Origin: Macrococcoides canis
Lineage (GTDB): Bacteria > Bacillota > Bacilli > Staphylococcales > Staphylococcaceae
DNA length: 64,000 bases
Direction: 5' to 3'
NCBI RefSeq assembly: GCF_002119805.1
Contig: NZ_CP021059.1
Span: 124,001-188,000 of the forward strand
Made by a program: the position numbers and the translations under genes. Within the stretch, counting starts at the first letter, position 1; each line of letters begins with the position of its first letter. The notes beneath the pieces were generated by a model. The model did no database searches. It was not told where the DNA came from and saw nothing but the letters and a program-made list of their open reading frames with translations. Of this stretch, positions 1 to 64,000 are shown piece by piece.

Positions 1-641
1 TGGCCTTTGGTGTCGGTGTTTTAATTGGAGCTGCAACTTTTGAGCTATTACAGGAATCGCTAGATAAAAGTGTAATGATGAATACAGTTATTGGTTTTAT
101 CGCGGGTAGTGTCATCTTCACGGTACTTGAAGCATTGATATCAAAGCATGGCGGTAAACACCGTAAACGTTCTAATGCCCATGAATTAAAGACAGATGCA
201 GATAATGAAAATAACTCAGGTTTAGGTATTTTTATCGGAACAGTAATGGATGCGATACCTGAATCTATTATGTTAGGAACAACATTAATTGGTGGTAAGA
301 GTGTCAGCATGCTATTGTTACTTGCAATCTTTATCAGTAATATTCCTGAAGGATTATCAAGCACGGCAGGTATGCTGAAAAGCGGTAATTCAAAAGGTAA
401 AGTTATGATGTTATTTGTCATGGTAACGGTAGTTGCAGGACTAAGTTCATTATTTGGTTATGTCTTTCTTGATCATGCGGATCCTATGATAATTTCATTG
501 ATTTCTAGCTTCGCAGCAGGTGGAATTATCACGATGATTGGTGCGACTATGATGCCAGAAGCATATGAAGAAGGAGGAGCACTTGTCGGATTAATGACTG
601 CATTTGGTGTGATAACTTCTATACTGCTCGATCAATTATAA
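1..641 (+). CDS. ZIP-family metal transporter, 5' partial
   Basis: The reading frame is open from base 3, so the gene starts upstream of the window; about 212 residues are visible. It is a multi-pass membrane protein with a hydrophilic, His/Lys-rich cytoplasmic loop (from the codon near base 144 to about 225) followed by two helices carrying the ZIP signatures VMDAIPESIMLG and SNIPEGLSSTAG. ZIP proteins move divalent cations such as zinc, iron or manganese into the cytoplasm. The His that usually begins the HNxPEG motifs is replaced by Asp and Ser here, so substrate and direction are uncertain. It ends at a strong bidirectional terminator shared with the convergent gene. Confidence 0.75.
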   Translation, partial: AFGVGVLIGAATFELLQESLDKSVMMNTVIGFIAGSVIFTVLEALISKHGGKHRKRSNAHELKTDADNENNSGLGIFIGTVMDAIPESIMLGTTLIGGKSVSMLLLLAIFISNIPEGLSSTAGMLKSGNSKGKVMMLFVMVTVVAGLSSLFGYVFLDHADPMIISLISSFAAGGIITMIGATMMPEAYEEGGALVGLMTAFGVITSILLDQL

Positions 642-684
642 AAAAGACAGTCATGCGTTTTTGATACGCATGACTGTCTTTTTT
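641..684. terminator. Bidirectional terminator
   Basis: A perfect inverted repeat (AAAAGACAGTCATGCGT and its complement, short T/A loop) is flanked by A and T runs. It serves the transporter on the left and the convergent catalase-like gene on the right. Confidence 0.9.
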
Positions 685-1465
685 ATTCTAAGCTTATCCC
701 TTCTTCATTTCTATGTTGATTAGATATTTTATACATTTGTGAACGTAAATTTAATATTTCGTCATATACAGGTTCTAATGATCCAGTTTGCAGTGGGTCG
801 AACATAGTATAGGTTTCGCTTGTTTCAGATGTAATTTCAATACGACCAATTTCTTCAATCACAGCATCTTTCCGTAATTCTGAAATCGGTTTAATCTCAT
901 CGTAAATCTCAGCATATAATGTTATTTGATTGTTCCTCTTACGTGCATGAAATCTTACAAATTGCTCATTGTATTTAAAATAATGTAAGTTATGAAATAT
1001 TTGATTCATAGAGGTCTTGATCGGTTGATGAAGGATGAATTTGATTAAATGTTTGTTGAAATCCTCGATTTTCAATAGATATCTAAATAAATTAAGTTTC
1101 AATAATTTACTTTCACTTTTATGAATGGCATGAACGTATTGAGCAATCTTTACGATAGAAGCCTCTTTTGTCCAGGGGAAGTATGGAAATGTAACCATCA
1201 CAATATTAATATGTACTTGTTTGATATGCAATGCAAGTCCCTTAAGCGGTACAAGATGAGAAGGTACATTTCTATTAGGCGGTGCATCCGAAAGTCTGAT
1301 AATTACATCCGGATATGTATCCTCTAAATTGAATATACGTCGCCCTGTGGCATTTAATTGTAGTTTTCCTGTATAGTGTTTCCCTTTAGCATGTGCTCTT
1401 TTAGCGCCTCGCGTTGTAGTTGCGTAACGTTCAATCGTATCAACAATAAAAGTAGCGTTATCCAT
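683..1465 (-). CDS. Minimal catalase-fold heme protein
   Basis: A 260-residue protein that aligns by eye with the core of catalase. Residues 24-28 (AHAKG) match the distal-His motif VHARG of typical catalases, giving H25. VIIRLSDA (54-61) matches the VRFS strand. R241-x3-Y245 matches the proximal RxxxY heme-iron ligand motif. The distal Asn region (VGNNIPVFF in catalases) reads VMVTFPYF, with T92 at about the Asn position. The size is about half that of a classical catalase, so it belongs with the small catalase-related proteins that act as peroxidases or allene-oxide-synthase-like enzymes rather than strong catalases. Function is inferred. It is divergent from the gene at 1629; a candidate cre site lies between. 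Confidence 0.7.
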   Translation of the reverse strand: MDNATFIVDTIERYATTTRGAKRAHAKGKHYTGKLQLNATGRRIFNLEDTYPDVIIRLSDAPPNRNVPSHLVPLKGLALHIKQVHINIVMVTFPYFPWTKEASIVKIAQYVHAIHKSESKLLKLNLFRYLLKIEDFNKHLIKFILHQPIKTSMNQIFHNLHYFKYNEQFVRFHARKRNNQITLYAEIYDEIKPISELRKDAVIEEIGRIEITSETSETYTMFDPLQTGSLEPVYDEILNLRSQMYKISNQHRNEEGISLE

Positions 1466-1554
1466 AAAATCACCTGCTTGTTATTTTTAACATATTATAC
1501 ACATTTTTTAAAAGTTATGATATTAAATATAAATTTTTATTTCTTAAATATTAA

Positions 1555-1592
1555 ATGAAAACGCTTACTTTATTTCTCTTTTTCGATATAAT
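1555..1592 (+). promoter_or_regulatory. Candidate cre site overlapping a promoter
   Basis: TGAAAACGCTTACT (1555-1568) fits the CcpA operator consensus TGWAARCGYTWNCW. It overlaps a possible -35 (TTACTT, 1565-1570), 16 bases before a perfect -10 TATAAT (1587-1592) that serves the gene at 1629. It also lies upstream of the divergent catalase-like gene. The site is seen; CcpA control is inferred. Confidence 0.55.
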
Positions 1593-1628
1593 AGTGTTAA
1601 GAAGATGTAAAATGTTGGGGGGATTTAT

Positions 1629-2147
1629 ATGAATAACCATCAAAAAGTTTTAGTGTTTGGATGTCTGCTAGCAATTATTTTATTTGCATTACTTATATGG
1701 CAGAAGATACCACATGATACAGAACCGCAAGAAGTGAAGACAAAAGAAATTGTAGCGGTTGAAAAAGGTACTTATAATTCCATGGAAGAAGCACAAAAAG
1801 CATTAGTGAACGATGTTATTAAGAGTGAGGATCTTGTATCAGCAATCTACACGCCGAATAAAAAATGGAAGACACCTTTTTACGTTATCCAAGTTTCGTA
1901 CAAAGAAAACAAGCAGACATATTCAGGATTTGCTTTTGCTGTGCCGGAGGAAGGAAAGTATAAACTCGAGCTTGCTGATATTAAAATTAAAACATATGAT
2001 GGAATGCAGCCGATTAAGGACAGTATAAAAATAGGTGAGAATAAAGTACATATGTATGTAGGGACACCGCTTGATAATCCATTTGCAGATAGTATTAGAC
2101 ATTCCTTTGTAGACGATAGTATAGAAGTAGCATTTCAAGTTGAATAG
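1629..2147 (+). CDS. Unknown membrane-anchored protein
   Basis: A 172-residue protein with a short basic N-terminus, one hydrophobic segment (about residues 7-24) and a hydrophilic remainder, so probably an N-in, C-out membrane-anchored extracytoplasmic protein. There is no Cys lipobox. I do not recognise the family. It resembles in size and layout the product at 3204 (short tail, one helix, about 140-residue outer domain), suggesting distant paralogy. The ribosome site GGGGGG lies just before the ATG. A terminator follows. Expression may be carbon-controlled through the cre-like site upstream. Confidence 0.6.
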   Translation: MNNHQKVLVFGCLLAIILFALLIWQKIPHDTEPQEVKTKEIVAVEKGTYNSMEEAQKALVNDVIKSEDLVSAIYTPNKKWKTPFYVIQVSYKENKQTYSGFAFAVPEEGKYKLELADIKIKTYDGMQPIKDSIKIGENKVHMYVGTPLDNPFADSIRHSFVDDSIEVAFQVE

Positions 2148-2170
2148 AGCGCTACTAGAGTAATAGATAA

Positions 2171-2217
2171 CCCGAGCGATGTAGGAAAAATTAATTTCTG
2201 CATCGCTCGGGTTTTAT
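2171..2217. terminator. Bidirectional terminator
   Basis: The stem CCCGAGCGATG pairs with CATCGCTCGGG and is followed by a T-rich stretch, between two convergent genes. Confidence 0.85.
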
Positions 2218-2237
2218 TATAAATGAAGTGAGAATAA

Positions 2238-2555
2238 TTAATATTCTTGAAGTAGCTGACTGATACGTAGCTTTAGCATATCGAAATCGATAATACGAGC
2301 TTGTCGATGGTACTCTTTTTCATGATTAAATAAGATGACGACAGGTGAAGAAAATAAACTGAGCTGGCCTGCAGCTTCTGGAACTTCGTCTGCTAGTAAA
2401 TATACAGAGGGTATATTTACATCTGTTACAATAGCTTTAACTTTTGGGTAATCTGCATGACATACTGAACAGCCAGTAGTCATTACGTATACAAGTGCCT
2501 TTTCGTTGTTTTGTAAAAAGGATTGTAATTCCTCATATGCATGGATTTGTTTCAT
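2238..2555 (-). CDS. Thioredoxin-like protein
   Basis: A 105-residue single thioredoxin fold: residues 20-32 read ALVYVMTTGCSVC with the redox pair C29-S-V-C32, and the cis-Pro loop is SSPVVILF (P71). It lacks a signal peptide, so it is cytoplasmic. The CSVC active site differs from the WCGPC of housekeeping thioredoxin, which suggests a specialised or low-abundance thiol reductase similar to Bacillus YtpP/YusE types. It follows the acetyltransferase gene on the same strand by 26 bases, so the two are probably co-transcribed. Confidence 0.75.
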   Translation of the reverse strand: MKQIHAYEELQSFLQNNEKALVYVMTTGCSVCHADYPKVKAIVTDVNIPSVYLLADEVPEAAGQLSLFSSPVVILFNHEKEYHRQARIIDFDMLKLRISQLLQEY

Positions 2556-2581
2556 GTGAAACTCCTTTTTTATGTTATTGT

Positions 2582-3070
2582 TTATTTTAAGAGTAATTGA
2601 TAAAAATCAAGATCAAGCCATTTATTAAACTTATAACCAACATCTTTTAAAGTGCCTGTATATTTAAAATTAAATTTTTTGTGCAGATAGATGCTACCTT
2701 TATTTTCTGAATCGATACCTGCTACCATTGTCTTGTAACCTTCGCTGCGTGCACTATCGATAATATGACTCAGCAGTTTTTCTCCGATACCCATATGTCT
2801 GAAATAAGGTGAGACATATACAGAGTGTTCTACGGTAAATTGATAAGCTGCAAAGTTTCTGAAAGGACCATAAGTAGCAAAACCAGCTACACGACCATCA
2901 ATTTCAAAGACAAATACCGGGTAGCCTTGACGCTCTTTTTCCATTAACCATTGTTTGCGTTCCAGCAAATTCGTTTTTTCATACGTATATATTGCTGTTG
3001 TATTTAAAATGGCATGATTATAAATGTCCAATATTTTCGGTAAGTCATTCTGAGTTGCATGTCTAATCAT
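2582..3070 (-). CDS. GNAT N-acetyltransferase, Pat/YncA-like
   Basis: A 162-residue GNAT-fold enzyme of the phosphinothricin-acetyltransferase-like group (MIRHATQNDLPKILDIYN start, VSPYFRHMGIGEKLL acetyl-CoA loop, C-terminal IYLHKKFNFKYTG). Relatives acetylate small amines or amino-acid analogues such as methionine sulfoximine; the substrate here is unknown. I place the start at the ATG ending at 3070 because GGAGG lies six bases before it. A longer frame would need a TTG without a ribosome site. It probably forms an operon with the thioredoxin-like gene downstream. Confidence 0.8.
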   Translation of the reverse strand: MIRHATQNDLPKILDIYNHAILNTTAIYTYEKTNLLERKQWLMEKERQGYPVFVFEIDGRVAGFATYGPFRNFAAYQFTVEHSVYVSPYFRHMGIGEKLLSHIIDSARSEGYKTMVAGIDSENKGSIYLHKKFNFKYTGTLKDVGYKFNKWLDLDFYQLLLK

Positions 3071-3203
3071 GATAAACCTCCACAATCTTTAATATTAAAA
3101 GCATAACGTATTTATAATATTACGTATAATAATATGATTTGAAGTATATGTTTCCAAATTACGGGAATGATAGTGTAAACTAATGGTAAAGGAGAGGATA
3201 CAT

Positions 3204-3731
3204 ATGAATAGTACAAAAAAATTAATAAGTTTTATAGCACTACTTGTAATAACAGCAGCGATTATTATTTTGTGGCAATGGAATTATCAGTACCCTGAAT
3301 TGAGTAAGGAAGATATTAAGCAAATTGAAGGTAAGCATTATAAAGATACAGATGAATTGACTCGTCAGATTGCCCAATTGGATAACCAGCAAATCGCTGC
3401 GAGTATTACGACGAGCATTGTTGCAGGAGAGAAAGAACTCCCGCTCGTTATTTTAAGCTCATTTTCTGGGGAAAGAAGTGATGCGAGTTATAAATCATTT
3501 ATTTATTTAATACCAGATGATAAAGGGTATAAAGCAGATGTACGAAAAAATGGTATAAGATTTAGTCCAGATATGAAACCTGTACTTGATGAGTTTAAAT
3601 TTAACAATTATATTATCAAATCATATTTAGGACAAAAATCGGACAACTTGATTGGTGAAGGGCAGTTAGTTATGGATGACGGAAAAGATTTAGAATTTGT
3701 CGTTTATCCTGAAAAAGTTATTAGTAAGTAA
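3204..3731 (+). CDS. Unknown membrane-anchored protein
   Basis: 175 residues from the ATG at 3204, chosen because AAAGGAGAGG ends six bases upstream; an in-frame ATG at 3183 lies before that site. The N-terminus has a short basic stretch and one helix (about residues 6-26), then a hydrophilic outer domain. There is no lipobox and no recognised domain. The layout mirrors the protein at 1629. The M20 hydrolase begins 33 bases downstream, so the two may be co-transcribed. Confidence 0.6.
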   Translation: MNSTKKLISFIALLVITAAIIILWQWNYQYPELSKEDIKQIEGKHYKDTDELTRQIAQLDNQQIAASITTSIVAGEKELPLVILSSFSGERSDASYKSFIYLIPDDKGYKADVRKNGIRFSPDMKPVLDEFKFNNYIIKSYLGQKSDNLIGEGQLVMDDGKDLEFVVYPEKVISK

Positions 3732-3764
3732 TAGTGTAATGTGGTGAATGAAGGAGAGAGTATC

Positions 3765-4937
3765 ATGCATGCGAGTTTAATTGAGAAGCTCGAACATAAA
3801 GAACAAAGAATGATAGAAATCAGGAGATATTTGCACGAAAATCCAGAGCTTTCGTATAAAGAATATAATACAGCAAAATACATTACGAATTTTTATAAAG
3901 ATATGGATGTTTCAGTTGAAACAAATATTGGTGGTTTAGGTATAAAGGTGACGATTGATAGTGGGAATCCGGGGCCAACAATTGGTATTCGAGCAGACTT
4001 TGATGCGCTCGCAATCCAGGAAGAAACTGGGTTGCCTTTCGCTTCTACTAATCCAGGTGTTATGCACGCTTGTGGTCACGATGCGCATACAGCATACTTA
4101 TTAGTACTAGCAGAAACTTTGTATGAAATTAAAGACACACTGAAAGGCAGAATAATTATTATTCATCAACCAGCAGAAGAAGTTCCGCCTGGTGGGGCGT
4201 TAGCGATGATTAATGAGGGAATACTTGACGAGATAGACCATATGATTGGTCTGCACGTCATTTCAGATTTAGAAGCAGGTAAAGTATACTATCGCCCAGG
4301 TTATACACAAACAGGGAGTGCAGCCTTTAAACTCACAATTCAAGGACGTGGCGGTCATGGCTCGTCGCCACACACAGCAAATGATGCAATCGTTGCTGCA
4401 AGTTACTATGTTAATGCGTTACAAACAATTGTATCAAGAAGGCTGAGTCCGTTTGAAACGGGGGTTGTGACCATTGGCTCGTTCGAAGGACAAGGTCAGT
4501 TTAATGTCATCAAGGATAGTGTATTGATACAAGGTGATGTCAGAGGACTGACAGATAATACGAAGAAAAAAATAGAAGAAGAAATTAAAAGGATTACATA
4601 CGGACTTGAAGTCATGTACGGGGTGCAGTGTCATTTAGATTACTTAGATGATTATCCTGCATTATATAATGATCCAGAACTTACTGAAGCGGTAGCCAGA
4701 AGTATTAGAAAGCACTTGCAGAATATCCCTATAGAGCTAACAGAACCTCAGCCTTCTAGTGAAGATTTTGCATATTATGCAAAGGAACGACCTTCAGCAT
4801 TTATTTATGTTGGTGCAGCACCAATGAATGGTGAAGTTTATCCTCATCATCATCCAAAATTTAATATCGATGAAAGTGCACTACTTATAGCTGCAAAAGC
4901 AGTTGGCGTAGCTGTACTTGATTATTTAGAAGCTTAA
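3765..4937 (+). CDS. M20D metallo-amidohydrolase
   Basis: A 390-residue M20 family peptidase/amidohydrolase related to hippurate and IAA-amino-acid hydrolases and N-acyl-amino-acid deacylases. The metal site is visible: MHACGHDAH (residues 100-108), HQPAEEVPPGG with the Glu pair, and the C-terminal HHHPKFNIDE. These enzymes cleave N-acylated amino acids in the cytoplasm with two divalent metals. The dimerisation (lid) domain lies in the middle (about residues 180-290, starting GRGGHGSSPH). The start at 3765 follows AAGGAGAG; an upstream in-frame GTG at 3741 has no good ribosome site. A terminator follows. Confidence 0.85.
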   Translation: MHASLIEKLEHKEQRMIEIRRYLHENPELSYKEYNTAKYITNFYKDMDVSVETNIGGLGIKVTIDSGNPGPTIGIRADFDALAIQEETGLPFASTNPGVMHACGHDAHTAYLLVLAETLYEIKDTLKGRIIIIHQPAEEVPPGGALAMINEGILDEIDHMIGLHVISDLEAGKVYYRPGYTQTGSAAFKLTIQGRGGHGSSPHTANDAIVAASYYVNALQTIVSRRLSPFETGVVTIGSFEGQGQFNVIKDSVLIQGDVRGLTDNTKKKIEEEIKRITYGLEVMYGVQCHLDYLDDYPALYNDPELTEAVARSIRKHLQNIPIELTEPQPSSEDFAYYAKERPSAFIYVGAAPMNGEVYPHHHPKFNIDESALLIAAKAVGVAVLDYLEA

Positions 4938-4961
4938 AAGCTGGAACATATACTATCACAA

Positions 4962-5016
4962 TAAAACCCGAGTCAATAGATGATTAATCATAACTTCTAT
5001 TGACTCGGGTTTTGTC
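4962..5016. terminator. Bidirectional terminator
   Basis: AAAACCCGAGTCAATAGA pairs with its complement further down and ends in a T run. It lies between the M20 hydrolase and the convergent XRE-cupin gene. Confidence 0.85.
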
Positions 5017-5030
5017 TATGGTATTAAAGA

Positions 5031-5537
5031 TTAGATTCTAGATTCATTGACCATAATGAATTCAGCTGGCTCATCTGTTCTGTTTAGCCAGTTGTGAGGC
5101 AATGAGGCATCGTACATATAAGACTGACCGGTATTTAATTCAATATAATCATTATTATAATAGAGGGTTAAAGATCCTTTTAGAATATATATAAATTCAT
5201 GGCCAAAGTGTGAAACTGTATCTATAGATTCTATATGGGGATCGATTGTAATTTTCAGAGGTGTAAATGCAGCAGTTTTTCCCATAGAGAGGTCTTGATA
5301 ATCATAATGCGCACGATGTCTCATAGATGGCTTTGAATTTGTTTCAAATAGTTTACCAGGATGAACTTGCAGTGCATCTGCAATCTTTCTCAATGAAACC
5401 ATCGTCGCATTGCATTTATTTGTTTCTAATTGAGATAGAAATGGAATAGATAAGTCGGTCTGTTCTGATATTTCTTTTAAAGTTAGTTTCTTTTCTTTAC
5501 GAATCTTTCTAATACGTTCTCCAATTGTCATGCTCAT
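5031..5537 (-). CDS. XRE-cupin transcriptional regulator
   Basis: A 168-residue regulator: an XRE helix-turn-helix (about residues 4-60, with LTLKEISEQTDLSIPFLSQLE) followed by a small C-terminal cupin (about residues 90-165, HEFIYILKGSLTLYYNN) that usually senses a small metabolite. Members often control an adjacent transporter or catabolic operon. The ATG ending at 5537 is preferred over an upstream GTG because GGAGTG sits at the right distance. It is transcribed divergently from the MHS transporter operon, and two palindromes in the shared region are candidate operators. Confidence 0.85.
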   Translation of the reverse strand: MSMTIGERIRKIRKEKKLTLKEISEQTDLSIPFLSQLETNKCNATMVSLRKIADALQVHPGKLFETNSKPSMRHRAHYDYQDLSMGKTAAFTPLKITIDPHIESIDTVSHFGHEFIYILKGSLTLYYNNDYIELNTGQSYMYDASLPHNWLNRTDEPAEFIMVNESRI

Positions 5538-5609
5538 ATTTGTCACTCCATCATAATTAATAAGCCTATTATAACAAAGTATGAATATAACAAATAAATT
5601 AAAAAACTA

Positions 5610-5656
5610 TTGACAGAAAATTCTGTTATCAATAAAATTTAAGTAATACTTAAATT
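5610..5656 (+). promoter_or_regulatory. Promoter with two palindromic operators
   Basis: A near-ideal promoter has -35 TTGACA (5610-5615), a 17-base spacer and -10 TAAAAT (5633-5638). The palindrome ACAGAA-AA-TTCTGT (5613-5626) sits between the boxes. A second, perfect palindrome (AATTTAAGTA and its complement around one A, 5636-5656) overlaps the -10 and start region. Both are suited to repression by the divergent XRE-cupin protein. Confidence 0.75.
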
Positions 5657-5667
5657 AAGGGGTTGGG

Positions 5668-6963
5668 ATGATGGATAAGAAATTGCAGAGAAAGGTGCTG
5701 ACAGCGAGTTTAGTCGGCTCTTCAATAGAATGGTTTGATTTTTTCTTGTATGCATCTGTTGCAAGTATTATTTTTAGCAATCAATATTTTGTAACTGATG
5801 ACCCAGCGGTATCAACGATGATCGCATACTTTGGTTTAGCATTATCATTTTTTATTCGACCGTTTGGAGGCGTATTCTTTGCTCATATTGGGGATAAGGT
5901 GGGTCGAAAGAAGACACTTGTACTGACTTTAACGTTAATGGGTGTTGCAACAGTTGCCATTGGTCTAATACCGAATTATGATGCAATCGGTATATGGGCA
6001 CCGATTTTATTGCTTTTATGTCGTCTTGTTCAAGGACTTGGAATCGGTGGAGAATGGGGTGGTGCGTTATTACTTGCAACAGAATATGCGCCGCCAGAGA
6101 AAAGGGGTTTCTTTGGAAGTGTGCCGCAAATGGGTGTTACAATTGGAATGGTCCTTGGTTCACTTGCATTCTATTTAATGACAGCAATCTTTGATGATGC
6201 GCAGTTTAACAGCTATGGATGGAGGATACCATTCATATTAAGTGGGTTCTTAGTAGCGGCAGGACTATGGATTCGTAAAGATCTGGATGAAACACCAGAC
6301 TTTAAACAGACGATTGAATCAGGTAAGGTGCCGAAAGTACCTTTAGTAGATACGTTTAAATACCATTGGAAAGAAGTATTAATCACAAGCGGTGCTAAAT
6401 TTGTCGAGACTGCACCATTCTATGTTTTTGGAACATTTATAGTTGGTTATGCAACAAAGACGTTAGGATTTAAATTTGAACAAGTAATGATTGTAGTTAT
6501 GGCAGCTGCAGTGCTGACAACACTATTAATTCCAATGTACGAGGCACTTAGTGATAAAGTGGGACGTAAAAAATTATACTTGATTGGTGCAGTGGCAATG
6601 TTATTATTTATTTTTCCGTACTTTATGTTACTGGATACAAAATCATTACCGATGCTCTTTGTGGCAACAATCATTGGATTAAGTGTTATCTGGTCCCCAA
6701 TTACAGCAGTACTCGGTACGATGTTCTCTGAAGTATTCTCGAAAGAAGTGAGATATACAGGGGTAACGCTTGGATATCAAATCGGTGCAGCTTTAGCAGG
6801 AGGAACAGCACCTATGGTAGCAGAATATTTAATGAGTAAGTTTAATCACTCATGGGTTCCTGTAGCGATTTATATAATGATAATTGCAGTGATTTCTATT
6901 ATTTCAGTGTTAAGCATTAGAAATATGAAAGCAGAAGATATTAAACATACAAAGATAAACTAG
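5668..6963 (+). CDS. MHS-family MFS transporter
   Basis: A 431-residue 12-helix major facilitator of the metabolite:H+ symporter group (ProP, ShiA, KgtP relatives). Signatures are SSIEWFDFFLYASVASIIF in helix 1, RPFGGVFFAHIGDKVGRKK between helices 2 and 3, and DKVGRKK again in the second half. Members import organic acids, betaines or aromatic acids with protons; the substrate cannot be read from sequence. It is the first gene of an operon with the cyclodeaminase-like gene (10-base gap) and is divergent from its likely regulator, so it probably imports the compound that the next gene's product acts on. Confidence 0.85.
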   Translation: MMDKKLQRKVLTASLVGSSIEWFDFFLYASVASIIFSNQYFVTDDPAVSTMIAYFGLALSFFIRPFGGVFFAHIGDKVGRKKTLVLTLTLMGVATVAIGLIPNYDAIGIWAPILLLLCRLVQGLGIGGEWGGALLLATEYAPPEKRGFFGSVPQMGVTIGMVLGSLAFYLMTAIFDDAQFNSYGWRIPFILSGFLVAAGLWIRKDLDETPDFKQTIESGKVPKVPLVDTFKYHWKEVLITSGAKFVETAPFYVFGTFIVGYATKTLGFKFEQVMIVVMAAAVLTTLLIPMYEALSDKVGRKKLYLIGAVAMLLFIFPYFMLLDTKSLPMLFVATIIGLSVIWSPITAVLGTMFSEVFSKEVRYTGVTLGYQIGAALAGGTAPMVAEYLMSKFNHSWVPVAIYIMIIAVISIISVLSIRNMKAEDIKHTKIN

Positions 6964-6973
6964 GAGTGCTAAT

Positions 6974-7915
6974 ATGAAGTTTTATACAGATGAAGAAATT
7001 ATTCGTCATTATAAGATGAAAGATGCAATTCATGATGTAACTCAAGGATTGGATGCTTTAAACAATAATTTAATTAAAGTGAAAGAACGTACTGTGATCA
7101 ATGCTGAAGAAGACAATGTAATGCTTTATATGCCAGCAATTAACCTTCAGAAGCAGTTCTCAGCGATAAAGGTCATATCAATATTTCCTGATAACCCAGC
7201 GCACAATTTACCGACTTCTCAAGGGGTAACTTTACTGACAGAATTAGCAACTGGGAAAAGCATTGCCACACTAGAAGCGAGTTATTTAACACGTTTAAGA
7301 ACTGGGGCGATGACAGGTATTGCCACAAATAAACTTGCACGTCGTGACGCACATGTATTAGGCGTTATCGGAACGGGCGGTATGGCGTTTGAGCAAGTAC
7401 TTGGAGTATTAGAAGTAAGAGCGATCAATAAGATATTACTGTTTAACCGAACGGAACAAAAGGCCCATCAGTTTAAAGAAAAGCTAGTAGAGTTCGGAGT
7501 AACAGCAGAAATTGAGATTGTCTCTGATGTTGATACATTAACAAAGCAAGCAGACATTATTAACTGTGCTACGAAATCAGAACAAAATGTATACCAGCAT
7601 ATGAACTTAAAAGTAGGTATGCATGTAAATGGCGTGGGTTCTTATCTTCCTCATATGCGAGAAATAGATATCGATACCATTGAACAAGCAGCAGTCATTG
7701 CTATAGATGATGTGGCAGGTGCAGAGCATGAAGCGGGAGAGTTTATACATGCATCACATGCAGGACGCTTTAATTTTAGTGAAGCGATTGAACTAAAAGA
7801 TTTAATAAATATGGATATTACAAGAGAAGATACAGACTTTACAGTATTTAAATCCGTAGATGCCGCATATTATGATTTGTTCGTTGCTATCGGAGCATAC
7901 GAAAAGTTAAAATAA
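6974..7915 (+). CDS. Ornithine cyclodeaminase / mu-crystallin family
   Basis: A 313-residue enzyme of the ornithine cyclodeaminase, alanine dehydrogenase and ketimine reductase family. It has the conserved YLTRLRTGAMTGIAT segment and a Rossmann NAD(P) motif GVIGTGGMA with HVNGVGSYLPHMREID after it. Reactions in the family include ornithine to proline, ketimine reduction and opine-like dehydrogenation; which applies is unknown. Co-transcription with the MHS transporter and control by an XRE-cupin regulator suggest a small catabolic unit for an imported amino-acid-like or imine-forming compound. A strong terminator follows. Confidence 0.8.
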   Translation: MKFYTDEEIIRHYKMKDAIHDVTQGLDALNNNLIKVKERTVINAEEDNVMLYMPAINLQKQFSAIKVISIFPDNPAHNLPTSQGVTLLTELATGKSIATLEASYLTRLRTGAMTGIATNKLARRDAHVLGVIGTGGMAFEQVLGVLEVRAINKILLFNRTEQKAHQFKEKLVEFGVTAEIEIVSDVDTLTKQADIINCATKSEQNVYQHMNLKVGMHVNGVGSYLPHMREIDIDTIEQAAVIAIDDVAGAEHEAGEFIHASHAGRFNFSEAIELKDLINMDITREDTDFTVFKSVDAAYYDLFVAIGAYEKLK

Positions 7916-7954
7916 AGGACATGACACGAGCATTTAAACATGAATAAAATCACG

Positions 7955-7997
7955 AAAAGATTGCGAGAAATAAAGCCCATTTCTCGCAATCTTTTTT
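7955..7997 (+). terminator. Rho-independent terminator
   Basis: AAAAGATTGCGAGAAAT pairs with ATTTCTCGCAATCTTTT and is followed by T residues, at the end of the transporter/cyclodeaminase operon. Confidence 0.9.
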
Positions 7998-8065
7998 CTT
8001 ACTATCTTTATTAATATATAATAAATATGCAATTGTAATATCATGATAAGAGAAGGAGTGATTTC

Positions 8066-9706
8066 ATGAGTAAACATATCACGATAATAGGCTCGGGTTT
8101 AAGCGGTCTTGTTGCTGCAACTGAACTGCTGAAAGCTGGCCATGAAGTAACGATGTTAGATCAGGAGCATGTCAGTGCGATTGGGGGACAAGCTTTTTGG
8201 AGTTTCGGAGGATTATTTCTCGTTAATTCTAAAGTGCAAAGAAGATTAGGTGTTAAAGATAGTTATGAACTTGCTTATACAGACTGGATGAATACAGCGA
8301 AGTTTGATCGTCTTGATGATGAAGATATATGGGCTAAACAGTGGGCAGAAGCTTATATTAAATTTGCTGCATTTGAAAAAGAAAGCTACTTGAAAAGCAT
8401 GGGTGTTAAATTATCGCCAATACTTGGATGGGCAGAACGTGGCGGTAGTTCTGCAAATGGTCATGGTAATTCTGTACCGAGATTTCACATTACTTGGGGC
8501 ACAGGACCAGGACTAGTTAAACCTTTTGCTGACTATGTTATGCAACATCCGAAATTCAAATTTCTCGCAAGACATCAAGTGACGAAGCTGAATATCAAAG
8601 ACGCTGCCATTCACTCCATTGAAGGCAACATTTTAGAACATAATGATGTCCCGAGAGGCGTAGCATCTTCTAGAAAAGTGATTGACCAGTTTGAATTTGG
8701 AGTAACGAATTTAATTATTACGACTGGTGGTATCGGTGCTAATCATGAGCTTATCAAGAAGAATTGGCCGAAACGATTAGGGAAAGCACCAACACGAATG
8801 ATTCAAGGTGTTCCTGATTCGACAGACGGTAAGATGCTGAAAATCAGTGAAGATGCAGGTGCTCGTCTAGTAAATAAAGACCGCATGTGGCATTATACTG
8901 AGGGGATTAAAAATCATTCTCCTATATGGAGTAATCACGGGATTCGAATTATTCCTGGGCCTTCATCCATGTGGTTTGATGCAACAGGAAGACGATTTGA
9001 AGCGCCTGATTATCCAGGATTTGATACACTACACACTTTAGAGTCAATTTGTAAGACAGGGTATGATTATTCATGGTTCATACTTACAGAACAAATATTA
9101 AAGAAAGAATTCGTATTATCTGGTTCTGAACAAAATCCAGATCTCACGAATAAAGATATTAAATTAATATTGAAAGAACGCTTATCAAGTAATGCAACAC
9201 AACCCGTTGAAATGTTTAAGAATAAAGGGGAAGACTTTGTTGTGGCGGATAATTTAAAAGATTTAGTAAATGGTATGAATGCACTAACGGGAGAAAACCT
9301 TATAGATTATCACTCGATTGAAAAAGAGATTAAATTAAGGGACCTTCAAATTGATAATCCATATAGTAAAGATCCGCAAATTACTTTTATTAATGGTGCA
9401 CGCCATTTCATTGGAGATAAATTTATACGTACAGCCAAACCACATAAATTTCTAAAGGATAATGAAAAATTAATCGCGGTTAAACTTAATATTATCAGTA
9501 GAAAAACTTTAGGTGGTATTCAGACAGATTTAAATAGCCAGGTCTTTAATCAGCAGAATGAACGCATTCAAGGGCTTTATGCTGCTGGTGAAGTAGCAGG
9601 ATTTGGTGGAGGCGGTGTACATGGTTATGGTGCGTTAGAAGGTACATTTCTTGGAGGATGTATCTTTAGTGGATATCGCGCAGCACAAGGGATTATCAAT
9701 ACTTAA
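8066..9706 (+). CDS. FAD-binding dehydrogenase, KstD-like
   Basis: A 546-residue flavoprotein with an N-terminal dinucleotide motif (IIGSGLSGLVAATELLKAG, residues 7-25) and the C-terminal FAD-contact segment GEVAGFGGGGVHGYGALEG. This matches the fumarate-reductase/3-ketosteroid-dehydrogenase-like group often labelled FAD-binding dehydrogenase. No signal peptide is present, so it is cytoplasmic. The true substrate is unknown; steroid metabolism is not implied. The ATG follows AGAAGGAGTG. It stands alone between two terminators, next to the MHS/cyclodeaminase operon and a convergent amidohydrolase, so a shared catabolic theme is possible but unproven. Confidence 0.75.
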   Translation: MSKHITIIGSGLSGLVAATELLKAGHEVTMLDQEHVSAIGGQAFWSFGGLFLVNSKVQRRLGVKDSYELAYTDWMNTAKFDRLDDEDIWAKQWAEAYIKFAAFEKESYLKSMGVKLSPILGWAERGGSSANGHGNSVPRFHITWGTGPGLVKPFADYVMQHPKFKFLARHQVTKLNIKDAAIHSIEGNILEHNDVPRGVASSRKVIDQFEFGVTNLIITTGGIGANHELIKKNWPKRLGKAPTRMIQGVPDSTDGKMLKISEDAGARLVNKDRMWHYTEGIKNHSPIWSNHGIRIIPGPSSMWFDATGRRFEAPDYPGFDTLHTLESICKTGYDYSWFILTEQILKKEFVLSGSEQNPDLTNKDIKLILKERLSSNATQPVEMFKNKGEDFVVADNLKDLVNGMNALTGENLIDYHSIEKEIKLRDLQIDNPYSKDPQITFINGARHFIGDKFIRTAKPHKFLKDNEKLIAVKLNIISRKTLGGIQTDLNSQVFNQQNERIQGLYAAGEVAGFGGGGVHGYGALEGTFLGGCIFSGYRAAQGIINT

Positions 9707-9724
9707 ATAATTAGATTTATACAG

Positions 9725-9774
9725 AAACCCCCATCTGATACTTTAATTTATTATGAGTATCAGATGGGGGTTTA
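9725..9774. terminator. Bidirectional terminator
   Basis: AAACCCCCATCTGATACT pairs with its complement (9756-9773), with T-rich flanks on both strands, between two convergent genes. Confidence 0.9.
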
Positions 9775-9807
9775 ATGCGTAAATATATATTATTTCATTA
9801 CGTATTT

Positions 9808-10752
9808 TTATACTTTATATAATTTCAATGCGTTGCTTTGTAATATACCGTCAATCGATGTTCCATCCAGACCGCTTTCTTTAATGTATGTCACTGCACG
9901 AGTATACTTATCATCCTGGAAGTAAGGGAAATCACTACCAAGCATAAAGTGTGATACGTCAAATGTGTCTACAGCGTTAATGAGCGACGGCTTATGAAAA
10001 TTTGCTGTATCGAACCAGAAATGTTCTGTTAACATCTCTAATGGACTTGATTTAAACGCATCCCAATCTTCGAAGTTATCTTCAATACGCTGCATTAAGA
10101 ATGGCAGTGCACCACCGAGATGAGAAATATGGAATTTAATATTAGGATATTTTGATGGAATATCATTTTTTAGCAGTTGCAATGTTGCTAACATAGATTC
10201 TATTGGAGCACCTACAACCCATTCTAAATGAAAATCGTTAATCATAGGACTATTTGCACCGCACCCAGTCGGATGTACATATATTACTGCCGAAAGTTCG
10301 TTCATCGCTTCGAAGAACGGTTCAAATCTCTTATCTCCTATAGAAATTTCATCTCTTACTAAAGTAGGAATTGCAATTCCTATAAAGGCTTTCTTTGAAA
10401 GGAGTTCTCTTGCTTCTTCAATTGCTTGCTGCACATAAGGTAAAGATACTGCTCCGTATGCAAGAAACTTTTCTGGATAATGGTTAACAAGCTCTTCGTA
10501 AAGTGAATTGATCATCGTTGCTGCTTCATGCGCTTCTTTTTCAGAACCCCATTGTGGTGATTGCGGTGTCGCAGAAATGATCTGCATTTTAACATTCGCT
10601 TCTTCCATCATACGAAAACGCTCTTTTAAGTCTTCTTCTGTATTACTCGCTTTTATTCCTCTTGCTACGTCTGTCGAAGTAGAACCGATAGATTTCAAAT
10701 AATCAAGATATGCTTCGCTCCATAAATGTGCGTGTGTATCAATGTGTGTCAT
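9808..10752 (-). CDS. ACMSD-like metal-dependent amidohydrolase
   Basis: A 314-residue TIM-barrel amidohydrolase/decarboxylase of the aminocarboxymuconate-semialdehyde decarboxylase type. The metal site is visible in the N-terminal HIDTHAHLW (H7, H9), a central His in VHPTGCG, KFHISHLGGALPF and the catalytic Asp in LGSDFPYFQ. Related enzymes decarboxylate or hydrolyse aromatic or lactone-like acids. The ATG follows AGGAGGAAATATA. It is separated from its neighbours and could work with the flavoprotein or transporter operon next door; the substrate is not recognisable. Confidence 0.75.
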   Translation of the reverse strand: MTHIDTHAHLWSEAYLDYLKSIGSTSTDVARGIKASNTEEDLKERFRMMEEANVKMQIISATPQSPQWGSEKEAHEAATMINSLYEELVNHYPEKFLAYGAVSLPYVQQAIEEARELLSKKAFIGIAIPTLVRDEISIGDKRFEPFFEAMNELSAVIYVHPTGCGANSPMINDFHLEWVVGAPIESMLATLQLLKNDIPSKYPNIKFHISHLGGALPFLMQRIEDNFEDWDAFKSSPLEMLTEHFWFDTANFHKPSLINAVDTFDVSHFMLGSDFPYFQDDKYTRAVTYIKESGLDGTSIDGILQSNALKLYKV

Positions 10753-10853
10753 TATATTTCCTCCTGTAAATAATGTTTAATAAAATAGCTTAAAAATATT
10801 TATAGATATACCGATTGAAGATACAGTGTGAAACGTCAAGGAATGTTCGTGAT

Positions 10854-11744
10854 TCATGGCTGCCTCAATAAATCTGAAAGTGCGATTTTGACGTTCGGAT
10901 ATGAAAATTTAAAACCATGGGCTAATAGCTTTTCTGGCAACACTTTTTGACCTTTCGTCACCATAATGGACTGTTCTCCTAATAGAAGTTCAATCAATTT
11001 ACTTGGGGTAACGAAATAATGCGGACGATGGATTGTCCGAGCAATCACCTTTCCAAGTTGTTGCTGTGTTACAGGATAGGGTGCAGTTAAATTATATACA
11101 CCTGTTAAACGATGTTTATATATATATAGGATTGCATCCACTAAATCATCCAGGTGAATCCACGAGAAAGGTTGTGTGCCTTTACCAATAGGTCCTCCAG
11201 CAAATAATTGATATGGTTTAATCATAAGCGGTAGTGCGCCTCCTTTATCGGAGAATATAACACCGAAACGTACGTAAGCAACATCATTTCCATTGTGCTC
11301 TATTTTTTTGGCTTCTTTTTCCCATAAATGCACGGTTTCTGATAAGAAATCAAAGGGTTCGAAAGCATCTTGTTCAGTATATATTGTTTCATTTGAAGGA
11401 GGATAATAACCTACAGCACTTGCAGAAATGAGTAATGGTACATTTTGCATATTATCGATGATAGGTAACAATTTTTTTGTAGATTCGATTCTGCTTATTT
11501 GAATCGCTTCTTTATGTTCTTTTGTCCAGCGTTGATTCAGGGAAGCGCCTGCTAGATTGATGACAAGATCGACATCAGGAATATATTGTTCAAAATTATC
11601 TTTGTCCCAATTAATATATGTAATATTGTCATGGTTTTCTTTATCTGAACGTGTAAGGATGTATATGTCATCTTCAGATGAAAACTTTTGTTGTAATGCT
11701 TTTCCGACAAGTCCGGTTCCACCGGTCATTAATATTTTAGTCAT
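10854..11744 (-). CDS. TIGR01777-type NAD(P)-dependent epimerase
   Basis: A 296-residue atypical short-chain dehydrogenase of the YfcH/SDR39U1 group. The N-terminal nucleotide motif is MTGGTGLVGKAL (residues 6-17); the family-typical segments NLAGASLNQRWT and SASAVGYYP follow. The C-terminal 45 residues (VTKGQKVLPEKLLAHGFKF) are the DUF1731 tail. It is a cytoplasmic oxidoreductase of unknown substrate. The ribosome site AAAGGAGTG precedes the ATG. It is divergent from the acetyltransferase gene at 11830. Confidence 0.85.
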   Translation of the reverse strand: MTKILMTGGTGLVGKALQQKFSSEDDIYILTRSDKENHDNITYINWDKDNFEQYIPDVDLVINLAGASLNQRWTKEHKEAIQISRIESTKKLLPIIDNMQNVPLLISASAVGYYPPSNETIYTEQDAFEPFDFLSETVHLWEKEAKKIEHNGNDVAYVRFGVIFSDKGGALPLMIKPYQLFAGGPIGKGTQPFSWIHLDDLVDAILYIYKHRLTGVYNLTAPYPVTQQQLGKVIARTIHRPHYFVTPSKLIELLLGEQSIMVTKGQKVLPEKLLAHGFKFSYPNVKIALSDLLRQP

Positions 11745-11829
11745 AACATCACTCCTTTTTTTAAATTGTAATTATTATACATATACCCTTTTATTGATGT
11801 TATAATGAATAAAAAATTCAGGAGGACGT

Positions 11830-12306
11830 ATGGAATTAAAATTTTATAACGATTCATTGCATGATTATGTTGAAAAATATACGTTATCAAAAGAACAGCT
11901 TAAATTTGTTCGTTCCCCGGTAAATAATATTGAAATTGCTAAGTACAATAAGCAACGTTATCCTGTACTTGGTTTTGATAATGAGACATGTGTTTCATTT
12001 TTTGTGCTCGATATGGAAAGTGAATTTAAAGAACAATTTGAAGTAATAGATGCTGTCTATCTCCGTTCATTTTCTACTGATTATCGTTATTTAAGAAGAG
12101 GTTATGCGCGACAGATGCTCACATGTGCCCCGAAATTCATTCATGAGCATTTTCCGGATATTAAATATATTGCGCTACTTGTGGACGATCCTAATATCCA
12201 TGCACAAACGTTGTATCAGAAAGCAGGCTTCACGATAGGTAAACAAATTAAAGGTGAACGATATGATGGTCATTTAATGTATTATGAAATCGTAAAGGGA
12301 TTATAA
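11830..12306 (+). CDS. GNAT family N-acetyltransferase
   Basis: A 158-residue GNAT protein. The acetyl-CoA-binding stretch is FSTDYRYLRRGYARQML, and the C-terminal half has IALLVDDPNIHAQTLYQKAGFTIG, a standard last-strand arrangement. The substrate is unknown. AGGAGG precedes the ATG. It is monocistronic and ends at a bidirectional terminator facing the dioxygenase gene. Confidence 0.8.
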   Translation: MELKFYNDSLHDYVEKYTLSKEQLKFVRSPVNNIEIAKYNKQRYPVLGFDNETCVSFFVLDMESEFKEQFEVIDAVYLRSFSTDYRYLRRGYARQMLTCAPKFIHEHFPDIKYIALLVDDPNIHAQTLYQKAGFTIGKQIKGERYDGHLMYYEIVKGL

Positions 12307-12320
12307 TTTATCTTATTTTT

Positions 12321-12369
12321 AAATAGCCGAACAGTATTAAGGAGTAATTCTTAATACTGTTCGGCTATA
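12321..12369. terminator. Bidirectional hairpin terminator
   Basis: ATAGCCGAACAGTATTAA pairs with its complement across a 10-base loop, between convergent genes. The T runs are weak on both sides. Confidence 0.7.
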
Positions 12370-12385
12370 CTGTATTTTCTATAGT

Positions 12386-13309
12386 CTATTCAATAGGTTT
12401 TAAAGCTTTTAGAATTTCCGCTCTATCTTTTTCTAAGAATTCTGGTAGATTGAGTTTTTTACCTAGATCTTCTTTCTTTGTATCGACCATAAATCCTGGT
12501 CCTGAAGTTGCAAACTCGAACATAATACCGTTTTGGCGGTAATATACTGATTTAAAGAACCAGCGATCAATGATGCCTGTATGCTTACCGGGAAGTTGAT
12601 CTAGCTTTTCAATGAGCGCTTCTAAATCTTGTACCTCCGGCATATCCACTGCAATATGGTGAACATATCCGCGCCCAGGTGTCACTGTATGTCCGTCTTG
12701 CTCTACGACGACAAAGTCACTGTATAGACCATTTGCATCTAATGTAAAGATATTGCTATCAATACGTCTCGTATATCCTAATGTTTCAGTTAAAAATTGT
12801 GCTGACTTCTCAATGCTTCTTACACGAAGTTCAACAGGTCCCATCCCTAATATTTGATAGGTCTCAGGAATATCAGAATAATGATTTTTCTTCCATGCAT
12901 TTGGGTAAGGCATGTCATTGTTAGGTAACAGGACGATTTCTAAAGCATCACGATCTTCAAATAATAGGCCGTCATGACCAGCGTAATGAATTGGGTGCGT
13001 CTCTATACCATGTTGATTCAAGCGTTGTTCGAAATATTTAAGTGCTGCTTGATCTGGAACGAGTAATGAAAGTCTATGAATACTGTTTGTTCCTTTTTTA
13101 GTCATACTGGCATTAGGAATTTCAAAGAAACTGAGTAATGTACCAGGTGATCCTTCTTCATCACCGTAGAAGAAATGATACATTGTTGGGTTATCCTGGT
13201 TGACCGAAATTTCTACGAGTCTAAGCCCAAGGATATTCGTATAAAAGTCTTTGTTTTGTTTTACGTCTTTTGTATACATTGAAATATGATGATGTCCGTT
13301 AATTTTCAT
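12386..13309 (-). CDS. VOC ring-cleaving dioxygenase (MhqO-like)
   Basis: A 307-residue protein of two tandem vicinal-oxygen-chelate domains. Metal ligands are read from GHHHISMYT at the N-terminus, GYVHHIAVDMP in domain 2 and MFEFATSGPGFM near the C-terminus. This architecture matches the Bacillus MhqO/MhqA/MhqE and staphylococcal ring-cleaving dioxygenases induced by quinones and diamide-like electrophiles, which are thought to open hydroquinone rings. It is the second gene of a two-gene operon: its ATG overlaps the TAA of the preceding dioxygenase (TAATG), so translation is coupled. Confidence 0.85.
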   Translation of the reverse strand: MKINGHHHISMYTKDVKQNKDFYTNILGLRLVEISVNQDNPTMYHFFYGDEEGSPGTLLSFFEIPNASMTKKGTNSIHRLSLLVPDQAALKYFEQRLNQHGIETHPIHYAGHDGLLFEDRDALEIVLLPNNDMPYPNAWKKNHYSDIPETYQILGMGPVELRVRSIEKSAQFLTETLGYTRRIDSNIFTLDANGLYSDFVVVEQDGHTVTPGRGYVHHIAVDMPEVQDLEALIEKLDQLPGKHTGIIDRWFFKSVYYRQNGIMFEFATSGPGFMVDTKKEDLGKKLNLPEFLEKDRAEILKALKPIE

Positions 13310-14277
13310 TATGCTCTTCCTTCTTTCTTTTTGAGTAAGTGTTCTATTTTTTCACGTTTATTTTCTAGATAGTCTGGCAATACGAGAGGTATATCATAAA
13401 ACTGAGTAGCATCCTTATCAGGCTGATGAATTTTATGTCCTTCCATTGTTGCAACTTCAATTAATATGTTATTGGGTTCTCGATAATAGAGCGATTGAAA
13501 GAACTCACGATTCTTAATCGGAGAAAGATAGAAATTTCTATCCGACAACGCTTTATGTAATGCTTCTAACTCCGCAATACCTTCAATAGAGAGTGCAAGG
13601 TGATGGATAGAACCGATTCCTGTAACTTCATCTTCGTTGTCATTGTCATGGATGATATGGATTTCATGAGTAAATCGTGAACTTTGATTGCGTAATATTG
13701 TCACTTGTCTATCCGTTTCAAAAAAACTTGTTTCATCAGTTGCTTTAAATCCGTAATAACGTTCAAGTTCATTAATCGTTGCTCGAGCATATTTTACCCT
13801 TACTTGTATCGCATCAAGTGAGAGTATACGAAAGTCCTCAGGTATATCTGTATGTTCTGGACCAGGATAAACATTGTTATCGTCATGATGCACTACAGTT
13901 AAACCAAGCATCGTATTATCTGGTGCTTCAAAGCGTACAGTATCTCGGCCGTTTATATGCTCCAGGCCATAATGACAAACGTTAAAAGCATCAAATCTTT
14001 CCATCCAGAAATAGAGCGCTTCAGTAGAGTGTACTTTAAAGATCAGACGTTCTATAGCATTCGTTCCAAATTGTTTGTCGGCACCATCTTCAATTTCAAA
14101 GATTGTAACTTCAGTACCAGGTTGTCCTTTTGCATCACCAAAGAAGAGATGATACATTTGGTTATCATCTTGATTCACAGTCTTCATCATAAGATCGAGT
14201 CCTAATACATTACGATAAAAGTGGAATGAGGGTTCAGCTTTTCGATTAATAATAGAAACATGGTGTATAATAGTCAT
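13309..14277 (-). CDS. VOC ring-cleaving dioxygenase paralog
   Basis: 322 residues, two VOC domains: the N-terminal TIIHHVSIINR, SIHHLALSIEG in domain 2 and ILIEVATMEG near the C-terminus keep the His/His/Glu metal set. It is more divergent than its neighbours (the usual FEIATDGPGF end is changed to IEVATMEGHKI), so it may prefer another substrate. The ATG ending at 14277 is chosen over a GTG six bases upstream because AAGGAG is spaced correctly for it. It leads the operon and is divergent from a third paralog. Confidence 0.85.
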   Translation of the reverse strand: MTIIHHVSIINRKAEPSFHFYRNVLGLDLMMKTVNQDDNQMYHLFFGDAKGQPGTEVTIFEIEDGADKQFGTNAIERLIFKVHSTEALYFWMERFDAFNVCHYGLEHINGRDTVRFEAPDNTMLGLTVVHHDDNNVYPGPEHTDIPEDFRILSLDAIQVRVKYARATINELERYYGFKATDETSFFETDRQVTILRNQSSRFTHEIHIIHDNDNEDEVTGIGSIHHLALSIEGIAELEALHKALSDRNFYLSPIKNREFFQSLYYREPNNILIEVATMEGHKIHQPDKDATQFYDIPLVLPDYLENKREKIEHLLKKKEGRA

Positions 14278-14306
14278 AATCACAACTCCTTCAATTTGTA
14301 ATGCAA

Positions 14307-14327
14307 GCTTATATTAATACTATAAGC
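14307..14327 (-). promoter_or_regulatory. Palindrome before the dioxygenase pair
   Basis: A perfect inverted repeat, GCTTATA-N7-TATAAGC, lies 30 bases upstream of the minus-strand dioxygenase start, in the promoter region. It contains the same TATATTAAT core as the operator-like site at 14387 but with a longer centre. It is probably a repressor site; the regulator is unknown. Confidence 0.55.
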
Positions 14328-14386
14328 ATATTTATCTTTATTTCGTAATGATAAATCTTATCCCTTGCATAAAAGTTAGTTATAAG

Positions 14387-14401
14387 ATATATTAATTATA
14401 C
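14387..14401 (+). promoter_or_regulatory. QsrR/YodB-like operator
   Basis: ATATA-TTAAT-TATAC differs at one base from the GTATA-N5-TATAC palindrome described for staphylococcal QsrR (YodB family, quinone-sensing). It lies 36 bases before the dioxygenase start at 14437. Similar sites precede two other operons in this window. Confidence 0.55.
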
Positions 14402-14436
14402 TAACTATATTAAATACATCAAAGGTGGTAATAATA

Positions 14437-15396
14437 ATGCAAGAATTAACAGGTATTCATCACGTAACAGCAATTACAAGTAGCGCAGAAAAAATTTATG
14501 ACTTTTTTAATGATATTCTAGGGATGCGTCTCGTTAAAAAGACTGTAAACCAAGACGATATCAGTACGTATCATCTCTTTTTCGCAGATGATGCTGGTAA
14601 TGCCGGCACTGACATGACATTCTTTGATTTTGAAGGTATTCAAAAAGGCAAACATGGTACAAATGAAATCGCAAGAACTTCATTTAGAGTGCCAAATGAT
14701 AAAGCAGTTGAATATTTCTTAGAGCGTTTTGAACAATTTAATGTGAAACATGAAGGCATTCAGGAAATGTTTGGTCGTAAGATCTTGCCGTTTGAAGATT
14801 TTGACGGGCAATTATATCAAATTATTTCTGATGAGAATGACAAAGGTGTCGCACCAGGTACACCATGGAAAAATGGTCCCGTACCTGTAGAATATGCGAT
14901 TCATGGCTTAGGTCCAGTATTTATTACAGTGAGCCAGTTCACAGCATTTAAATCTGCATTCGAAAAAGTATATATGTTTAAAGAAACTGCTTCTGAAGAT
15001 AATTACCATCTGTTTGAAACAGGAGAAGGTGGTAACGGAGCATCAGTAATCATCGTTGACGATACGACAAGTGCAGCAGCTTACCAAGGATTTGGGACAG
15101 TGCACCATGTTGCATTTAGAGTACCAGATGAAAAAGGGTTAAATGAATGGATTGAACGTTTACAAGAGTTCGGTTTACCAAATTCAGGATATGTAGATAG
15201 ATTCTTCTTTAAATCTTTATATGCACGTCTTGCAATGCCGATATTATTTGAAATTGCAACAGATGGCCCAGGATTTATGGGAGATGAGCCATATGAAACA
15301 TTAGGTGAAAAACTTTCATTACCACCGTTCCTTGAAGGAAAACGTGAAGAAATTGAAAAACAAGTGAGACATATCGATACTGTAAGAAGTAAGTAG
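14437..15396 (+). CDS. VOC ring-cleaving dioxygenase
   Basis: 319 residues with two VOC domains: LTGIHHVTAITS, GTVHHVAFRVP and ILFEIATDGPGFMGDE carry the predicted metal ligands. It is a typical MhqO/SACOL0409-like enzyme of the quinone-stress response. The ATG at 14437 follows AAAGGTGG; an in-frame GTG at 14425 lies inside that ribosome site. An MhqD-type esterase follows after 13 bases, giving a dioxygenase-esterase operon like the one at 23096-24649. A QsrR-like operator lies upstream. Confidence 0.88.
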   Translation: MQELTGIHHVTAITSSAEKIYDFFNDILGMRLVKKTVNQDDISTYHLFFADDAGNAGTDMTFFDFEGIQKGKHGTNEIARTSFRVPNDKAVEYFLERFEQFNVKHEGIQEMFGRKILPFEDFDGQLYQIISDENDKGVAPGTPWKNGPVPVEYAIHGLGPVFITVSQFTAFKSAFEKVYMFKETASEDNYHLFETGEGGNGASVIIVDDTTSAAAYQGFGTVHHVAFRVPDEKGLNEWIERLQEFGLPNSGYVDRFFFKSLYARLAMPILFEIATDGPGFMGDEPYETLGEKLSLPPFLEGKREEIEKQVRHIDTVRSK

Positions 15397-15409
15397 GAGG
15401 TAGAGCTGC

Positions 15410-15982
15410 ATGAATTACTTTTATCAAAAGAATAATAATGATACTCTGATTGTATTGTTTCATGGTACTGGGGGCAATGAATATCAACTTCTGCAACTGA
15501 TGGGTGATGTATATCATAATGCCGATATTTTGAGCTTTGAGGGTAATTTTGGTGAAGGTATTTCACGCAGATTCTTTCCGCCGCTAGTAAATGGCCAACT
15601 GGAACGCGAACGTTATAATGAAGCGGTTCAATCGTTTATGTCGATATGGGATACGCTTAAATTACAATATCGACATATCGTATTGATTGGATATTCTAAT
15701 GGGGCTAACTTTATTATTGGTCTGTTAGAGCAAGGGATTAAGGTGGATGAGGCGATTCTGATGCATCCATCGAATTTAGGCTATGACATATCCAATGCAT
15801 CTAGTGCTATTAGAATAATCCTTACAGCGGGAGCCAATGATTACATTGCACCTGCTGGCCAAGTTAAGCAATTGGAACAACAGTTTGCTACGAAATTTAA
15901 AGACGTTAAGTTCATTTTATTAGATGGTGGTCATGAATTAGATGAGCAAGAAGCGATCACAATAAAATCATATGTAAATTAA
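15410..15982 (+). CDS. MhqD-type carboxylesterase
   Basis: A 190-residue alpha/beta hydrolase of the phospholipase/carboxylesterase type. The oxyanion-loop motif is LFHGTGGNE (about residues 15-23), the nucleophile elbow GYSNGAN, the acid in GANDYIAP and the His in GGHELDEQE. MhqD in Bacillus and Staphylococcus is co-induced with ring-cleaving dioxygenases. It lies 13 bases after the dioxygenase gene with its own AGGAGG. The operon ends at a strong terminator. Confidence 0.85.
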   Translation: MNYFYQKNNNDTLIVLFHGTGGNEYQLLQLMGDVYHNADILSFEGNFGEGISRRFFPPLVNGQLERERYNEAVQSFMSIWDTLKLQYRHIVLIGYSNGANFIIGLLEQGIKVDEAILMHPSNLGYDISNASSAIRIILTAGANDYIAPAGQVKQLEQQFATKFKDVKFILLDGGHELDEQEAITIKSYVN

Positions 15983-16012
15983 AAGGAGGCGCAGTGCGCC
16001 TCCTTTTAATTT
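15976..16012. terminator. Bidirectional terminator
   Basis: AAATTAAAAGGAGGCGC pairs with its complement around a three-base loop. It also contains the stop codon of the convergent lactate dehydrogenase gene. Confidence 0.9.
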
Positions 16013-16998
16013 ACTCGATTATCACAGCTTCCTGTTTCGATGACTTGTTTTGCAGAATCAAGACCACCTTCAACTAAGTTCATTACGGCAGTTTCTGTAT
16101 AAAAAGCGATATGTTGAGAGACGAGGACATCTTCGCGCTGGATGAGTTCTAACAGAACTTCATCTTCTACTGTTGTATCGCTAAAGTCTTTCGGGAAATA
16201 AGGTGCTTCATTTTCATAAGTATCTAAGGCAGCAGCTGCGACTTTTCCTGAATTTAATGCATCTAGCAAGTCTTTCGTGTTTACAATCTTGCCACGTGCA
16301 GTATTTACGATAAATACACCGTCTTTCATTTTTGAGAATAAAGATTTATCAAACATATATGTATTCTCTTTTGTAAGTGGCATATGGATTGAAATTAAAT
16401 CTGCCTTTTCAATCGCCTCGTCAAGTGAGTCTGTATATGTTAAGAATGCTTCTGCTTTCTCATTTGGATATAGATCGTAACCGATAACTTCGGCGCCGAA
16501 GCCATTAAATATTTGACCAGCGATTGTACCAATTCTTCCTGTTCCGATAATAGCAACAGTCATTGAACGCATTTCTTTGCTGATGATGGATTTATTCCAA
16601 GTGAAATCATGTTGTTTCACTTTATTTTGGATTTTTTCTGTATTTCTAATGATGTTCATTGCTGCTGTGACAGCGTATTCTGCAATTGCATTTGGAGAGT
16701 AACTAGGAACGTTGGATATGATTAAGTTATGTGCAGTTGCTTTTTCAAGATTGAACATATCAAAACCAGCAGATCGCTGGGCAACTTGTTTTATACCTTG
16801 AGCAGCAATCTGTTCATAAATGTCATCTTCAAAGGGTGCAGTCTGGCTTGTAGATAATCCATCGTATCCTTCTAATAAATGTACGTTCTCTAAAGTTAAC
16901 GGATCAGGATTAAAAGTAACTTCTACATTATTCTTCTCAGCCCAGTTTAATGCAGCCTCTTTTTCATCTTCTCTTGTCCCAAACATGATTAATTTCAT
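16006..16998 (-). CDS. ldhD: D-lactate dehydrogenase
   Basis: A 330-residue D-2-hydroxyacid dehydrogenase, full length for the D-LDH group. It has the NAD motif AIIGTGRIGTIAGQ, the substrate/catalytic segments NTARGKIVNTKDLL (Arg), ALDTYENEAP (Glu) and SQHIAFYTETA (His). It converts pyruvate and NADH to D-lactate in the cytoplasm. The N-terminal MKLIMFGTREDE is typical of staphylococcal Ddh. It is monocistronic. I found no convincing Rex box upstream, although this gene is Rex-controlled in some relatives. Confidence 0.88.
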   Translation of the reverse strand: MKLIMFGTREDEKEAALNWAEKNNVEVTFNPDPLTLENVHLLEGYDGLSTSQTAPFEDDIYEQIAAQGIKQVAQRSAGFDMFNLEKATAHNLIISNVPSYSPNAIAEYAVTAAMNIIRNTEKIQNKVKQHDFTWNKSIISKEMRSMTVAIIGTGRIGTIAGQIFNGFGAEVIGYDLYPNEKAEAFLTYTDSLDEAIEKADLISIHMPLTKENTYMFDKSLFSKMKDGVFIVNTARGKIVNTKDLLDALNSGKVAAAALDTYENEAPYFPKDFSDTTVEDEVLLELIQREDVLVSQHIAFYTETAVMNLVEGGLDSAKQVIETGSCDNRVN

Positions 16999-17084
16999 TG
17001 CGCATCGCTCCTGTTCATATTGTGATATATGTGCGTGAATAATTATATTGTACCTATATTGCTTTAATTACTCACGACAAATGC

Positions 17085-18278
17085 TTAAATTGTTTGATTA
17101 TTTAAATTAATTTTATAATTGATGATATGAAGCATAATAATGATGAAAGACACGAGCGCTAATACGATGATATATGGGATAACACTTTCTTCACCTTGCA
17201 AACCGACAAGTGGCGTAGCAACTGCACCGATAAAGTATTGAAGTAAGCCGATAAGGCTGGATGCACTGCCGACACTTTTCTTTTGGCCGTTCATCGCAAG
17301 TGAGAATCCGAGTGTTGCTATACCGGATACAGGTGCGACGATAAACATGAAAGCAGGAATTAATACCCAAAGTGACCAGTGATTAAGTAATGAAATAATC
17401 ACAATAATTCCAGCAATAATTTGTAAGCTTGAATAAAATCTAAATAATTTCTGTTGATCGATATAGTTTACTAGACGTGCAGTAATCTGTGCATTCAAGA
17501 TAAGTCCGAAACCTGTAAGTGCGAAGACATAACTATATTGCTGCGCGTTAAGTTGATAAATATTTTGCAATATAAATGGTGATGCAGCCATATAACTAAA
17601 GAAGATAGCAAATGTAAATCCTTGAATTAAAATAGGAAGGATGAAGGATTTACGTGTAATTAGCGATTGGTAGTCTTTTATTACGGCAATTAGACTGCTC
17701 TCTCTACGTAAGTTTAAAGGTAAGGATTCAGGAACTTTTGTGATCACCCCGAGTAACATTAAGCTACTTAACAATGTTAAGAATAAAAATATGGCTCTAT
17801 AACTGAAAAAACTTAATATGAAGCCTCCTAACATTGGTGCGAATACAGGTGCTGCACCATTTACAAGCATGAGTAATGCCAAAAATTTCGTTAAATCTTT
17901 TCCTTTATATAAATCGCTTGAAATCGCACGAGATAATACAATTCCAGCACCACCTGCTATTCCTTGGATAAATCTGAGCAGGATTAATAGTGTGACTTCA
18001 TTAACAACTGCGCTGAATAATGATACGACAATATAGACGATAAGACTGAATATTAATGGTTTCTTTCTGCCTGTTGTATCGGATAAAGTACCGAAAATTA
18101 TATTTCCAAGCGCAAGGCCGAACATAAAGAATGATAATGTTAATTGCACTTCTGCTGTAGTACTATGCAGTTCGTCCTTTACCTCAGGAAGTGCGGGTAA
18201 ATACATATCGATGGATAAAGGTCCAAATGCAGCGAGACTAGCCATAACGAGTATAAATAATAGTGATTTCTGTTTCAT
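17085..18278 (-). CDS. Bcr/CflA-type MFS drug efflux pump
   Basis: A 397-residue, 12-helix major facilitator of the Bcr/CflA drug:H+ antiporter group. It has the N-terminal LSIDMYLPALPEV signature, the motif GTLSDTTGRKKPL after helix 2 and RFIQGIAGGAGIVLSRAI in helix 4. Relatives export bicyclomycin, chloramphenicol or cysteine. The AAAAGGAG ribosome site precedes the ATG. A terminator separates it from the isochorismatase-like gene upstream, so it is likely transcribed alone. Confidence 0.85.
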   Translation of the reverse strand: MKQKSLLFILVMASLAAFGPLSIDMYLPALPEVKDELHSTTAEVQLTLSFFMFGLALGNIIFGTLSDTTGRKKPLIFSLIVYIVVSLFSAVVNEVTLLILLRFIQGIAGGAGIVLSRAISSDLYKGKDLTKFLALLMLVNGAAPVFAPMLGGFILSFFSYRAIFLFLTLLSSLMLLGVITKVPESLPLNLRRESSLIAVIKDYQSLITRKSFILPILIQGFTFAIFFSYMAASPFILQNIYQLNAQQYSYVFALTGFGLILNAQITARLVNYIDQQKLFRFYSSLQIIAGIIVIISLLNHWSLWVLIPAFMFIVAPVSGIATLGFSLAMNGQKKSVGSASSLIGLLQYFIGAVATPLVGLQGEESVIPYIIVLALVSFIIIMLHIINYKINLNNQTI

Positions 18279-18322
18279 AGTAAAGCTCCTTTTAAATATT
18301 TATGAGTACATAACTTCGAATC

Positions 18323-18372
18323 AAAACCCGAACAGAGTAGCATTTTCTAGTTTCTACTCTGTTCGGGTTTTC
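18323..18372 (-). terminator. Rho-independent terminator
   Basis: AAAACCCGAACAGAGTAG pairs with its complement across a short loop, with a T run on the minus strand. It ends the tetR-nat-isochorismatase-like operon. Confidence 0.88.
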
Positions 18373-18418
18373 TGGCTCAATATTTTATCAGTACAGGATT
18401 AAATATTTGAGCAAACGA

Positions 18419-18982
18419 TTATTTTGTTTCATCATTGAATAATTCAGCAGTAGTGACGTTCTTACCCATAAGTGGGAAAGCATTGTTCAATGAAAAGTCA
18501 TGTAAGTGTTCGGCAGGAGCGGACATCATATCTGTTACAAAAAGTTGTTCATAATGATATTGATATGCATCTCTTGCTGTAGTATCCACACCCATATGTG
18601 TAGAAATACCACCAAGTACTATCGTGTCAATGCCGCGACGTCTAAGCTGTAAATCTAGATCGGTACCAAAGAATGCACTGAAGCCACGTTTGTTTACGAT
18701 ATAATCCTGATCAGATACGTTTAGTTCTTCAGCAAATTCAGAAAAATCTCCATCTGGCTTACCTGGTAAAGGTTTAGTTGCAAGTTTTGGAGATAATGCA
18801 TCTTTACCATCTTGAAATTTTACTCTGACAAAGACGACAAATCCGTTATTTTTTCGGAACATTTCTACAGCTTTTGCCGCGTTTCTTACGACTGTTGTCG
18901 TATCGTGTGGGGCAGTGTCCATAGCTAAGATTCCTTTTTGTAAATCGATAAGTACTAATGCAGTTTTTTTATAATCTATCAT
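18419..18982 (-). CDS. Isochorismatase-fold protein lacking the Cys
   Basis: 187 residues with the isochorismatase-like hydrolase fold: ALVLIDLQKGI with D13, the conserved Lys in VNKRGFSAF (K98), and GGISTHMGVDTTARDAYQ. In the Cys-hydrolase branch the nucleophile follows THM/TNI; here that position is Gly131. True isochorismatases (EntB, DhbB, PhzD) also lack the Cys, so the chemistry could be vinyl-ether hydrolysis rather than amide hydrolysis, but no siderophore genes lie nearby. It follows nat with a one-base gap in a tetR-nat operon. Confidence 0.75.
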   Translation of the reverse strand: MIDYKKTALVLIDLQKGILAMDTAPHDTTTVVRNAAKAVEMFRKNNGFVVFVRVKFQDGKDALSPKLATKPLPGKPDGDFSEFAEELNVSDQDYIVNKRGFSAFFGTDLDLQLRRRGIDTIVLGGISTHMGVDTTARDAYQYHYEQLFVTDMMSAPAEHLHDFSLNNAFPLMGKNVTTAELFNDETK

Positions 18983-18983
18983 G

Positions 18984-19778
18984 TTAATTCTCCTTTTCTT
19001 CGATTGGTTTTATCGTTGTATTTAAGTTGAAATAGTCTTTCAATAATGCTTTGTAATTGTCTTTATTAACTGGAACGGTTATTTTTTTACCATGTTTCGT
19101 CAATGTGAATTTATTGGAATTCATCGTTGCGCGACCATAGCTTTTCGGCATCGTAATCAAGAGTTGCTTAACGAATATGGAATCTTCATTGTGCTGATTA
19201 TATTCCATATGCTCTTCGAAATCTTCGAGTTTGCGTGGGGTAACGTCTGCTTCGTAAACTGTGTTCCATTCATTATCTTTTAATTTCTGGGCAGCAATTT
19301 GTGTGTCATCGACATATACTGCGCGGAAAGTTCCTGTATTTGCATGGATAGCTTCAGAATGTTCGTTTGTACTGATAGGCACTGCCTGGTCTGCAAAGTC
19401 ACCGAAGCCTACATCTGCGATATATTGTCTGTTATTAATTTCAACAATCGTTGTCATATGTGTTCCTTTTCTTGTCCAGCCTTTTGGTGTTTTAATCGTT
19501 GCCGCGACATTATAAGCGGTGAAGCCTTTTGCAGTTAAATACGACTTGAAGAAAGTATTCATTTCATAGCAGTAGCCACCACGTCCTTCTACAACTATTT
19601 TATTGAATAAGTCATCTTCGTCTGTAGCGATAGGAACTTTATTCTGGACGTTGATATTCTCGAAAGGGACTTTATATACATACTGATGTATGAGCTGATT
19701 TAAATAATCGATAGATACCTTAGTGGTTGAAGTTTCGAGAAAGTGATCAATTTTTTCTATTTGTGCATCATTCATCAT
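18984..19778 (-). CDS. nat: Arylamine N-acetyltransferase
   Basis: A 264-residue NAT enzyme with the complete Cys-His-Asp triad: C70 in RGGYCYEMN, H107 in KGTHMTT and D122 in IADVGFGD, and the N-terminal PFENI motif. It transfers acetyl from acetyl-CoA to aromatic amines and hydrazines, a xenobiotic detoxification step. Its ATG overlaps the TGA of the upstream tetR gene (ATGA), and the isochorismatase-like gene follows directly. The TetR protein probably controls both this operon and the divergent efflux pump. Confidence 0.9.
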   Translation of the reverse strand: MMNDAQIEKIDHFLETSTTKVSIDYLNQLIHQYVYKVPFENINVQNKVPIATDEDDLFNKIVVEGRGGYCYEMNTFFKSYLTAKGFTAYNVAATIKTPKGWTRKGTHMTTIVEINNRQYIADVGFGDFADQAVPISTNEHSEAIHANTGTFRAVYVDDTQIAAQKLKDNEWNTVYEADVTPRKLEDFEEHMEYNQHNEDSIFVKQLLITMPKSYGRATMNSNKFTLTKHGKKITVPVNKDNYKALLKDYFNLNTTIKPIEEKEN

Positions 19779-20338
19779 TTAATCCCCCTTATAAAGATTT
19801 TTAATATTCTATCTACAAACTGTGTACTGGCGATTCCTTTAACTTTGTTTTGGTAGTCAAAGACATCGGCAGAAAATGAATTAAGCAATATATCTGTATG
19901 AAAATCAGGATCATTTACAATATTCATTTCGGTGATAATATGAAAGACTTCGTTCTTGAGCCGTTCATAAAACGGTATGTTCATCAGTACTCGACCTCGT
20001 TTACCTGCACGCTCAATTTCTTCCAGTAGTTCGATATTACGTTCTTTTAACTCTATAAAATTTAATAATATGAAACGCAATTGTTCCTGTAGGTCATCTT
20101 CGGACGCTTTGTATTTGTCGATGCTTTCAAATAAAGTCGCAACATCTTTATCTATAAGTGCCATACATAACTCTGCTTTATTCGAGAAATGTCTGTACAA
20201 AGTGCCGGTACCGATATTTGCATTTGTAGCAATCATCTTCATACTGACGGATTCTACTGATTGGTTTCTGAATAAAGTTTGCGCAGTTTCTAAGATGAAA
20301 TGTCTATTCTTCAATGCGTCACTTCTTGTGGCTGCCAT
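19775..20338 (-). CDS. TetR-family repressor
   Basis: 187 residues: an N-terminal TetR helix-turn-helix (SVSMKMIATNANIGTGTLYRHFSNKAELC, about residues 32-60) and a variable ligand-binding C-terminus. The start is the ATG ending at 20338, which has GAAAGGATT before it; a longer in-frame extension is hydrophobic and lacks a ribosome site. It leads an operon with nat and is divergent from the DHA2 efflux pump, the usual arrangement for a drug-sensing local repressor. Confidence 0.85.
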   Translation of the reverse strand: MAATRSDALKNRHFILETAQTLFRNQSVESVSMKMIATNANIGTGTLYRHFSNKAELCMALIDKDVATLFESIDKYKASEDDLQEQLRFILLNFIELKERNIELLEEIERAGKRGRVLMNIPFYERLKNEVFHIITEMNIVNDPDFHTDILLNSFSADVFDYQNKVKGIASTQFVDRILKIFIRGIK

Positions 20339-20363
20339 AAAAATAATCCTTTCTGTAATTCTT

Positions 20364-20392
20364 TTGACAAAAATTTGATATAGACATATTAT
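20364..20392 (+). promoter_or_regulatory. Promoter of the DHA2 pump
   Basis: -35 TTGACA (20364-20369), a 17-base spacer and -10 TATTAT (20387-20392) lie in the tetR/efflux intergenic region and would drive the gene at 20441. No clean TetR palindrome was recognised. Confidence 0.7.
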
Positions 20393-20440
20393 AAGTGAGA
20401 AGGGTGTCCGTTTCAAGAAAAAAGATTAGGAGGATTGTAT

Positions 20441-21805
20441 ATGGAGATTCACACGATATCACAACGCGATAAATTAATGATCACGGTAATGATGTTTGGT
20501 TCATTTATTGCTGTATTAAATCAGACGTTATTGACGACTGCGCTCCCTGATATTATGGATGCATTTAAATTAGATAGTAGTGAAGGACAGTGGCTGACGA
20601 CGATATTTATGTTAGTTAATGGGATTATGATTCCGCTAACAGCGTATTTTACTGAGAGATATACCGCGAAAAATTTATTTTTAACAGCTATCGGTTTATT
20701 TATTTTAGGTTCGCTTATATGCTTTTTAGCGCCGGGGTTTTATGTAATGTTATTAGGCCGCATAGTACAGGCGGCAGGTGCCGGAATACTCATGCCTTTG
20801 ATGCAAGTAGTTTTGTTTAGTGTATACCCTCCTGAAAGAAGAGGCGCTGCGATGGGAGTATTTGGACTTGTCATTGGATTTGCACCGGCAATCGGTCCGA
20901 CGGTTTCAGGGTGGATCGTCAATAGTTATTCTTTTAGAGTGCTATTTATGATTATATTTGTAATATCCGTTCTTATATTTATATGTGGCATATTTACTGT
21001 GCACAATGTATATGAACAAGAAAGAATCGCGCTGGACAAAATTTCTGTTGTTCAATCTACAGTTGGATTTGGTGGCTTGCTGCTCGGTTTTAGTAGAGCG
21101 GGGCAAGTCGGATTTTTAAGCACTGAAGTAATAGTGACATTAATAATTTCCGTAGCTGCTTTATCCGCTTTAGTGAATAGGCAATTAAAGTTGAAGCAAC
21201 CTCTGCTTGAATTTAGAGTATTCCAATATAAAGGATTTATGATGAGTATGAGTATAATTGTTGTTATGTTTATGATCTTTATAAGCAATATGACGATTCT
21301 ACCCATCTTTATGCAGCGATCAATGGGAGTCAGTCCATTAACTTCAGGTTTAGCAATACTTCCTGGAGGGTTGCTGATGGGATTATTATCTCCTGTATCA
21401 GGACGTCTGTATGATCAGTTTGGCGCGAAACGTCTTGCAATAGTAGGTATGACACTCATATCTATCTCATTGTTGTTATTTGCGTTTATGAATGAAACAC
21501 CGTCACTTGTATCAATAATTATTAAGTTCGCAATTTTAATGACAGGAAATGCGATGATTATGACACCGATGACTTCTGCAGCAATCAATGCATTGCCTAG
21601 GAAATATATTACTCATGGTACTGCGATGAATAATACGATTCGACAAATATCTGCTGCTATCGGAACAGCAATATTTATTACGATAATGAATTTGGCAGTA
21701 CAATCGGGCTTACAAATGAATATTACTTATATAATTATGTTCATATTTTCATTATTTGGCTTAGTATTATCTTTAGGCTATCCCAAAAATGAAAAATCAG
21801 TCTAA
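20441..21805 (+). CDS. DHA2-type MFS multidrug efflux pump
   Basis: A 454-residue transporter of the EmrB/QacA-like DHA2 group with strongly hydrophobic helices throughout. The signatures are LNQTLLTTALPDIMDAF in helix 1, QWLTTIFMLVNGIMIPLTAY in helix 2 and the efflux motif GFAPAIGPTVSGWI. It would export lipophilic drugs or aromatic compounds with protons. The ATG at 20441 follows TAGGAGG by seven bases. Divergence from tetR-nat suggests efflux and acetylation of the same class of aromatic amines or related compounds. Confidence 0.85.
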   Translation: MEIHTISQRDKLMITVMMFGSFIAVLNQTLLTTALPDIMDAFKLDSSEGQWLTTIFMLVNGIMIPLTAYFTERYTAKNLFLTAIGLFILGSLICFLAPGFYVMLLGRIVQAAGAGILMPLMQVVLFSVYPPERRGAAMGVFGLVIGFAPAIGPTVSGWIVNSYSFRVLFMIIFVISVLIFICGIFTVHNVYEQERIALDKISVVQSTVGFGGLLLGFSRAGQVGFLSTEVIVTLIISVAALSALVNRQLKLKQPLLEFRVFQYKGFMMSMSIIVVMFMIFISNMTILPIFMQRSMGVSPLTSGLAILPGGLLMGLLSPVSGRLYDQFGAKRLAIVGMTLISISLLLFAFMNETPSLVSIIIKFAILMTGNAMIMTPMTSAAINALPRKYITHGTAMNNTIRQISAAIGTAIFITIMNLAVQSGLQMNITYIIMFIFSLFGLVLSLGYPKNEKSV

Positions 21806-21834
21806 TGGACTATTGATATATTAAATATATTATA

Positions 21835-21849
21835 GTATATTAATTATAT
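21835..21849 (+). promoter_or_regulatory. QsrR/YodB-like operator
   Basis: GTATA-TTAAT-TATAT matches GTATA-N5-TATAC with one mismatch and shares the TTAAT centre of the site at 14387. It is 22 bases before the DoxX start. Confidence 0.55.
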
Positions 21850-21870
21850 TAAAAATTAGGAGGCAATAAA

Positions 21871-22218
21871 ATGCATAAACATATTGTAAATGGATACGTA
21901 GCAAAAGACATTCTTAAAAGTAGTTTACCGAAAGTGAAAAATGATGAGGCGATGGCTCAGCAATTCAAAGAAGGATTCAACCTATCTCCTGGTATGATGA
22001 AAGTCGCAGGATACTTCGAATTAATCGGTTCAATCTTCTTGATGTTATCTGTATTTAATAAAAAGTTTGCAAGAATCGGTGCAATTCTAATCAATGTCAT
22101 TATGTTAGGTGCAATGTATAATCACTTAAAAGCAGGTCATGGAGTAAAATCATTAAGTGCGGCAGGTAAGTACTTTGGTTTAAACATGATTACATTATTT
22201 GATTCATTTAAAAAATAA
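21871..22218 (+). CDS. DoxX-family membrane protein
   Basis: A 115-residue small membrane protein of the DoxX group: a soluble N-terminus with KEGFNLSPGMMKVAGYFELIGS, then predicted helices in IGSIFLMLSVFNKKFARIGAILINVIMLGAMYNHL. In Firmicutes such proteins are often induced by thiol-reactive or quinone stress; the biochemical role is unclear. AGGAGG precedes the ATG. The Fe-S and acetyltransferase genes follow closely, probably as one operon under the QsrR-like site. Confidence 0.8.
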   Translation: MHKHIVNGYVAKDILKSSLPKVKNDEAMAQQFKEGFNLSPGMMKVAGYFELIGSIFLMLSVFNKKFARIGAILINVIMLGAMYNHLKAGHGVKSLSAAGKYFGLNMITLFDSFKK

Positions 22219-22267
22219 TGTTTGTCGTTGTATAATTTAATAGAAGACAGCTATAGGGGGGATTACT

Positions 22268-22672
22268 ATTAAATCATACAGCAATGATGAGATTACAGTT
22301 CATTTTGAAGCAGAGAGATGTATACATGCAACAGAATGTGTCAGAGGGTTACCGCAAGTATTTGATGTTAATAAACGTCCTTGGATTGACGTTAGTCAAG
22401 CGAGTAAAGATGAGATTACCGAAGTGATTATGCGTTGTCCGAGTGGTGCATTAACATTTACACGTAAAGATCAATACAAAGAAGATTATCCAGTAACAGA
22501 GATCAGAACAGGGCCGGATGGAGAAATCTACGTAAAAGGGAATATTGAACTTACGCATCAAGGAAAAGTGATGCGTCTAAACAGAGCAGCTTTAAAGCCA
22601 CAAGGGGAACAGTTATTTTATACGGAATCATTAGCTCAAAGAGAAGATAAGACGGCTTATTATAAAGCTTAA
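22268..22672 (+). CDS. Divergent 4Fe-4S protein with an ATT start
   Basis: About 134 residues of the YjdI-like divergent Fe-S mono-cluster family. The conserved N-terminal core includes FEAERCIHATECVRGLPQVF and MRCPSGALTFTR, giving C18, C24 and C57 as ligands. The conserved reading extends upstream of the first ATG (22424) for over 50 codons, and no in-frame ATG, GTG or TTG exists before the stop at 22241. The ATT at 22268 lies six bases after a GGGGGG ribosome site, so an ATT start is proposed. The GNAT gene follows by 11 bases; YjdI/YjdJ pairs are known in other bacteria. Confidence 0.7.
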   Translation: MKSYSNDEITVHFEAERCIHATECVRGLPQVFDVNKRPWIDVSQASKDEITEVIMRCPSGALTFTRKDQYKEDYPVTEIRTGPDGEIYVKGNIELTHQGKVMRLNRAALKPQGEQLFYTESLAQREDKTAYYKA

Positions 22673-22683
22673 GGAGTGAGAAT

Positions 22684-22965
22684 ATGAATATTAATTCAGC
22701 ACCAGGTAAGTTTTATATTGGAGATTTACAATCACCTAAAGCACTTATGACATACTTTCAATCAAGAGAAGGCCATATGATTATTAATCACACGGAAGTT
22801 TCAGAGGAATTACAAGGACAGCATGTAGGTCAGTCTTTAGTAGATTTTGCTGCTGAGTATGCAAAGGCAAATCATATGAAGATTATACCAGTGTGTCCGT
22901 TTGCAAAGAAAGTGATGACAAATAATGATAAGTATGAAGATGTGCTCGCAAAATCGGGAGAATAA
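22684..22965 (+). CDS. YjdJ-type small GNAT acetyltransferase
   Basis: A 93-residue GCN5-related protein of the short YjdJ type (GHMIINHTEVSEELQGQHVG, then VDFAAEYAKANHMKIIPVCPF). These one-domain proteins bind acetyl-CoA in a short loop, here QGQHVGQSL. It is paired with the Fe-S protein upstream, as in other genomes; the role of the pair is unknown. It ends the DoxX operon. Confidence 0.8.
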   Translation: MNINSAPGKFYIGDLQSPKALMTYFQSREGHMIINHTEVSEELQGQHVGQSLVDFAAEYAKANHMKIIPVCPFAKKVMTNNDKYEDVLAKSGE

Positions 22966-22970
22966 AAATG

Positions 22971-23010
22971 AAGAACGAATCAATAGATGAAAATTGATTC
23001 GTTCTTTTTA
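22971..23010 (+). terminator. Rho-independent terminator
   Basis: AAGAACGAATCAATAG pairs with the complementary stretch ending at 23006 and is followed by T residues, at the end of the DoxX-Fe-S-GNAT operon. Confidence 0.85.
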
Positions 23011-23047
23011 TATACAAAATACTTTACAAAGAAGAAAAGATAATGTA

Positions 23048-23080
23048 GTATATAAAATATATTAAGTATACAAAATATAT
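23048..23080 (+). promoter_or_regulatory. Tandem QsrR/YodB-like operators
   Basis: Two copies, GTATA-TAAAA-TATAT (23048-23062) and GTATA-CAAAA-TATAT (23066-23080), repeat with an 18-base period directly before the ribosome site of the dioxygenase at 23096. Each has one mismatch to GTATA-N5-TATAC. Confidence 0.6.
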
Positions 23081-23095
23081 TAAGGAGTGAATTAT

Positions 23096-24028
23096 ATGAA
23101 TATTAAAGGCATACATCACGTCACTGCTATTGTAGGACATCCACAAGAGAATGTCGATTTTTACGAAGGAGTATTAGGTTTAAGATTAGTGAAGAAAACT
23201 GTTAACTTTGATGATCCGGGAACATATCATCTTTACTTCGGTACTGAAGGTGGGGTACCGGGTTCAATTATTACGTTCTTCCCTTGGGCAGGTGCTCCGA
23301 AAGGTGAAATTGGTGATGGTCAAGTAGGCGTAACAGGTTATGCAATTCCTACTGGAGCTTATGATTTCTGGAAAAATCGTTTGACAAAATTAAATATTTC
23401 ATTTAATGAAGAAGAGCGTTTTGGCGAAAAATATATTACTTTGGAAGATACACATGGTTTAAAAATCGAACTTGTAGAACGAGATAAAGGTGCTTCGAAT
23501 CCATTCACACATGATGATATTACACCTGAAGTTGCGATTAAAGGATTTGCAGGAGCCGTATTATACTCTTCAGATGTTGCAGAAACCGAGAAAGTATTAG
23601 TAGAAGAATTCGGACTCAAAAAGATTGATGAAGATGAAACTTATTATAGATACGAAGCTGAAGGTGACCTTGGAAATATTATTGATATTAAGAAAGTTTC
23701 AACTGGCAGAAGAGGTACGATGGGTGTAGGTACTGTACATCATATTGCTTGGCGTACTAAAGATGATGAAGAACAGTTAGCATGGAGAAAGCAATTAAAT
23801 GATCATGGGTATTTCGTTACAGATGTTAAAGATAGAAATTATTTCAATGCGATTTACTTCCGTGAGCCTGGAGAAATATTATTTGAAATTGCTACAGATC
23901 CTCCAGGATTTGCACATGATGAAAGTTACGAAACGATGGGTGAAGGGTTAATGTTACCTGCGCAATATGAGCAATATAGAGCACAATTAGAAGAACGTTT
24001 AATTCCGATTCACTCAGTACGCAAATAA
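23096..24028 (+). CDS. VOC ring-cleaving dioxygenase
   Basis: 310 residues, two VOC domains: MNIKGIHHVTAIVG, GTVHHIAWRTKD and ILFEIATDPPGFAHDE hold the metal ligands. It is the fourth paralog in the window and looks like the canonical MhqO type. The ATG at 23096 follows AAGGAG by eight bases; the in-frame GTG at 23087 is part of the ribosome site. It starts a three-gene operon with an MhqD-like esterase and a flavin reductase, behind two operator-like repeats. Confidence 0.88.
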   Translation: MNIKGIHHVTAIVGHPQENVDFYEGVLGLRLVKKTVNFDDPGTYHLYFGTEGGVPGSIITFFPWAGAPKGEIGDGQVGVTGYAIPTGAYDFWKNRLTKLNISFNEEERFGEKYITLEDTHGLKIELVERDKGASNPFTHDDITPEVAIKGFAGAVLYSSDVAETEKVLVEEFGLKKIDEDETYYRYEAEGDLGNIIDIKKVSTGRRGTMGVGTVHHIAWRTKDDEEQLAWRKQLNDHGYFVTDVKDRNYFNAIYFREPGEILFEIATDPPGFAHDESYETMGEGLMLPAQYEQYRAQLEERLIPIHSVRK

Positions 24029-24046
24029 AAAGAGAGGTTGATGAAT

Positions 24047-24649
24047 ATGACGATGAAACATGTGATTAATAAAGGAAACAAAGATACGACATTATTGTTA
24101 TTGCACGGAACAGGTGGAAATGAACATGATATGTTACCGTTAGCGGGGCTTATCGATAGTGAGGCAAATGTATTAAGTGTTAGAGGGAACGTAAGTGAGC
24201 ATGGTATGCCACGTTTCTTCCGTAGAATCGCAGAAGGTGTGTTCGATGAAGAAGATTTAGTAAACCGTACACATGAGCTTAATGATTTTATTACAACTGC
24301 AGCTTCAGAAAATGGATTAGATCGTGAGAAAATCGTTGCTGTCGGGTATTCAAACGGAGCTAATATTGCAGCAAGTTTAATGTACCATGATAAAGATGCA
24401 TTGCATGCAGCGATTTTATTCCATCCGATGGTACCATTGCGCAACATTGAATTACCTGATTTATCAGGTAAAAAAGTATTTATTGGTGCAGGTGTGAATG
24501 ATCCAATCTCACCTAAAGAAGAAACAGAAGAATTGGCGGAAGCATTAAGAAATGCAGGCGCGACTGTCGAAATATATTGGCACCAAGCAGGACATTCATT
24601 AACACAGGATGAAGTACAGCAAGCTGCAGCGTGGTATAAAGCACTATAA
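24047..24649 (+). CDS. MhqD-type carboxylesterase
   Basis: About 200 residues of the phospholipase/carboxylesterase alpha/beta-hydrolase family: LLLLHGTGGNEHDML near the N-terminus, the nucleophile elbow VGYSNGANIAAS, the Asp in GAGVNDPISP and the His in HQAGHSLTQDE. It is a close functional parallel of the gene at 15410. The start could also be the ATG at 24041; 24047 has the better distance from AGAGAGG. It lies 18 bases after the dioxygenase and 13 bases before the flavin reductase. Confidence 0.85.
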   Translation: MTMKHVINKGNKDTTLLLLHGTGGNEHDMLPLAGLIDSEANVLSVRGNVSEHGMPRFFRRIAEGVFDEEDLVNRTHELNDFITTAASENGLDREKIVAVGYSNGANIAASLMYHDKDALHAAILFHPMVPLRNIELPDLSGKKVFIGAGVNDPISPKEETEELAEALRNAGATVEIYWHQAGHSLTQDEVQQAAAWYKAL

Positions 24650-24662
24650 AGGGGGATTTATT

Positions 24663-25265
24663 ATGCATATAGATCCAACACAGCAACAAGAACGTGATAA
24701 TTATAAGTTAATGATAGGTAGTATTATTCCGAGACCGATTGCTTTTATTACTTCACAATCAGAAGAAGGTATCGTGAATGCTGCGCCATTCAGTTATTTT
24801 AATATTGTTACAAGCAACCCGCCAATGATCTCAGTTTCTATACAACGTAAAGAAGGCAGACAAAAAGATACTGCACGCAATATACTTCAAAATGAATCTT
24901 TTGTTGTGCATATCGTTTCTAAGCCGTTTGTTGAAGAAATGAATAAGACAGCAGCAGTATTACCGGCACATAAATCTGAACTGGATTTGACGAGTTTAAC
25001 GGTGGAAGACAGTAAAATTGTTTCTGTACCGACGATTAAAGAAGCGAAGGTTGCGATGGAATGCGTTTTAGAACATCATGTTACTTTAGGTAAAGATAAT
25101 AACGCAGTAGACCATATAATAGGGAAAATCGTTAATTTTAATATTGACGATGAGCTTGTTGATAATTTCAGGATAGACGCACAGAAACTCGACCCGATAA
25201 GTAGACTTGCGGGCCAGAACTATAGCGAATTAGGTAATATCTTTGCACTTGAAAGACCACAATAA
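24663..25265 (+). CDS. Flavin reductase-like FMN protein
   Basis: 200 residues of the flavin-reductase/DIM6 family with a split-barrel FMN fold: YKLMIGSIIPRPIAFITS at the N-terminus and NAAPFSYFNIVTSNPPMIS after it. Such proteins bind FMN and reduce flavins or quinones. AAAGGGGGA precedes the ATG. As the third gene of the dioxygenase-esterase operon it probably serves the same quinone or electrophile response, for example by keeping quinones reduced for the dioxygenase. The terminator after it is shared with khtU. Confidence 0.85.
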   Translation: MHIDPTQQQERDNYKLMIGSIIPRPIAFITSQSEEGIVNAAPFSYFNIVTSNPPMISVSIQRKEGRQKDTARNILQNESFVVHIVSKPFVEEMNKTAAVLPAHKSELDLTSLTVEDSKIVSVPTIKEAKVAMECVLEHHVTLGKDNNAVDHIIGKIVNFNIDDELVDNFRIDAQKLDPISRLAGQNYSELGNIFALERPQ

Positions 25266-25270
25266 ATAAT

Positions 25271-25330
25271 AAAAGACCCGGGTGATGCTTGTAAATGATT
25301 AACATTTATACGCATCATCCGGGATTTTTA
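25271..25330. terminator. Bidirectional terminator
   Basis: GACCCGGGTGATGC pairs with GCATCATCCGGG across a long loop and is followed by T residues, between the flavin reductase and khtU. Confidence 0.75.
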
Positions 25331-26449
25331 TTTTAATTTTTTGGCGATAGTTGGTGATAATTGAAAAAGTATGACACCGATTACGGCTGAACATAATATG
25401 AATATGCCGCTGAAAGTCTGAATTTGTTCAGCTCCAAGTGAGGCGACAATGATAGAGAACTCTCCACGCTGTGTAAAGGATAGTCCTGCGCGCCATGACT
25501 CGAGTTTAGTTAAACCGTATTGTCTTCCTCCAATATAGCCCGTCGCGACTTTAGCGACCACAGACCAGAGAATGATGATGAGAAGTATCGGAATCATCGT
25601 TATTTGAGTGATATCGATGTTCATGCCGAATTGAATAAAGAAAATAGGCATGAGCAAATCACGTAAATTACGGACCATATTTTGTAAATTATGCGCCTGC
25701 CTCGATTCTGCAAGCATGATACCAGCCAGGAATGCACCAAATACTTCTGAGAGATTCATAACAACAGCAATCCCTCCGTAAAGGATGCCCACACCGACGA
25801 TAAATAATACAAAGAAATCTTCATCGATATATTGTTTGATAAAATCTTCAGCTTTGCTGAAGATGAACTTGCCGATAATCAATGCACCTGCGATAAGAAG
25901 AATAATCTCTAATCCTGTTACGCCAAGTTCTGATATAGAGACGTTACCTTTAATATAGATACTTGCAACAACGACTACTAGTATTGGAGAGATGATGTCC
26001 TCAAAGATGAGTAATCCAAGCAGGAAGTCTGAATCACGTTTAACCATTCGTTTACTCTTCTCGAGTAACTTCACAGTGATAGAGGAGCTGGTCGCGTATA
26101 CTACCGCTCCAATGAGCAACGATTGCGGCAAGTCGAAGTTTAGTAATAAGCAAATCATCAAAGTAATACCAAAGGATAACAATAAATCAAGTAACCCTGG
26201 CTTATAAATATCTAATGCCATACGTTTTAATTGATGAAACGGAAATTCCATACCAAGCATAAAGAACATTAAGACGATTCCGAGTTCTGCAGCAAAAGAC
26301 ATCACTTCAGAAGGTGCAATAAAGAAACTTAAAACCAATCCGATTGCTAAGAAGATGATCACATCAGGAATATTTATTTTATGACCGATAAATCCACCGA
26401 TAAAAAGTAAGAGTAGCAACAAACCTACGTGTAATAATTCAGGAATCAT
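25328..26449 (-). CDS. khtU: CPA2 K+/H+ antiporter, KhtU-like
   Basis: A 373-residue multi-helix monovalent cation:proton antiporter of the KefB/CPA2 group (FIGGFIGHKINIPDVIIFLA, ATSSSITVKLLEKSKR, the EVFGAFLAGIMLAESRQ segment). It lacks its own cytosolic RCK domain; that is supplied by the gene just upstream, as in Bacillus KhtTU. The pair exports K+ and acidifies the cytoplasm, a known protection against methylglyoxal and other electrophiles. This fits its place at the edge of the quinone/electrophile region. It begins five bases after khtT. Confidence 0.85.
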   Translation of the reverse strand: MIPELLHVGLLLLLLFIGGFIGHKINIPDVIIFLAIGLVLSFFIAPSEVMSFAAELGIVLMFFMLGMEFPFHQLKRMALDIYKPGLLDLLLSFGITLMICLLLNFDLPQSLLIGAVVYATSSSITVKLLEKSKRMVKRDSDFLLGLLIFEDIISPILVVVVASIYIKGNVSISELGVTGLEIILLIAGALIIGKFIFSKAEDFIKQYIDEDFFVLFIVGVGILYGGIAVVMNLSEVFGAFLAGIMLAESRQAHNLQNMVRNLRDLLMPIFFIQFGMNIDITQITMIPILLIIILWSVVAKVATGYIGGRQYGLTKLESWRAGLSFTQRGEFSIIVASLGAEQIQTFSGIFILCSAVIGVILFQLSPTIAKKLK

Positions 26450-26454
26450 AATGT

Positions 26455-26943
26455 CTATCCTTTGTTAAACTTACATGCGGCATCAAATGCATTGATGGAT
26501 TCATAATGACCAATTACAAGCAATATATCCTGTTCGTGTATTAAAAAATCATGAGGTGGTTTTGCGATAATCTCGTCACCACGATTAATACCGACGATTT
26601 GAACGCCATCGGGGACATACTGTTCTGCAAGACCTACGGGTGTTTCTTTTAAATTGGATTCACTGCTGACCTTAATCCAGTCTACAAGCATTTTTTTTCG
26701 GATAACATTAAAACGATTAAATTCATCTTCATCTATCGTATTATTGTCTACATCCATTAATGTCAATGCGAAATTCTTTGCTTCATCAGAGGATAGTGAG
26801 ATACTTGCTTCATTCTCTTCGTCAGCATCTGTGATATAAATATCACGCTTTCCGTTATATCGCATGATAATATCTGCACGAGAGCCATCGCTACTTGTCA
26901 TTGAATAACGTTTACCGACACCTGGTATATTTTGTTCTTTCAT
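26455..26943 (-). CDS. khtT: KhtT-like regulatory subunit with RCK_C domain
   Basis: A 162-residue cytosolic protein: N-terminal domain (MKEQNIPGVGKRYSMTSSDG) and a C-terminal TrkA-C/RCK_C domain (about residues 75-158, QIVGINRGDEIIAKPPHDF and DILLVIGHYESI). KhtT gates the KhtU antiporter through nucleotide and pH binding to this domain. It is the first gene of the khtTU pair. A GGGGGA ribosome site precedes the ATG. Confidence 0.85.
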   Translation of the reverse strand: MKEQNIPGVGKRYSMTSSDGSRADIIMRYNGKRDIYITDADEENEASISLSSDEAKNFALTLMDVDNNTIDEDEFNRFNVIRKKMLVDWIKVSSESNLKETPVGLAEQYVPDGVQIVGINRGDEIIAKPPHDFLIHEQDILLVIGHYESINAFDAACKFNKG

Positions 26944-27057
26944 ATCGTTCCCCCATTTTAATTATTTGTGATATATTTATTATACTAGGTGTACGCAGGA
27001 AAACAAATAATTATTGTTAAATTTATAAAGACTAAAATTGGTTAAGGGGTGTTGTTT

Positions 27058-27969
27058 ATGTTATTGAATGAATGGAAAGAAGAAAAAGAAACGTTGCAAC
27101 TGGTATCGCAAATATTGGGCAAACATAAGTTAGCGACTGCATTTCAGGAGCCTCAGTGGGCGCATGTCGTCTTAGACATTACAGCTCAAGGATTTTCAAC
27201 AGGTCTTTTGCATTTTGAAGATAAACATTACCAAATTGATGTCAATTTGCTTCAGCACAAAATTATCGTTATCGTTGAAGATGGAGTACATGAGATTTCA
27301 TTGCAAGATGGAACGACAATTAAATCATATTACTTACAGATAAAGGAATTCTTGAAGGAACATGGTGTTCATCCAGAAATTAATACGAAACCTCAAGAGA
27401 TGTCAATAACAATACCATTTGAACAAGATGAGACACATCATCATTATAATGAGAATAGTGCACAAGCAGCACTTCGTCTGATGCAGATTGCTTACCGTGC
27501 AGAGTCTGCTTTTATCAATCCTTTACGTGCAAGAAAAGTGAAACCGGGTTTATTCTGGGGGACTTTCGATGTGAGCTGTATATTACTTTATAATGAACAT
27601 GTGCCTTTTCCGGATCCGTCGAAAGTAATTGAACGTGCTGCATTTGATGAATCGATGATTGAGTTTGGTTTCTGGTTTGGAGATGATAAGTTTGAGGGGC
27701 CAACATTCTTTGTCCTTCCTTATCCTTTTGCGAATAGAAACTTTGAATGTACGCATCATTTTCCAGAAGGTAGCTATTATGATGAGTCTATGGCAGAATT
27801 CATTTTACCTTTGAATGACTTATCGACAGATCATGCACAAATTTTAAAGCAGTTTTTTACAGCATCGTATGAGTCGTTTAAAGATTACCTTGAATGGGAA
27901 AACTGTGAACATTATCATAAGCCATTAAGTATGGAAGAAAATAAAGCTGTGAAAGATTTGCAGAAATAA
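27058..27969 (+). CDS. DUF5996 family protein
   Basis: 303 residues that match the DUF5996 family pattern: LNEWKEEKETLQLVSQILGK at the N-terminus, PQWAHVVLDITAQGFSTG, PFEQDETHHHYNENSAQAAL and KPGLFWGTFDVSCILL with FVLPYPFA later. The function is unknown; the rich His/Asp and Trp/Phe content suggests a soluble ligand- or metal-binding protein, but this is a guess. The ATG follows AAGGGGTG. Two further small genes follow on the same strand within 30 bases each. Confidence 0.7.
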   Translation: MLLNEWKEEKETLQLVSQILGKHKLATAFQEPQWAHVVLDITAQGFSTGLLHFEDKHYQIDVNLLQHKIIVIVEDGVHEISLQDGTTIKSYYLQIKEFLKEHGVHPEINTKPQEMSITIPFEQDETHHHYNENSAQAALRLMQIAYRAESAFINPLRARKVKPGLFWGTFDVSCILLYNEHVPFPDPSKVIERAAFDESMIEFGFWFGDDKFEGPTFFVLPYPFANRNFECTHHFPEGSYYDESMAEFILPLNDLSTDHAQILKQFFTASYESFKDYLEWENCEHYHKPLSMEENKAVKDLQK

Positions 27970-27988
27970 AAAAGATAGGGGAATAAAC

Positions 27989-28282
27989 ATGAATATATAT
28001 ATATCAGAAAAAGCGAAGCAATGGTTCAAAGAAGAAGTAGGTCTAGAAACAGGAGATAAAGTTAGATTCTACAGTCAGATCTACGGAACAAGTAAAGTTC
28101 AGGAAAATTATTCTCTAGCTTTTACCATTGATCCAGATGATGATAAAGCAGTGGCTGCGCTTACTGAAGACGGGATTACTTACTATGTGAATGAGCCGGA
28201 TTTATGGTATTTTGATGGACATGATCTATATATTGAGTACGATGAGCAACTTGATGAAGTTGCATACGATTACAAAAAATAA
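27989..28282 (+). CDS. HesB/IscA-like protein without cysteines
   Basis: A 97-residue protein with the HesB/YfhF-like beta fold (MNIYISEKAKQWFKEEVGL, RFYSQIYGTSKVQENYSLAF). It lacks all three cysteines that bind iron or clusters in IscA-type carriers, so a cluster-carrier role is unlikely. Similar Cys-less homologs are widespread in Bacillales with unknown function. It lies between DUF5996 and an unknown protein, probably in one transcript. Confidence 0.75.
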   Translation: MNIYISEKAKQWFKEEVGLETGDKVRFYSQIYGTSKVQENYSLAFTIDPDDDKAVAALTEDGITYYVNEPDLWYFDGHDLYIEYDEQLDEVAYDYKK

Positions 28283-28302
28283 TGCATTGGAGATGAAGTA
28301 CA

Positions 28303-28842
28303 TTGTATCTATTAGAAATAATCGAACAAAACGATAGACAAATTGTTGGAGTGTTCGATAAGGAATCCGATATCGAACAGTGGATTCAATCCGTACCTTT
28401 CATAAAACAGGATGATCAGGGGAATGTGGTAGTTTTATATGACGAAATGCCTGTCTATTACGAAGTTGAGTTCGGAGAAAGTATCTATCCATTAACACGC
28501 TATGCTTTTACGGGGGATGATACAATCTATGTCGTATGGAACGAAATTGCTCATATCAATGCGACCCAAGGAATTGTGGAAGGGACATCAAAAGTTGGTG
28601 TTTATATTTATGAAAATACAGAAATTAGACAAGCGGTTATTTCGCGTGAAACTTTGAAAAAAGAATTAGCATCATATTATGATGCACAAGGCACTACTTA
28701 CTATTTCGGTGGTATTGGGTCGGAAGATGGCGAATATATTAGTGTTGAAAATGGTCCATTTATTCATTTTGATCCAATGACAATAGAACATTATAATAGT
28801 TCAAAAAATATAGAAGCATTTATTAAAGACATCACAGAATAA
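28303..28842 (+). CDS. Unknown soluble protein, TTG start
   Basis: A 179-residue acidic soluble protein. It begins at a TTG (28303) preceded by a TTGGAGATG ribosome-like site; no in-frame ATG lies near it. No domain was recognised; the sequence is rich in Tyr, Ile, Glu and Asp, with no signal peptide or helix pattern for a membrane. It probably shares a transcript with DUF5996 and the HesB-like gene. An inverted repeat follows it. Confidence 0.6.
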   Translation: MYLLEIIEQNDRQIVGVFDKESDIEQWIQSVPFIKQDDQGNVVVLYDEMPVYYEVEFGESIYPLTRYAFTGDDTIYVVWNEIAHINATQGIVEGTSKVGVYIYENTEIRQAVISRETLKKELASYYDAQGTTYYFGGIGSEDGEYISVENGPFIHFDPMTIEHYNSSKNIEAFIKDITE

Positions 28843-28848
28843 ATTACA

Positions 28849-28882
28849 GGAGAGATTGATAATGCTTCAATCTCTCTATTAT
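28849..28882 (+). terminator. Hairpin, possible terminator
   Basis: GGAGAGATTGA pairs with TCAATCTCTC across a short loop and is followed by a T-rich stretch, before the pyruvate oxidase gene. Confidence 0.55.
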
Positions 28883-28902
28883 TTTAGAAAAGGATGATTT
28901 AT

Positions 28903-30642
28903 ATGAGTAAAATAAAAGCGAACGACGCATTAGTAAAAGCATTGTCAAACTGGGGAATCGATCATGTATATGGAATACCTGGAGACACAATTGATACTGT
29001 TGTAGATGCTTTAAAAAGTGCGGAAGAAAAAATAAAGTTTTATCAAGTAAGACATGAAGAAGTCGCATCCTTAGCTGCAAGCAGCTATGCGAAATTAACA
29101 GGGAAGATTGCAGTAGCGCTTGGTATTGGTGGTCCAGGTGCAATTCATCTGTTAAACGGGATGTATGATGCTAAGATGGATAATGTTCCTATGTTAGTAC
29201 TTGTAGGTCAAGCTGATACAGGGGTACTTGGAACGAAATATTTCCAGGAAACTAACCTCGTTAAAATGTTTGAAGATGTTGCAGTATATAACAAACAGTT
29301 GACGGAAGCAGATGCCCAAGATATTTATACGATTGTAAATAAAGCGATACAAACAGCATATGCCAAAAAAGGTGTCGCAGTAATCAGTGTGCCTGGGAAT
29401 GTTTTAGCGACTAAAATAGAAGATCATACTAAAAATGAACAATTTGTATTTAATAAAGCGCATATTACTGTAGATACTGAAAAGATAGAACAAGCGGCAA
29501 ATCTAATTGATAAAAGTGAAAAACCAGTAATATTAGCCGGAGTTGGAGCGAAACATGCGAAATCAGAACTTGCACGACTGAGTGAACAAGCAGGAATACC
29601 AACTATTGTCACCCTGCCTGCTAAGGGAGTAATGGCAGATGATCATCCTAATTTCCTGGGGAATCTCGGTAAGATTGGAACAAAACCCGCATTTGAAGCG
29701 TCTAAAGAAGCAGATTTATTAATCATGATTGGAACGAATTATCCTTATGTGGACTATTTACCCGATAAAGATATTCCATGTATACAAATTGATATTAATG
29801 AAGATAATATTGGGAATCGATTTGACGTTACTGTACCTTTGATTGGAGATTCAAAAGAGATACTTGAGCAATTAACAAATGCAGTACCAAAGTCAGACGA
29901 CCGAAAATTTTTAATGGCCTGTCAAGAAAACATGCAGCTATGGAATGACTGGATGGATGAAGATAGAGAAAATCTTTCAGAGCCAATTAGACCAGAGTAT
30001 TTAATGTCAGAACTTAATCAGATTACCAATCCATATACAACGTATTCTATAGATGTAGGAACATCGACGGTATGGAGTACGAGATATTTAAAAGTTGGTA
30101 ACGATAATAAATTTATTACTTCTGCATGGTTGGGAACTATGGGCTGTGCATTGCCAGGAGCGATTGCAAGCAAGATTGCTTTCCCGAATCATCAGGCGAT
30201 TGCCGTTACAGGTGACGGTGCATTTTCAATGGTCATGCAAGACTTTGCTACAGCTGTTAAATATGATCTGCCGATTATCGTGATTGTATTAAATAATCAA
30301 CAACTCTCATTTATTAAGTACGAACAACAAGCTGCCGGTGAAATGGAGTATGCAATTGATTTGCAAGATATTGACTATGCAAAGTTCGCAGAAAGTTGTG
30401 GCGGTGTTGGGATTACAGTGAAAAAACCGGACGAACTTGGTCCTGCATTGAGACATGCAAGAGACATTAATAAGCCTGTTGTTATCAATGTATATGTAGA
30501 TGAAGAGGCTGCGCCATTACCTGGGCAAATTGTTTTTGATGAGATGCTGGGTTATGCAAAATTTGAAATTAGAAATTTATTAGAAGAAAATAAACTAGCA
30601 AAAATGCCTCCATTAAAAACGATTATGAGAAGAATTTTATAA
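28903..30642 (+). CDS. cidC: Pyruvate oxidase (CidC-type)
   Basis: A 579-residue TPP- and FAD-dependent pyruvate:quinone oxidase, the length of staphylococcal CidC. It shows GIDHVYGIPGDTIDTVVDAL and VRHEEVASLAASSYAKLTG (TPP domain), AVTGDGAFSMVMQDFATAVK (TPP Mg motif) and the C-terminal membrane-facing tail after PLPGQIVFDEMLGYAK. It decarboxylates pyruvate to acetate and CO2, feeding electrons to menaquinone, and is linked to overflow acetate and cell-death control. The ATG at 28903 follows AAAAGGATG. No cidAB genes are adjacent. Acetate produced could be recaptured by the ActP system at 47 kb. Confidence 0.9.
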   Translation: MSKIKANDALVKALSNWGIDHVYGIPGDTIDTVVDALKSAEEKIKFYQVRHEEVASLAASSYAKLTGKIAVALGIGGPGAIHLLNGMYDAKMDNVPMLVLVGQADTGVLGTKYFQETNLVKMFEDVAVYNKQLTEADAQDIYTIVNKAIQTAYAKKGVAVISVPGNVLATKIEDHTKNEQFVFNKAHITVDTEKIEQAANLIDKSEKPVILAGVGAKHAKSELARLSEQAGIPTIVTLPAKGVMADDHPNFLGNLGKIGTKPAFEASKEADLLIMIGTNYPYVDYLPDKDIPCIQIDINEDNIGNRFDVTVPLIGDSKEILEQLTNAVPKSDDRKFLMACQENMQLWNDWMDEDRENLSEPIRPEYLMSELNQITNPYTTYSIDVGTSTVWSTRYLKVGNDNKFITSAWLGTMGCALPGAIASKIAFPNHQAIAVTGDGAFSMVMQDFATAVKYDLPIIVIVLNNQQLSFIKYEQQAAGEMEYAIDLQDIDYAKFAESCGGVGITVKKPDELGPALRHARDINKPVVINVYVDEEAAPLPGQIVFDEMLGYAKFEIRNLLEENKLAKMPPLKTIMRRIL

Positions 30643-30664
30643 TGATTTAATATTCAGAAAATTA

Positions 30665-30693
30665 TTGACCGGATTTTTAAAAACTGTTAATAT
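30665..30693 (+). promoter_or_regulatory. Promoter of the leader/NSS transcript
   Basis: -35 TTGACC (30665-30670), a 17-base spacer and -10 TAATAT (30688-30693). It starts a leader RNA of roughly 225 bases before the transporter ATG. Confidence 0.65.
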
Positions 30694-30726
30694 TAAGACA
30701 ACATAGAAAGTGAGGAAGAATATATC

Positions 30727-30774
30727 ATGACGGACTTATTAATGCAATTAAATAACTGGTGGCAGCTGTCCTGA
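30727..30774 (+). CDS. 15-residue Trp-codon leader peptide
   Basis: A short reading frame MTDLLMQLNNWWQLS runs from an ATG with GAGGAAG eight bases upstream to a TGA. Two adjacent TGG codons (30757-30762) sit four codons before the stop. The stop overlaps the foot of a hairpin, and a terminator with competing pairings follows. This is the layout of a ribosome-mediated attenuator sensing charged tRNA-Trp. The peptide has no other predicted role. Confidence 0.75.
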   Translation: MTDLLMQLNNWWQLS

Positions 30775-30893
30775 TACTTATAACCGTCATAGGTATAAGT
30801 ATCTATGGCGGCTTCCTTAGCATTCGCTTAAGAGGCCGATGTATGACCGGTCTCTATATTTAAGAGATCGTGTATACACACGGTCTCTTTTTT
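30773..30893 (+). promoter_or_regulatory. Trp attenuator with competing hairpins
   Basis: Hairpin A pairs 30773-30781 with 30795-30803, plus ACC/GGT inside. Its loop region (30784-30791, CCGTCATA) can instead pair with TATGGCGG (30804-30811). CGGCTTC (30809-30815) can pair with 30832-30838; AGAGGCCG (30831-30838) with CGGTCTCT (30848-30855); that segment with AGAGATCG (30863-30870); and 30862-30873 with 30878-30889 as terminator. Each pairing excludes the next. A ribosome stalled at the Trp codons leaves hairpin A to form, which by this chain favours antitermination. The pairings are seen; the logic is inferred. Confidence 0.7.
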
Positions 30894-30895
30894 AT
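30862..30895 (+). terminator. Regulated terminator before the NSS gene
   Basis: AAGAGATCGTGT pairs with ACACGGTCTCTT (one G-U) around ATAC, followed by a T run. Its 5' arm is shared with the antiterminator helix. Confidence 0.85.
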
Positions 30896-30924
30896 TTTAC
30901 ATTTACTTTTTAGGAGGGAATAAT

Positions 30925-32262
30925 ATGGATAGACAATCAAGCTTTACTTCGAAATTAGGATTTATCCTAGCAAGTGCAGGATCAGCGATAGGTTTAGGTG
31001 CGATGTGGAAGTTCCCTTATGTGATGGCTGATAATGGAGGGGCAGCCTTTCTAATTTTGTTTATTATCTTTACTTTATTTATTGGGTTACCGATATTGAT
31101 GAGTGAATTTGTGATGGGTGTTGCTGGAGAGACATATAGTACACGAGCATTTAGTAAGTTATCTGGTAAGAAGTATTATGATTTAATCGGACATCTTGGT
31201 AATATCGGTGTATTTTTGCTGATGAGCTTTTATAGCGTTATCGGTGGCTTCATCTTAATATATATTATGCGTACAATTAAGGTTATGTTTACTGGAGATT
31301 CAACAAAAGATTATGCAGCGCTATTTGGTAGTATCATATCGAATCCATTGAATACAATTACAGGGGTAATACTATTCTTAATATTAACGGCTGTTATTGT
31401 AATTAAAGGTGTGGAAAATGGTATTGAACGTGCCTCTAAATTTATGATGCCGATGTTATTTGTGATGTTTCTTATTATGATTATCCGTTCATTAACATTA
31501 CCAAATGCGATGGAAGGTGTTTCATTCTTCTTAAATCCAGACTTTCATAAACTCGATCAAGAAGCAGTTTTATTTGCATTAGGACAATCATTCTTCTCTT
31601 TATCTGTTGGGTTTGGAGGGATGCTGACTTATGCTTCTTATATGAAAAAAGGAACTGACCTCGTGCAGGCAGGAGGATATATTGTATTACTTAACATATT
31701 AGTAACGCTATTAGCAGGACTAGCGATATTTCCAGCTACAGCATCTTTAGGAATAGATAATGCGCAAGGTCCAGGTCTACTCTTTATTGTGTTACCTTAT
31801 GTGTTTAATCAGCTACCGTTTGGTTCGATATTCTATTTGATTTTCTTGTTGCTGTTTTTCTTTGCAACCATTACCTCATCAATTAGTCTAGTAGAGATAA
31901 ATGTTTCAAATATGACAAAGAATGATAATGCAAAACGTCTGAAGTCTGTACTTGCGATTATTTTAGGTATTTTCATTGTAAGTATTCCTTGCGCTTTATC
32001 TTTTGGACCGATAAGTGAGATGAAGTTCTTTAAAGGAACATTCTTTGATAATATGGATTTCCTTGTATCAAATATCATGTTGCCAATTGGTGTGCTGTGC
32101 TATACGTTATTCTCAGGATACGTATTAGATAAAAAGGTGATGAAAGCATATTTTGTTCAAAAGCCATATCAGGATAAACTGTTTAATGTATGGATTATAC
32201 TCCTTCGATATATTATTCCTATTGTCATATTATTTGTGATGATCAATCAGCTGATGCAGTAA
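30925..32262 (+). CDS. NSS sodium-dependent amino-acid transporter
   Basis: A 445-residue neurotransmitter:sodium symporter-family protein of the bacterial 11-helix type. Helix 1 reads GFILASAGSAIGLGAMWKFPYVMADNGGAAF with the unwound Gly-rich sodium/substrate site; helix 6 has FALGQSFFSLSVGFGGMLTYASYM. Bacterial members include TnaT (Trp), Tyt1 (Tyr) and MhsT (hydrophobic amino acids including Trp). The Trp-codon leader upstream makes tryptophan import the likely role. AGGAGGG precedes the ATG. Confidence 0.88.
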   Translation: MDRQSSFTSKLGFILASAGSAIGLGAMWKFPYVMADNGGAAFLILFIIFTLFIGLPILMSEFVMGVAGETYSTRAFSKLSGKKYYDLIGHLGNIGVFLLMSFYSVIGGFILIYIMRTIKVMFTGDSTKDYAALFGSIISNPLNTITGVILFLILTAVIVIKGVENGIERASKFMMPMLFVMFLIMIIRSLTLPNAMEGVSFFLNPDFHKLDQEAVLFALGQSFFSLSVGFGGMLTYASYMKKGTDLVQAGGYIVLLNILVTLLAGLAIFPATASLGIDNAQGPGLLFIVLPYVFNQLPFGSIFYLIFLLLFFFATITSSISLVEINVSNMTKNDNAKRLKSVLAIILGIFIVSIPCALSFGPISEMKFFKGTFFDNMDFLVSNIMLPIGVLCYTLFSGYVLDKKVMKAYFVQKPYQDKLFNVWIILLRYIIPIVILFVMINQLMQ

Positions 32263-32279
32263 ATATGTTGATTATGACT

Positions 32280-32999
32280 TTATGTAAGTTGACCAATGAT
32301 ATAACGTATTACATCTTCTTGAGCACGACCTCTAGGCATAAGGTGACCAGCTTCAGAAAATTCTAGAATGTCTTTTTTACTGTGAATATTACGATAGATG
32401 AATTCAGCACTTTCTTGATACAAAATATCGTCTCTGCCACCATAAAGAATTGAAATCGGTGTTTGTATATCGGATAAATGTGTCATAATCTCATCAATCA
32501 TTTGGATGAACAAAGGTGTACCATAATAGTTTTTTATTAGATTATTGATATTATTCTCTGAAAGTTTATTTTCAGAGAATATTTTTTGTGTGTTCTCTGC
32601 ATAACGCTTTAGCCTCTCTTCTAGATTGACAGCTTCTTTATGCATCGGAGTACTCATAATAATCGCTTTATGAAAATTAAATTGTTCCGCTAGCTTTAAT
32701 GTGAATAGTCCACCGAGTGACACACCTATTACAGATATTTTGCGAAATCCTTGTGCTAACAGTTTCAAATACGCTTCTTCTACTACTTTCCACCAGTCAT
32801 TTACTGAATGTTGCACAAATGTTTCGATAGATTGCCCATGTCCAGGATAAGCAGGAATCGTATATGAAAAATCTGCTGCTGCTAATGCATCAGCCAGTAA
32901 TTTCATATCTCTTGTTGTACCAGTGAATGAATGAAGTAAGAGTACTGCATGATCATTTCCCTGGAAATATATAGTTTGTGGAGCTTTTACTTTAATCAT
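32280..32999 (-). CDS. Monoacylglycerol lipase/carboxylesterase-like hydrolase
   Basis: A 239-residue alpha/beta hydrolase of the Est30/thermostable monoglyceride lipase type: AVLLLHSFTGTTRDMKLLA (oxyanion region), nucleophile elbow VIGVSLGGLFTL, Asp in ILYGGRDDILY and His in SEAGHLMPRG. It is cytoplasmic and would cleave short acyl esters. The start is the ATG ending at 32999, behind AAGGAGGAAG; a longer in-frame extension lies upstream of that site. It converges on the NSS gene. Confidence 0.8.
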   Translation of the reverse strand: MIKVKAPQTIYFQGNDHAVLLLHSFTGTTRDMKLLADALAAADFSYTIPAYPGHGQSIETFVQHSVNDWWKVVEEAYLKLLAQGFRKISVIGVSLGGLFTLKLAEQFNFHKAIIMSTPMHKEAVNLEERLKRYAENTQKIFSENKLSENNINNLIKNYYGTPLFIQMIDEIMTHLSDIQTPISILYGGRDDILYQESAEFIYRNIHSKKDILEFSEAGHLMPRGRAQEDVIRYIIGQLT

Positions 33000-33359
33000 A
33001 AATACTTCCTCCTTATAGTTCATTATAAAAGTAAGCAAGAAGGTATTAAAGACTTTCGCTTGGCTTAATTACTGAAATTTTCTTTTTCGTAAAAATAAGA
33101 AAATAAAATTTTCAAATAGAATGTTGAAAGCATATAATCTTTGTTTTTAAAGAAATGTATAGACAAAATCATCATTTACTATGTATATTATATCTATATA
33201 ATTTATTTCGAAAGATATGATTATTAAAAGTTATTATAGCTATATATTCAAATGAATATTAAATCAAAAAAATTATTCATCAGTAAATATGTATGCGCTT
33301 TTACATACAAAAAAGTCGGTAAATTGGAAGTCATTTCAGAGAAATTTAACACTTTAATG
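33000..33359. other. AT-rich intergenic stretch
   Basis: Apart from the ribosome site of the hydrolase gene and a weak inverted repeat (TGTATG/CATACA near 33288-33309), I see no gene or structured RNA here. It probably carries divergent promoters. Confidence 0.5.
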
Positions 33360-33397
33360 CGAAAACGCTTTCATGTAAACTGAATGTATATTATAAT
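33360..33397 (+). promoter_or_regulatory. Candidate cre site at the permease promoter
   Basis: CGAAAACGCTTTCA (33360-33373) matches the CcpA operator with one mismatch and overlaps a possible -35 (TTTCAT), 17 bases before -10 TATAAT (33392-33397). Catabolite repression of the amino-acid permease is inferred. Confidence 0.6.
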
Positions 33398-33460
33398 AGC
33401 TACGTAGAAAAGACACCGTGAATTTGGAAAAAAAGAATAGAAAAAAAGGGGTCAAAGATT

Positions 33461-34855
33461 ATGGGAGATAATCATTTAAAAAGAAGTTTAAGTTCAAGAC
33501 AAGTGCAGATGATAGCACTTGGAGGAACGATTGGTGTAGGTTTATTTATGGGTGCTTCAAGCACGATTAAATGGACTGGTCCATCAGCAATCCTTGCATA
33601 CTTAGTAGCTGGTTTGTTTTTATTTTTAATTATGCGTGCAATGGGAGAACTTGTTTATTTATATCCAACGACAGGTTCATTTGCTGATTATGCTTCTGAG
33701 TATCTTCACCCAGTAGCAGGTTATGTCACTGCATGGGCGAATATATTCCAGTGGATTGTAGTAGGGATGAGTGAAGTTATCGCAGTTGGACAGTATATGC
33801 AGTTCTGGTGGCCTGAATTACCAAGCTGGATACCTGGAATTATTGTAATTATTACATTAGCTGCTGCGAACATGGCATCTGTTAAGGCATTTGGAGAATT
33901 TGAATTCTGGTTTGCAATGATTAAGATTGTCACAATTATATTAATGATTGTCGCAGGTTTAGGTATTATCTTATTCGGTTTAGGAAACAATGGTAATCCT
34001 ATCGGGTTTGGTAATTTAACTGAACATGGCGGGTTCTTCCCGAATGGTATTACTGGATTCTTCTTCGCATTATCTATGGTCGTTGGTTCTTACCAAGGGG
34101 TAGAATTAATTGGTATTACTGCGGGTGAAACGAAAGATCCTCAGAAGAATATTACTAAAGCAGTTAACGGTATTATATGGCGTATATTAATTTTCTACAT
34201 TGGAGCAATCTTTGTAATTGTTACAGTTTATCCATGGGACGAACTTGGTAATGTAGGAAGCCCATTCGTTGCAACTTTCGCAAAAGTAGGTATTACCATT
34301 GCAGCTGGTTTCATTAACTTTGTAGTAATTACTGCAGCAATGTCAGGATGTAACTCAGGGATATTCAGTTCAAGCCGTATGGTATTTACGCTTGCGCAAG
34401 AAGGTAAAATGCCGAAATCATTTGCTCGTGTTATGAAAAATGGTGTACCGGTATATGCAGTACTTATGATTTCAATTGGTATCTTTGTAGGTGTGTTATT
34501 AAATATCTTCTTACCAATGTTTATTGATGGTTCAGAAAATATTTTTGTATATGTATATAGTGCATCTATCTTACCTGGTATGATTCCATGGTTCATGATC
34601 TTATTCAGTCATTTAGCATTCAGAAAACGTGAACCAGAACTTGCAGCAAACCATCCGTTTAAAATGCCATTTGCACCTGTATCAGATTATTTAGCTATCG
34701 GTTTCCTAGTATTAGTACTTATCGGTATGTTAATTAATGCGGATACGAGAGTATCGGTAATTATCGGTATTATCTTCTTATCTGCGATGGCCGGAGTTTA
34801 TTTCTTAAGAGGATTCCACAAATTAGACGCAGGTCGTAAATTTTTAGAAAAATAG
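33461..34855 (+). CDS. APC-family amino-acid permease
   Basis: A 464-residue 12-helix amino-acid permease of the AAT group (CycA, AnsP, GabP, YtnA relatives). It has the N-terminal LKRSLSSRQVQMIALGGTIG signature, GPSAILAYLVAGLFLFLIMRAMGEL after helix 1 and FWFAMIKIVTII. It imports an amino acid with protons; the closest themes are D-Ala/D-Ser/Gly, GABA, Asn or Pro, and I cannot choose among them. A cre-like promoter suggests carbon-source control. Two hairpins follow. Confidence 0.85.
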   Translation: MGDNHLKRSLSSRQVQMIALGGTIGVGLFMGASSTIKWTGPSAILAYLVAGLFLFLIMRAMGELVYLYPTTGSFADYASEYLHPVAGYVTAWANIFQWIVVGMSEVIAVGQYMQFWWPELPSWIPGIIVIITLAAANMASVKAFGEFEFWFAMIKIVTIILMIVAGLGIILFGLGNNGNPIGFGNLTEHGGFFPNGITGFFFALSMVVGSYQGVELIGITAGETKDPQKNITKAVNGIIWRILIFYIGAIFVIVTVYPWDELGNVGSPFVATFAKVGITIAAGFINFVVITAAMSGCNSGIFSSSRMVFTLAQEGKMPKSFARVMKNGVPVYAVLMISIGIFVGVLLNIFLPMFIDGSENIFVYVYSASILPGMIPWFMILFSHLAFRKREPELAANHPFKMPFAPVSDYLAIGFLVLVLIGMLINADTRVSVIIGIIFLSAMAGVYFLRGFHKLDAGRKFLEK

Positions 34856-34866
34856 AATTATCATTG

Positions 34867-34945
34867 AGGCAGAACACTTCTGTTCCGCCGTTTAAGTTGT
34901 TAAATAGAAGAGGGTTGAGACTTATGTCTCTTCCTCTTTTTATTT
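34867..34945 (+). terminator. Two hairpins ending the permease gene
   Basis: A first hairpin (GGCAGAAC with GTTCCGCC, 34867-34890) is followed by a terminator stem AAGAGG...GAGAC/GTCTC...CCTCTT (34908-34938) with a T-rich tail. Confidence 0.75.
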
Positions 34946-34971
34946 TACATAAAAATATTCGTTTTATATGC

Positions 34972-34996
34972 GTTTTGAATTCAAATGAACGGGAAT
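34972..34996 (+). promoter_or_regulatory. Candidate sigma-B promoter of catalase
   Basis: GTTTTG, a 13-base spacer and GGGAAT fit the sigma-B consensus GTTT-N12-15-GGGWAT. It lies about 40 bases before the catalase start. Bacillus KatE is sigma-B controlled, so this is plausible. Confidence 0.55.
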
Positions 34997-35036
34997 ATAC
35001 GAAATGTATGACTATATATATATAGGGGGAACGATA

Positions 35037-37037
35037 ATGACTAATGAAAAAGATAAGCAATTAGAAGCATTTCGTAGAGACCACTCAGAAGATACTGCAC
35101 TTACAACGAATCAAGGTTTAAAAATGGCAGAAGATGAATTTTCTCTTAAAGCTGGAGAACGTGGACCAACCTTATTAGAAGACTTTCATTTCAGAGAAAA
35201 AATGACGCATTTTGACCACGAAAGAATTCCTGAAAGAATTGTGCATGCACGTGGTTATGGAGCACATGGAGAATTTGAATTATATGAAGATTTAAGTGAA
35301 TATACAAAAGCGAAGTTTTTAACAGATACAACGAAAAAGACACCTGTATTTGTACGTTTTTCTACTGTGCAAGGATCAAAAGGATCTAACGATACAGTAC
35401 GTGATGCACGTGGGTTTGCGACTAAATTCTATACTGAAGAAGGTAATTATGATTTAGTAGGTAACAATATTCCAGTATTCTTTATTCAAGATGCAATTAA
35501 ATTCCCTGATTTAGTACACGCAGTTAAACCAGAACCACATAATGAAATTCCTCAAGGTGGTACAGCGCATGATACATTCTGGGATTTCTTTGCACAAAAC
35601 CCTGAGTCTACGCATATGACAATGTGGACGATGAGTGACCGTGGTATCCCGAAAAGTTTTCGTACAATGGAAGGGTTTGGAGTGCATACTTTCCGTTTAG
35701 TAAATGCAGAAGGGAAGTCACACTTTGTTAAATTCCACTGGAAACCATTGCTTGGAACACATTCATTAGTTTGGGATGAAGCTCAAATTATCGCTGGTAA
35801 GAATTCAGATTATAACCGTGAAGACTTATATGAAGCCATCGATAAAGGCGATTACCCTGAATGGGAATTAGGGCTTCAAATTCTTCCAGAAGAAGATGAA
35901 TTTAAATTTGATTTTGATATATTAGATCCAACAAAATTATGGCCTGAAGAAGAAGTGCCAGTTAAACGTGTTGGTAAAATGACTTTAAATCGCAATGTAG
36001 ATAATGTCTTTGCAGAAACTGAACAAGTTGCCTTCCATCCAGGACATCTTGTACCGGGAATTGATTTCAGTAATGATCCGTTATTACAAGGACGTTTATT
36101 CTCATATACAGACACGCAATTATCACGTTTAGGTGGACCGAATTTCCATCAGTTACCGATTAACAGACCAGTATGTCCGTTTGCTAACAACCAACGTGAT
36201 GGCATGCATCAAACATTTGTGCATAAAGGCCAAACCGCTTACCATAACAATGCGATCAATAATAACAATCCACATACAACACCAGCTGAAGAAGGTGGAT
36301 TTGAACATTATCATGAAAAAATCGATGCTCATAAAGTGCGTGCTAGAAGTGAAAGTTTTAAAGAACATTATTCACAAGCGAAAATGTTCTATAACAGTTT
36401 AAGTCAACCAGAAAAAGAACATTTACGTGATGCGTTTGCTTTCGAATTAGGTAAATGTAAACATGACTTTGTTAAAGAAAATGCGGTTGCAAATATTAAT
36501 AAAGTAGATAAAGATTTAGCGACTCAAATTGCTGAAAAAATCGGCGTTGCTGCACCTACTGCAGATGAAGAAGTTAAATCAGATAAAAAATCTCCAGCAT
36601 TAAGCATGGAAAATACAGTTAAAAAATTAGATACTCTGTCTGTTGCATTATTAGTAACTGAACAATCAGATGAAGCTAAGATCAAAAAAGTATTAACAAC
36701 ACTTGCTGACAATAAAGTAAATTATAAATTAGTGAGCGAGAAAGCATTTAAATTAGGTGAATTGAAAGTGTCTGAAACATTTGATACAGTGCATTCTACG
36801 TTATTTGATGGTCTAATTGTATTAGATGTTAAAACACCATTATTACCACCAGTAAAAGATTTCATTGAAGCAGCTAACCGTCACTTTAAAACAATCGGTT
36901 ATGATGCATCTGTTGCTAAAGCATTAGAAGAAACAGCTGTAGATGTAGCACAACCAGGCATTGTTGAACTAAGTGATGATGCAAATAAATATTTAGATGC
37001 GCTTATTGTACAAAGACATTGGGATAGAAAACTGTAA
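35037..37037 (+). CDS. katE: Large-subunit catalase (KatE/HPII type)
   Basis: 666 residues, much longer than the about 500-residue KatA type. The core carries IPERIVHARGYGAHGEFELY (distal His), LVGNNIPVFFIQDAIKFPD (distal Asn) and RLFSYTDTQLSR (proximal RxxxY). From about residue 520 a C-terminal flavodoxin/amidotransferase-like domain follows (LDTLSVALLVTEQSDEAKIKKV), as in E. coli KatE and the Bacillus general-stress catalase. It dismutates hydrogen peroxide in the cytoplasm. The ATG at 35037 follows AGGGGGA. A sigma-B-like promoter suggests general-stress rather than PerR control; I see no PerR box. Confidence 0.9.
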   Translation: MTNEKDKQLEAFRRDHSEDTALTTNQGLKMAEDEFSLKAGERGPTLLEDFHFREKMTHFDHERIPERIVHARGYGAHGEFELYEDLSEYTKAKFLTDTTKKTPVFVRFSTVQGSKGSNDTVRDARGFATKFYTEEGNYDLVGNNIPVFFIQDAIKFPDLVHAVKPEPHNEIPQGGTAHDTFWDFFAQNPESTHMTMWTMSDRGIPKSFRTMEGFGVHTFRLVNAEGKSHFVKFHWKPLLGTHSLVWDEAQIIAGKNSDYNREDLYEAIDKGDYPEWELGLQILPEEDEFKFDFDILDPTKLWPEEEVPVKRVGKMTLNRNVDNVFAETEQVAFHPGHLVPGIDFSNDPLLQGRLFSYTDTQLSRLGGPNFHQLPINRPVCPFANNQRDGMHQTFVHKGQTAYHNNAINNNNPHTTPAEEGGFEHYHEKIDAHKVRARSESFKEHYSQAKMFYNSLSQPEKEHLRDAFAFELGKCKHDFVKENAVANINKVDKDLATQIAEKIGVAAPTADEEVKSDKKSPALSMENTVKKLDTLSVALLVTEQSDEAKIKKVLTTLADNKVNYKLVSEKAFKLGELKVSETFDTVHSTLFDGLIVLDVKTPLLPPVKDFIEAANRHFKTIGYDASVAKALEETAVDVAQPGIVELSDDANKYLDALIVQRHWDRKL

Positions 37038-37092
37038 TATATCGTTTGAAATAAATGAAATACCATAAATAAATTAATAAAGTTAATTTTTA

Positions 37093-37122
37093 AGCCTGTG
37101 TATTCACAGGCTTTTTTTATTC
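37093..37122 (+). terminator. Rho-independent terminator
   Basis: AGCCTGTG-TATT-CACAGGCT with a long T run ends the catalase transcript. Confidence 0.9.
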
Positions 37123-37210
37123 GATATGACAATATATACATTACGGTTCATGTATAATAGATTTATAGTATCTATACATTTCCTATGACTTACTATTATT
37201 GGGAGGATGT

Positions 37211-38239
37211 ATGACGGACTTAATTAATCATTTACAAACATTAGATCTCAAAGCTCATGCATGTATCGTTTCTAATATGAATCAGCAAAAAGAAATTATA
37301 GCTCATTTTGAGGAAAAAGATGTATGGATAGAAACGTTTAATACACCTTTTCATGAACGTTTAACAGTTAGGGAACAATTGAAATTTTATATGAGATGGT
37401 TTGGTGCAACATTTAATATAGATGAGGTTTTACGACAGTTTATGTTAATAGAATATAGCAATGTGAAAGTAAAGAAATTAGAATATGATGAATATGTGTT
37501 ATTGAAAGTAGCTTTGGCATATGTACAGGATAATAAGCTTATCATTATTAAAGATATATTACATAATTTAAAAGTTGAAACTGTTGATACAATCTTAAAT
37601 GTACTCCCACAATTTAATACAGAGCATAAAGTTCTACATATACTTTCATATTTAGACCATGGATTATTATTATCAAATGAAATTTATCAGGTAAAAAAGT
37701 CTCAGCTAAAACGTTTAGAAGTTTATGAGGACAGAGAAGAAACGAACGAAGCAGCTGATTCAGGTGAAAAAGAACAATCTGCTCAATCATATAATAATAG
37801 CGATATGCTGGAAAGTGTGATAAATAAGCAGAATCAAAAAAATATTTCCCAAGAAATAAATTCGAATTTCTCCCGTAGTAACGTATTTAGAATAACTGTC
37901 AAATCAGAAGATAAGACACTATTTATTAATCCTGAAGATATCGACTATATTGAGGGAGCAGAAGGTAAGGTAAATATTCATTTTAATAGTGAATCATTTA
38001 AAGCAGATTATACTTTGAATGAACTTGAAGAAAAATTAAAAGTGTATGGCTTCTATAGATGCCATCGTTCTTATATTATCAATCTGCAGAAAGTAACAGA
38101 GATGATTACATGGTCGAAGAATTCATATTCGATTAAAATAGATGGTTTGGAAAATACATTCGTACCATTATCACGTAACAAAGTGAAAGAAATTCAAGGA
38201 TATTTTAATAGTCATACGGTACAGTTCACGGAAATTTAA
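37211..38239 (+). CDS. Degenerate ABC-ATPase/LytTR regulator
   Basis: A 342-residue two-part protein. The first about 170 residues resemble an ABC ATPase that has lost its motifs: LTVREQLKFYMRWFG and VKKLEYDEYVLLKVALAYVQ align with the helical and signature regions, but no Walker A and no LSGGQ are present. The C-terminal 100 residues are a LytTR DNA-binding domain (EDIDYIEGAEGKVNIHF, FYRCHRSYIINLQKV, VPLSRNKVKEIQ). It sits directly before an ABC ATPase and permease and probably regulates them. The ATG follows GGGAGG. An intervening Ser/Glu/Gln-rich linker lies near residues 180-220. Confidence 0.8.
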   Translation: MTDLINHLQTLDLKAHACIVSNMNQQKEIIAHFEEKDVWIETFNTPFHERLTVREQLKFYMRWFGATFNIDEVLRQFMLIEYSNVKVKKLEYDEYVLLKVALAYVQDNKLIIIKDILHNLKVETVDTILNVLPQFNTEHKVLHILSYLDHGLLLSNEIYQVKKSQLKRLEVYEDREETNEAADSGEKEQSAQSYNNSDMLESVINKQNQKNISQEINSNFSRSNVFRITVKSEDKTLFINPEDIDYIEGAEGKVNIHFNSESFKADYTLNELEEKLKVYGFYRCHRSYIINLQKVTEMITWSKNSYSIKIDGLENTFVPLSRNKVKEIQGYFNSHTVQFTEI

Positions 38240-38320
38240 GTACATTTAACGTGTATTTTATAGTGAGAAATCATGGTCTCTAATACAATTTGGGTAACAA
38301 ATTGATTGGAGGCTATTTTT

Positions 38321-39160
38321 ATGACACTTATACAAATGAATGATGTAGTAAAGATGTACGACAGTAAAAAAGCAGTTAATCATTTATCTTTAAATATTAA
38401 TCAAGGTGAAATATTTGGATTACTTGGACCGAGTGGCTCAGGGAAGACAACGACGATTAAAATGCTAACAGGAGAAACATCTATTACAGAAGGTAGCATT
38501 CAAGTATTTCAATATAAAGATAAAGCACTTCAAACAGCAGAGTTTAGAGAACAAATTGGGATACTTTCAGATAATAGTGCACTTTATGAAAGGTTAACAG
38601 TATTTGATAATTTAAAAATGTTCGCAGGACTTTATAAGCAGCCTGTAAATAGAATTGAAGAGGTACTTTCATTTGTACAATTAGAAAATGAGAAGAAAAC
38701 AATCGTTAAGAAATTATCAAAAGGAATGCGTCAAAGAATATTGCTTGCAAAAGCTCTAATACATCAACCGAAACTATTATTCTTAGATGAACCAACTTCA
38801 GCCCTAGACCCGAATACGACAAGACATATTCATAAAGGTTTATTAAAATTAAAAGAAAGCGGAACAACTATTTTCTTAACAACACATGATATGGATGAAG
38901 CGGAAAGTTTATGTGATCGTATTGCGTTAATTAATAACGGAAAACTTATTGCACTGGATACACCAGATAATTTGAGAAATCAACATTCAGATCAGACAAT
39001 TACTGTGGAAATGAATAATTTAGAGAAGAAAAGAGTGCATAAAGAAGATGTAATGCAAATTACGGAATTACTCAATACGAAACAAGTGAAACGTATTTAT
39101 ACTAACGAACCTACATTAGGCGAAGTATTTATTAAAGTGACTGGAAAGGAGCTTGTTTAA
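38321..39160 (+). CDS. ABC exporter ATP-binding protein
   Basis: A 279-residue complete ABC ATPase: Walker A LLGPSGSGKTTTIK, signature LSKGMRQRILLAKAL (an LSKGM variant), Walker B LLFLDEPTSALD and H-loop TTHDMDEAESL, plus the C-terminal extension usual in drug/antibiotic exporters. It powers the adjacent ABC-2 type permease. The ATG at 38321 follows TTGGAGG. The neighbouring gene at 37211 is a degenerate relative fused to LytTR, so the exporter is probably under its control. Confidence 0.88.
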   Translation: MTLIQMNDVVKMYDSKKAVNHLSLNINQGEIFGLLGPSGSGKTTTIKMLTGETSITEGSIQVFQYKDKALQTAEFREQIGILSDNSALYERLTVFDNLKMFAGLYKQPVNRIEEVLSFVQLENEKKTIVKKLSKGMRQRILLAKALIHQPKLLFLDEPTSALDPNTTRHIHKGLLKLKESGTTIFLTTHDMDEAESLCDRIALINNGKLIALDTPDNLRNQHSDQTITVEMNNLEKKRVHKEDVMQITELLNTKQVKRIYTNEPTLGEVFIKVTGKELV

Positions 39161-39161
39161 G

Positions 39162-39854
39162 ATGAAGATGAATAGAGTAATGGCAATTGCAGAAAAAGAT
39201 TTCAAAGAATTTATGAGAAATATGATGTTACTTACAATGCCGATATTACCAATTGCAATGGCATTTCTATTTACAGCTACTCCATTACCTGAAAGTGAAA
39301 AAATGGATATGGTACTTTCGGTACTTGCAATGAGTTTTGTTGCAGTGTTAACAGGGGCATTAATGACGATGATTGCTGAAGAAAAAGAGAAACACACATT
39401 GAGAGGTTTAATAAACTCTCCCGCATCAATGATGGAAGTATTTTTTGGAAAGAGTCTTGTAGTAACAATTATATTATTAGTGACAATTTCAGCAGTGTTG
39501 TTTATATTTAAAATTAATATATTTACGAATATATGGATGGTTGTTGGATTTATATTATTATATATATTCTATTTATTGCTCGGTTCACTAATTGGTTTGC
39601 ACGTAAAATCAGTATCTGAAACAAGCCTATATTTCGTCCCTGTTCTATTTATCTTTGGAATGAATACAACAATCGCTAATATTGGCATTAAGAAAGATAA
39701 CATCCTTATTAAATTAAATGAATACATGCCGATGATGCAGTATTCCAAGTTAGAACAATCAGGAGACATCATCCATCTTGTTGTTATTGCTGCATGGCTA
39801 ATCATAACTTTAATTTGTACTTATCTGCTATACAGAAAAAATTCAATTGATTAA
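39162..39854 (+). CDS. ABC-2 type permease
   Basis: A 230-residue membrane protein: N-terminal cytosolic AIAEKDFKEFMRNMMLLTMP, then about six helices, including the segment GALMTMIAEEKEKHTLRGLINSP that is typical of ABC-2 coupling helices. With the ATPase before it (one-base gap) it forms a half exporter, probably for lipid, peptide or antibiotic. The ATG at 39162 follows AAGGAG by ten bases. The small size suggests a homodimer. Confidence 0.82.
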   Translation: MKMNRVMAIAEKDFKEFMRNMMLLTMPILPIAMAFLFTATPLPESEKMDMVLSVLAMSFVAVLTGALMTMIAEEKEKHTLRGLINSPASMMEVFFGKSLVVTIILLVTISAVLFIFKINIFTNIWMVVGFILLYIFYLLLGSLIGLHVKSVSETSLYFVPVLFIFGMNTTIANIGIKKDNILIKLNEYMPMMQYSKLEQSGDIIHLVVIAAWLIITLICTYLLYRKNSID

Positions 39855-40010
39855 AAAAACAATACTTATAACATGCATCTATTAACAACCATAACGATGA
39901 AATAGCAAAAATATAGATATTAGGTTAGAAAACTATAAATTAATAAATTTATTTAAAAATTATTTAATTTCAAAAAATATATATCAATATATCAAAATAT
40001 AAAAATTATG

Positions 40011-40048
40011 AGATGGATTCTTCACTACGAAGAATCCATCTTTTTGTT
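40011..40048 (+). terminator. Terminator in the exporter/adhesin gap
   Basis: AGATGGATTCTTC pairs with GAAGAATCCATCT and ends in TTTTT. It closes the ABC exporter operon. The rest of the 39855-40271 gap is AT-rich and holds the adhesin promoter region. Confidence 0.85.
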
Positions 40049-40146
40049 AACAATATTTAACCTTCCTAAAAATATATTGAATGTAAAATAAAATTTAATT
40101 ATGTTGTGGTAAATATATTTCAATAATAAATTTAATGAAAAATCAT

Positions 40147-40184
40147 AAAAGTGGACATTTAAAAATGAAAATGTCACTTTTTAA
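40147..40184 (+). promoter_or_regulatory. Hairpin in the adhesin upstream region
   Basis: AAAAGTGGACATTT pairs with AAATGTCACTTTT (one bulged G) and is followed by a T stretch. It may be a terminator or attenuator in the leader of the adhesin gene. Confidence 0.5.
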
Positions 40185-40214
40185 TTTAGCGCGTTAAAGC
40201 TATTATAAAAAAGT

Positions 40215-40247
40215 ACAAGTTGTCGAAGTTTTCAACAAGTTGTCGAA
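40215..40247 (+). repeat. Direct repeat before the adhesin
   Basis: ACAAGTTGTCGAA occurs twice (40215-40227, 40235-40247) with a 20-base period, just before the adhesin ribosome site. Direct repeats of about this period are typical of LytTR-family binding sites (AgrA, ComE). A LytTR protein is encoded 3 kb upstream; that link is a guess. Confidence 0.55.
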
Positions 40248-40271
40248 TCAAAAGGGAGGAATTATCAAACA

Positions 40272-43200
40272 ATGAAAAATAATACTTTGTTTTCAATTGT
40301 TTTAAAAGTTGCTATAGCATTGTTGTTATTTACAACGACGCTCAATCCGTATCTCGGTGGAAAAGCAAAAGCTGCAACAGAAGGAGATATTGTTAATATT
40401 AGCAGCATTTCTGGACCAACATTTCAAAATCAGAATGGAACAATATTAGCATTAAGTGGAGCTAATCTTTTTAATCCTGAATTTTATGGCCCAATGGGGG
40501 TAAGTTTTGGACCTGCAACAGGATTTATTAGTGATTCAGTTGCAAATATTATGTACTGTATAGAACCATTAGTTCATGAAAATGGTGCAAATACAGGTTT
40601 GATTACAAACCAATCAGCGTACGGACAATATTCTGATACACAAAAAGAGTACATTAGACTAGCTTTGAATTATGGATTTTATTCAGAAAATAAGCAATTT
40701 AGTACTTATGAAGAAGAATATCAATTTGCAGTAACACAAGCTGTAATATGGGCAATTACAACAGGTAACTTTGAAAATCCGACAGCTTTTAGAAATTATG
40801 TTTTTGGATACGATGGTGTAATGACAAACGATCCAGCATATTCAAGTAAAGTTAGTACATCAATTGGTTCTGAATATCTAAGAGTATCAGGTGTTTTAGA
40901 TGCTGTTACGAAAACTGACGCTGGAGCAACAGATCATTTTGAACGTATTTATGCTTATGCAGAAAATTTACGTAATGATATTTTAAGTCATTCTACACAA
41001 CCAAGTTTTATTGGTACAGATAATGAAATGACTTATGATCCTGCAACAAAGCAATATACAGTGACCTTGACAGATACTAATAATGTGATAGGTAACTATG
41101 ATATCACTTACCCAACCGGTGTAACTGGTACTATAAGTGGAAACCAACTTACTATCACGTCAGATCAACCAATTGATATGACAAAAATTTCAATGACTTT
41201 AAATATTTCAGATACTAGTTCTTTCGATAGTAGTGTACCGTTCGTAGATGGAAGTTTATTTGTAGCAGCAGAAAGTGATGGACAAGACCAAGCTTATGTA
41301 AATAAAGCTGAACCAAAAGAATATACATTTAATGTATTTGCTACAGCAACTACGCCAACGACAGAAGCACCAACAACAGAAGCTCCGACAACAGAAGCAC
41401 CAACAACAGAAGCTCCGACAACGGAAGCACCAACAACAGAAGCACCAACAACAGAAGTACCAACGACAGAAGCACCAACAACAGAAGTACCAACAACAGA
41501 AGCACCAACAACAGAAGTACCAACAACAGAAGCACCAACAACAGAAGCTCCGACAACGGAAGCACCAACAACAGAAGCACCAACAACAGAAGCACCAACG
41601 ACAGAAGCACCAACAACAGAAGCTCCGACAACGGAAGCACCAACAACAGAAGCACCAACAACAGAAGCACCAACAACAGAAGCACCAACAACAGAAGAGC
41701 CAACGACAGAAGCACCAACAACAGAAGAGCCAACGACAGAAGCACCAACAACAGAAGAGCCAACGACAGAAGCACCAACAACAGAAGCTCCGACAACAGA
41801 AGAGCCAACAACAGAAGCACCAACGACAGAAGCTCCGACAACAGAAGAGCCAACGACAGAAGTACCAACGACAGAAGAGCCAACGACAGAAGTACCAACG
41901 ACAGAAGAGCCAACAACAGAAGAGCCAACGACAGAAGAGCCAACGACAGAAGCACCATGTGTGAAAATTGGAGACTACGTATGGAACGATGAGAACCGTA
42001 ACGGAATCCAGGACGAAGGCGAACAACCAATCGCTGGCGTAACAGTAACACTTGAAGACGAAAATGGTAAAGTGATCGCAACAACGACAACAGATGAGAA
42101 TGGCTACTACGCATTTGAATGTGTAGAACCAGGAAAATATGTTGTAAACTTCGAGACACCAGAAGGAATGACACCAACAGTTAAAAACGAAGGCGATAAC
42201 GATGGTAAAGATTCAGACGGAACAAGAGTACCAGTAACAGTAGGAGAAGAAGACGACTTAACAATCGACTCAGGTTTCTACGAAACACCAGACTTAGGTA
42301 ACTACGTATGGGTGGATGCTGATAAAGATGGACAACAAGATGAAAATGAAGAGCCCGTTTCAGGCGTAACAGTAACTCTTAAAGATGATACTGGTAAAGT
42401 AATCGCAACAACAACAACAGATGAAACAGGACACTACATCTTTGAAGATCTTGAAGATGGAACATATACAGTAGAATTCACAGTACCAGAAGGTTACGAA
42501 GTAACACCTGTTACATCTAATGAAGAAAATGTAGATGGAAATTCAAATAAAGCAGTAACACCAGCAACAATCGATGGTGAAGATAATATGACAATCGATT
42601 TAGGATTAGTCGTATCAGAAAAACCATGTGTGAAAATTGGAGACTACGTATGGAACGATGAGAACCGTAACGGAATCCAGGACAAAGGCGAACAACCAAT
42701 CGCTGGAGTAACAGTAACACTTGAAGACGAAAATGGTAAAGTGATCGAAACAACGACAACAGATGAGAATGGTTACTATGTATTTGAATGTGTAGAACCA
42801 GGAAAATATGTTGTAAACTTCGAGACACCAGAAGGAATGACACCAACAGTTAAAAACGAAGGCGATAACGATGGTAAAGATTCAGACGGAACAAGAGTAC
42901 CAGTAACAGTAGGAGAAAAAGACGACTTAACAATCGACTCAGGATTCTACACACCAGAAAAACCATGTGTGAAAATTGGGGACTACGTATGGAACGATGA
43001 GAACCGTAACGGAATCCAGGACAAAGGCGAACAACCAATCGCTGGCGTAACAGTAACACTTGAAGACGAAAATGGTAAAGTGATCGCAACAACGACAACA
43101 GATGAGAATGGTTACTATGTATTTGAATGTGTAGAACCAGGAAAATATGTTGTAAACTTCGAGACACCAGAAGGAATGACACCAACAGTTAAAAACGAAG

Positions 43201-43622
43201 GCGATAACGATGGTAAAGATTCAGACGGAACAAGAGTATCAGTAACAGTAGGAGAAAAAGACGACTTAACAATCGACTCAGGATTCTATACACCTAAGAA
43301 AAATGAAGTTCCAGGAACACCGGTTCCAGGAAAAACTCCAAAAACACCAGAACAACCTGAAACTCCAAAAGCAAATGAATCGAAAGAAAATGTTACTAAA
43401 GAAACTCCAAAACAAGAATCAAACAAAACAGTAGTCACTCCTGCTCAAGAGCAAGAAGCTGCACCGACATCAACACCACAAGCTGAACCTAGCAAAAATA
43501 CAGGTGGATTCTTACCACTTACAGGTGAAGCATTAAATGATAATATCATCTTAATCGGATCGTTATTATTAATCGGTTTCTTATTCTTAATCTTCGGCGT
43601 TAAGAGAAGAAGAAATCAATAA
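40272..43622 (+). CDS. Thioester-domain LPxTG surface adhesin
   Basis: 1116 residues. A signal peptide (cut after AKA, about residue 34) leads to a thioester domain with C96 (IMYCIEPL) and Q156 (VTQAVIWA), the Cys-Gln pair that forms a covalent host-binding thioester in TED adhesins. A stalk of about 40 TTE(A/E/V)P units (residues 361-561) follows, then four SdrD-like B domains (about 562-1010) with KIGDYVWNDENRNGIQD calcium-loop motifs, a Pro/Lys/Glu-rich wall-spanning region and the sorting signal LPLTG (1081-1085), a hydrophobic helix and KRRRNQ. Sortase A would anchor it. It is monocistronic. Confidence 0.88.
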   Translation: MKNNTLFSIVLKVAIALLLFTTTLNPYLGGKAKAATEGDIVNISSISGPTFQNQNGTILALSGANLFNPEFYGPMGVSFGPATGFISDSVANIMYCIEPLVHENGANTGLITNQSAYGQYSDTQKEYIRLALNYGFYSENKQFSTYEEEYQFAVTQAVIWAITTGNFENPTAFRNYVFGYDGVMTNDPAYSSKVSTSIGSEYLRVSGVLDAVTKTDAGATDHFERIYAYAENLRNDILSHSTQPSFIGTDNEMTYDPATKQYTVTLTDTNNVIGNYDITYPTGVTGTISGNQLTITSDQPIDMTKISMTLNISDTSSFDSSVPFVDGSLFVAAESDGQDQAYVNKAEPKEYTFNVFATATTPTTEAPTTEAPTTEAPTTEAPTTEAPTTEAPTTEVPTTEAPTTEVPTTEAPTTEVPTTEAPTTEAPTTEAPTTEAPTTEAPTTEAPTTEAPTTEAPTTEAPTTEAPTTEAPTTEEPTTEAPTTEEPTTEAPTTEEPTTEAPTTEAPTTEEPTTEAPTTEAPTTEEPTTEVPTTEEPTTEVPTTEEPTTEEPTTEEPTTEAPCVKIGDYVWNDENRNGIQDEGEQPIAGVTVTLEDENGKVIATTTTDENGYYAFECVEPGKYVVNFETPEGMTPTVKNEGDNDGKDSDGTRVPVTVGEEDDLTIDSGFYETPDLGNYVWVDADKDGQQDENEEPVSGVTVTLKDDTGKVIATTTTDETGHYIFEDLEDGTYTVEFTVPEGYEVTPVTSNEENVDGNSNKAVTPATIDGEDNMTIDLGLVVSEKPCVKIGDYVWNDENRNGIQDKGEQPIAGVTVTLEDENGKVIETTTTDENGYYVFECVEPGKYVVNFETPEGMTPTVKNEGDNDGKDSDGTRVPVTVGEKDDLTIDSGFYTPEKPCVKIGDYVWNDENRNGIQDKGEQPIAGVTVTLEDENGKVIATTTTDENGYYVFECVEPGKYVVNFETPEGMTPTVKNEGDNDGKDSDGTRVSVTVGEKDDLTIDSGFYTPKKNEVPGTPVPGKTPKTPEQPETPKANESKENVTKETPKQESNKTVVTPAQEQEAAPTSTPQAEPSKNTGGFLPLTGEALNDNIILIGSLLLIGFLFLIFGVKRRRNQ
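41353..41957 (+). repeat. 15-bp tandem repeats (TTEAP stalk)
   Basis: About 40 copies of a 15-base unit of the form CCAACAACAGAAGCA encode TTE(A/E/V)P. Synonymous and A/E/V differences form higher-order blocks, so copy number probably varies between strains by slippage or recombination. Confidence 0.9.
41955..43298 (+). repeat. Four B-domain repeats (about 110 residues)
   Basis: Repeats 1, 3 and 4 (about 41955-42287, 42623-42957, 42962-43297) are nearly identical at the base level. Repeat 2 is divergent. The near-identity indicates recent duplication or gene conversion. Confidence 0.85.
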
Positions 43623-43635
43623 TTGTTAAAAGAAC

Positions 43636-43681
43636 TATCACAAAGAAGATCAGTCATTACTTGGCTGATCTTCTTTTTTTA
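43636..43681 (+). terminator. Rho-independent terminator of the adhesin
   Basis: AAAGAAGATCAG pairs with CTGATCTTCTTT and is followed by a T run. Confidence 0.9.
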
Positions 43682-43731
43682 TTATTCTGTAGAGCTTTTG
43701 ACTTTATTTTATAATAATTAGTTACTCAATA

Positions 43732-43772
43732 AAAAAGAAGGATAAATGCAAAATCATTTTGCACTTATCCTG
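43732..43772 (-). terminator. Terminator of the GSP26-like gene
   Basis: AGGATAAATGCAAAA pairs with TTTTGCACTTATCCT (one mismatch), with a T run on the minus strand. Confidence 0.8.
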
Positions 43773-43809
43773 CTTTATTATAGAGAATGATTATTGGTTA
43801 TGATATTTA

Positions 43810-44292
43810 CTATTTTAAATCTAAAGATTCATTAATTGAACTGTCTTCGCTACTTCCCTTATCATTAGAAACTAATGATTTAATACCTTCAACAACTGTT
43901 TTCACTTTATCATCTGTTGCCCAGTATTCTGCAGATTCAGGAACAACTTTAATGAGCACGACATTTGGATCTTCAGGTTTTGTGCTTAAGAATGCTTCGA
44001 TTCCTTTATTCCAGTATTCTTTAATTTTCTCATTATCATTAACGATTGAAGCATTCCCAGCAATAGATACAAATCCCTTTTTAGTGAATGCTAAGTTTAC
44101 ACGATTATCGTTTTCTATTTCTTCTGTTTTTTCAGTACGAGTAGACATAAACCATATGTTGCCACTAGCATCAACTTCTTGATAGCTCATTGGTCGTGAA
44201 ACGAGTTTATTATCCTGAATTGTTGTCATCATTGCAATATCATTTTTTTCTATTAATTCAAATAACTTATTATAGTTTTCTTTTTGATTCAT
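43810..44292 (-). CDS. General-stress protein 26-like (PNPOx fold)
   Basis: 160 residues of the pyridoxamine-phosphate-oxidase-like split-barrel family (YdaG/GSP26): LFELIEKNDIAMMTTIQDNKL and IWFMSTRTEKTEEIENDNRVNLAF carry the FMN or cofactor-binding strands. The enzymatic role is unknown; relatives are general-stress proteins that may bind FMN, F420 or heme. The C-terminus is Ser/Glu/Asp-rich and disordered. The promoter region contains the palindrome TACATATTTATGTA (44331-44344). Confidence 0.82.
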   Translation of the reverse strand: MNQKENYNKLFELIEKNDIAMMTTIQDNKLVSRPMSYQEVDASGNIWFMSTRTEKTEEIENDNRVNLAFTKKGFVSIAGNASIVNDNEKIKEYWNKGIEAFLSTKPEDPNVVLIKVVPESAEYWATDDKVKTVVEGIKSLVSNDKGSSEDSSINESLDLK

Positions 44293-44367
44293 ATTATCGC
44301 CTCCATATTCTTTATATATTATAATTACCCTACATATTTATGTATTATGCATAGAAAGAGGTTAAGT

Positions 44368-44538
44368 ATGGAAAGAGAGTTTGTAACGATTGATGAAATT
44401 ATTGAGATGGGAGTACCTTATCGATTGTTTTCGATCTGGATGACAAATGGGTTAATTGACATTGCCTATCAATCAAAGAAAGAACGTTTCTTTTGGAAGA
44501 AAGATATAGAAAATTTGATAGAAAAATTTATAAACTAA
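44368..44538 (+). CDS. Small unknown protein (56 aa)
   Basis: A 56-residue protein, MEREFVTIDEIIEMGVPYRL..., starting at the ATG at 44368 with an AGAGG ribosome site; a longer in-frame reading has no ribosome site. The pattern (FVTIDEIIEMGVPYRLFSIWM, then KKERFFWKKDIENLIEKF) resembles a short MerR- or excisionase-like helix-turn-helix. No known family was recognised and no neighbouring phage gene was seen. Confidence 0.5.
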   Translation: MEREFVTIDEIIEMGVPYRLFSIWMTNGLIDIAYQSKKERFFWKKDIENLIEKFIN

Positions 44539-44638
44539 ATATTCAGAATTATCTATAAATATCTATTGCCATACATCTTTAGTGAATATATAATTAATAA
44601 GTGTATCGCTTCACTATTATATTTAAGGGGATGGATGT

Positions 44639-46213
44639 ATGGAAGGGATTGTAAGCTTTTTAAACGAAATTGTATGGAGTAAACCATTAGTCTATGGATT
44701 GTTATTGACAGGTATATTATTTTCTTTAATGATGAAGTTCTTCCAGGTGAGGCATCTAAAGGAAATGATTCGACTAATGTTTCAAGGGGAGAAGTCGCCT
44801 ACAGGGATTTCTAGTTTCCAGGCAATTGCTTTATCGCTTGCTGGACGTGTAGGGACGGGTAACATCGTCGGAGTTTCAACAGCGATTTATATCGGTGGTC
44901 CAGGTGCTGTATTCTGGATGTGGATGACTGCATTTTTAGGTGCGAGTTCAGCTTTTATCGAATCTACTTTAGCACAGATTTATAAGAAAGAGATTAACGG
45001 TGAGTACCGTGGGGGTCCTGCATATTATATTGAAGCAGGAATGAAGGGCGGATTTGCGAAAGGTTATGCCATTTTATTCGCAGTACTGGCAATATTATCA
45101 ACAGCATTATTATTACCGGGTATTCAGTCTAATGCTATTGCAAGTTCAATGAAGAATGCATTTGGAATCGAAGGATGGATTATTGGTATCGCACTTGCAG
45201 TGATATTAGCGATGATTATCTTCGGAGGGGTACGCTGGATTGCTAATGTAGCGACTGCAGTAGTTCCGTTTATGGCAATTTTGTATATTTTATTAGCGGT
45301 TGTTATTATTGTTCTTAATATTGATAAGGTTCCTGGTTTATTTGCATTAATATTCAAATCAGCATTCAATATGGAATCAGCGTTTGGTGGGATTCTTGGT
45401 GCAATGATTGAAATCGGTGTTAAACGTGGGCTTTATTCTAATGAAGCTGGTCAAGGTACAGGTCCTCACCCAGCAGCAGCAGCAGAAGTATCACATCCTG
45501 CTAAACAAGGATTAGTTCAGGCTTTCTCGGTGTATGTTGATACGTTATTTGTATGTACAGCAACAGCTTTAATTATTTTATTATCAGGTACATTCAATAC
45601 AACTGACGGTACGATGAATGGAGATAAGCCGAATTTAATCAAAGATGGCGGCATATATGCGCTTAATGCAGATGGAGAGAAAGATTATTCTGGAACAGCA
45701 ATGTATGTTCAAGCAGGTATTGATAAAGCATTCCATGGAAGTGGTTATCAGTTTGATCCAACGTATTCTGGATTAGGTTCATACTTTGTTGCGATTGCAT
45801 TGTTCTTCTTTGCATTTACAACGATTCTTGCATATGCATATATTGCTGAAACAAACGTTTCTTATTTAATGAAAAATAGCAGTGTTTCAATGAATAAATT
45901 ATTAATAAATGTAATGCGTGTAATTCTAGTAGGTGCTACGTTCTATGGCGCAATTAAAACAGCAGATGTGGCATGGGCGATGGGGGACCTTGGTGTAGGA
46001 TTAATGGCTTGGTGTAACATCATCGCAATCTGGATCCTGCATAAACCAGCATTACGTGCATTGAAAGACTTTGAAAGACAGAAGAAGGAAAAAGGATCAG
46101 GACGCTATGCAGTGTATCATCCAGATCCAAATGAATTGCCAAATGCGACATTCTGGACAGTAGATTATCCGGAACGTTTAAGAAAAGAACACTTTGATGA
46201 AAAAGCGCATTAA
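44639..46213 (+). CDS. alsT: AGCS-type Na+:alanine symporter
   Basis: A 524-residue sodium:alanine/glycine symporter of the AGCS family. It shows the family signatures SLAGRVGTGNIVGVSTAIYIGGPGAVFWMW and SNEAGQGTGPHPAAAAEVSHP. It imports alanine, glycine or glutamine with sodium. The C-terminal tail (about residues 470-524) is hydrophilic. AAGGGGA lies before the ATG. It is monocistronic and followed by a strong terminator. The exact substrate is not decided by the sequence. Confidence 0.88.
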   Translation: MEGIVSFLNEIVWSKPLVYGLLLTGILFSLMMKFFQVRHLKEMIRLMFQGEKSPTGISSFQAIALSLAGRVGTGNIVGVSTAIYIGGPGAVFWMWMTAFLGASSAFIESTLAQIYKKEINGEYRGGPAYYIEAGMKGGFAKGYAILFAVLAILSTALLLPGIQSNAIASSMKNAFGIEGWIIGIALAVILAMIIFGGVRWIANVATAVVPFMAILYILLAVVIIVLNIDKVPGLFALIFKSAFNMESAFGGILGAMIEIGVKRGLYSNEAGQGTGPHPAAAAEVSHPAKQGLVQAFSVYVDTLFVCTATALIILLSGTFNTTDGTMNGDKPNLIKDGGIYALNADGEKDYSGTAMYVQAGIDKAFHGSGYQFDPTYSGLGSYFVAIALFFFAFTTILAYAYIAETNVSYLMKNSSVSMNKLLINVMRVILVGATFYGAIKTADVAWAMGDLGVGLMAWCNIIAIWILHKPALRALKDFERQKKEKGSGRYAVYHPDPNELPNATFWTVDYPERLRKEHFDEKAH

Positions 46214-46214
46214 A

Positions 46215-46246
46215 CAAAAAAGACAGCCATCGCTGTCTTTTTTGTG
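46215..46246 (+). terminator. Rho-independent terminator
   Basis: AAAAAAGACAGC-CATC-GCTGTCTTTTTT ends the alsT gene. Confidence 0.92.
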
Positions 46247-46288
46247 CTTAATATTTTATTTTATTATGAGTGATAAGGGGATGTAAAA

Positions 46289-46996
46289 ATGACCTTTGAA
46301 GAAGTAATGGCAGAACTTGAATCTCTAGGTAAAGAACGTATGAAGAAAATATATATGGGTAATGGCGCAAAAGAACCTTTATTCGGTGTAGCAACGGGTG
46401 CAATGAAGCCAATGCGTAAAATAATCAAGAAAGATCAGGAGCTTGCAGATAAGCTATATGCGACTGGTAACTATGATGCAATGTATTTCGCAGGTGTAAT
46501 TGCAGATCCCAATGCTATGACAGAAGAAGATTATGAGCGATGGATAGAAGGTGCCTACTTCTATATGTTGTCTGATTATGTGGTAGCAGTTACGTTATCT
46601 GAAGCGGACATTGCCCAGCAAGTTGCAGATAAATGGATTGATTCTGGAGAGGATTTAAAGATGAGTGCCGGCTGGAACTGCTATTGCTGGTTACTTGGAC
46701 ATAAAAAAGATAATGTATTCGATACTGAAAAATTAAGTAAGATGTTAGATCGTGCAGAGAAAGAAATACATACTGCACCTAATAGAACGAAAGTAAGCAT
46801 GGGTAACTTTATTCAATGCGTGGCAATTTCATATGTTGCATTACATGACAAAGCGACAGCAGTAGCACGCACAGTTGGTTCAATACCCTTTAACCGAGAG
46901 AATAAGCCGGATGGAGAAGTAAAGCCTATAGAGACGATTGAGAAAGCGATAGAGAAAGAGAGAATTGGTTTTAAACGTAAATATGTGCGCTGTTAA
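46289..46996 (+). CDS. DNA alkylation repair protein (AlkD-like)
   Basis: 235 residues with the alkylation-repair HEAT-like architecture: MTFEEVMAELESLGKERMKKIYM, FGVATGAMKPMRKI and LSDYVVAVTLSEADIAQQVADKWI. AlkD-type glycosylases remove N3- and N7-alkylated purines without flipping the base. The C-terminus contains a short PFNRENKPDGEVKPIETIE stretch and ends KYVRC. AAGGGGATG precedes the ATG. It is transcribed alone. Confidence 0.8.
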   Translation: MTFEEVMAELESLGKERMKKIYMGNGAKEPLFGVATGAMKPMRKIIKKDQELADKLYATGNYDAMYFAGVIADPNAMTEEDYERWIEGAYFYMLSDYVVAVTLSEADIAQQVADKWIDSGEDLKMSAGWNCYCWLLGHKKDNVFDTEKLSKMLDRAEKEIHTAPNRTKVSMGNFIQCVAISYVALHDKATAVARTVGSIPFNRENKPDGEVKPIETIEKAIEKERIGFKRKYVRC

Positions 46997-47035
46997 AATT
47001 TAGAGTAAATAATAGAGAAAATTTTATTTTAAAAA

Positions 47036-47064
47036 TTGACAATATTCTGACAAATTAATAAAAT
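47036..47064 (+). promoter_or_regulatory. Promoter of the DUF485-actP operon
   Basis: -35 TTGACA (47036-47041), a 17-base spacer and -10 TAAAAT (47059-47064). Confidence 0.75.
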
Positions 47065-47110
47065 GAAACTTAGGAGGAATTTTTACACGACAAAAAGGGG
47101 AGATGATTTC

Positions 47111-47422
47111 ATGAATCAACAGGATTATAACAAAATTGCAGCATCGAAAGATTTCAATGATTTAGTTGCAGCGAGAAAAAAGTTTATTTTTCCAATTACG
47201 TTGTTCTTTATCGTTGCTACATTGCTCTTTCCAATTCTCACAGGTTATACTACGATTTTAAATAATATTGCTTTCTGGAATATTTCTTGGGCATGGATTT
47301 ATGCATTCTTATTATTTGTGATGGTCTGGACATTAGTCACAATTTATATGAGTAAAGCGAAGCAGTTCGATGCTGTAAGTGAGCGAATCATTAATGAGTA
47401 TAAAAGGGGGTCTCGCTCATGA
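47111..47422 (+). CDS. DUF485 membrane protein (YwcB/YjcH-like)
   Basis: A 103-residue protein with two helices: NDLVAARKKFIFPITLFFIVAT then FWNISWAWIYAFLLFVMVWTLVTIYM. DUF485 proteins are the small partner of acetate permease ActP in many bacteria. The ATG at 47111 has AAGGGGAG before it; an upstream in-frame ATG lacks a suitable ribosome site. Its TGA overlaps the ATG of actP by four bases, so they are translationally coupled. Confidence 0.82.
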   Translation: MNQQDYNKIAASKDFNDLVAARKKFIFPITLFFIVATLLFPILTGYTTILNNIAFWNISWAWIYAFLLFVMVWTLVTIYMSKAKQFDAVSERIINEYKRGSRS

Positions 47423-48966
47423 ATATGACTGTTATTATGATGTTTTTATTTTTTGTAAGTTTAACGCTACTTATTACATACTTTGCTTCTAAAAGAACGA
47501 ATTCTGCTGAAGATTTTTATACAGCCGGTGGAGGTTTAACAGGTTGGCAAAATGGTTTAGCGATTGCAGGAGATTATTTATCGGCAGCATCATTTTTAGG
47601 TATTGCTGGAGCTATCGCACTTTGGGGATTCGATGGTTTCTTTTATAGTATTGGATATTTAACGGCGTATTTAATTGTATTATACATCGTTGCTGAACCA
47701 TTAAGAAATTTAGGGAAATATACTTTAGCAGATATGATCGCAGCACGTTTTGAACTGAAGAAAGTACGTGCGATGGCTGCAGTTTCGTCAATCACAATTG
47801 TAATATTTTATATGTTAGCACAGCTTGTAGGTGCTGGTGCACTAATTCAGCTGTTATTTAATATTCCATATACTTGGGCGGTTATTATTGTCGGTATTAT
47901 GATGACAGTTTATGTTTTGTTTGGCGGGATGACAGCTACAAGCTGGGTTCAGATGGTCAAAGCAGTTTTATTGATGGTTGGAACGATTATTATTTCTTTT
48001 CTTGTATTAAAGCATTTTAACTTTAGTATTGCCAACATGTTTGGTGCGATGAAATCTATTGATGCGCCTGAACTTAAGAGTGACTATATTAATCCAGGTT
48101 CACAAGGGAAATCGCCATTAGATAATATCTCTTTAATTGTTGCTTTATTATTTGGGACAGCCGGATTACCTCATATTCTAATGCGTTTCTTCACGGTAAG
48201 TGATGCAAAGACTGCACGATCATCCGTGATGTGGGCAACATGGATTATTGGTATTTTTTACATACTCACAATATTTTTAGGGTTCGGGGCAGCAAGCTTG
48301 TTAACACGTGAAGAAATTATTACAGCAAATCCTGCTGGAAATATGGCTGCACCACTTCTAGCAGATAGGCTAGGCGGAGATATACTCATGTCGTTTGTAT
48401 GTGCCGTTGCTTTTGCAACAATTCTTGCAGTAGTCGCAGGGCTTGTATTATCAGGAGCTTCTGCTTTTGCACATGATATTTATGGCGAAATCATTAAGAA
48501 AGGTAATATATCAGAACGTGAACAGATGAAAGCAGCAAAAATAGCTTCTTTAGCTGTATCTGTATTATCAATATTACTTACATTGTTTGCCCAAAATATG
48601 AATGTCGCGTTCTTAGTATCATTAGCATTCTGTGTAGCAGCGAGTGCAAACTTACCGGTAATCGTATTTACGATTTTCTGGAAGCGATTTAATACACAAG
48701 GCGCTATTGCTGGACTCTTAACAGGGTTAATAACATCGTTAGTGCTTGTAATATTAAGCCCGAATGTTATGAATCCGGAAGGTACAGCATTTATTACAGC
48801 GAACCCAATCTTCCCATTAGCGAATCCTGCAATTATATCTGTACCTGCAGGATTTATAGGTGCATTCTTAGGAACGTATTTAGGGAAAGCTGAATCTGAA
48901 GATAAGTTTAGAGAAGTTGAAGTGAAGTCTGTGACAGGTATCGCTCATTCTGAAGTAACACATTAG
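47419..48966 (+). CDS. actP: Acetate/cation symporter ActP-like
   Basis: 515 residues, 13 predicted helices, of the sodium:solute symporter family in the acetate permease branch: FYTAGGGLTGWQNGLAIAGD (helix 1 loop), TLADMIAARFEL and MKAVLLMVGTIIISFLVL. It takes up acetate or other short carboxylates with a cation. Its partner DUF485 gene precedes it. In this window it could recover the acetate made by the CidC-type pyruvate oxidase. A repeat array follows the stop. Confidence 0.85.
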   Translation: MNMTVIMMFLFFVSLTLLITYFASKRTNSAEDFYTAGGGLTGWQNGLAIAGDYLSAASFLGIAGAIALWGFDGFFYSIGYLTAYLIVLYIVAEPLRNLGKYTLADMIAARFELKKVRAMAAVSSITIVIFYMLAQLVGAGALIQLLFNIPYTWAVIIVGIMMTVYVLFGGMTATSWVQMVKAVLLMVGTIIISFLVLKHFNFSIANMFGAMKSIDAPELKSDYINPGSQGKSPLDNISLIVALLFGTAGLPHILMRFFTVSDAKTARSSVMWATWIIGIFYILTIFLGFGAASLLTREEIITANPAGNMAAPLLADRLGGDILMSFVCAVAFATILAVVAGLVLSGASAFAHDIYGEIIKKGNISEREQMKAAKIASLAVSVLSILLTLFAQNMNVAFLVSLAFCVAASANLPVIVFTIFWKRFNTQGAIAGLLTGLITSLVLVILSPNVMNPEGTAFITANPIFPLANPAIISVPAGFIGAFLGTYLGKAESEDKFREVEVKSVTGIAHSEVTH

Positions 48967-49124
48967 AGGTGAAATTGGCGTCGTGCCAATTTCGCGAGAG
49001 AAAACAGAGGTGAGATTGGCGTTGTGCCAATTTCGCGAGAGAAAACAGAGGTGAAATTGTCGCCGTGCCAATTTCGCGAGAGAAAAAAAGGGTGAAATTG
49101 GCGTCGTGCCAATTTCACCCTCAA
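48966..49124. repeat. 41-bp tandem palindromic repeats
   Basis: Three full 41-base units (starting 48966, 49007, 49048), then a shorter fourth one (from 49089). Each contains the dyad GAAATTGGC-N5-GCCAATTTC followed by GCGAGAGAAAACA; substitutions between copies are few. The fourth unit extends the dyad to GGGTGAAATTGGC pairing with GCCAATTTCACCC and works as the terminator of actP and of the convergent hrtA. No spacers of variable sequence exist, so it is not CRISPR. Confidence 0.85.
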
Positions 49125-49129
49125 ATATT

Positions 49130-49801
49130 TTATCTTTCTTTTACTAAATTGCCGCCTTCTAATCTTAAGATATGATCTGCATATTTAAATATACGTTCGT
49201 CATGCGTAATAATAATGCACGAACTGTTATTCTCTTTTACACGTTCTCTAATGACTTCAACAACTTGAACTGCGCGTTCAAAGTCTAAGCTCGCAGTCGG
49301 TTCGTCTGCAAGTATTAAGGAAGGGTGGTTCATAAAAGCTCGTGCGATAGCCACACGTTGCTTTTCACCTCCGGATAAGCTATTTGGATATACTTTCGCA
49401 CGATGTGATAATCCGAATGTATCAAGTAAATCATCAGCTTTCTTGCTTGCTGCGTGTTTGTCCATGCCGTTTTCGAGTGCGACATGCAGCAGTTGTTCTT
49501 TCACATTTACAAATGGTATAAGATGAGATGCCTGAAAGATAAAACCGATGTCATCCAGACGCATTTTAGTGATATCACTCTTAGATAAGTTAGATAGTGA
49601 TTTGCCATTAATAATAACTTCTCCACTTGTGGGCTGGAGCAATGCTCCGATAATCGTAAGTAATGTACTTTTACCAGAACCTGATGGACCATACAGACAT
49701 ATAACTTCTCCATCATTTACTGTAAAGTTGATATCTTTTAATACTTCTGTTGTTGTGTCTCCTTGTTTAAAGGATTTTGATATATGTTTTACTTCTATCA
49801 T
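49130..49801 (-). CDS. hrtA: Heme-stress ABC exporter ATPase HrtA
   Basis: A 223-residue MacB-type ABC ATPase: Walker A LYGPSGSGKSTLL, signature LSGGEKQRVAIARAFM, Walker B LILADEPTASLD. With HrtB it exports toxic heme or heme-damage products. Staphylococcal HrtA has 221 residues. It follows hrtB by two bases and shares the HssR-controlled promoter. Confidence rests on the adjacent hssRS genes and HssR box. Confidence 0.92.
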   Translation of the reverse strand: MIEVKHISKSFKQGDTTTEVLKDINFTVNDGEVICLYGPSGSGKSTLLTIIGALLQPTSGEVIINGKSLSNLSKSDITKMRLDDIGFIFQASHLIPFVNVKEQLLHVALENGMDKHAASKKADDLLDTFGLSHRAKVYPNSLSGGEKQRVAIARAFMNHPSLILADEPTASLDFERAVQVVEVIRERVKENNSSCIIITHDERIFKYADHILRLEGGNLVKER

Positions 49802-49803
49802 TA

Positions 49804-50826
49804 TTATTCTCCTCCGATTGCTTGAATAGGATCGATTTTTAAGACTTTGTAGATTGATAGCAACACACCGATTAATGCTACAAGTAAGAATAACCCGATT
49901 AATAAAATAATTAAGTTAGGGTTTAAGAAAAATGGCATGGTTGCAGGTAAATTCATATTGATAATATATATGACACCAATACTTAACAATACACTTACCA
50001 TAACGATGAGAATCACTTCCTGCATCAGTTTAAAGATAAGTTTTCTGTTACTTGTTCCAATAGCTTTTAAAATTCCATACTCTGTCGTTTTTTGTATAGT
50101 AATAACATAGAAGAACACAGTAATTACAATTGCTGAAATCAAGAATAAGAATATTACCATTAAGTTTAAAGGCATTTGTTCTGCTTCATAACTTGGTATA
50201 CCTTTCATTGCTTTGTCAGGTGTAATCAGTTTAGAATCATCTAATTCATCATTTAATGCATTAATATCTGCTTTAGACATTGATTTGAGGATTCCAGCAT
50301 TCGCTGGCATATCTTTAAAATAGTTATCATATGTTTCTTGTGAAACAAGTCCAACTGGCATATGGGCAAACATTTGATGACGTGTAAATGTTGAGATTGT
50401 TAAGTCAGTGTCTTTATCTTTAACATTCAGTTTATCCCCGACAGTAAATACTTTAGATGTATGAGAATCAAGATTTACTTTGTTTTCTGAAGGTAACTTC
50501 ATATAATCTTCAGAAACCGTTGCAAGTAAGAATTTCTCGTTTTGCTGCACTTTAACAGGCTGCAATTTTAATAATGGTATATTATTGTCTTCTAAAACTT
50601 TCTGATCATGTTTGGATAATGGTGTATTCATCAAGTTATTATCTGCATCTTTTGAAATAACATAATGACTTGCATCCATCTGCTCGATGAATGATACGTT
50701 ATCTTTTCCGAGTCCTTGTGCTAAACTAGATACAAATAATACTAAGAATGAGAGTAAGAAGATGATTGCTGCAATCAGCAAGTATTTAACTTTATAATAT
50801 TTAATTTCTTTTAGTGCTAAATTCAT
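49804..50826 (-). CDS. hrtB: Heme-stress ABC permease HrtB
   Basis: 340 residues with a MacB-like topology: one N-terminal helix (KVKYLLIAAIIFLLSFLVLF), a large extracytoplasmic domain (about residues 45-220) and three C-terminal helices around TTEYGILKAIGTSNRKLIFK. It is the permease of the HrtAB heme-tolerance exporter. The ATG ending at 50826 starts MNLALKEIKYYKVKY, the typical HrtB N-terminus, with an AAAGGTTGATCA site; a longer reading frame lacks one. Confidence 0.92.
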   Translation of the reverse strand: MNLALKEIKYYKVKYLLIAAIIFLLSFLVLFVSSLAQGLGKDNVSFIEQMDASHYVISKDADNNLMNTPLSKHDQKVLEDNNIPLLKLQPVKVQQNEKFLLATVSEDYMKLPSENKVNLDSHTSKVFTVGDKLNVKDKDTDLTISTFTRHQMFAHMPVGLVSQETYDNYFKDMPANAGILKSMSKADINALNDELDDSKLITPDKAMKGIPSYEAEQMPLNLMVIFLFLISAIVITVFFYVITIQKTTEYGILKAIGTSNRKLIFKLMQEVILIVMVSVLLSIGVIYIINMNLPATMPFFLNPNLIILLIGLFLLVALIGVLLSIYKVLKIDPIQAIGGE

Positions 50827-50872
50827 ATTGATCAACCTTTCGTCTTGTTTATAATACATATATTAATGGTTC

Positions 50873-50892
50873 AATATGAACGGAATATGAAC
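50873..50892 (-). promoter_or_regulatory. HssR operator (perfect direct repeat)
   Basis: On the minus strand two GTTCATATT copies are separated by two bases, exactly the direct repeat reported as the HssR box before staphylococcal hrtAB. It lies 47 bases upstream of the hrtB start and only 12 bases before the hssR ATG. Confidence 0.88.
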
Positions 50893-50904
50893 GGAGGCCA
50901 TTTG

Positions 50905-51576
50905 ATGCAAAATAAAATATTGATAGTAGATGATGAAGCGGCTATACGACATGAGGTTATAAGTGGTTTTGAACAGCATGGGTTTCAAGTTTTTAATGCG
51001 AGTAATGGTAATGAAGCTATTACCTTGCTAGATAAAGAAAAGGTAGATTTATGTATCGTTGACATTATGATGCCTGGTATTGATGGGTTCGAACTTTGTG
51101 AACAAATTAAACAGGACTATCAACTCCCTGTTATAATGCTTACGGCACGCGATGCATTAGGAGATAAAAGAATTGCTTTTCAAGCGGGAAGTGATGATTA
51201 TGTGACTAAGCCGTTTGAGATAGAGGAAGTTATCTTTAGAGCCCAGGCAATATTGAAACGCTATGAGAAGTCGGTTGAGAAGATTGAATTCGGCAAGTTG
51301 TTAATCGATGCAGATAGTTATGAAGTGATGATGGAAGATGAGTCTTTGTATCTTCCGAGAAAAGAATTTGAACTGCTTTATTTTTTAGTGAGGCATTATC
51401 CGAAAGTTGCAACGAGAGAACAGCTTATTGAAGAGATATGGGGATATGACTTTGATGGGGATGAACGAACGGTAGATGTACATGTGAAACGTATTCGTAA
51501 AAGGTTAAGCGCATTTGATAGTGGTGTAGAGATACAGACTGTGCGCGGTGTAGGATATAAGGTGCATCATGTTTAA
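50905..51576 (+). CDS. hssR: Heme response regulator HssR
   Basis: A 223-residue OmpR-type regulator: receiver domain with D9/D10 and the phospho-acceptor D53 (CIVDIMMPGIDGF), and a winged-helix C-terminus (RKEFELLYFLVRHYPKVATR, DERTVDVHVKRIRKRL). It activates hrtAB under heme stress after phosphorylation by HssS. The ATG at 50905 follows ACGGAGG. It overlaps hssS by eight bases, so the two are co-translated. Confidence 0.92.
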   Translation: MQNKILIVDDEAAIRHEVISGFEQHGFQVFNASNGNEAITLLDKEKVDLCIVDIMMPGIDGFELCEQIKQDYQLPVIMLTARDALGDKRIAFQAGSDDYVTKPFEIEEVIFRAQAILKRYEKSVEKIEFGKLLIDADSYEVMMEDESLYLPRKEFELLYFLVRHYPKVATREQLIEEIWGYDFDGDERTVDVHVKRIRKRLSAFDSGVEIQTVRGVGYKVHHV

Positions 51577-52912
51577 ACGACTATCTACGCGTTTTATAAT
51601 TGGAACGTTCCATGTCATCATTGTAAGTTCTCTGCTTTCTTTTATCATTGCCAACGTTTATTATCATATGACGTTAAAAGAACAAAATGATACGCGTATT
51701 ACGAATACATTAATAACGCAAAAGAAATATATCGAATCTCACCCTGAAATAAAGCCTGATGCATTCTTTACACAACTCGCTAATTTAAATTTTCAGGTTG
51801 TAGCGATTAAAGACGGAAAGAAGCACTTTTATGGTACACCATTTCGCGTGAAAAATTTACCGTATCATGGTCCATTAACTGAACCGTATCACGGTATAAA
51901 AGAGCGGCCATTCAATGTTTTTATTACTGGATTCTTTGATAATGAAACGAGGAATACGGTTGGAATGCCAATGCAAGTAAATGGTACACGATATGATGTA
52001 TACATTAGACCGGATGTGGGAGAAAGTATGCATGAATTTAGAATTTTTCTTGCGATATTGTTTTTATGCATCATCGTATTTTCAATACTCTTTGTATTTC
52101 TATCCTCGAAGTATATCGTACATCCGGTAGTTCAGCTTAAAGAAGCAGCTCGTAAAATTGGAGATCAAAGTGGATACCAAACATCAGTAAAACGAAGGGA
52201 CGAAATTGGAGTATTAGCACATGAAATGAATGTGATGAGTGCGAAAATACTGCATCATGAAGAAATGAATCAACGATTTGTAGCAAATGTAAGTCATGAG
52301 ATTCAATCCCCGATTACGAATCTGTTAGGTCAAATTAAACAACTCAGACAAACGAAAGATTTTAGTTTACTGGATGATATTGAGCATCAGTCCCAACGTT
52401 TAAGTGGATTGACGAAACAGCTGCTAATGCTTGCATCACTTGAGAAATCAGGAAGAACTGTTGAAAAAGAGCTGTTCAGTAGCAAACTATTGATACAAGA
52501 AGTTATACGTAATCATATGTATGCGCTCGATCAGAAAGAAATATTCGTAACGACTAAACTGAAAGATTTTGAAATGTCAGGACATCGAGATTTATGTTAT
52601 CAGATGCTGAGCAATATATTGAGTAATGCAATTAAATATAGTCCTGTAGAGACTCAAATTAAGTTTGAGTCGAATAATGAGGGGCTACCTTATATTAAAG
52701 TAATTGATGAAGGGTATGGGATGTCAGATAAGACGAAAGCGTACTTGTTTGAACGTTTTTATAAAGCAGAAGTGCATGAAGATAAAGTGCCAGCGAACGG
52801 TCTAGGTATGGCCATTGTTAAAGAAATTGCAGATTTACATGATTTTACGATTGCGGTTGAAAGTGAACTTGGTAAAGGGACTGCAATTACAATATATTTA
52901 TCAAAGAAATAG
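51569..52912 (+). CDS. hssS: Heme sensor histidine kinase HssS
   Basis: 447 residues: two helices (about residues 10-30 and 160-180) around an extracytoplasmic sensor domain, a HAMP linker (VHPVVQLKEAARKIGDQSGY), the H-box NVSHEIQSPITNLLG with H243 and an ATPase domain (NILSNAIKYSP, DEGYGMSDKTK, GLGMAIVKEIADLH). It responds to heme accumulation and phosphorylates HssR. It overlaps hssR by eight bases. Confidence 0.92.
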   Translation: MFKRLSTRFIIGTFHVIIVSSLLSFIIANVYYHMTLKEQNDTRITNTLITQKKYIESHPEIKPDAFFTQLANLNFQVVAIKDGKKHFYGTPFRVKNLPYHGPLTEPYHGIKERPFNVFITGFFDNETRNTVGMPMQVNGTRYDVYIRPDVGESMHEFRIFLAILFLCIIVFSILFVFLSSKYIVHPVVQLKEAARKIGDQSGYQTSVKRRDEIGVLAHEMNVMSAKILHHEEMNQRFVANVSHEIQSPITNLLGQIKQLRQTKDFSLLDDIEHQSQRLSGLTKQLLMLASLEKSGRTVEKELFSSKLLIQEVIRNHMYALDQKEIFVTTKLKDFEMSGHRDLCYQMLSNILSNAIKYSPVETQIKFESNNEGLPYIKVIDEGYGMSDKTKAYLFERFYKAEVHEDKVPANGLGMAIVKEIADLHDFTIAVESELGKGTAITIYLSKK

Positions 52913-52952
52913 AAGCCGTATAGGAGGACTTCCCCTTATATGGCTTCTATTT
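52912..52952. terminator. Bidirectional terminator
   Basis: AGAAGCCGTATAGGAGG pairs with the complementary TCCCCTTATATGGCTTCT (a few G-U pairs) between hssS and the PPK2 gene. Confidence 0.8.
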
Positions 52953-52955
52953 TAG

Positions 52956-53819
52956 CTATTGTTCATTTTTTAATCTTTCGATAGCTTTATCTAAGTCTTC
53001 TTTATCTTCTTGAGAAATCGTCGGGAATTGCGGATTTAGTGATTTGATCTTTTCAATCATTACTTCTGTAACGATGCGGCGTGTATGCCACTCGTCATCT
53101 GCTGGAAGAACATACCAAGGGCTATGCTCAGTAGAAGTTTCTTCTAGCATTTCACTAAATAGCTTCTGATAATCTTCCCAATATTCTCGTTCTTTAACAT
53201 CGTTAAATGAAAATTCCCAGTTTTTATCTGGATTTGTCATACGCTCTAGTAAACGATTGCGTTGTTCTTCGTGAGACATATTGAAGAAAAACTTAATTAC
53301 ATGAAAACCGTTTTCGGTTAAATAGCGCTCATAATCATTGATCTGACGATATCTTGTATGCCATAAATTCTTTTCTTCAGCATCATCCGGTTTCTCCTTC
53401 TCCTCGACCAAGTTATGAATACGAGGCGCAAGAACATCTTCATAATAAGAACGGTTTAAGATACCGATTTGTCCACGTTCTGGCAAACCATCATGAAAGC
53501 GCCATAAGTAATCATGCTTTCTCTCAGTATCTGTTGGTTTTCCGAAAGAAGTCGTTTTTAAACCTTGTGCACTTAAATTTGAAAAGATATAACTGATAAC
53601 TTCATCTTTTCCGGCAGCATCTAGTGCCTGTAGTACAACTAATATTCCGTTTTCTTCAGCAGCATGTAATTTAAGATGAAGACCTCTCAATTGTTGTGTC
53701 AATTCAGGAATAATATTTTCTTTTATGTCATCATTTAATGATTTTTTATTTTCAGATGAAGGAAAATTATCAAATGAAAAACTTTCCTCATGATTAACTT
53801 TATACTGATTAATATCCAT
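52956..53819 (-). CDS. Polyphosphate kinase 2 family protein
   Basis: A 287-residue PPK2-like nucleotide kinase: VVLQALDAAGKDEVISYIFS (Walker A variant with AGKDEV), RRxx-type RFHDGLPERGQIGILNRSYYEDVL and a lid with RIVTEVMIEKI. PPK2 enzymes phosphorylate nucleoside mono- or diphosphates with polyphosphate. The length fits the one-domain class, which usually regenerates ADP or ATP. A sigma-B-like promoter sits upstream on the minus strand. It is divergent from the general-stress SDR gene. Confidence 0.85.
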   Translation of the reverse strand: MDINQYKVNHEESFSFDNFPSSENKKSLNDDIKENIIPELTQQLRGLHLKLHAAEENGILVVLQALDAAGKDEVISYIFSNLSAQGLKTTSFGKPTDTERKHDYLWRFHDGLPERGQIGILNRSYYEDVLAPRIHNLVEEKEKPDDAEEKNLWHTRYRQINDYERYLTENGFHVIKFFFNMSHEEQRNRLLERMTNPDKNWEFSFNDVKEREYWEDYQKLFSEMLEETSTEHSPWYVLPADDEWHTRRIVTEVMIEKIKSLNPQFPTISQEDKEDLDKAIERLKNEQ

Positions 53820-53850
53820 TTCTGACCTCCTTGTATATATTGTTAAGGAT

Positions 53851-53876
53851 ATACCCTGAATAATTAATTTTGAAAC
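53851..53876 (-). promoter_or_regulatory. Candidate sigma-B promoter of the PPK2 gene
   Basis: On the minus strand GTTTCA (53871-53876), a 14-base spacer and GGGTAT (53851-53856) match the sigma-B pattern. It points to the PPK2 gene at 53819. Confidence 0.6.
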
Positions 53877-53921
53877 GAGTGGGTATATATTAAATATGAA
53901 ATATTTTTAGGAGGTATTATA

Positions 53922-54809
53922 ATGTCAAATTCAAACCAAAATCCATTAACACAGTATTATAACGAACCTTATGAAAAGCAGCCTCAGGAGTATCCTGGTA
54001 TACAGAGTAAAATGGACCCAACTCCTGATTGCGGTGAAACTTCATATAAAGGTGCCGAGAAGCTTGTAGGTAAGAAAGCACTTGTTACTGGAGGAGATTC
54101 TGGTATAGGTAGAGCAGCAGCGATTGCTTATGCTAAAGAAGGTGCTGATGTTGCAATTAACTATCATCCTGACGAACAATCAGATGCAGAAGATGTGAAA
54201 AGAGTCATAGAGGCAGAAGGCAGAAAATGCGTGTTGCTACCAGGTGATCTACGTGACACAGAATTTGCCCGCAATGTGGCATTAAAAGCATATGAAGCAT
54301 TAGATGGTTTAGATATATTAGTATTAAATGCAGGTATGCAGCAATTTGAATATGATATTGAGCAACTGGATGAACAGCAAGTTCGTGATACATTCGAAGT
54401 GAATGTGTTCTCAAATATCTTTACGATACAAAGCGTATTGAAACATTTGCAACCAGGCGCAAGTATTATTATTACGAGTTCTATACAAGGTGTTAAGCCA
54501 AGTGCGCATCTTGTTGACTATGCAATGACGAAAAGTTGTAATATTTCAATGACGAAGAGCTTAGCAGCACAACTTGGGCCTAAAGGCATTCGAGTGAACA
54601 GTGTAGCGCCTGGACCAGTATGGACACCCCTTCAAATAAGTGGAGGTCAGCCACAGGATAATATCCCTGAATTCGGTAAAAAAGAACCGCTTGGCAGAGC
54701 AGGACAACCAGTAGAACTTGCCGATGTTTATGTATTGCTTGCGAGTGATAATGCGAGCTTTATTACTGGTCAAGTATATGGTATTACAGGCGGATCGCCA
54801 ATTAACTAA
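53922..54809 (+). CDS. General-stress SDR oxidoreductase (YhdF-like)
   Basis: A 295-residue short-chain dehydrogenase with an unusually long N-terminal tail (about 45 residues, MSNSNQNPLTQYYNEPYEKQ, ending CGETSYKGAEKLVGK). It has the cofactor motif TGGDSGIGRAAA and the active site SSIQGVKP with YAMTK. This matches the Bacillus YhdF/YdaD/YhxC group, several of which are sigma-B members. The substrate is unknown. AGGAGG precedes the ATG. A terminator follows. Confidence 0.85.
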   Translation: MSNSNQNPLTQYYNEPYEKQPQEYPGIQSKMDPTPDCGETSYKGAEKLVGKKALVTGGDSGIGRAAAIAYAKEGADVAINYHPDEQSDAEDVKRVIEAEGRKCVLLPGDLRDTEFARNVALKAYEALDGLDILVLNAGMQQFEYDIEQLDEQQVRDTFEVNVFSNIFTIQSVLKHLQPGASIIITSSIQGVKPSAHLVDYAMTKSCNISMTKSLAAQLGPKGIRVNSVAPGPVWTPLQISGGQPQDNIPEFGKKEPLGRAGQPVELADVYVLLASDNASFITGQVYGITGGSPIN

Positions 54810-54840
54810 AAAAATCTCCCTTAGTGGGAGATTTTTTTTG
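54809..54840 (+). terminator. Rho-independent terminator
   Basis: AAAAATCTCCC-TTAG-TGGGAGATTTTTTTT at the end of the SDR gene. Confidence 0.92.
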
Positions 54841-54897
54841 TCAAATTTATGTATATATAGCTTGATTTTAATCACATACATAGGTGAATATTAATGA

Positions 54898-55821
54898 TTA
54901 TTTCAACCCGTTATGAATGGTTTTTATATTATGTTCCATCATTTTATAGTAGCTATCTCCATCCGTACCCTTTTGACCGATAGAGTCTGTATAGACTTCA
55001 CCATAAATCGGTGTTTTAGTCATTTCGCTGAGTGACTGCATACTTCGTTTGTCGACGCTCGTTTCGACGAATAAGGAATTAATATCATGATTTTTGACAA
55101 AGTTGATCGCTTGCTTCATCTGTTCTGGTGTACCTTGTTTTTCCGTATTAATCTCCCATATATAAGCATGGTTTAAATCATAATCTCGGCTGAAGTACTT
55201 GAACGCGCCTTCACTTGTAATGAGATGGCGTTTTGACTTTGGAATATCATTGAATTTATCTTTATACTGTGCACTTAATGTAGTTAAGCGTTTCGTGTAT
55301 TGCTCCATATTATGATGGTACGTTTTTGAATGTTTTTTATCTGCTTTCTCTAGTGCTTTAGCGATATTTTTACTATAGAGTATGCCATTATCTATACTTA
55401 GCCAGGCATGTGGATCAATTGCATTATCATCATGACGTCCTTTTAAGAAAATTTTCTTAACACCATCACTCACAGCGATAACATTGTCATCGCCTAATTT
55501 CTTATCACCTTGTTGTAATGCTTTTTGAAACCATCCGCTTGAAGTCTCTAAATTCAGTCCATTAAACAATACTACGTCAGCATCAGTAATGGCTTTAATA
55601 TCTTTCGGTTTCACTTCATAGTCGTGCGGGTCCTGTCCAATAGGTACTATATTCGTAACAACTGCATCGTCACCAGCAATTGATTTGGTCATATCGTAAA
55701 TAATAGAATTTGATGTTACAATTTTAATTTTTCCTTCTTTTTTATCTTGCGAACATGCGCTTAACAAAAGAGCTGCCACTGCAAAGAAGACGATTATTTT
55801 TGAGAAAATTTTTGTGTTCAT
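54898..55821 (-). CDS. mntC: Manganese ABC substrate-binding lipoprotein
   Basis: A 307-residue cluster A-I lipoprotein: signal peptide and lipobox LLLSAC (C23), then binding residues in GQDPHDYEVKP (His), DPHAWLSID (His), FVETSVDKRSMQ (Glu) and GEVYTDSIG (Asp), the typical Mn/Zn/Fe site. It is anchored outside the membrane and hands manganese to the MntB permease. The ATG ending at 55821 follows AAAGGATG and lies five bases after the permease stop. Confidence 0.88.
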   Translation of the reverse strand: MNTKIFSKIIVFFAVAALLLSACSQDKKEGKIKIVTSNSIIYDMTKSIAGDDAVVTNIVPIGQDPHDYEVKPKDIKAITDADVVLFNGLNLETSSGWFQKALQQGDKKLGDDNVIAVSDGVKKIFLKGRHDDNAIDPHAWLSIDNGILYSKNIAKALEKADKKHSKTYHHNMEQYTKRLTTLSAQYKDKFNDIPKSKRHLITSEGAFKYFSRDYDLNHAYIWEINTEKQGTPEQMKQAINFVKNHDINSLFVETSVDKRSMQSLSEMTKTPIYGEVYTDSIGQKGTDGDSYYKMMEHNIKTIHNGLK

Positions 55822-55826
55822 AAAGT

Positions 55827-56654
55827 TCATCCTTTCGTAATGAATCGTTTTGCCGTTTGATTGAGTGTAAATATAATGAGGTAGATTATCGTTGCGATAA
55901 TCACAATACATGCACCACTTGGAACATTCAGTATATAGCTGATATATATACCGGTAACTGCACTGAATAATCCAAATGTTGCAGAGAGTATCATCATCTT
56001 GTGTAAACTTTTAGAAATTAAGTATGCGCTTGATGCGGGCGTAATTAGCATTGCAACGACGAGTATGATACCAATTGTTTGCAAGCTTACTACAGTGATA
56101 AGAGCTAATAATATCATTACAGTGTAATGCCAGAATATTGGATTAATGCCGTTCATTCTGCTGAATACTGGATCGAATGTCGTCAATTTAAGTTGCTTGT
56201 AAAAGACAATAATAACGAAGAGCACAGCGAGACTGACAAAGAGTGTTGTGTACATTGCTTCTTTCGTTACCGTAAGGATGTCTCCGAACAATATATGATA
56301 TAAATTTGTCGTTGTCTCCATCATGCTGATCATCACAACACCGATAGAGAAGAATAAAGTAAACGCGATACCAATTGCAGCATCTTTTTTTGTTTTGGAG
56401 TGGTCAGTTATTGCCCCGATAAACAAACTTGTTAAAAGGCCGGTGAATAACGCTCCGATAAACATTGGAATATGTAATAGAAAACTTATTGCCACACCTG
56501 GCAATACAGCATGACTCATTGCATCACCCATTAAACTTAATCCTCGTAATATAATGAGACATCCGACTACTCCTGAAACAATTCCGACAATTGCTGCAGT
56601 AATTAATGCACGTGATAAGAATGGATAGTTTAAGATTTCTGTTATAAAACTCAT
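55827..56654 (-). CDS. mntB: Manganese ABC permease
   Basis: A 275-residue 8- to 9-helix permease of the ZnuB/MntB type: SRALITAAIVGIVSGVVGCLIILRGLSLMGDAMSHAVLPGVAI at the N-terminus, and the family loop ISKSLHKMMILSATFG. It follows mntA directly (one-base gap) and precedes mntC, the common order mntABC. Confidence 0.88.
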   Translation of the reverse strand: MSFITEILNYPFLSRALITAAIVGIVSGVVGCLIILRGLSLMGDAMSHAVLPGVAISFLLHIPMFIGALFTGLLTSLFIGAITDHSKTKKDAAIGIAFTLFFSIGVVMISMMETTTNLYHILFGDILTVTKEAMYTTLFVSLAVLFVIIVFYKQLKLTTFDPVFSRMNGINPIFWHYTVMILLALITVVSLQTIGIILVVAMLITPASSAYLISKSLHKMMILSATFGLFSAVTGIYISYILNVPSGACIVIIATIIYLIIFTLNQTAKRFITKG

Positions 56655-57356
56655 TTAAACACCTCCTTGAACGAAATATGTCTGTTTAATGTTATTGTCC
56701 GTGAGTATGCTTTTAGTTGGTCCTTCAGCAATAATTTCTTTGTTCAGAAGAATACATTCATCGAATAAATCTGAAGCTGAATTTAAATCATGATGGACGA
56801 TAAAGATGAGCTTATGATTTGATTTCAATTTAAAGATACAATCTTTGATAATTTCGTAACTTTTGAAATCAATGCCAACAAAAGGCTCATCTAAAAAGTA
56901 AATATCCTTGTCCTGCATAAGGCTACGAGCAATCAATACACGTTGTAATTGACCTCCACTTAATTTGCTGATGAGTTTATGCTGAATATCATTTAATTTC
57001 ATAAGCGACATCAATTCATGGACCTTTGAATTATCTGACCTTTGTTTTATTAATGAAACAGGATATACGCCGGAACTTATTGTATCGATAACAGTTATCG
57101 GAAATTCGATATCTAAAGATGATTTTTGTGGTATATATGCGCAACGTGTGAGTTGTTTAATTAATGGTTTATTATCGAGTCTCACATCTCCACTCGCACG
57201 GATAAATCCAAGTATTCCTTTAAATAAAGTGGATTTACCTGCACCATTCGGACCTAAGACTCCAATAAGCTTTCCTGTTAATTGTTGTGTATAATTAATA
57301 TTATGAAGAATATGACGACCATCTATAGTTACATTAAAATTTTGAATTGAAAGCAT
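56655..57356 (-). CDS. mntA: Manganese ABC ATPase
   Basis: A 233-residue ATPase: Walker A LGPNGAGKSTLF, signature LSGGQLQRVLIARSLM and Walker B IYFLDEPFVGID. It energises MntB. The ATG ending at 57356 follows AAAGGTG by seven bases; an in-frame TTG nine bases upstream lies in the ribosome site. An MntR box lies about 30 bases upstream, so this operon is repressed by manganese. Confidence 0.88.
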   Translation of the reverse strand: MLSIQNFNVTIDGRHILHNINYTQQLTGKLIGVLGPNGAGKSTLFKGILGFIRASGDVRLDNKPLIKQLTRCAYIPQKSSLDIEFPITVIDTISSGVYPVSLIKQRSDNSKVHELMSLMKLNDIQHKLISKLSGGQLQRVLIARSLMQDKDIYFLDEPFVGIDFKSYEIIKDCIFKLKSNHKLIFIVHHDLNSASDLFDECILLNKEIIAEGPTKSILTDNNIKQTYFVQGGV

Positions 57357-57388
57357 AGACAACACCTTTCTATTATTTTAAAAAATAT

Positions 57389-57404
57389 TTTAGGGTAACC
57401 TAAA
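57389..57404. promoter_or_regulatory. MntR operator
   Basis: TTTAGG-GTAA-CCTAAA is a perfect MntR/SirR-type palindrome between the divergent mntABC and mntR genes, in the promoter region. Confidence 0.85.
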
Positions 57405-57482
57405 CTATATTTACTATAATATTAAAAAAATAATAAATCAATGGGAAATTTTGAATATAATATGAATATTGGAGGAGAAAAT

Positions 57483-58121
57483 ATGTTAACTGAAGAAAAA
57501 GAAGATTATTTAAAATGTATATATCATAGCAATGGAATAAATGAATATGTGTCAAATAAAAAAATTGCGACACATTTGGGCATTAAGCCGCCTTCTGTAA
57601 CTGAAATGACGAATAGATTAGAAAAAGAAGGATATATTAGGACAAAGCCTTATAAAGGTGCAATGCTTACAGAAATCGGTGTAAAAGAAGTGGCTCGTGT
57701 TGTAAAGCGTCATCGTTTGATAGAATGTTTTCTGATAGAATCGTTAGGCTATCGTTGGGATGAAGTGCATATTGAAGCGGAAGTACTTGAGCATCGCGTT
57801 TCTGATTTGTTTATCGAGCGACTTGATAAAATGTTGCAATACCCGAAATATTGCCCACATGGTGCATTGATTCCAAGAGGAGACTTGCAAGAAGAATCAT
57901 TAAGTAGTATTACAGAGTTGAGTGTAGGAGATACATTTATACTAGCAAAAGTTGTAGATGAAGTACCTTTGTTATCATATTTATACGAAAATGATATAAA
58001 GATTAATGATTCATTAATAATTACATCTATTGATGAAGCAAATCAAATTATGCATTTGAGTAAAGAAGATAAACGATTCAGTCTAAGTATGAAAAATGCC
58101 GAAAAATTATTTTTTAAATAG
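57483..58121 (+). CDS. mntR: Mn-dependent DtxR-type repressor MntR
   Basis: 212 residues: N-terminal winged helix (EDYLKCIYHSNGINEYVSNK, KPPSVTEMTNRLEKEGY), metal/dimerisation domain (VKRHRLIECFL and HIEAEVLEHRVSD) and a C-terminal FeoA-like SH3 domain (about residues 140-212). The motif E-V-L-E-H has Glu where iron-type DtxR/IdeR has Cys102, which favours Mn selectivity. It is divergent from mntABC with an MntR box between. The ATG at 57483 follows GGAGGA. Confidence 0.88.
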   Translation: MLTEEKEDYLKCIYHSNGINEYVSNKKIATHLGIKPPSVTEMTNRLEKEGYIRTKPYKGAMLTEIGVKEVARVVKRHRLIECFLIESLGYRWDEVHIEAEVLEHRVSDLFIERLDKMLQYPKYCPHGALIPRGDLQEESLSSITELSVGDTFILAKVVDEVPLLSYLYENDIKINDSLIITSIDEANQIMHLSKEDKRFSLSMKNAEKLFFK

Positions 58122-58123
58122 TA

Positions 58124-58158
58124 AAAAACGCCGAACAAAAGTTCAGCGTTTCTTTTTT
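58124..58158. terminator. Terminator between mntR and the FNT gene
   Basis: AAACGCCGAAC-AAAA-GTTCAGCGTTT with T runs, serving both convergent genes. Confidence 0.85.
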
Positions 58159-58981
58159 ATTCAGTTATTTCATCTCTTCTTCCATTTAAATAAGCATATA
58201 CAAGTCCTACGAATATACCGCCACCGATATAGTTTCCGATGTATGCGAAGACGATATTTTTAAGAACATCCATCCATGATAAGGCATCGATATTGTAAAA
58301 CATCATGCCGGCAAATAATCCTGCATTATAAACAACGTGCTCATATGCCATAAATACGAATATTACTACTCCAATTCCAATAAAGAATACTTTCGCCAAC
58401 ACTTCTTTACACTGAAGAGAAATATAAATACCAATATTGATGAAGAAGTTTGCGAATATCCCTTTGATTAAAATTGTGAGCCATGTGGAGTCTACAGTCT
58501 TAGCAGTTACCGTTTTTGTTAATGCTTCGACCATTTCAGGTGTCATCACTTTCGTACCTGTCATCATTCCGAATAATATAAAGCTACCTATGATATTTCC
58601 AATAAAGCAGTACGTAAAGATTTTCATCACTTTAGGCATAGAAATTACCTTGTAATATAGACCTACAGTCATAAACATGAAGTTACTTGTAAGTAACTCA
58701 GAATTTGTAAGTACAATCATTACGAGTGCGATACTAAATGAAATCGCTCCAAGTAAGTTTATTAATCCTGATGTTGCTCCTGCAAACTGTGTTTTTACTG
58801 CGAGCATTAACACTGTCATAATTGCAAGTAAGAAACCAGACATGATTGATTTCATCATATATCTGCCGAGTGTACGATCAACCATAACTTCTTTCATCGC
58901 TACTTGACCAACGATGTTTTCAATATTTGCTTTTGATGCATGGGTGTCTTCGATTGTTTTTACTGGTCTTACTAGAGCCAT
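58157..58981 (-). CDS. Formate/nitrite transporter (FNT)
   Basis: A 274-residue FNT-family channel: six helices with GATSGLINLLGAISFSIALVMIVLTNSELLTSNFM and YEHVVYNAGLFAGMMF (the central His loop). FNT proteins pass formate, nitrite or lactate. It carries a Rex-like site upstream, fitting anaerobic redox control of formate or nitrite traffic, as reported for the staphylococcal nirC-like gene. AGGGATT precedes the ATG. It is monocistronic and convergent with mntR. Confidence 0.85.
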   Translation of the reverse strand: MALVRPVKTIEDTHASKANIENIVGQVAMKEVMVDRTLGRYMMKSIMSGFLLAIMTVLMLAVKTQFAGATSGLINLLGAISFSIALVMIVLTNSELLTSNFMFMTVGLYYKVISMPKVMKIFTYCFIGNIIGSFILFGMMTGTKVMTPEMVEALTKTVTAKTVDSTWLTILIKGIFANFFINIGIYISLQCKEVLAKVFFIGIGVVIFVFMAYEHVVYNAGLFAGMMFYNIDALSWMDVLKNIVFAYIGNYIGGGIFVGLVYAYLNGRRDEITE

Positions 58982-59001
58982 TTAAATCCCTCCGATATCA
59001 T

Positions 59002-59019
59002 TTGTGCACTATTTCACAT
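59002..59019 (-). promoter_or_regulatory. Candidate Rex operator
   Basis: TTGTGCACTATTTCACAT matches the Rex consensus TTGTGAA-N4-TTCACAA at all but two of the fixed positions. It lies 21 bases upstream of the FNT start. NADH-responsive repression is inferred. Confidence 0.55.
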
Positions 59020-59329
59020 TGAATATAGCATAAAATAATGAATATTCATATGATGTTTATGACTATTATAAACTATTCTAACAACCAAAATATAAAGTTT
59101 TACTGAAGTATTAGCTATACAAAATTCTAAATGAGAAAATAAATGTTTAATTGATAATTATAGTAATATTTAAATCATTGTAGCAGTACTGGCATTGTTG
59201 TAATTAAAAGAATTATAAAAATTGAGTGTCTTGGTTGACTTGTACTATGCATCATGTATAATAAAAAGAGTAAAGATTAGAATTATTCTAATTAAGAATT
59301 TGAATATTATTTATTGGAGGAATTACTCA
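59020..59329. other. Promoter region between FNT and ahpC
   Basis: Beyond the promoter and PerR-like box listed separately, this AT-rich stretch holds no gene I can support. Confidence 0.5.
59235..59291 (+). promoter_or_regulatory. ahpC promoter and PerR-like box
   Basis: -35 TTGACT (59235-59240), a 16-base spacer and -10 TATAAT (59257-59262). TTAGAATTATTCTAA (59277-59291) is a perfect palindrome matching the PerR box TTATAAT-N-ATTATAA except two symmetric bases, placed just after the start point. Confidence 0.7.
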
Positions 59330-59899
59330 ATGTCATTAATTAACAAAGAAATCTTACCATTTACAGCACAAGCTTATGATCCTAAAGAAGATAAGTTTGT
59401 TGAAGTGTCAAACGAATCAATGAAAGGAAGCTGGAGTATCGTATGTTTCTATCCAGCAGATTTCACTTTCGTTTGTCCAACTGAATTAGAAGATTTACAA
59501 GATCAATATGCTACATTACAAGATTTAGGTGTGAATGTATATTCAGTATCATGTGATACGCACTTCACTCATAAAGCTTGGCATGATCATTCAGATGCAA
59601 TCTCTAAAATTCAATATCAAATGATTGGTGACCCATCTCACGTTATCGCAAGAAACTTTGATGTATTAGATGAAGAAGCTGGTCTTGCACAACGTGCAAC
59701 TTTCTTAATCGATCCAGACGGTGTTGTTCAAACGATGGAAATCAACAACGACGGAATCGGTCGTGACGCTTCAGTATTAGTGGACAAAGTGAAAGCTGCA
59801 CAATACGTAGCATCACATGATGGAGAAGTTTGTCCTGCAAAATGGAAAGAAAGCGGAGAAACTTTAACTCCAGGTTTAGATTTAGTTGGTAAAATCTAA
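59330..59899 (+). CDS. ahpC: Alkyl hydroperoxide reductase AhpC
   Basis: A 189-residue 2-Cys peroxiredoxin: peroxidatic C49 in [12 protein letters not shown] and resolving C168 in GEVCPAKW. It reduces organic hydroperoxides, peroxynitrite and hydrogen peroxide, recycled by AhpF. The ATG at 59330 follows TTGGAGG. The PerR-like box upstream predicts peroxide induction. A short hairpin separates it from ahpF, which may lower the downstream transcript. Confidence 0.93.
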
Positions 59900-59928
59900 G
59901 CAATTTAAATAGCTTAAATACAACTAAC

Positions 59929-59956
59929 ACCACAACGTAATTTTTGCGTTGTGGTA
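59929..59956 (+). terminator. Weak hairpin between ahpC and ahpF
   Basis: ACCACAACG pairs with CGTTGTGGT without a strong T run. It may attenuate or stabilise the ahpC part of the transcript. Confidence 0.55.
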
Positions 59957-60005
59957 TCTATTATTTTTGAGTAGTATAAAATTACAATTAAAGGAGTATA
60001 AGTTA

Positions 60006-61529
60006 ATGCTAGATAATAATTTAAAGCAGCAGCTTGGTCAATATCTTGAATTGCTTGAAGGTGATGTTGTACTTACAGCAAGTAAAGGAGACGATAAAGC
60101 GTCTCAAGACATGATGGAATTACTTAATGAAATTGGTGCGATGTCAGATAAAATTTCGATTCAAGAGGCATCTTTAAAGAGAACACCGAGCTTTACAGTA
60201 GGACGTCCTGAAGAGGAGGCACGTATTACGTTTGCAGGTGTACCGTTAGGTCATGAATTTACATCATTGGTACTAGCTTTACTGCAAGTGAGTGGCAGAG
60301 CTCCAAAACTTGATGAATCTGTGATTAATCAGATTAAAAAGATCGATAAACCGTTAAACTTTGAAACGTTTATAAGTTTAACTTGTACAAAATGCCCTGA
60401 CGTAGTTCAGGCATTGAATATAATGTCAGTGATTAATCCGAATATTACGCATACGATGATTGATGGCGCAGTATTTAGAGAAGAATCAAAAGATATTATG
60501 GCAGTGCCAAGTATTTTCTTAGATGGTGAAGAATTTGGCAGCGGTAAGATGACGGTTGAAGAGATTATTAATCAAGTTGGCGGCGGTGCCGATGCATCAG
60601 AGTTTGATGCTAGAGAACCATTTGATGTACTTGTGATTGGTGGCGGTCCTGCAAGTGCAGCGGCTTCTATATATGCTGCACGTAAAGGTTTAAGAACTGG
60701 TATCGTTGCAGAACGTATTGGCGGTCAAGTAAATGATACTGCCGCAATTGAAAACTTTATCTCTGTAAAAGAGACTACAGGTCCTGAATTTGCACAGAAC
60801 TTAGCTGATCATATTAAGAGCTATGATATCGATGTGATGAATGCAGTGCGTGTAGAGTCAATTGAGAAAATTGATGACATGGTTCATGTTACCCTTGAAA
60901 ATGGCGGAAAGCTATCAAGTAAAACATTGATTATTAGTACAGGTGCGAAATGGCGTAATATGAACGTGCCAGGTGAAGCTGAATATAAAAATAAAGGTGT
61001 AGCTTACTGTCCACACTGTGATGGTCCTTTATTTGAAGGTAAACGTGTTGCGGTTGTTGGTGGAGGAAACTCTGGTGTAGAAGCAGCGATAGATTTAGCT
61101 GGTATTGTTGAACATGTTACTTTACTTGAATTTGGTGAAGCATTAAGAGCAGATAAAGTGTTACAAGAACGTCTTGCTTCATTAGAAAACACAGAAATTA
61201 TCAAATCTGCAGCTACGAAAGAGTTAACAGGTGCAGATAAACTTCAAGCTTTAACTTATGTAGATCGTACAACAAACGAAGAGCGTACAGTTGAATTAGA
61301 AGGAGTCTTCGTCCAAATTGGTTTAGTGCCAAGCACTGAATTTGTTGGAGATTTAGTAGAGCGCAACAACCGTGGTGAGATCATCGTGGATCGTAATGGT
61401 GCTACAAATGTTCCGGGTATATTTGCAGCAGGAGACTGTACGGATCAAACTTATAAACAAATTATTATTTCTATGGGTGCAGGTGCAACAGCAGCATTAA
61501 GTGCATTTGACTATTTAATTAGAAATTAA
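60006..61529 (+). CDS. ahpF: Alkyl hydroperoxide reductase subunit F
   Basis: A 507-residue flavoprotein disulfide reductase: N-terminal glutaredoxin-like double domain with the active site TCTKCPD, then an FAD/NAD(P) thioredoxin-reductase-like domain (VIGGGPASAAASIYAARKG, VGGGNSGVEAAIDLA) and the redox pair CPHC. It passes electrons from NADH to AhpC. The ATG at 60006 follows AAAGGAG. It is the second gene of the ahpCF operon. Confidence 0.93.
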   Translation: MLDNNLKQQLGQYLELLEGDVVLTASKGDDKASQDMMELLNEIGAMSDKISIQEASLKRTPSFTVGRPEEEARITFAGVPLGHEFTSLVLALLQVSGRAPKLDESVINQIKKIDKPLNFETFISLTCTKCPDVVQALNIMSVINPNITHTMIDGAVFREESKDIMAVPSIFLDGEEFGSGKMTVEEIINQVGGGADASEFDAREPFDVLVIGGGPASAAASIYAARKGLRTGIVAERIGGQVNDTAAIENFISVKETTGPEFAQNLADHIKSYDIDVMNAVRVESIEKIDDMVHVTLENGGKLSSKTLIISTGAKWRNMNVPGEAEYKNKGVAYCPHCDGPLFEGKRVAVVGGGNSGVEAAIDLAGIVEHVTLLEFGEALRADKVLQERLASLENTEIIKSAATKELTGADKLQALTYVDRTTNEERTVELEGVFVQIGLVPSTEFVGDLVERNNRGEIIVDRNGATNVPGIFAAGDCTDQTYKQIIISMGAGATAALSAFDYLIRN

Positions 61530-61538
61530 TATTATCAT

Positions 61539-61582
61539 CAATACCACTTATGTAATGACTTACATTAAGTGGTATTTTTATT
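61539..61582 (+). terminator. Rho-independent terminator of ahpF
   Basis: AATACCACTTATGTAA pairs with TTACATTAAGTGGTATT, followed by T residues. Confidence 0.85.
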
Positions 61583-61623
61583 ATGTTTGTGCTTATAATA
61601 AGATAAAATGAGGAGGAAATAAT

Positions 61624-62391
61624 ATGAAGAAATTATTTGTCATTTTATCAGCAGTTCTATTATTAAGCGCGTGCAATCAAACAGATGAAATTAAGCAACA
61701 AAAAGATAAAAAGATAATTACGGTATCTGCAGCTTCAAGCCTGAAGGATGCGTTAAATGAAATTGAACAAAAATATGAAAAAGAACATCAAACGATAGAT
61801 TTAAAGTTTAACTATGGAGCTTCAGGAACTCTTGCCCAGCAAATAAAATCAGGTGCGCCTGTAGATCTATTTATTTCTGCAGCTGAAGATAAAGTAGACA
61901 TGCTCGTTGAAGATAATAAGATAAATAAAGAGGATAAAAAATCGCTACTTAAAAATCATCTCGTGCTTATCTCTAGTAGTCCAATCAATAATGTACAAGA
62001 TTTAGCTTCTAATAAAATAGGAAAGATTGCACTGGGTAACCCTGAACTCGTTCCTGCGGGAGCATATGGTAAACAAATGCTAGAAAATGCTGGTCTTTAT
62101 CAAAAATTAAAAAATAAATACATTTTAACTAAAGATGTGAGACAAGTTTTAACTTATGTAGAGACAGGAAATGTGGAAGCTGGCATTGTATATACTTCAG
62201 ATCTGAAATCTAGCGAAAAGATAAAGTATTCGTTTACAATACAAGATACAATGCATGATAAAATTATATATCCAGCAGCGATTATAAAAGATACGAAGCA
62301 TAAAGAAGATGCTCAACAGTTCTTTAACTATGTAGCACACCCTGATACACTTAAAATATTTGAGAAATATGGTTTTGATTCAATATCATAA
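61624..62391 (+). CDS. modA: Molybdate-binding lipoprotein ModA
   Basis: A 255-residue periplasmic-type binding lipoprotein: lipobox LLLSAC (C17), then VSAASSLKDALNEI and NYGASGTLAQQIKSGAPVDLFISAAEDK, the molybdate oxyanion-binding pattern, and LTYVETGNVEAGIVYTSD. ModBC permease genes are not adjacent; only a YdeI-like gene follows by 12 bases. Either the transporter genes lie elsewhere or the protein serves another role. The GGAGGAAAT ribosome site precedes the ATG. Confidence 0.82.
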   Translation: MKKLFVILSAVLLLSACNQTDEIKQQKDKKIITVSAASSLKDALNEIEQKYEKEHQTIDLKFNYGASGTLAQQIKSGAPVDLFISAAEDKVDMLVEDNKINKEDKKSLLKNHLVLISSSPINNVQDLASNKIGKIALGNPELVPAGAYGKQMLENAGLYQKLKNKYILTKDVRQVLTYVETGNVEAGIVYTSDLKSSEKIKYSFTIQDTMHDKIIYPAAIIKDTKHKEDAQQFFNYVAHPDTLKIFEKYGFDSIS

Positions 62392-62403
62392 GAGGTGAAA
62401 AAA

Positions 62404-62985
62404 GTGGATAAACAGCAGCAGTTAGAAAATTTTTTCAATAAGCAATCGAAGTGGCAAACATCATATTTAGCTTTTAGAGAGATATTGAAAGAAAAAGAGT
62501 TAGAAGAAGATTATAAGTGGATGCATCCATGTTATACGTTAAGTGGGAAAAATGTTGTGCTAATGCATGGTTTCAAATCTTATGCTGCATTGTTATTTCA
62601 TAAAGGAGCATTGATAGAGGATAAATACAATATGCTCATTCAGCAAACGGAAAATGTTCAGTCAGCAAGACAGCTGCGCTTTGAAGATGTAGATGAAATT
62701 ATTTCTAAAATACCTCAAATAAACTGGTATATTGATGAAGCTATCAAAATTGAGCTGTCAGGTAAAAAGATTGAGAAGAAACAAGCAGAGATTATTGTAC
62801 CAGAGGAAATGTTAAGCACATTTGCTGAAGATAAAGCTTATGAGGAGCATTTTTACAAACTCACTCCAGGACGTCAAAGAGCGTATATTATAGAAATAAA
62901 TAAAGCGAAAAAAAGTGAAACTAAAATCAATCGTATAAAAAAGTACCGAGATAAAATTATGCTTGGTAAAGGGATTATGGAATAA
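62404..62985 (+). CDS. YdeI/DUF1801-like protein
   Basis: About 193 residues of the YdeI-type family (DUF1801-like N-terminus, YKWMHPCYTLSGKNVVLMHGF, LLFHKGALIEDKYN, and the C-terminal bacteriocin-protection-like tail KLTPGRQRAYIIEINKAKKSETKINRIKKY). The function is unknown; related E. coli YdeI/OmpD-associated proteins have been linked to stress resistance. The GTG at 62404 is preferred because AGAGGTG lies seven bases before it. It follows modA and ends at a terminator. Confidence 0.75.
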   Translation: MDKQQQLENFFNKQSKWQTSYLAFREILKEKELEEDYKWMHPCYTLSGKNVVLMHGFKSYAALLFHKGALIEDKYNMLIQQTENVQSARQLRFEDVDEIISKIPQINWYIDEAIKIELSGKKIEKKQAEIIVPEEMLSTFAEDKAYEEHFYKLTPGRQRAYIIEINKAKKSETKINRIKKYRDKIMLGKGIME

Positions 62986-62987
62986 TT

Positions 62988-63022
62988 AAAAAGCTTGATA
63001 GATTGATCTATCGAGCTTTTCT
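62988..63022 (+). terminator. Rho-independent terminator
   Basis: AAAAGCTTGATAGA pairs with TCTATCGAGCTTTT and is followed by a T-rich stretch. Confidence 0.85.
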
Positions 63023-63065
63023 TGTTGATGTGAATCAAAAAATAGAAGTTTTGGAGAGGTTATTA

Positions 63066-64000
63066 ATGGCAGAGTATTACAAAAGGTTGTTTTATATTGA
63101 TGTGAAGAAGATTAATGTTGCTAAAGGTACTGTACAATTTATTTTAATGTTAATTCCATTGTTGATATTTTATATATTTGACAGCATTGGCTCAGGATTA
63201 CTGTTTTCGATTGGCACATTATCTAATATTTATGTTTTCAATGGTACAAAAAGATCTAAGATTAAAACGATTGTCGTATCTACCATAGGGCTTGCGCTTG
63301 CGATGATTCTAGGATCATTAACAGCTGAGAGTATGTTGTTATTCGGTATACTGTTATTTTGTTTCGCTACGATTCCATATTATGTGTGTAATACATTGAG
63401 TATTAAAGGGCCGAGTTCTACGTTTTTCATTGTAGCTTATGGCTTAGGTTCTATTATGCCTTATCAACCGGAACTTGCGTTATATAGAGGAATTCTAGTA
63501 ATTTCTGGAGGGATATTGACGGTAATAATAATTGCGATGATTGATGAATTCTATGGAAATCGCTATATCGATGACCTCGTAGCAGAAGATTATAATAGTA
63601 TTCTTAAACTGATGCGCAGTTTTAACAACGATGACTTCGAAACTATCAATGAACATGTAATGCGTTCATTGATGACTACAAGCGACGCATTATCCTCCGT
63701 AAAACCCGCCATTACCCAGCAGCAGCCAGAGTATGAACGTACATTGCTATTGCATCAACTTGCAGAAGGAATTTATGCAGAAGTTTTAGATGTTAAAGCA
63801 AAAGGCATTGAGCAGTTGAGTGAAGATTTAATGAATATGATGGACAAGATAGTGAGTATGGTGAAAGAGAGAGAGTACCCCCAATCGGGATGGACGAGAA
63901 ATTTTAGGATAGATGAATCATTCAATCATATTGCAGCTTTAATTTATAAAACTGAAGAAATATTATTCGCACCAACGAAACATATTGAAATAAGAACATT
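63066..64000 (+). CDS. FUSC-type membrane protein, 3' partial
   Basis: 311 codons are visible and the frame continues past the window edge. It begins MAEYYKRLFYIDVKKINVAKG, has an N-terminal block of about five to six helices and then a long soluble portion (from about residue 165, DEFYGNRYIDDLVAEDYNSIL). This is the layout of FUSC/aromatic-acid exporter family proteins (YgaE/YccS relatives), thought to export aromatic acids. GGAGAGG precedes the ATG. The C-terminal half is not seen. Confidence 0.75.
   Translation, partial: MAEYYKRLFYIDVKKINVAKGTVQFILMLIPLLIFYIFDSIGSGLLFSIGTLSNIYVFNGTKRSKIKTIVVSTIGLALAMILGSLTAESMLLFGILLFCFATIPYYVCNTLSIKGPSSTFFIVAYGLGSIMPYQPELALYRGILVISGGILTVIIIAMIDEFYGNRYIDDLVAEDYNSILKLMRSFNNDDFETINEHVMRSLMTTSDALSSVKPAITQQQPEYERTLLLHQLAEGIYAEVLDVKAKGIEQLSEDLMNMMDKIVSMVKEREYPQSGWTRNFRIDESFNHIAALIYKTEEILFAPTKHIEIRT

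Follow-up and report, generated by a model that had tools for sequence, protein, structure and literature searches.

A conserved Trp-codon leader and probable transcription attenuator before an NSS transporter gene in Macrococcoides canis, with a likely relative in the trpB ncRNA motif (RF04312)

In the classical trp attenuator of E. coli, Trp codons lie next to segment 1 of a leader RNA whose segments pair by a 1:2, 2:3, 3:4 logic. T-boxes bind tRNA directly, and the TnaC arrest peptide provides a further system for comparison. In the bacterial family of the locus described here, the ilv-leu biosynthesis operon of S. aureus has a leader attenuator with Leu/Ile codons, according to the part of the source cited here (PMC5794164). 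RF04312, the "trpB ncRNA motif" (SRC-39-1), was described in 2024, with over 900 members, as a strong candidate for a riboswitch; the passages cited here place it mostly before an uncharacterized ABC transporter and occasionally before trpB, and its authors consider that a classic attenuator is also possible (PMC11109978).

We analysed a window of 64,000 nt of Macrococcoides canis contig NZ_CP021059.1, in which a leader region lies between a pyruvate oxidase gene (28894-30642) and the gene of an NSS transporter (Table 1). Judged from sequence and comparison, this region very likely acts as a ribosome-mediated transcription attenuator, with charged tRNA-Trp as its signal, an importer of Trp (aromatic/hydrophobic amino acids) as its target and the same layout as RF04312. 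This reading is well backed by comparison and in part by equilibrium folding. A short ORF with its own ribosome-binding site stands ahead of the transporter gene, and promoter-like sites are found at the equivalent place in relatives (judged by eye). For 30690-30930, folding gives a minimum free energy of -71.6 kcal/mol, a z of -5.6 that none of 200 shuffles equalled, and T2 is the sole terminator-like site in 30600-30960 (shuffles: mean 0.1). Several parts of the original prediction are confirmed at the locus: the 15-codon leader with two adjacent Trp codons, a hairpin A starting in the leader stop codon, the alternative pairing of the A loop with the next segment (helix B), and a terminator whose 5' arm doubles as an antiterminator arm (that of T2, which also pairs upstream as helix E). 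Helix Z, antiterminator C and hairpin T1 went unmentioned there, and its single terminator/antiterminator gives way to two terminator hairpins, T1 opposed by C and T2 by E.

Table 1. Features of the leader region and transporter gene, in positions of the 64,000-nt window.
Feature	Positions	Strand	Basis
Promoter-like site, TTGACC - 17 - TAATAT, TG ahead of second hexamer	30665-30693	+	computed
Shine-Dalgarno-like GAGGAAG of leader	30712-30718	+	sequence
Leader peptide ORF, MTDLLMQLNNWWQLS and stop, 15 codons; stop TGA at 30772-30774	30727-30774	+	sequence; L-N/K..W-Q-L-S-stop part kept in 16 genomes
Two adjacent Trp codons, TGG TGG	30757-30762	+	sequence
Helix Z, 5' arm AGCTGTC (codons Q-L-S)	30764-30770	+	folding, pair counts
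Helix Z, 3' arm GGCGGCT	30807-30813	+	folding, pair counts
Hairpin A, 30773-30782 with 30794-30803; first base inside stop codon	30773-30803	+	folding, pair counts
Hairpin B, 30784-30795 with 30800-30811; mutually exclusive with A	30784-30811	+	folding, pair counts
Antiterminator C, 30809-30815 with 30832-30838	30809-30838	+	folding, pair counts, swap test
Hairpin T1, 30831-30838 with 30848-30855; without U-run in M. canis	30831-30855	+	folding
Helix E, 30848-30855 with 30863-30870; opposes T2, energetically weaker than T2 in M. canis	30848-30870	+	folding
Terminator T2, 30862-30873 with 30878-30889, then T-rich tail	30862-30899	+	folding; arms co-vary across relatives
Shine-Dalgarno AGGAGG of transporter gene	30912-30917	+	sequence
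NSS (SNF) family sodium-dependent transporter, 445 aa	30925-32262	+	sequence; nearest solved structure MhsT

The layout shares with the E. coli trp attenuator the Trp codons by segment 1 and the 1:2, 2:3 and 3:4 pairings, here Z, C and T1; in helix Z the last leader codons pair with the 3' arm of B, in the manner of the classical 1:2 stem. Unlike the E. coli system, to which it has no sequence match, the NSS leader has the extra hairpins A and B, a second terminator with its own antiterminator, and an importer as its target. Leader-peptide attenuation within the same family is what it has in common with the S. aureus ilv-leu operon as described in the cited part of PMC5794164. We propose the following mechanism. 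Under Trp shortage, the ribosome would wait at the Trp codons, cover the leader tail and so preclude Z, and hairpin A, just past the ribosome edge, would form and block B. The 3' arm of B would then be free to form antiterminator C, disarming T1, and the freed 3' arm of T1 could form helix E, disarming T2 and letting the transporter gene be transcribed. When Trp is plentiful, the ribosome would reach the stop codon and cover A, so that B would form; after ribosome release either Z plus A, or B, would tie up the 3' arm of B, C would be disfavoured, and T1/T2 would end transcription.

The leader is conserved in a defined part of the family. A pattern made of WQLS-stop and the hairpin A loop occurs once per genome in 16 of 108 family genomes (backward control: 0), all of them in genera g1, g2 and g4, and each of these 16 leaders stands before the closest NSS orthologue. 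R1, a covariance model of the Macrococcus leader core, recovered the same 16 carriers among 157 genomes of the order (sense-strand E 2.4e-21 or better; other genomes 0.05 or worse), and among 398 genomes of the class it returned the 7 sampled carriers and one weak match (G325, E 0.007). Trp codons are kept in all 16, as WW in 10 leaders and as a single W in 6; the 10 WW leaders are all readable as 15- or 18-codon ORFs, one of them (L002) also from an earlier ATG. The (Q/K/P)-L-(N/K)-..-W-Q-L-S-stop part is retained throughout, and the more N-terminal residues diverge. The Leu before Trp is written TTA, CTA, CTT, CTC or CTG, a variety that points to selection acting at the level of the peptide. 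The Q-L-S codons vary little (CAG/CAA, CTG, TCN), as expected if they pair in helix Z.

Pairing was counted on the 16 leaders, 15 of which are distinct. In Z and A together, 96.6% of cells are paired and two pairs are changed on both sides; B is paired in 100% of cells and C in 97.1%, both with one-sided changes only within Macrococcus. The MAFFT alignment over T1/T2 is too poor for pair counts, and the arms were therefore compared by swap tests, whose numbers are inflated by the relatedness of the sequences. For T2, own partners reach -17.0 kcal/mol and foreign ones -8.6 kcal/mol (0 of 20000 permutations); with the same number of permutations, own arms were matched or beaten by foreign ones in 0 for C, 3 for T1, 17 for A and 95 for Z. 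Hairpin B fails this test, with 2368 of 20000. A U-run of at least 5 follows T1 in 12 of the 16 leaders and is absent in M. canis and its closest relatives (L087, L091, L083). Helix E energetically beats T2 in 6 of the 15 leaders for which it was computed (at L089 the helix chosen as E conflicted with another one), and M. canis is not among the six (-29.6 vs -31.7). Mutually exclusive antiterminators and terminators with a U-run are thus present, the antiterminators being the weaker at equilibrium in most leaders.

A ribosome usually covers 15 bases past the first base of its P site. On this footprint, with the last Trp codon in the A site the RNA is free from 30773, exactly where A begins; a ribosome at the stop codon leaves it free from 30785, and the 5' arm of A is buried. 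When the RNA of the stalled ribosome was omitted, the minimum-free-energy fold at the decision point consisted of A and C in 13 of 16 leaders for stalling at the second Trp codon and in 14 for stalling at the first. In free RNA at the same point, the probability of C is below 0.2 in 10 of 16 leaders and that of Z at least 0.8 in 11, M. canis itself giving 0.94 for C vs 0.06 for Z; in the stop-codon state of the Macrococcus leaders, C still forms beside a shortened B (0.43-1.00). At the T1 point, stalling at the first Trp codon raises the probability of C over that without a ribosome in 15 of 16 leaders and over the stop position in 14, and lowers it in none, and stalling at the last Trp codon raises it over the stop state in 9 and lowers it in 2. 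In equilibrium folds of the full-length RNA, the terminators or a joint T1-T2 hairpin prevail even in the stalled state, and C reaches a probability of at most 0.30 at the T2 point. Given that the terminators dominate in every state, antitermination would have to be kinetic, and the switch, if working, would act by timing. The original prediction had staked itself on Trp codons and competing pairings ahead of orthologous NSS genes, and all 16 leaders have both. Its chain from stalling through A to the antiterminator agrees with the A plus C folds of the stalled leaders; the A/B part is less decisive, as C forms beside the shortened B at the stop codon.

Next, we consider RF04312, which was found in 14 of 299 class genomes and in 185 of the 345 genomes from the order to which G229 belongs, probably Lactobacillales. 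We collected 96 loci (12 from the first scan, 24 from the best order-wide matches and 60 mostly down the score list; G656 left out at a contig end, second copies G611 and G583 added out of order) and 20 weak-scoring loci from the end of the matches listed (G348 left out, being already in the 96). Trp was sought in the last 14 residues of the top-ranked upstream short ORF for the 96 loci and in the last 16 for the weak ones. It is present at 112 of 116 loci (93/96 and 19/20), and the remaining weak locus has it in its second-ranked ORF; 50 shuffles of the upstream DNA of the 96 loci gave a Trp ORF at a mean of 2.3 and at most 6. WQ occurs in 81 of the 96 ORFs, typical ends are ..QLNNAWQSWRR-stop or ..WQNWRR-stop, and the stop codon lies 8-33 bases before the motif. 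By a pattern of our own, the genes that follow carry a TrpX-like signature at 88 of 96 loci; nine downstream genes compared whole with NCBIfam comprise 5 TrpX-like (2 over cut-off), 3 trpB (over cut-off) and 1 hisZ-like. The hisZ-like gene (L178; 218 bits, cut-off 272) is preceded by an HHHH leader, and these His codons fit codon sensing. In addition, YYFSYF or FYFSYF leaders precede TrpX-like proteins at L180 and L264 (384 and 319 bits, cut-off 390); as the protein behind the Trp leader of L236 also stays below that cut-off (TrpX-like, 373 bits), these scores do not show another substrate.

The helices recur at these loci. Among the 96, Z has at least 7 pairs in 89, A at least 6 in 81 and C at least 6 in 89, and B is found in all. 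Own arms beat swapped arms in every helix (0 of 5000, all 96 loci); the windows for Z and A were placed relative to the stop codon and B, and those for B, C and T relative to helices already picked. For covariation we used an alignment (A3) for which 78 of the 96 loci were pre-chosen (Z with 7 or more pairs, A with 6 or more) and thinned to 33 rows, of which 32 were used, the His leader of L178 being left out. Z and A together have 39 cells changed on both sides vs 10.7 after shuffling (0 of 500; slid controls at most 21), counts that lean towards structure since the rows were pre-chosen for Z and A. At 57 of 96 loci, as in M. canis, the first base of hairpin A is the second base of the stop codon. 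Folding was done for the 93 of 96 loci with Trp. With the ribosome stalled at the last Trp codon, the median probability is 0.95 for A and 0.98 for C; with the ribosome at the stop codon, it is 0.98 for B and 0.03 for C. C is more probable in the stalled state than at the stop codon at 81 of 93 loci and less at 7, and more probable than in free RNA at 71 and less at 7. In these modelled folds, the stalled-versus-stop contrast is the cleanest evidence for an attenuator function of the layout; an effect of ribosome position on the predicted helices is clear at the RF04312 loci and partial in Macrococcus. Medians in free RNA are 0.67 for A, 0.17 for B, 0.22 for C and 0.03 for Z, so that Z at RF04312 rests on conservation and covariation and not on energy. 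The Trp leader, Z, A, B, C and terminator shared by loci before trpX-type ABC importers and before trpB point to a leader-peptide attenuator, which is most likely what the RF04312 riboswitch candidate is.

Direct searches link the two leaders faintly. A permissive Rfam scan of the M. canis leader (291 nt) gives RF04312 at 28.3 bits (E 0.037), short of its gathering score of 59 bits; of five Macrococcus loci scanned, two have RF04312 matches (L089 at 28.9 bits) and three have none. R1 run on the RF04312 loci reaches a best E of 0.043. With R2, a model built from RF04312 loci plus their leaders, 12 of the 16 Macrococcus leaders give in-register matches at 17-24 bits, with E from 0.019 to 0.53 over 113 kb. 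In the three alignments inspected, the Trp codons fall on each other and both Z and A line up; at L093 the antisense strand scores slightly above the sense strand. R2 misses four leaders, those of M. canis, its closest relatives L087 and L091, and L098. Genome-wide it returns nothing at E below 0.2, and the only leader it finds is that of G014 (E 0.52), below non-leader matches in g5 (best E 0.23). A match of R2 at 18749 of the M. canis window was taken as chance. The parts themselves compare more closely. Both leaders have a Trp leader ORF, a leader-tail helix Z, a hairpin A at the stop codon, a hairpin B (P1 of RF04312), an antiterminator from the right shoulder of B and a terminator; M. canis thus has the RF04312 trait of a P1 whose right shoulder serves as antiterminator before a terminator. 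They differ in that RF04312 stands mostly before trpX-type ABC importers and the Macrococcus leader before an NSS importer, in the short B loop and two terminator hairpins of the latter, and in the leader end, WQLS-stop in Macrococcus vs WQxWRR-stop. As both have Q-L-N..W-Q and the same order of parts, common descent is likely, if well short of assured. RF04312 most likely has a divergent relative in the NSS leader of Macrococcus.

Other explanations have to account for the same leaders. The published view of RF04312, in the passages cited here of PMC11109978, is that of a strong riboswitch candidate, and a structured RNA with a terminator would also suit a metabolite-binding riboswitch for Trp or a relative, next to which the short ORF would be incidental. 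This is very improbable in our view, given Trp in the top ORF at 112 of 116 RF04312 loci and in 16 of 16 Macrococcus leaders, the switch of codons to His before the hisZ-like gene, the start of A at or near the stop codon and the use of leader codons by Z. In a TnaC-like system, the nascent QLN..WQ(LS) would instead sense free Trp and arrest the ribosome at the stop codon or close to it, favouring B and termination in high Trp. An arrest peptide of this kind would be in line with the L-N/K retained before Trp despite different Leu codons in both groups (TTG, TTA, CTG and CTA in RF04312 leaders), with L-N/H/K before the aromatic residue in 48 of 96 RF04312 leaders vs 15.2 (highest 27) when N-terminal parts are shuffled, and with the single Trp of six Macrococcus relatives. 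However, the His and Tyr/Phe versions keep the layout, L180 and L264 have QLN without Trp, and the two or more Trp codons of most leaders fit codon starvation; we regard arrest by free Trp as very improbable. That a plain intergenic terminator pair follows a chance ORF, with no Trp regulation at all, would agree with terminators that dominate at equilibrium in all states, but it is at odds with a leader and helices Z, A, B and C that are conserved in three genera, and with the shuffle and swap controls, and strikes us as extremely improbable.

Known regulators of Trp genes do not account for the locus either. No match to the T-box family RF00230 was obtained at the NSS leader up to E 10, and T-box identity was rejected. 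The TRAP gene (PF02081) was found in 0 of 61 family genomes including M. canis (the control was found in B. subtilis), and TRAP control was likewise rejected. Rfam Trp_leader is not among the permissive matches of the M. canis leader. No known RNA family reached its gathering level there, and these were rejected as well; since that level misses even the T-box-like elements of sister genera (L102: 75 and 71 bits vs cut-off 93), "no match" at it means little. These T-box-like sequences precede trpE in the sister genera (loci inspected): they resemble the NSS leader in preceding Trp genes within the same family, and are unlike it in having no leader peptide and in belonging to a biosynthesis operon.

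We return to ribosome-mediated attenuation, of which RF04312 and the Macrococcus NSS leader may be two forms. It is possible, at somewhat less than even chances, that both are one portable attenuator chassis: a Q-L-N peptide with a nascent-chain role, swappable sensing codons and the helices Z, A, B, C and T, moved among trpX-type ABC importer, trpB, hisZ-like and NSS genes and re-coded from Trp to His or Tyr/Phe, RF04312 being thereby explained. The locus had been thought new, and for a Trp leader attenuator before an NSS importer the literature searched, in which subscription journals are thinly covered, holds no earlier report. Once the RF04312 loci are read as above, putative Trp leaders before Trp importers are nevertheless common in another bacterial order. 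The proposal offers a concrete, testable mechanism for a published riboswitch candidate of more than 900 representatives, as counted in the cited passages of PMC11109978.

The distribution of the leader follows that of Trp biosynthesis. The best TrpE match in the 16 carriers is 225 bits, and the other 25 of the 41 genomes compared reach at least 366. Over the whole family, trpB exceeds its cut-off in 91 of 108 genomes, and the 17 without it are the 16 carriers and G079, which has trpB in pieces. The three genera that carry the leader are precisely those lacking a good trpE/trpB match, and by this gene content the carriers are probably Trp auxotrophs; forming one clade, they count as one evolutionary event. 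The pattern suggests a lineage that lost the trp operon and then placed an importer, rather than biosynthesis, under Trp-codon attenuation. Such attenuation would have arisen although the M. canis genome holds 13 T-box matches (4 over cut-off, several before synthetase genes as judged by eye).

The transporter itself is widespread, with a match in 108 of 108 family genomes. Its nearest solved relative is MhsT (4us3, E 1.9e-83), which carries Trp and other hydrophobic amino acids, and the closest named match of the M. canis protein is from Macrococcoides caseolyticum DSM 20597 (94% identity; near-identical records may be excluded). In a tree of 24 rows, the leader-bearing NSS proteins stand apart (100/98) from a second copy that groups with Staphylococcus-type genes (99/96). 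This second copy is found in 7 of the 16 carriers, and M. canis has just the one NSS gene.

Three loci that match RF04312, the Rfam 'trpB motif', carry leaders rich in residues other than Trp. At L178, a leader with four consecutive His codons (HHHH) lies 5' of the match and a hisZ-like gene lies 3' of it; this locus is the RF04312 motif in a His-codon version. Tyr/Phe-rich leaders accompany the matches at L180 (YYFSYF) and L264 (FYFSYF), and the proteins encoded downstream score 384 and 319 bits, respectively, against TrpX, where the cut-off is 390. These importers may take Tyr/Phe as substrate, and the name TrpX may be misleading for them.

Other RF04312 matches differ in what lies downstream. 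L171 and L175 combine a Trp leader with a match and have no long ATG-started ORF in the first ~1.5 kb downstream. At L182, an ORF that by eye resembles a group II intron reverse transcriptase lies 3' of the match, as if an intron sat between the attenuator and its gene.

The regions 5' of Staphylococcus-type NSS genes and of the second NSS copies (L017-L030, L134-L143 and L145) were inspected by eye. Many of them contain a palindrome-like element, approximately CACTTTANCGCNTTAAAGTG, directly 3' of a -10-like region, which was not seen by eye upstream of the leader-bearing NSS genes. The element is possibly an operator or a short RNA hairpin.

In the sister genera, T-box-like elements were found 5' of trpE (L099-L123). 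Of the six of these loci inspected by eye, several carry two in tandem; the elements at L102 score 75 and 71 bits, below the Rfam gathering score of 93. Finally, trpB is fragmented in one genome of genus g5 (G079:C1:1400598-1401392), making G079 a candidate Trp auxotroph without the leader.
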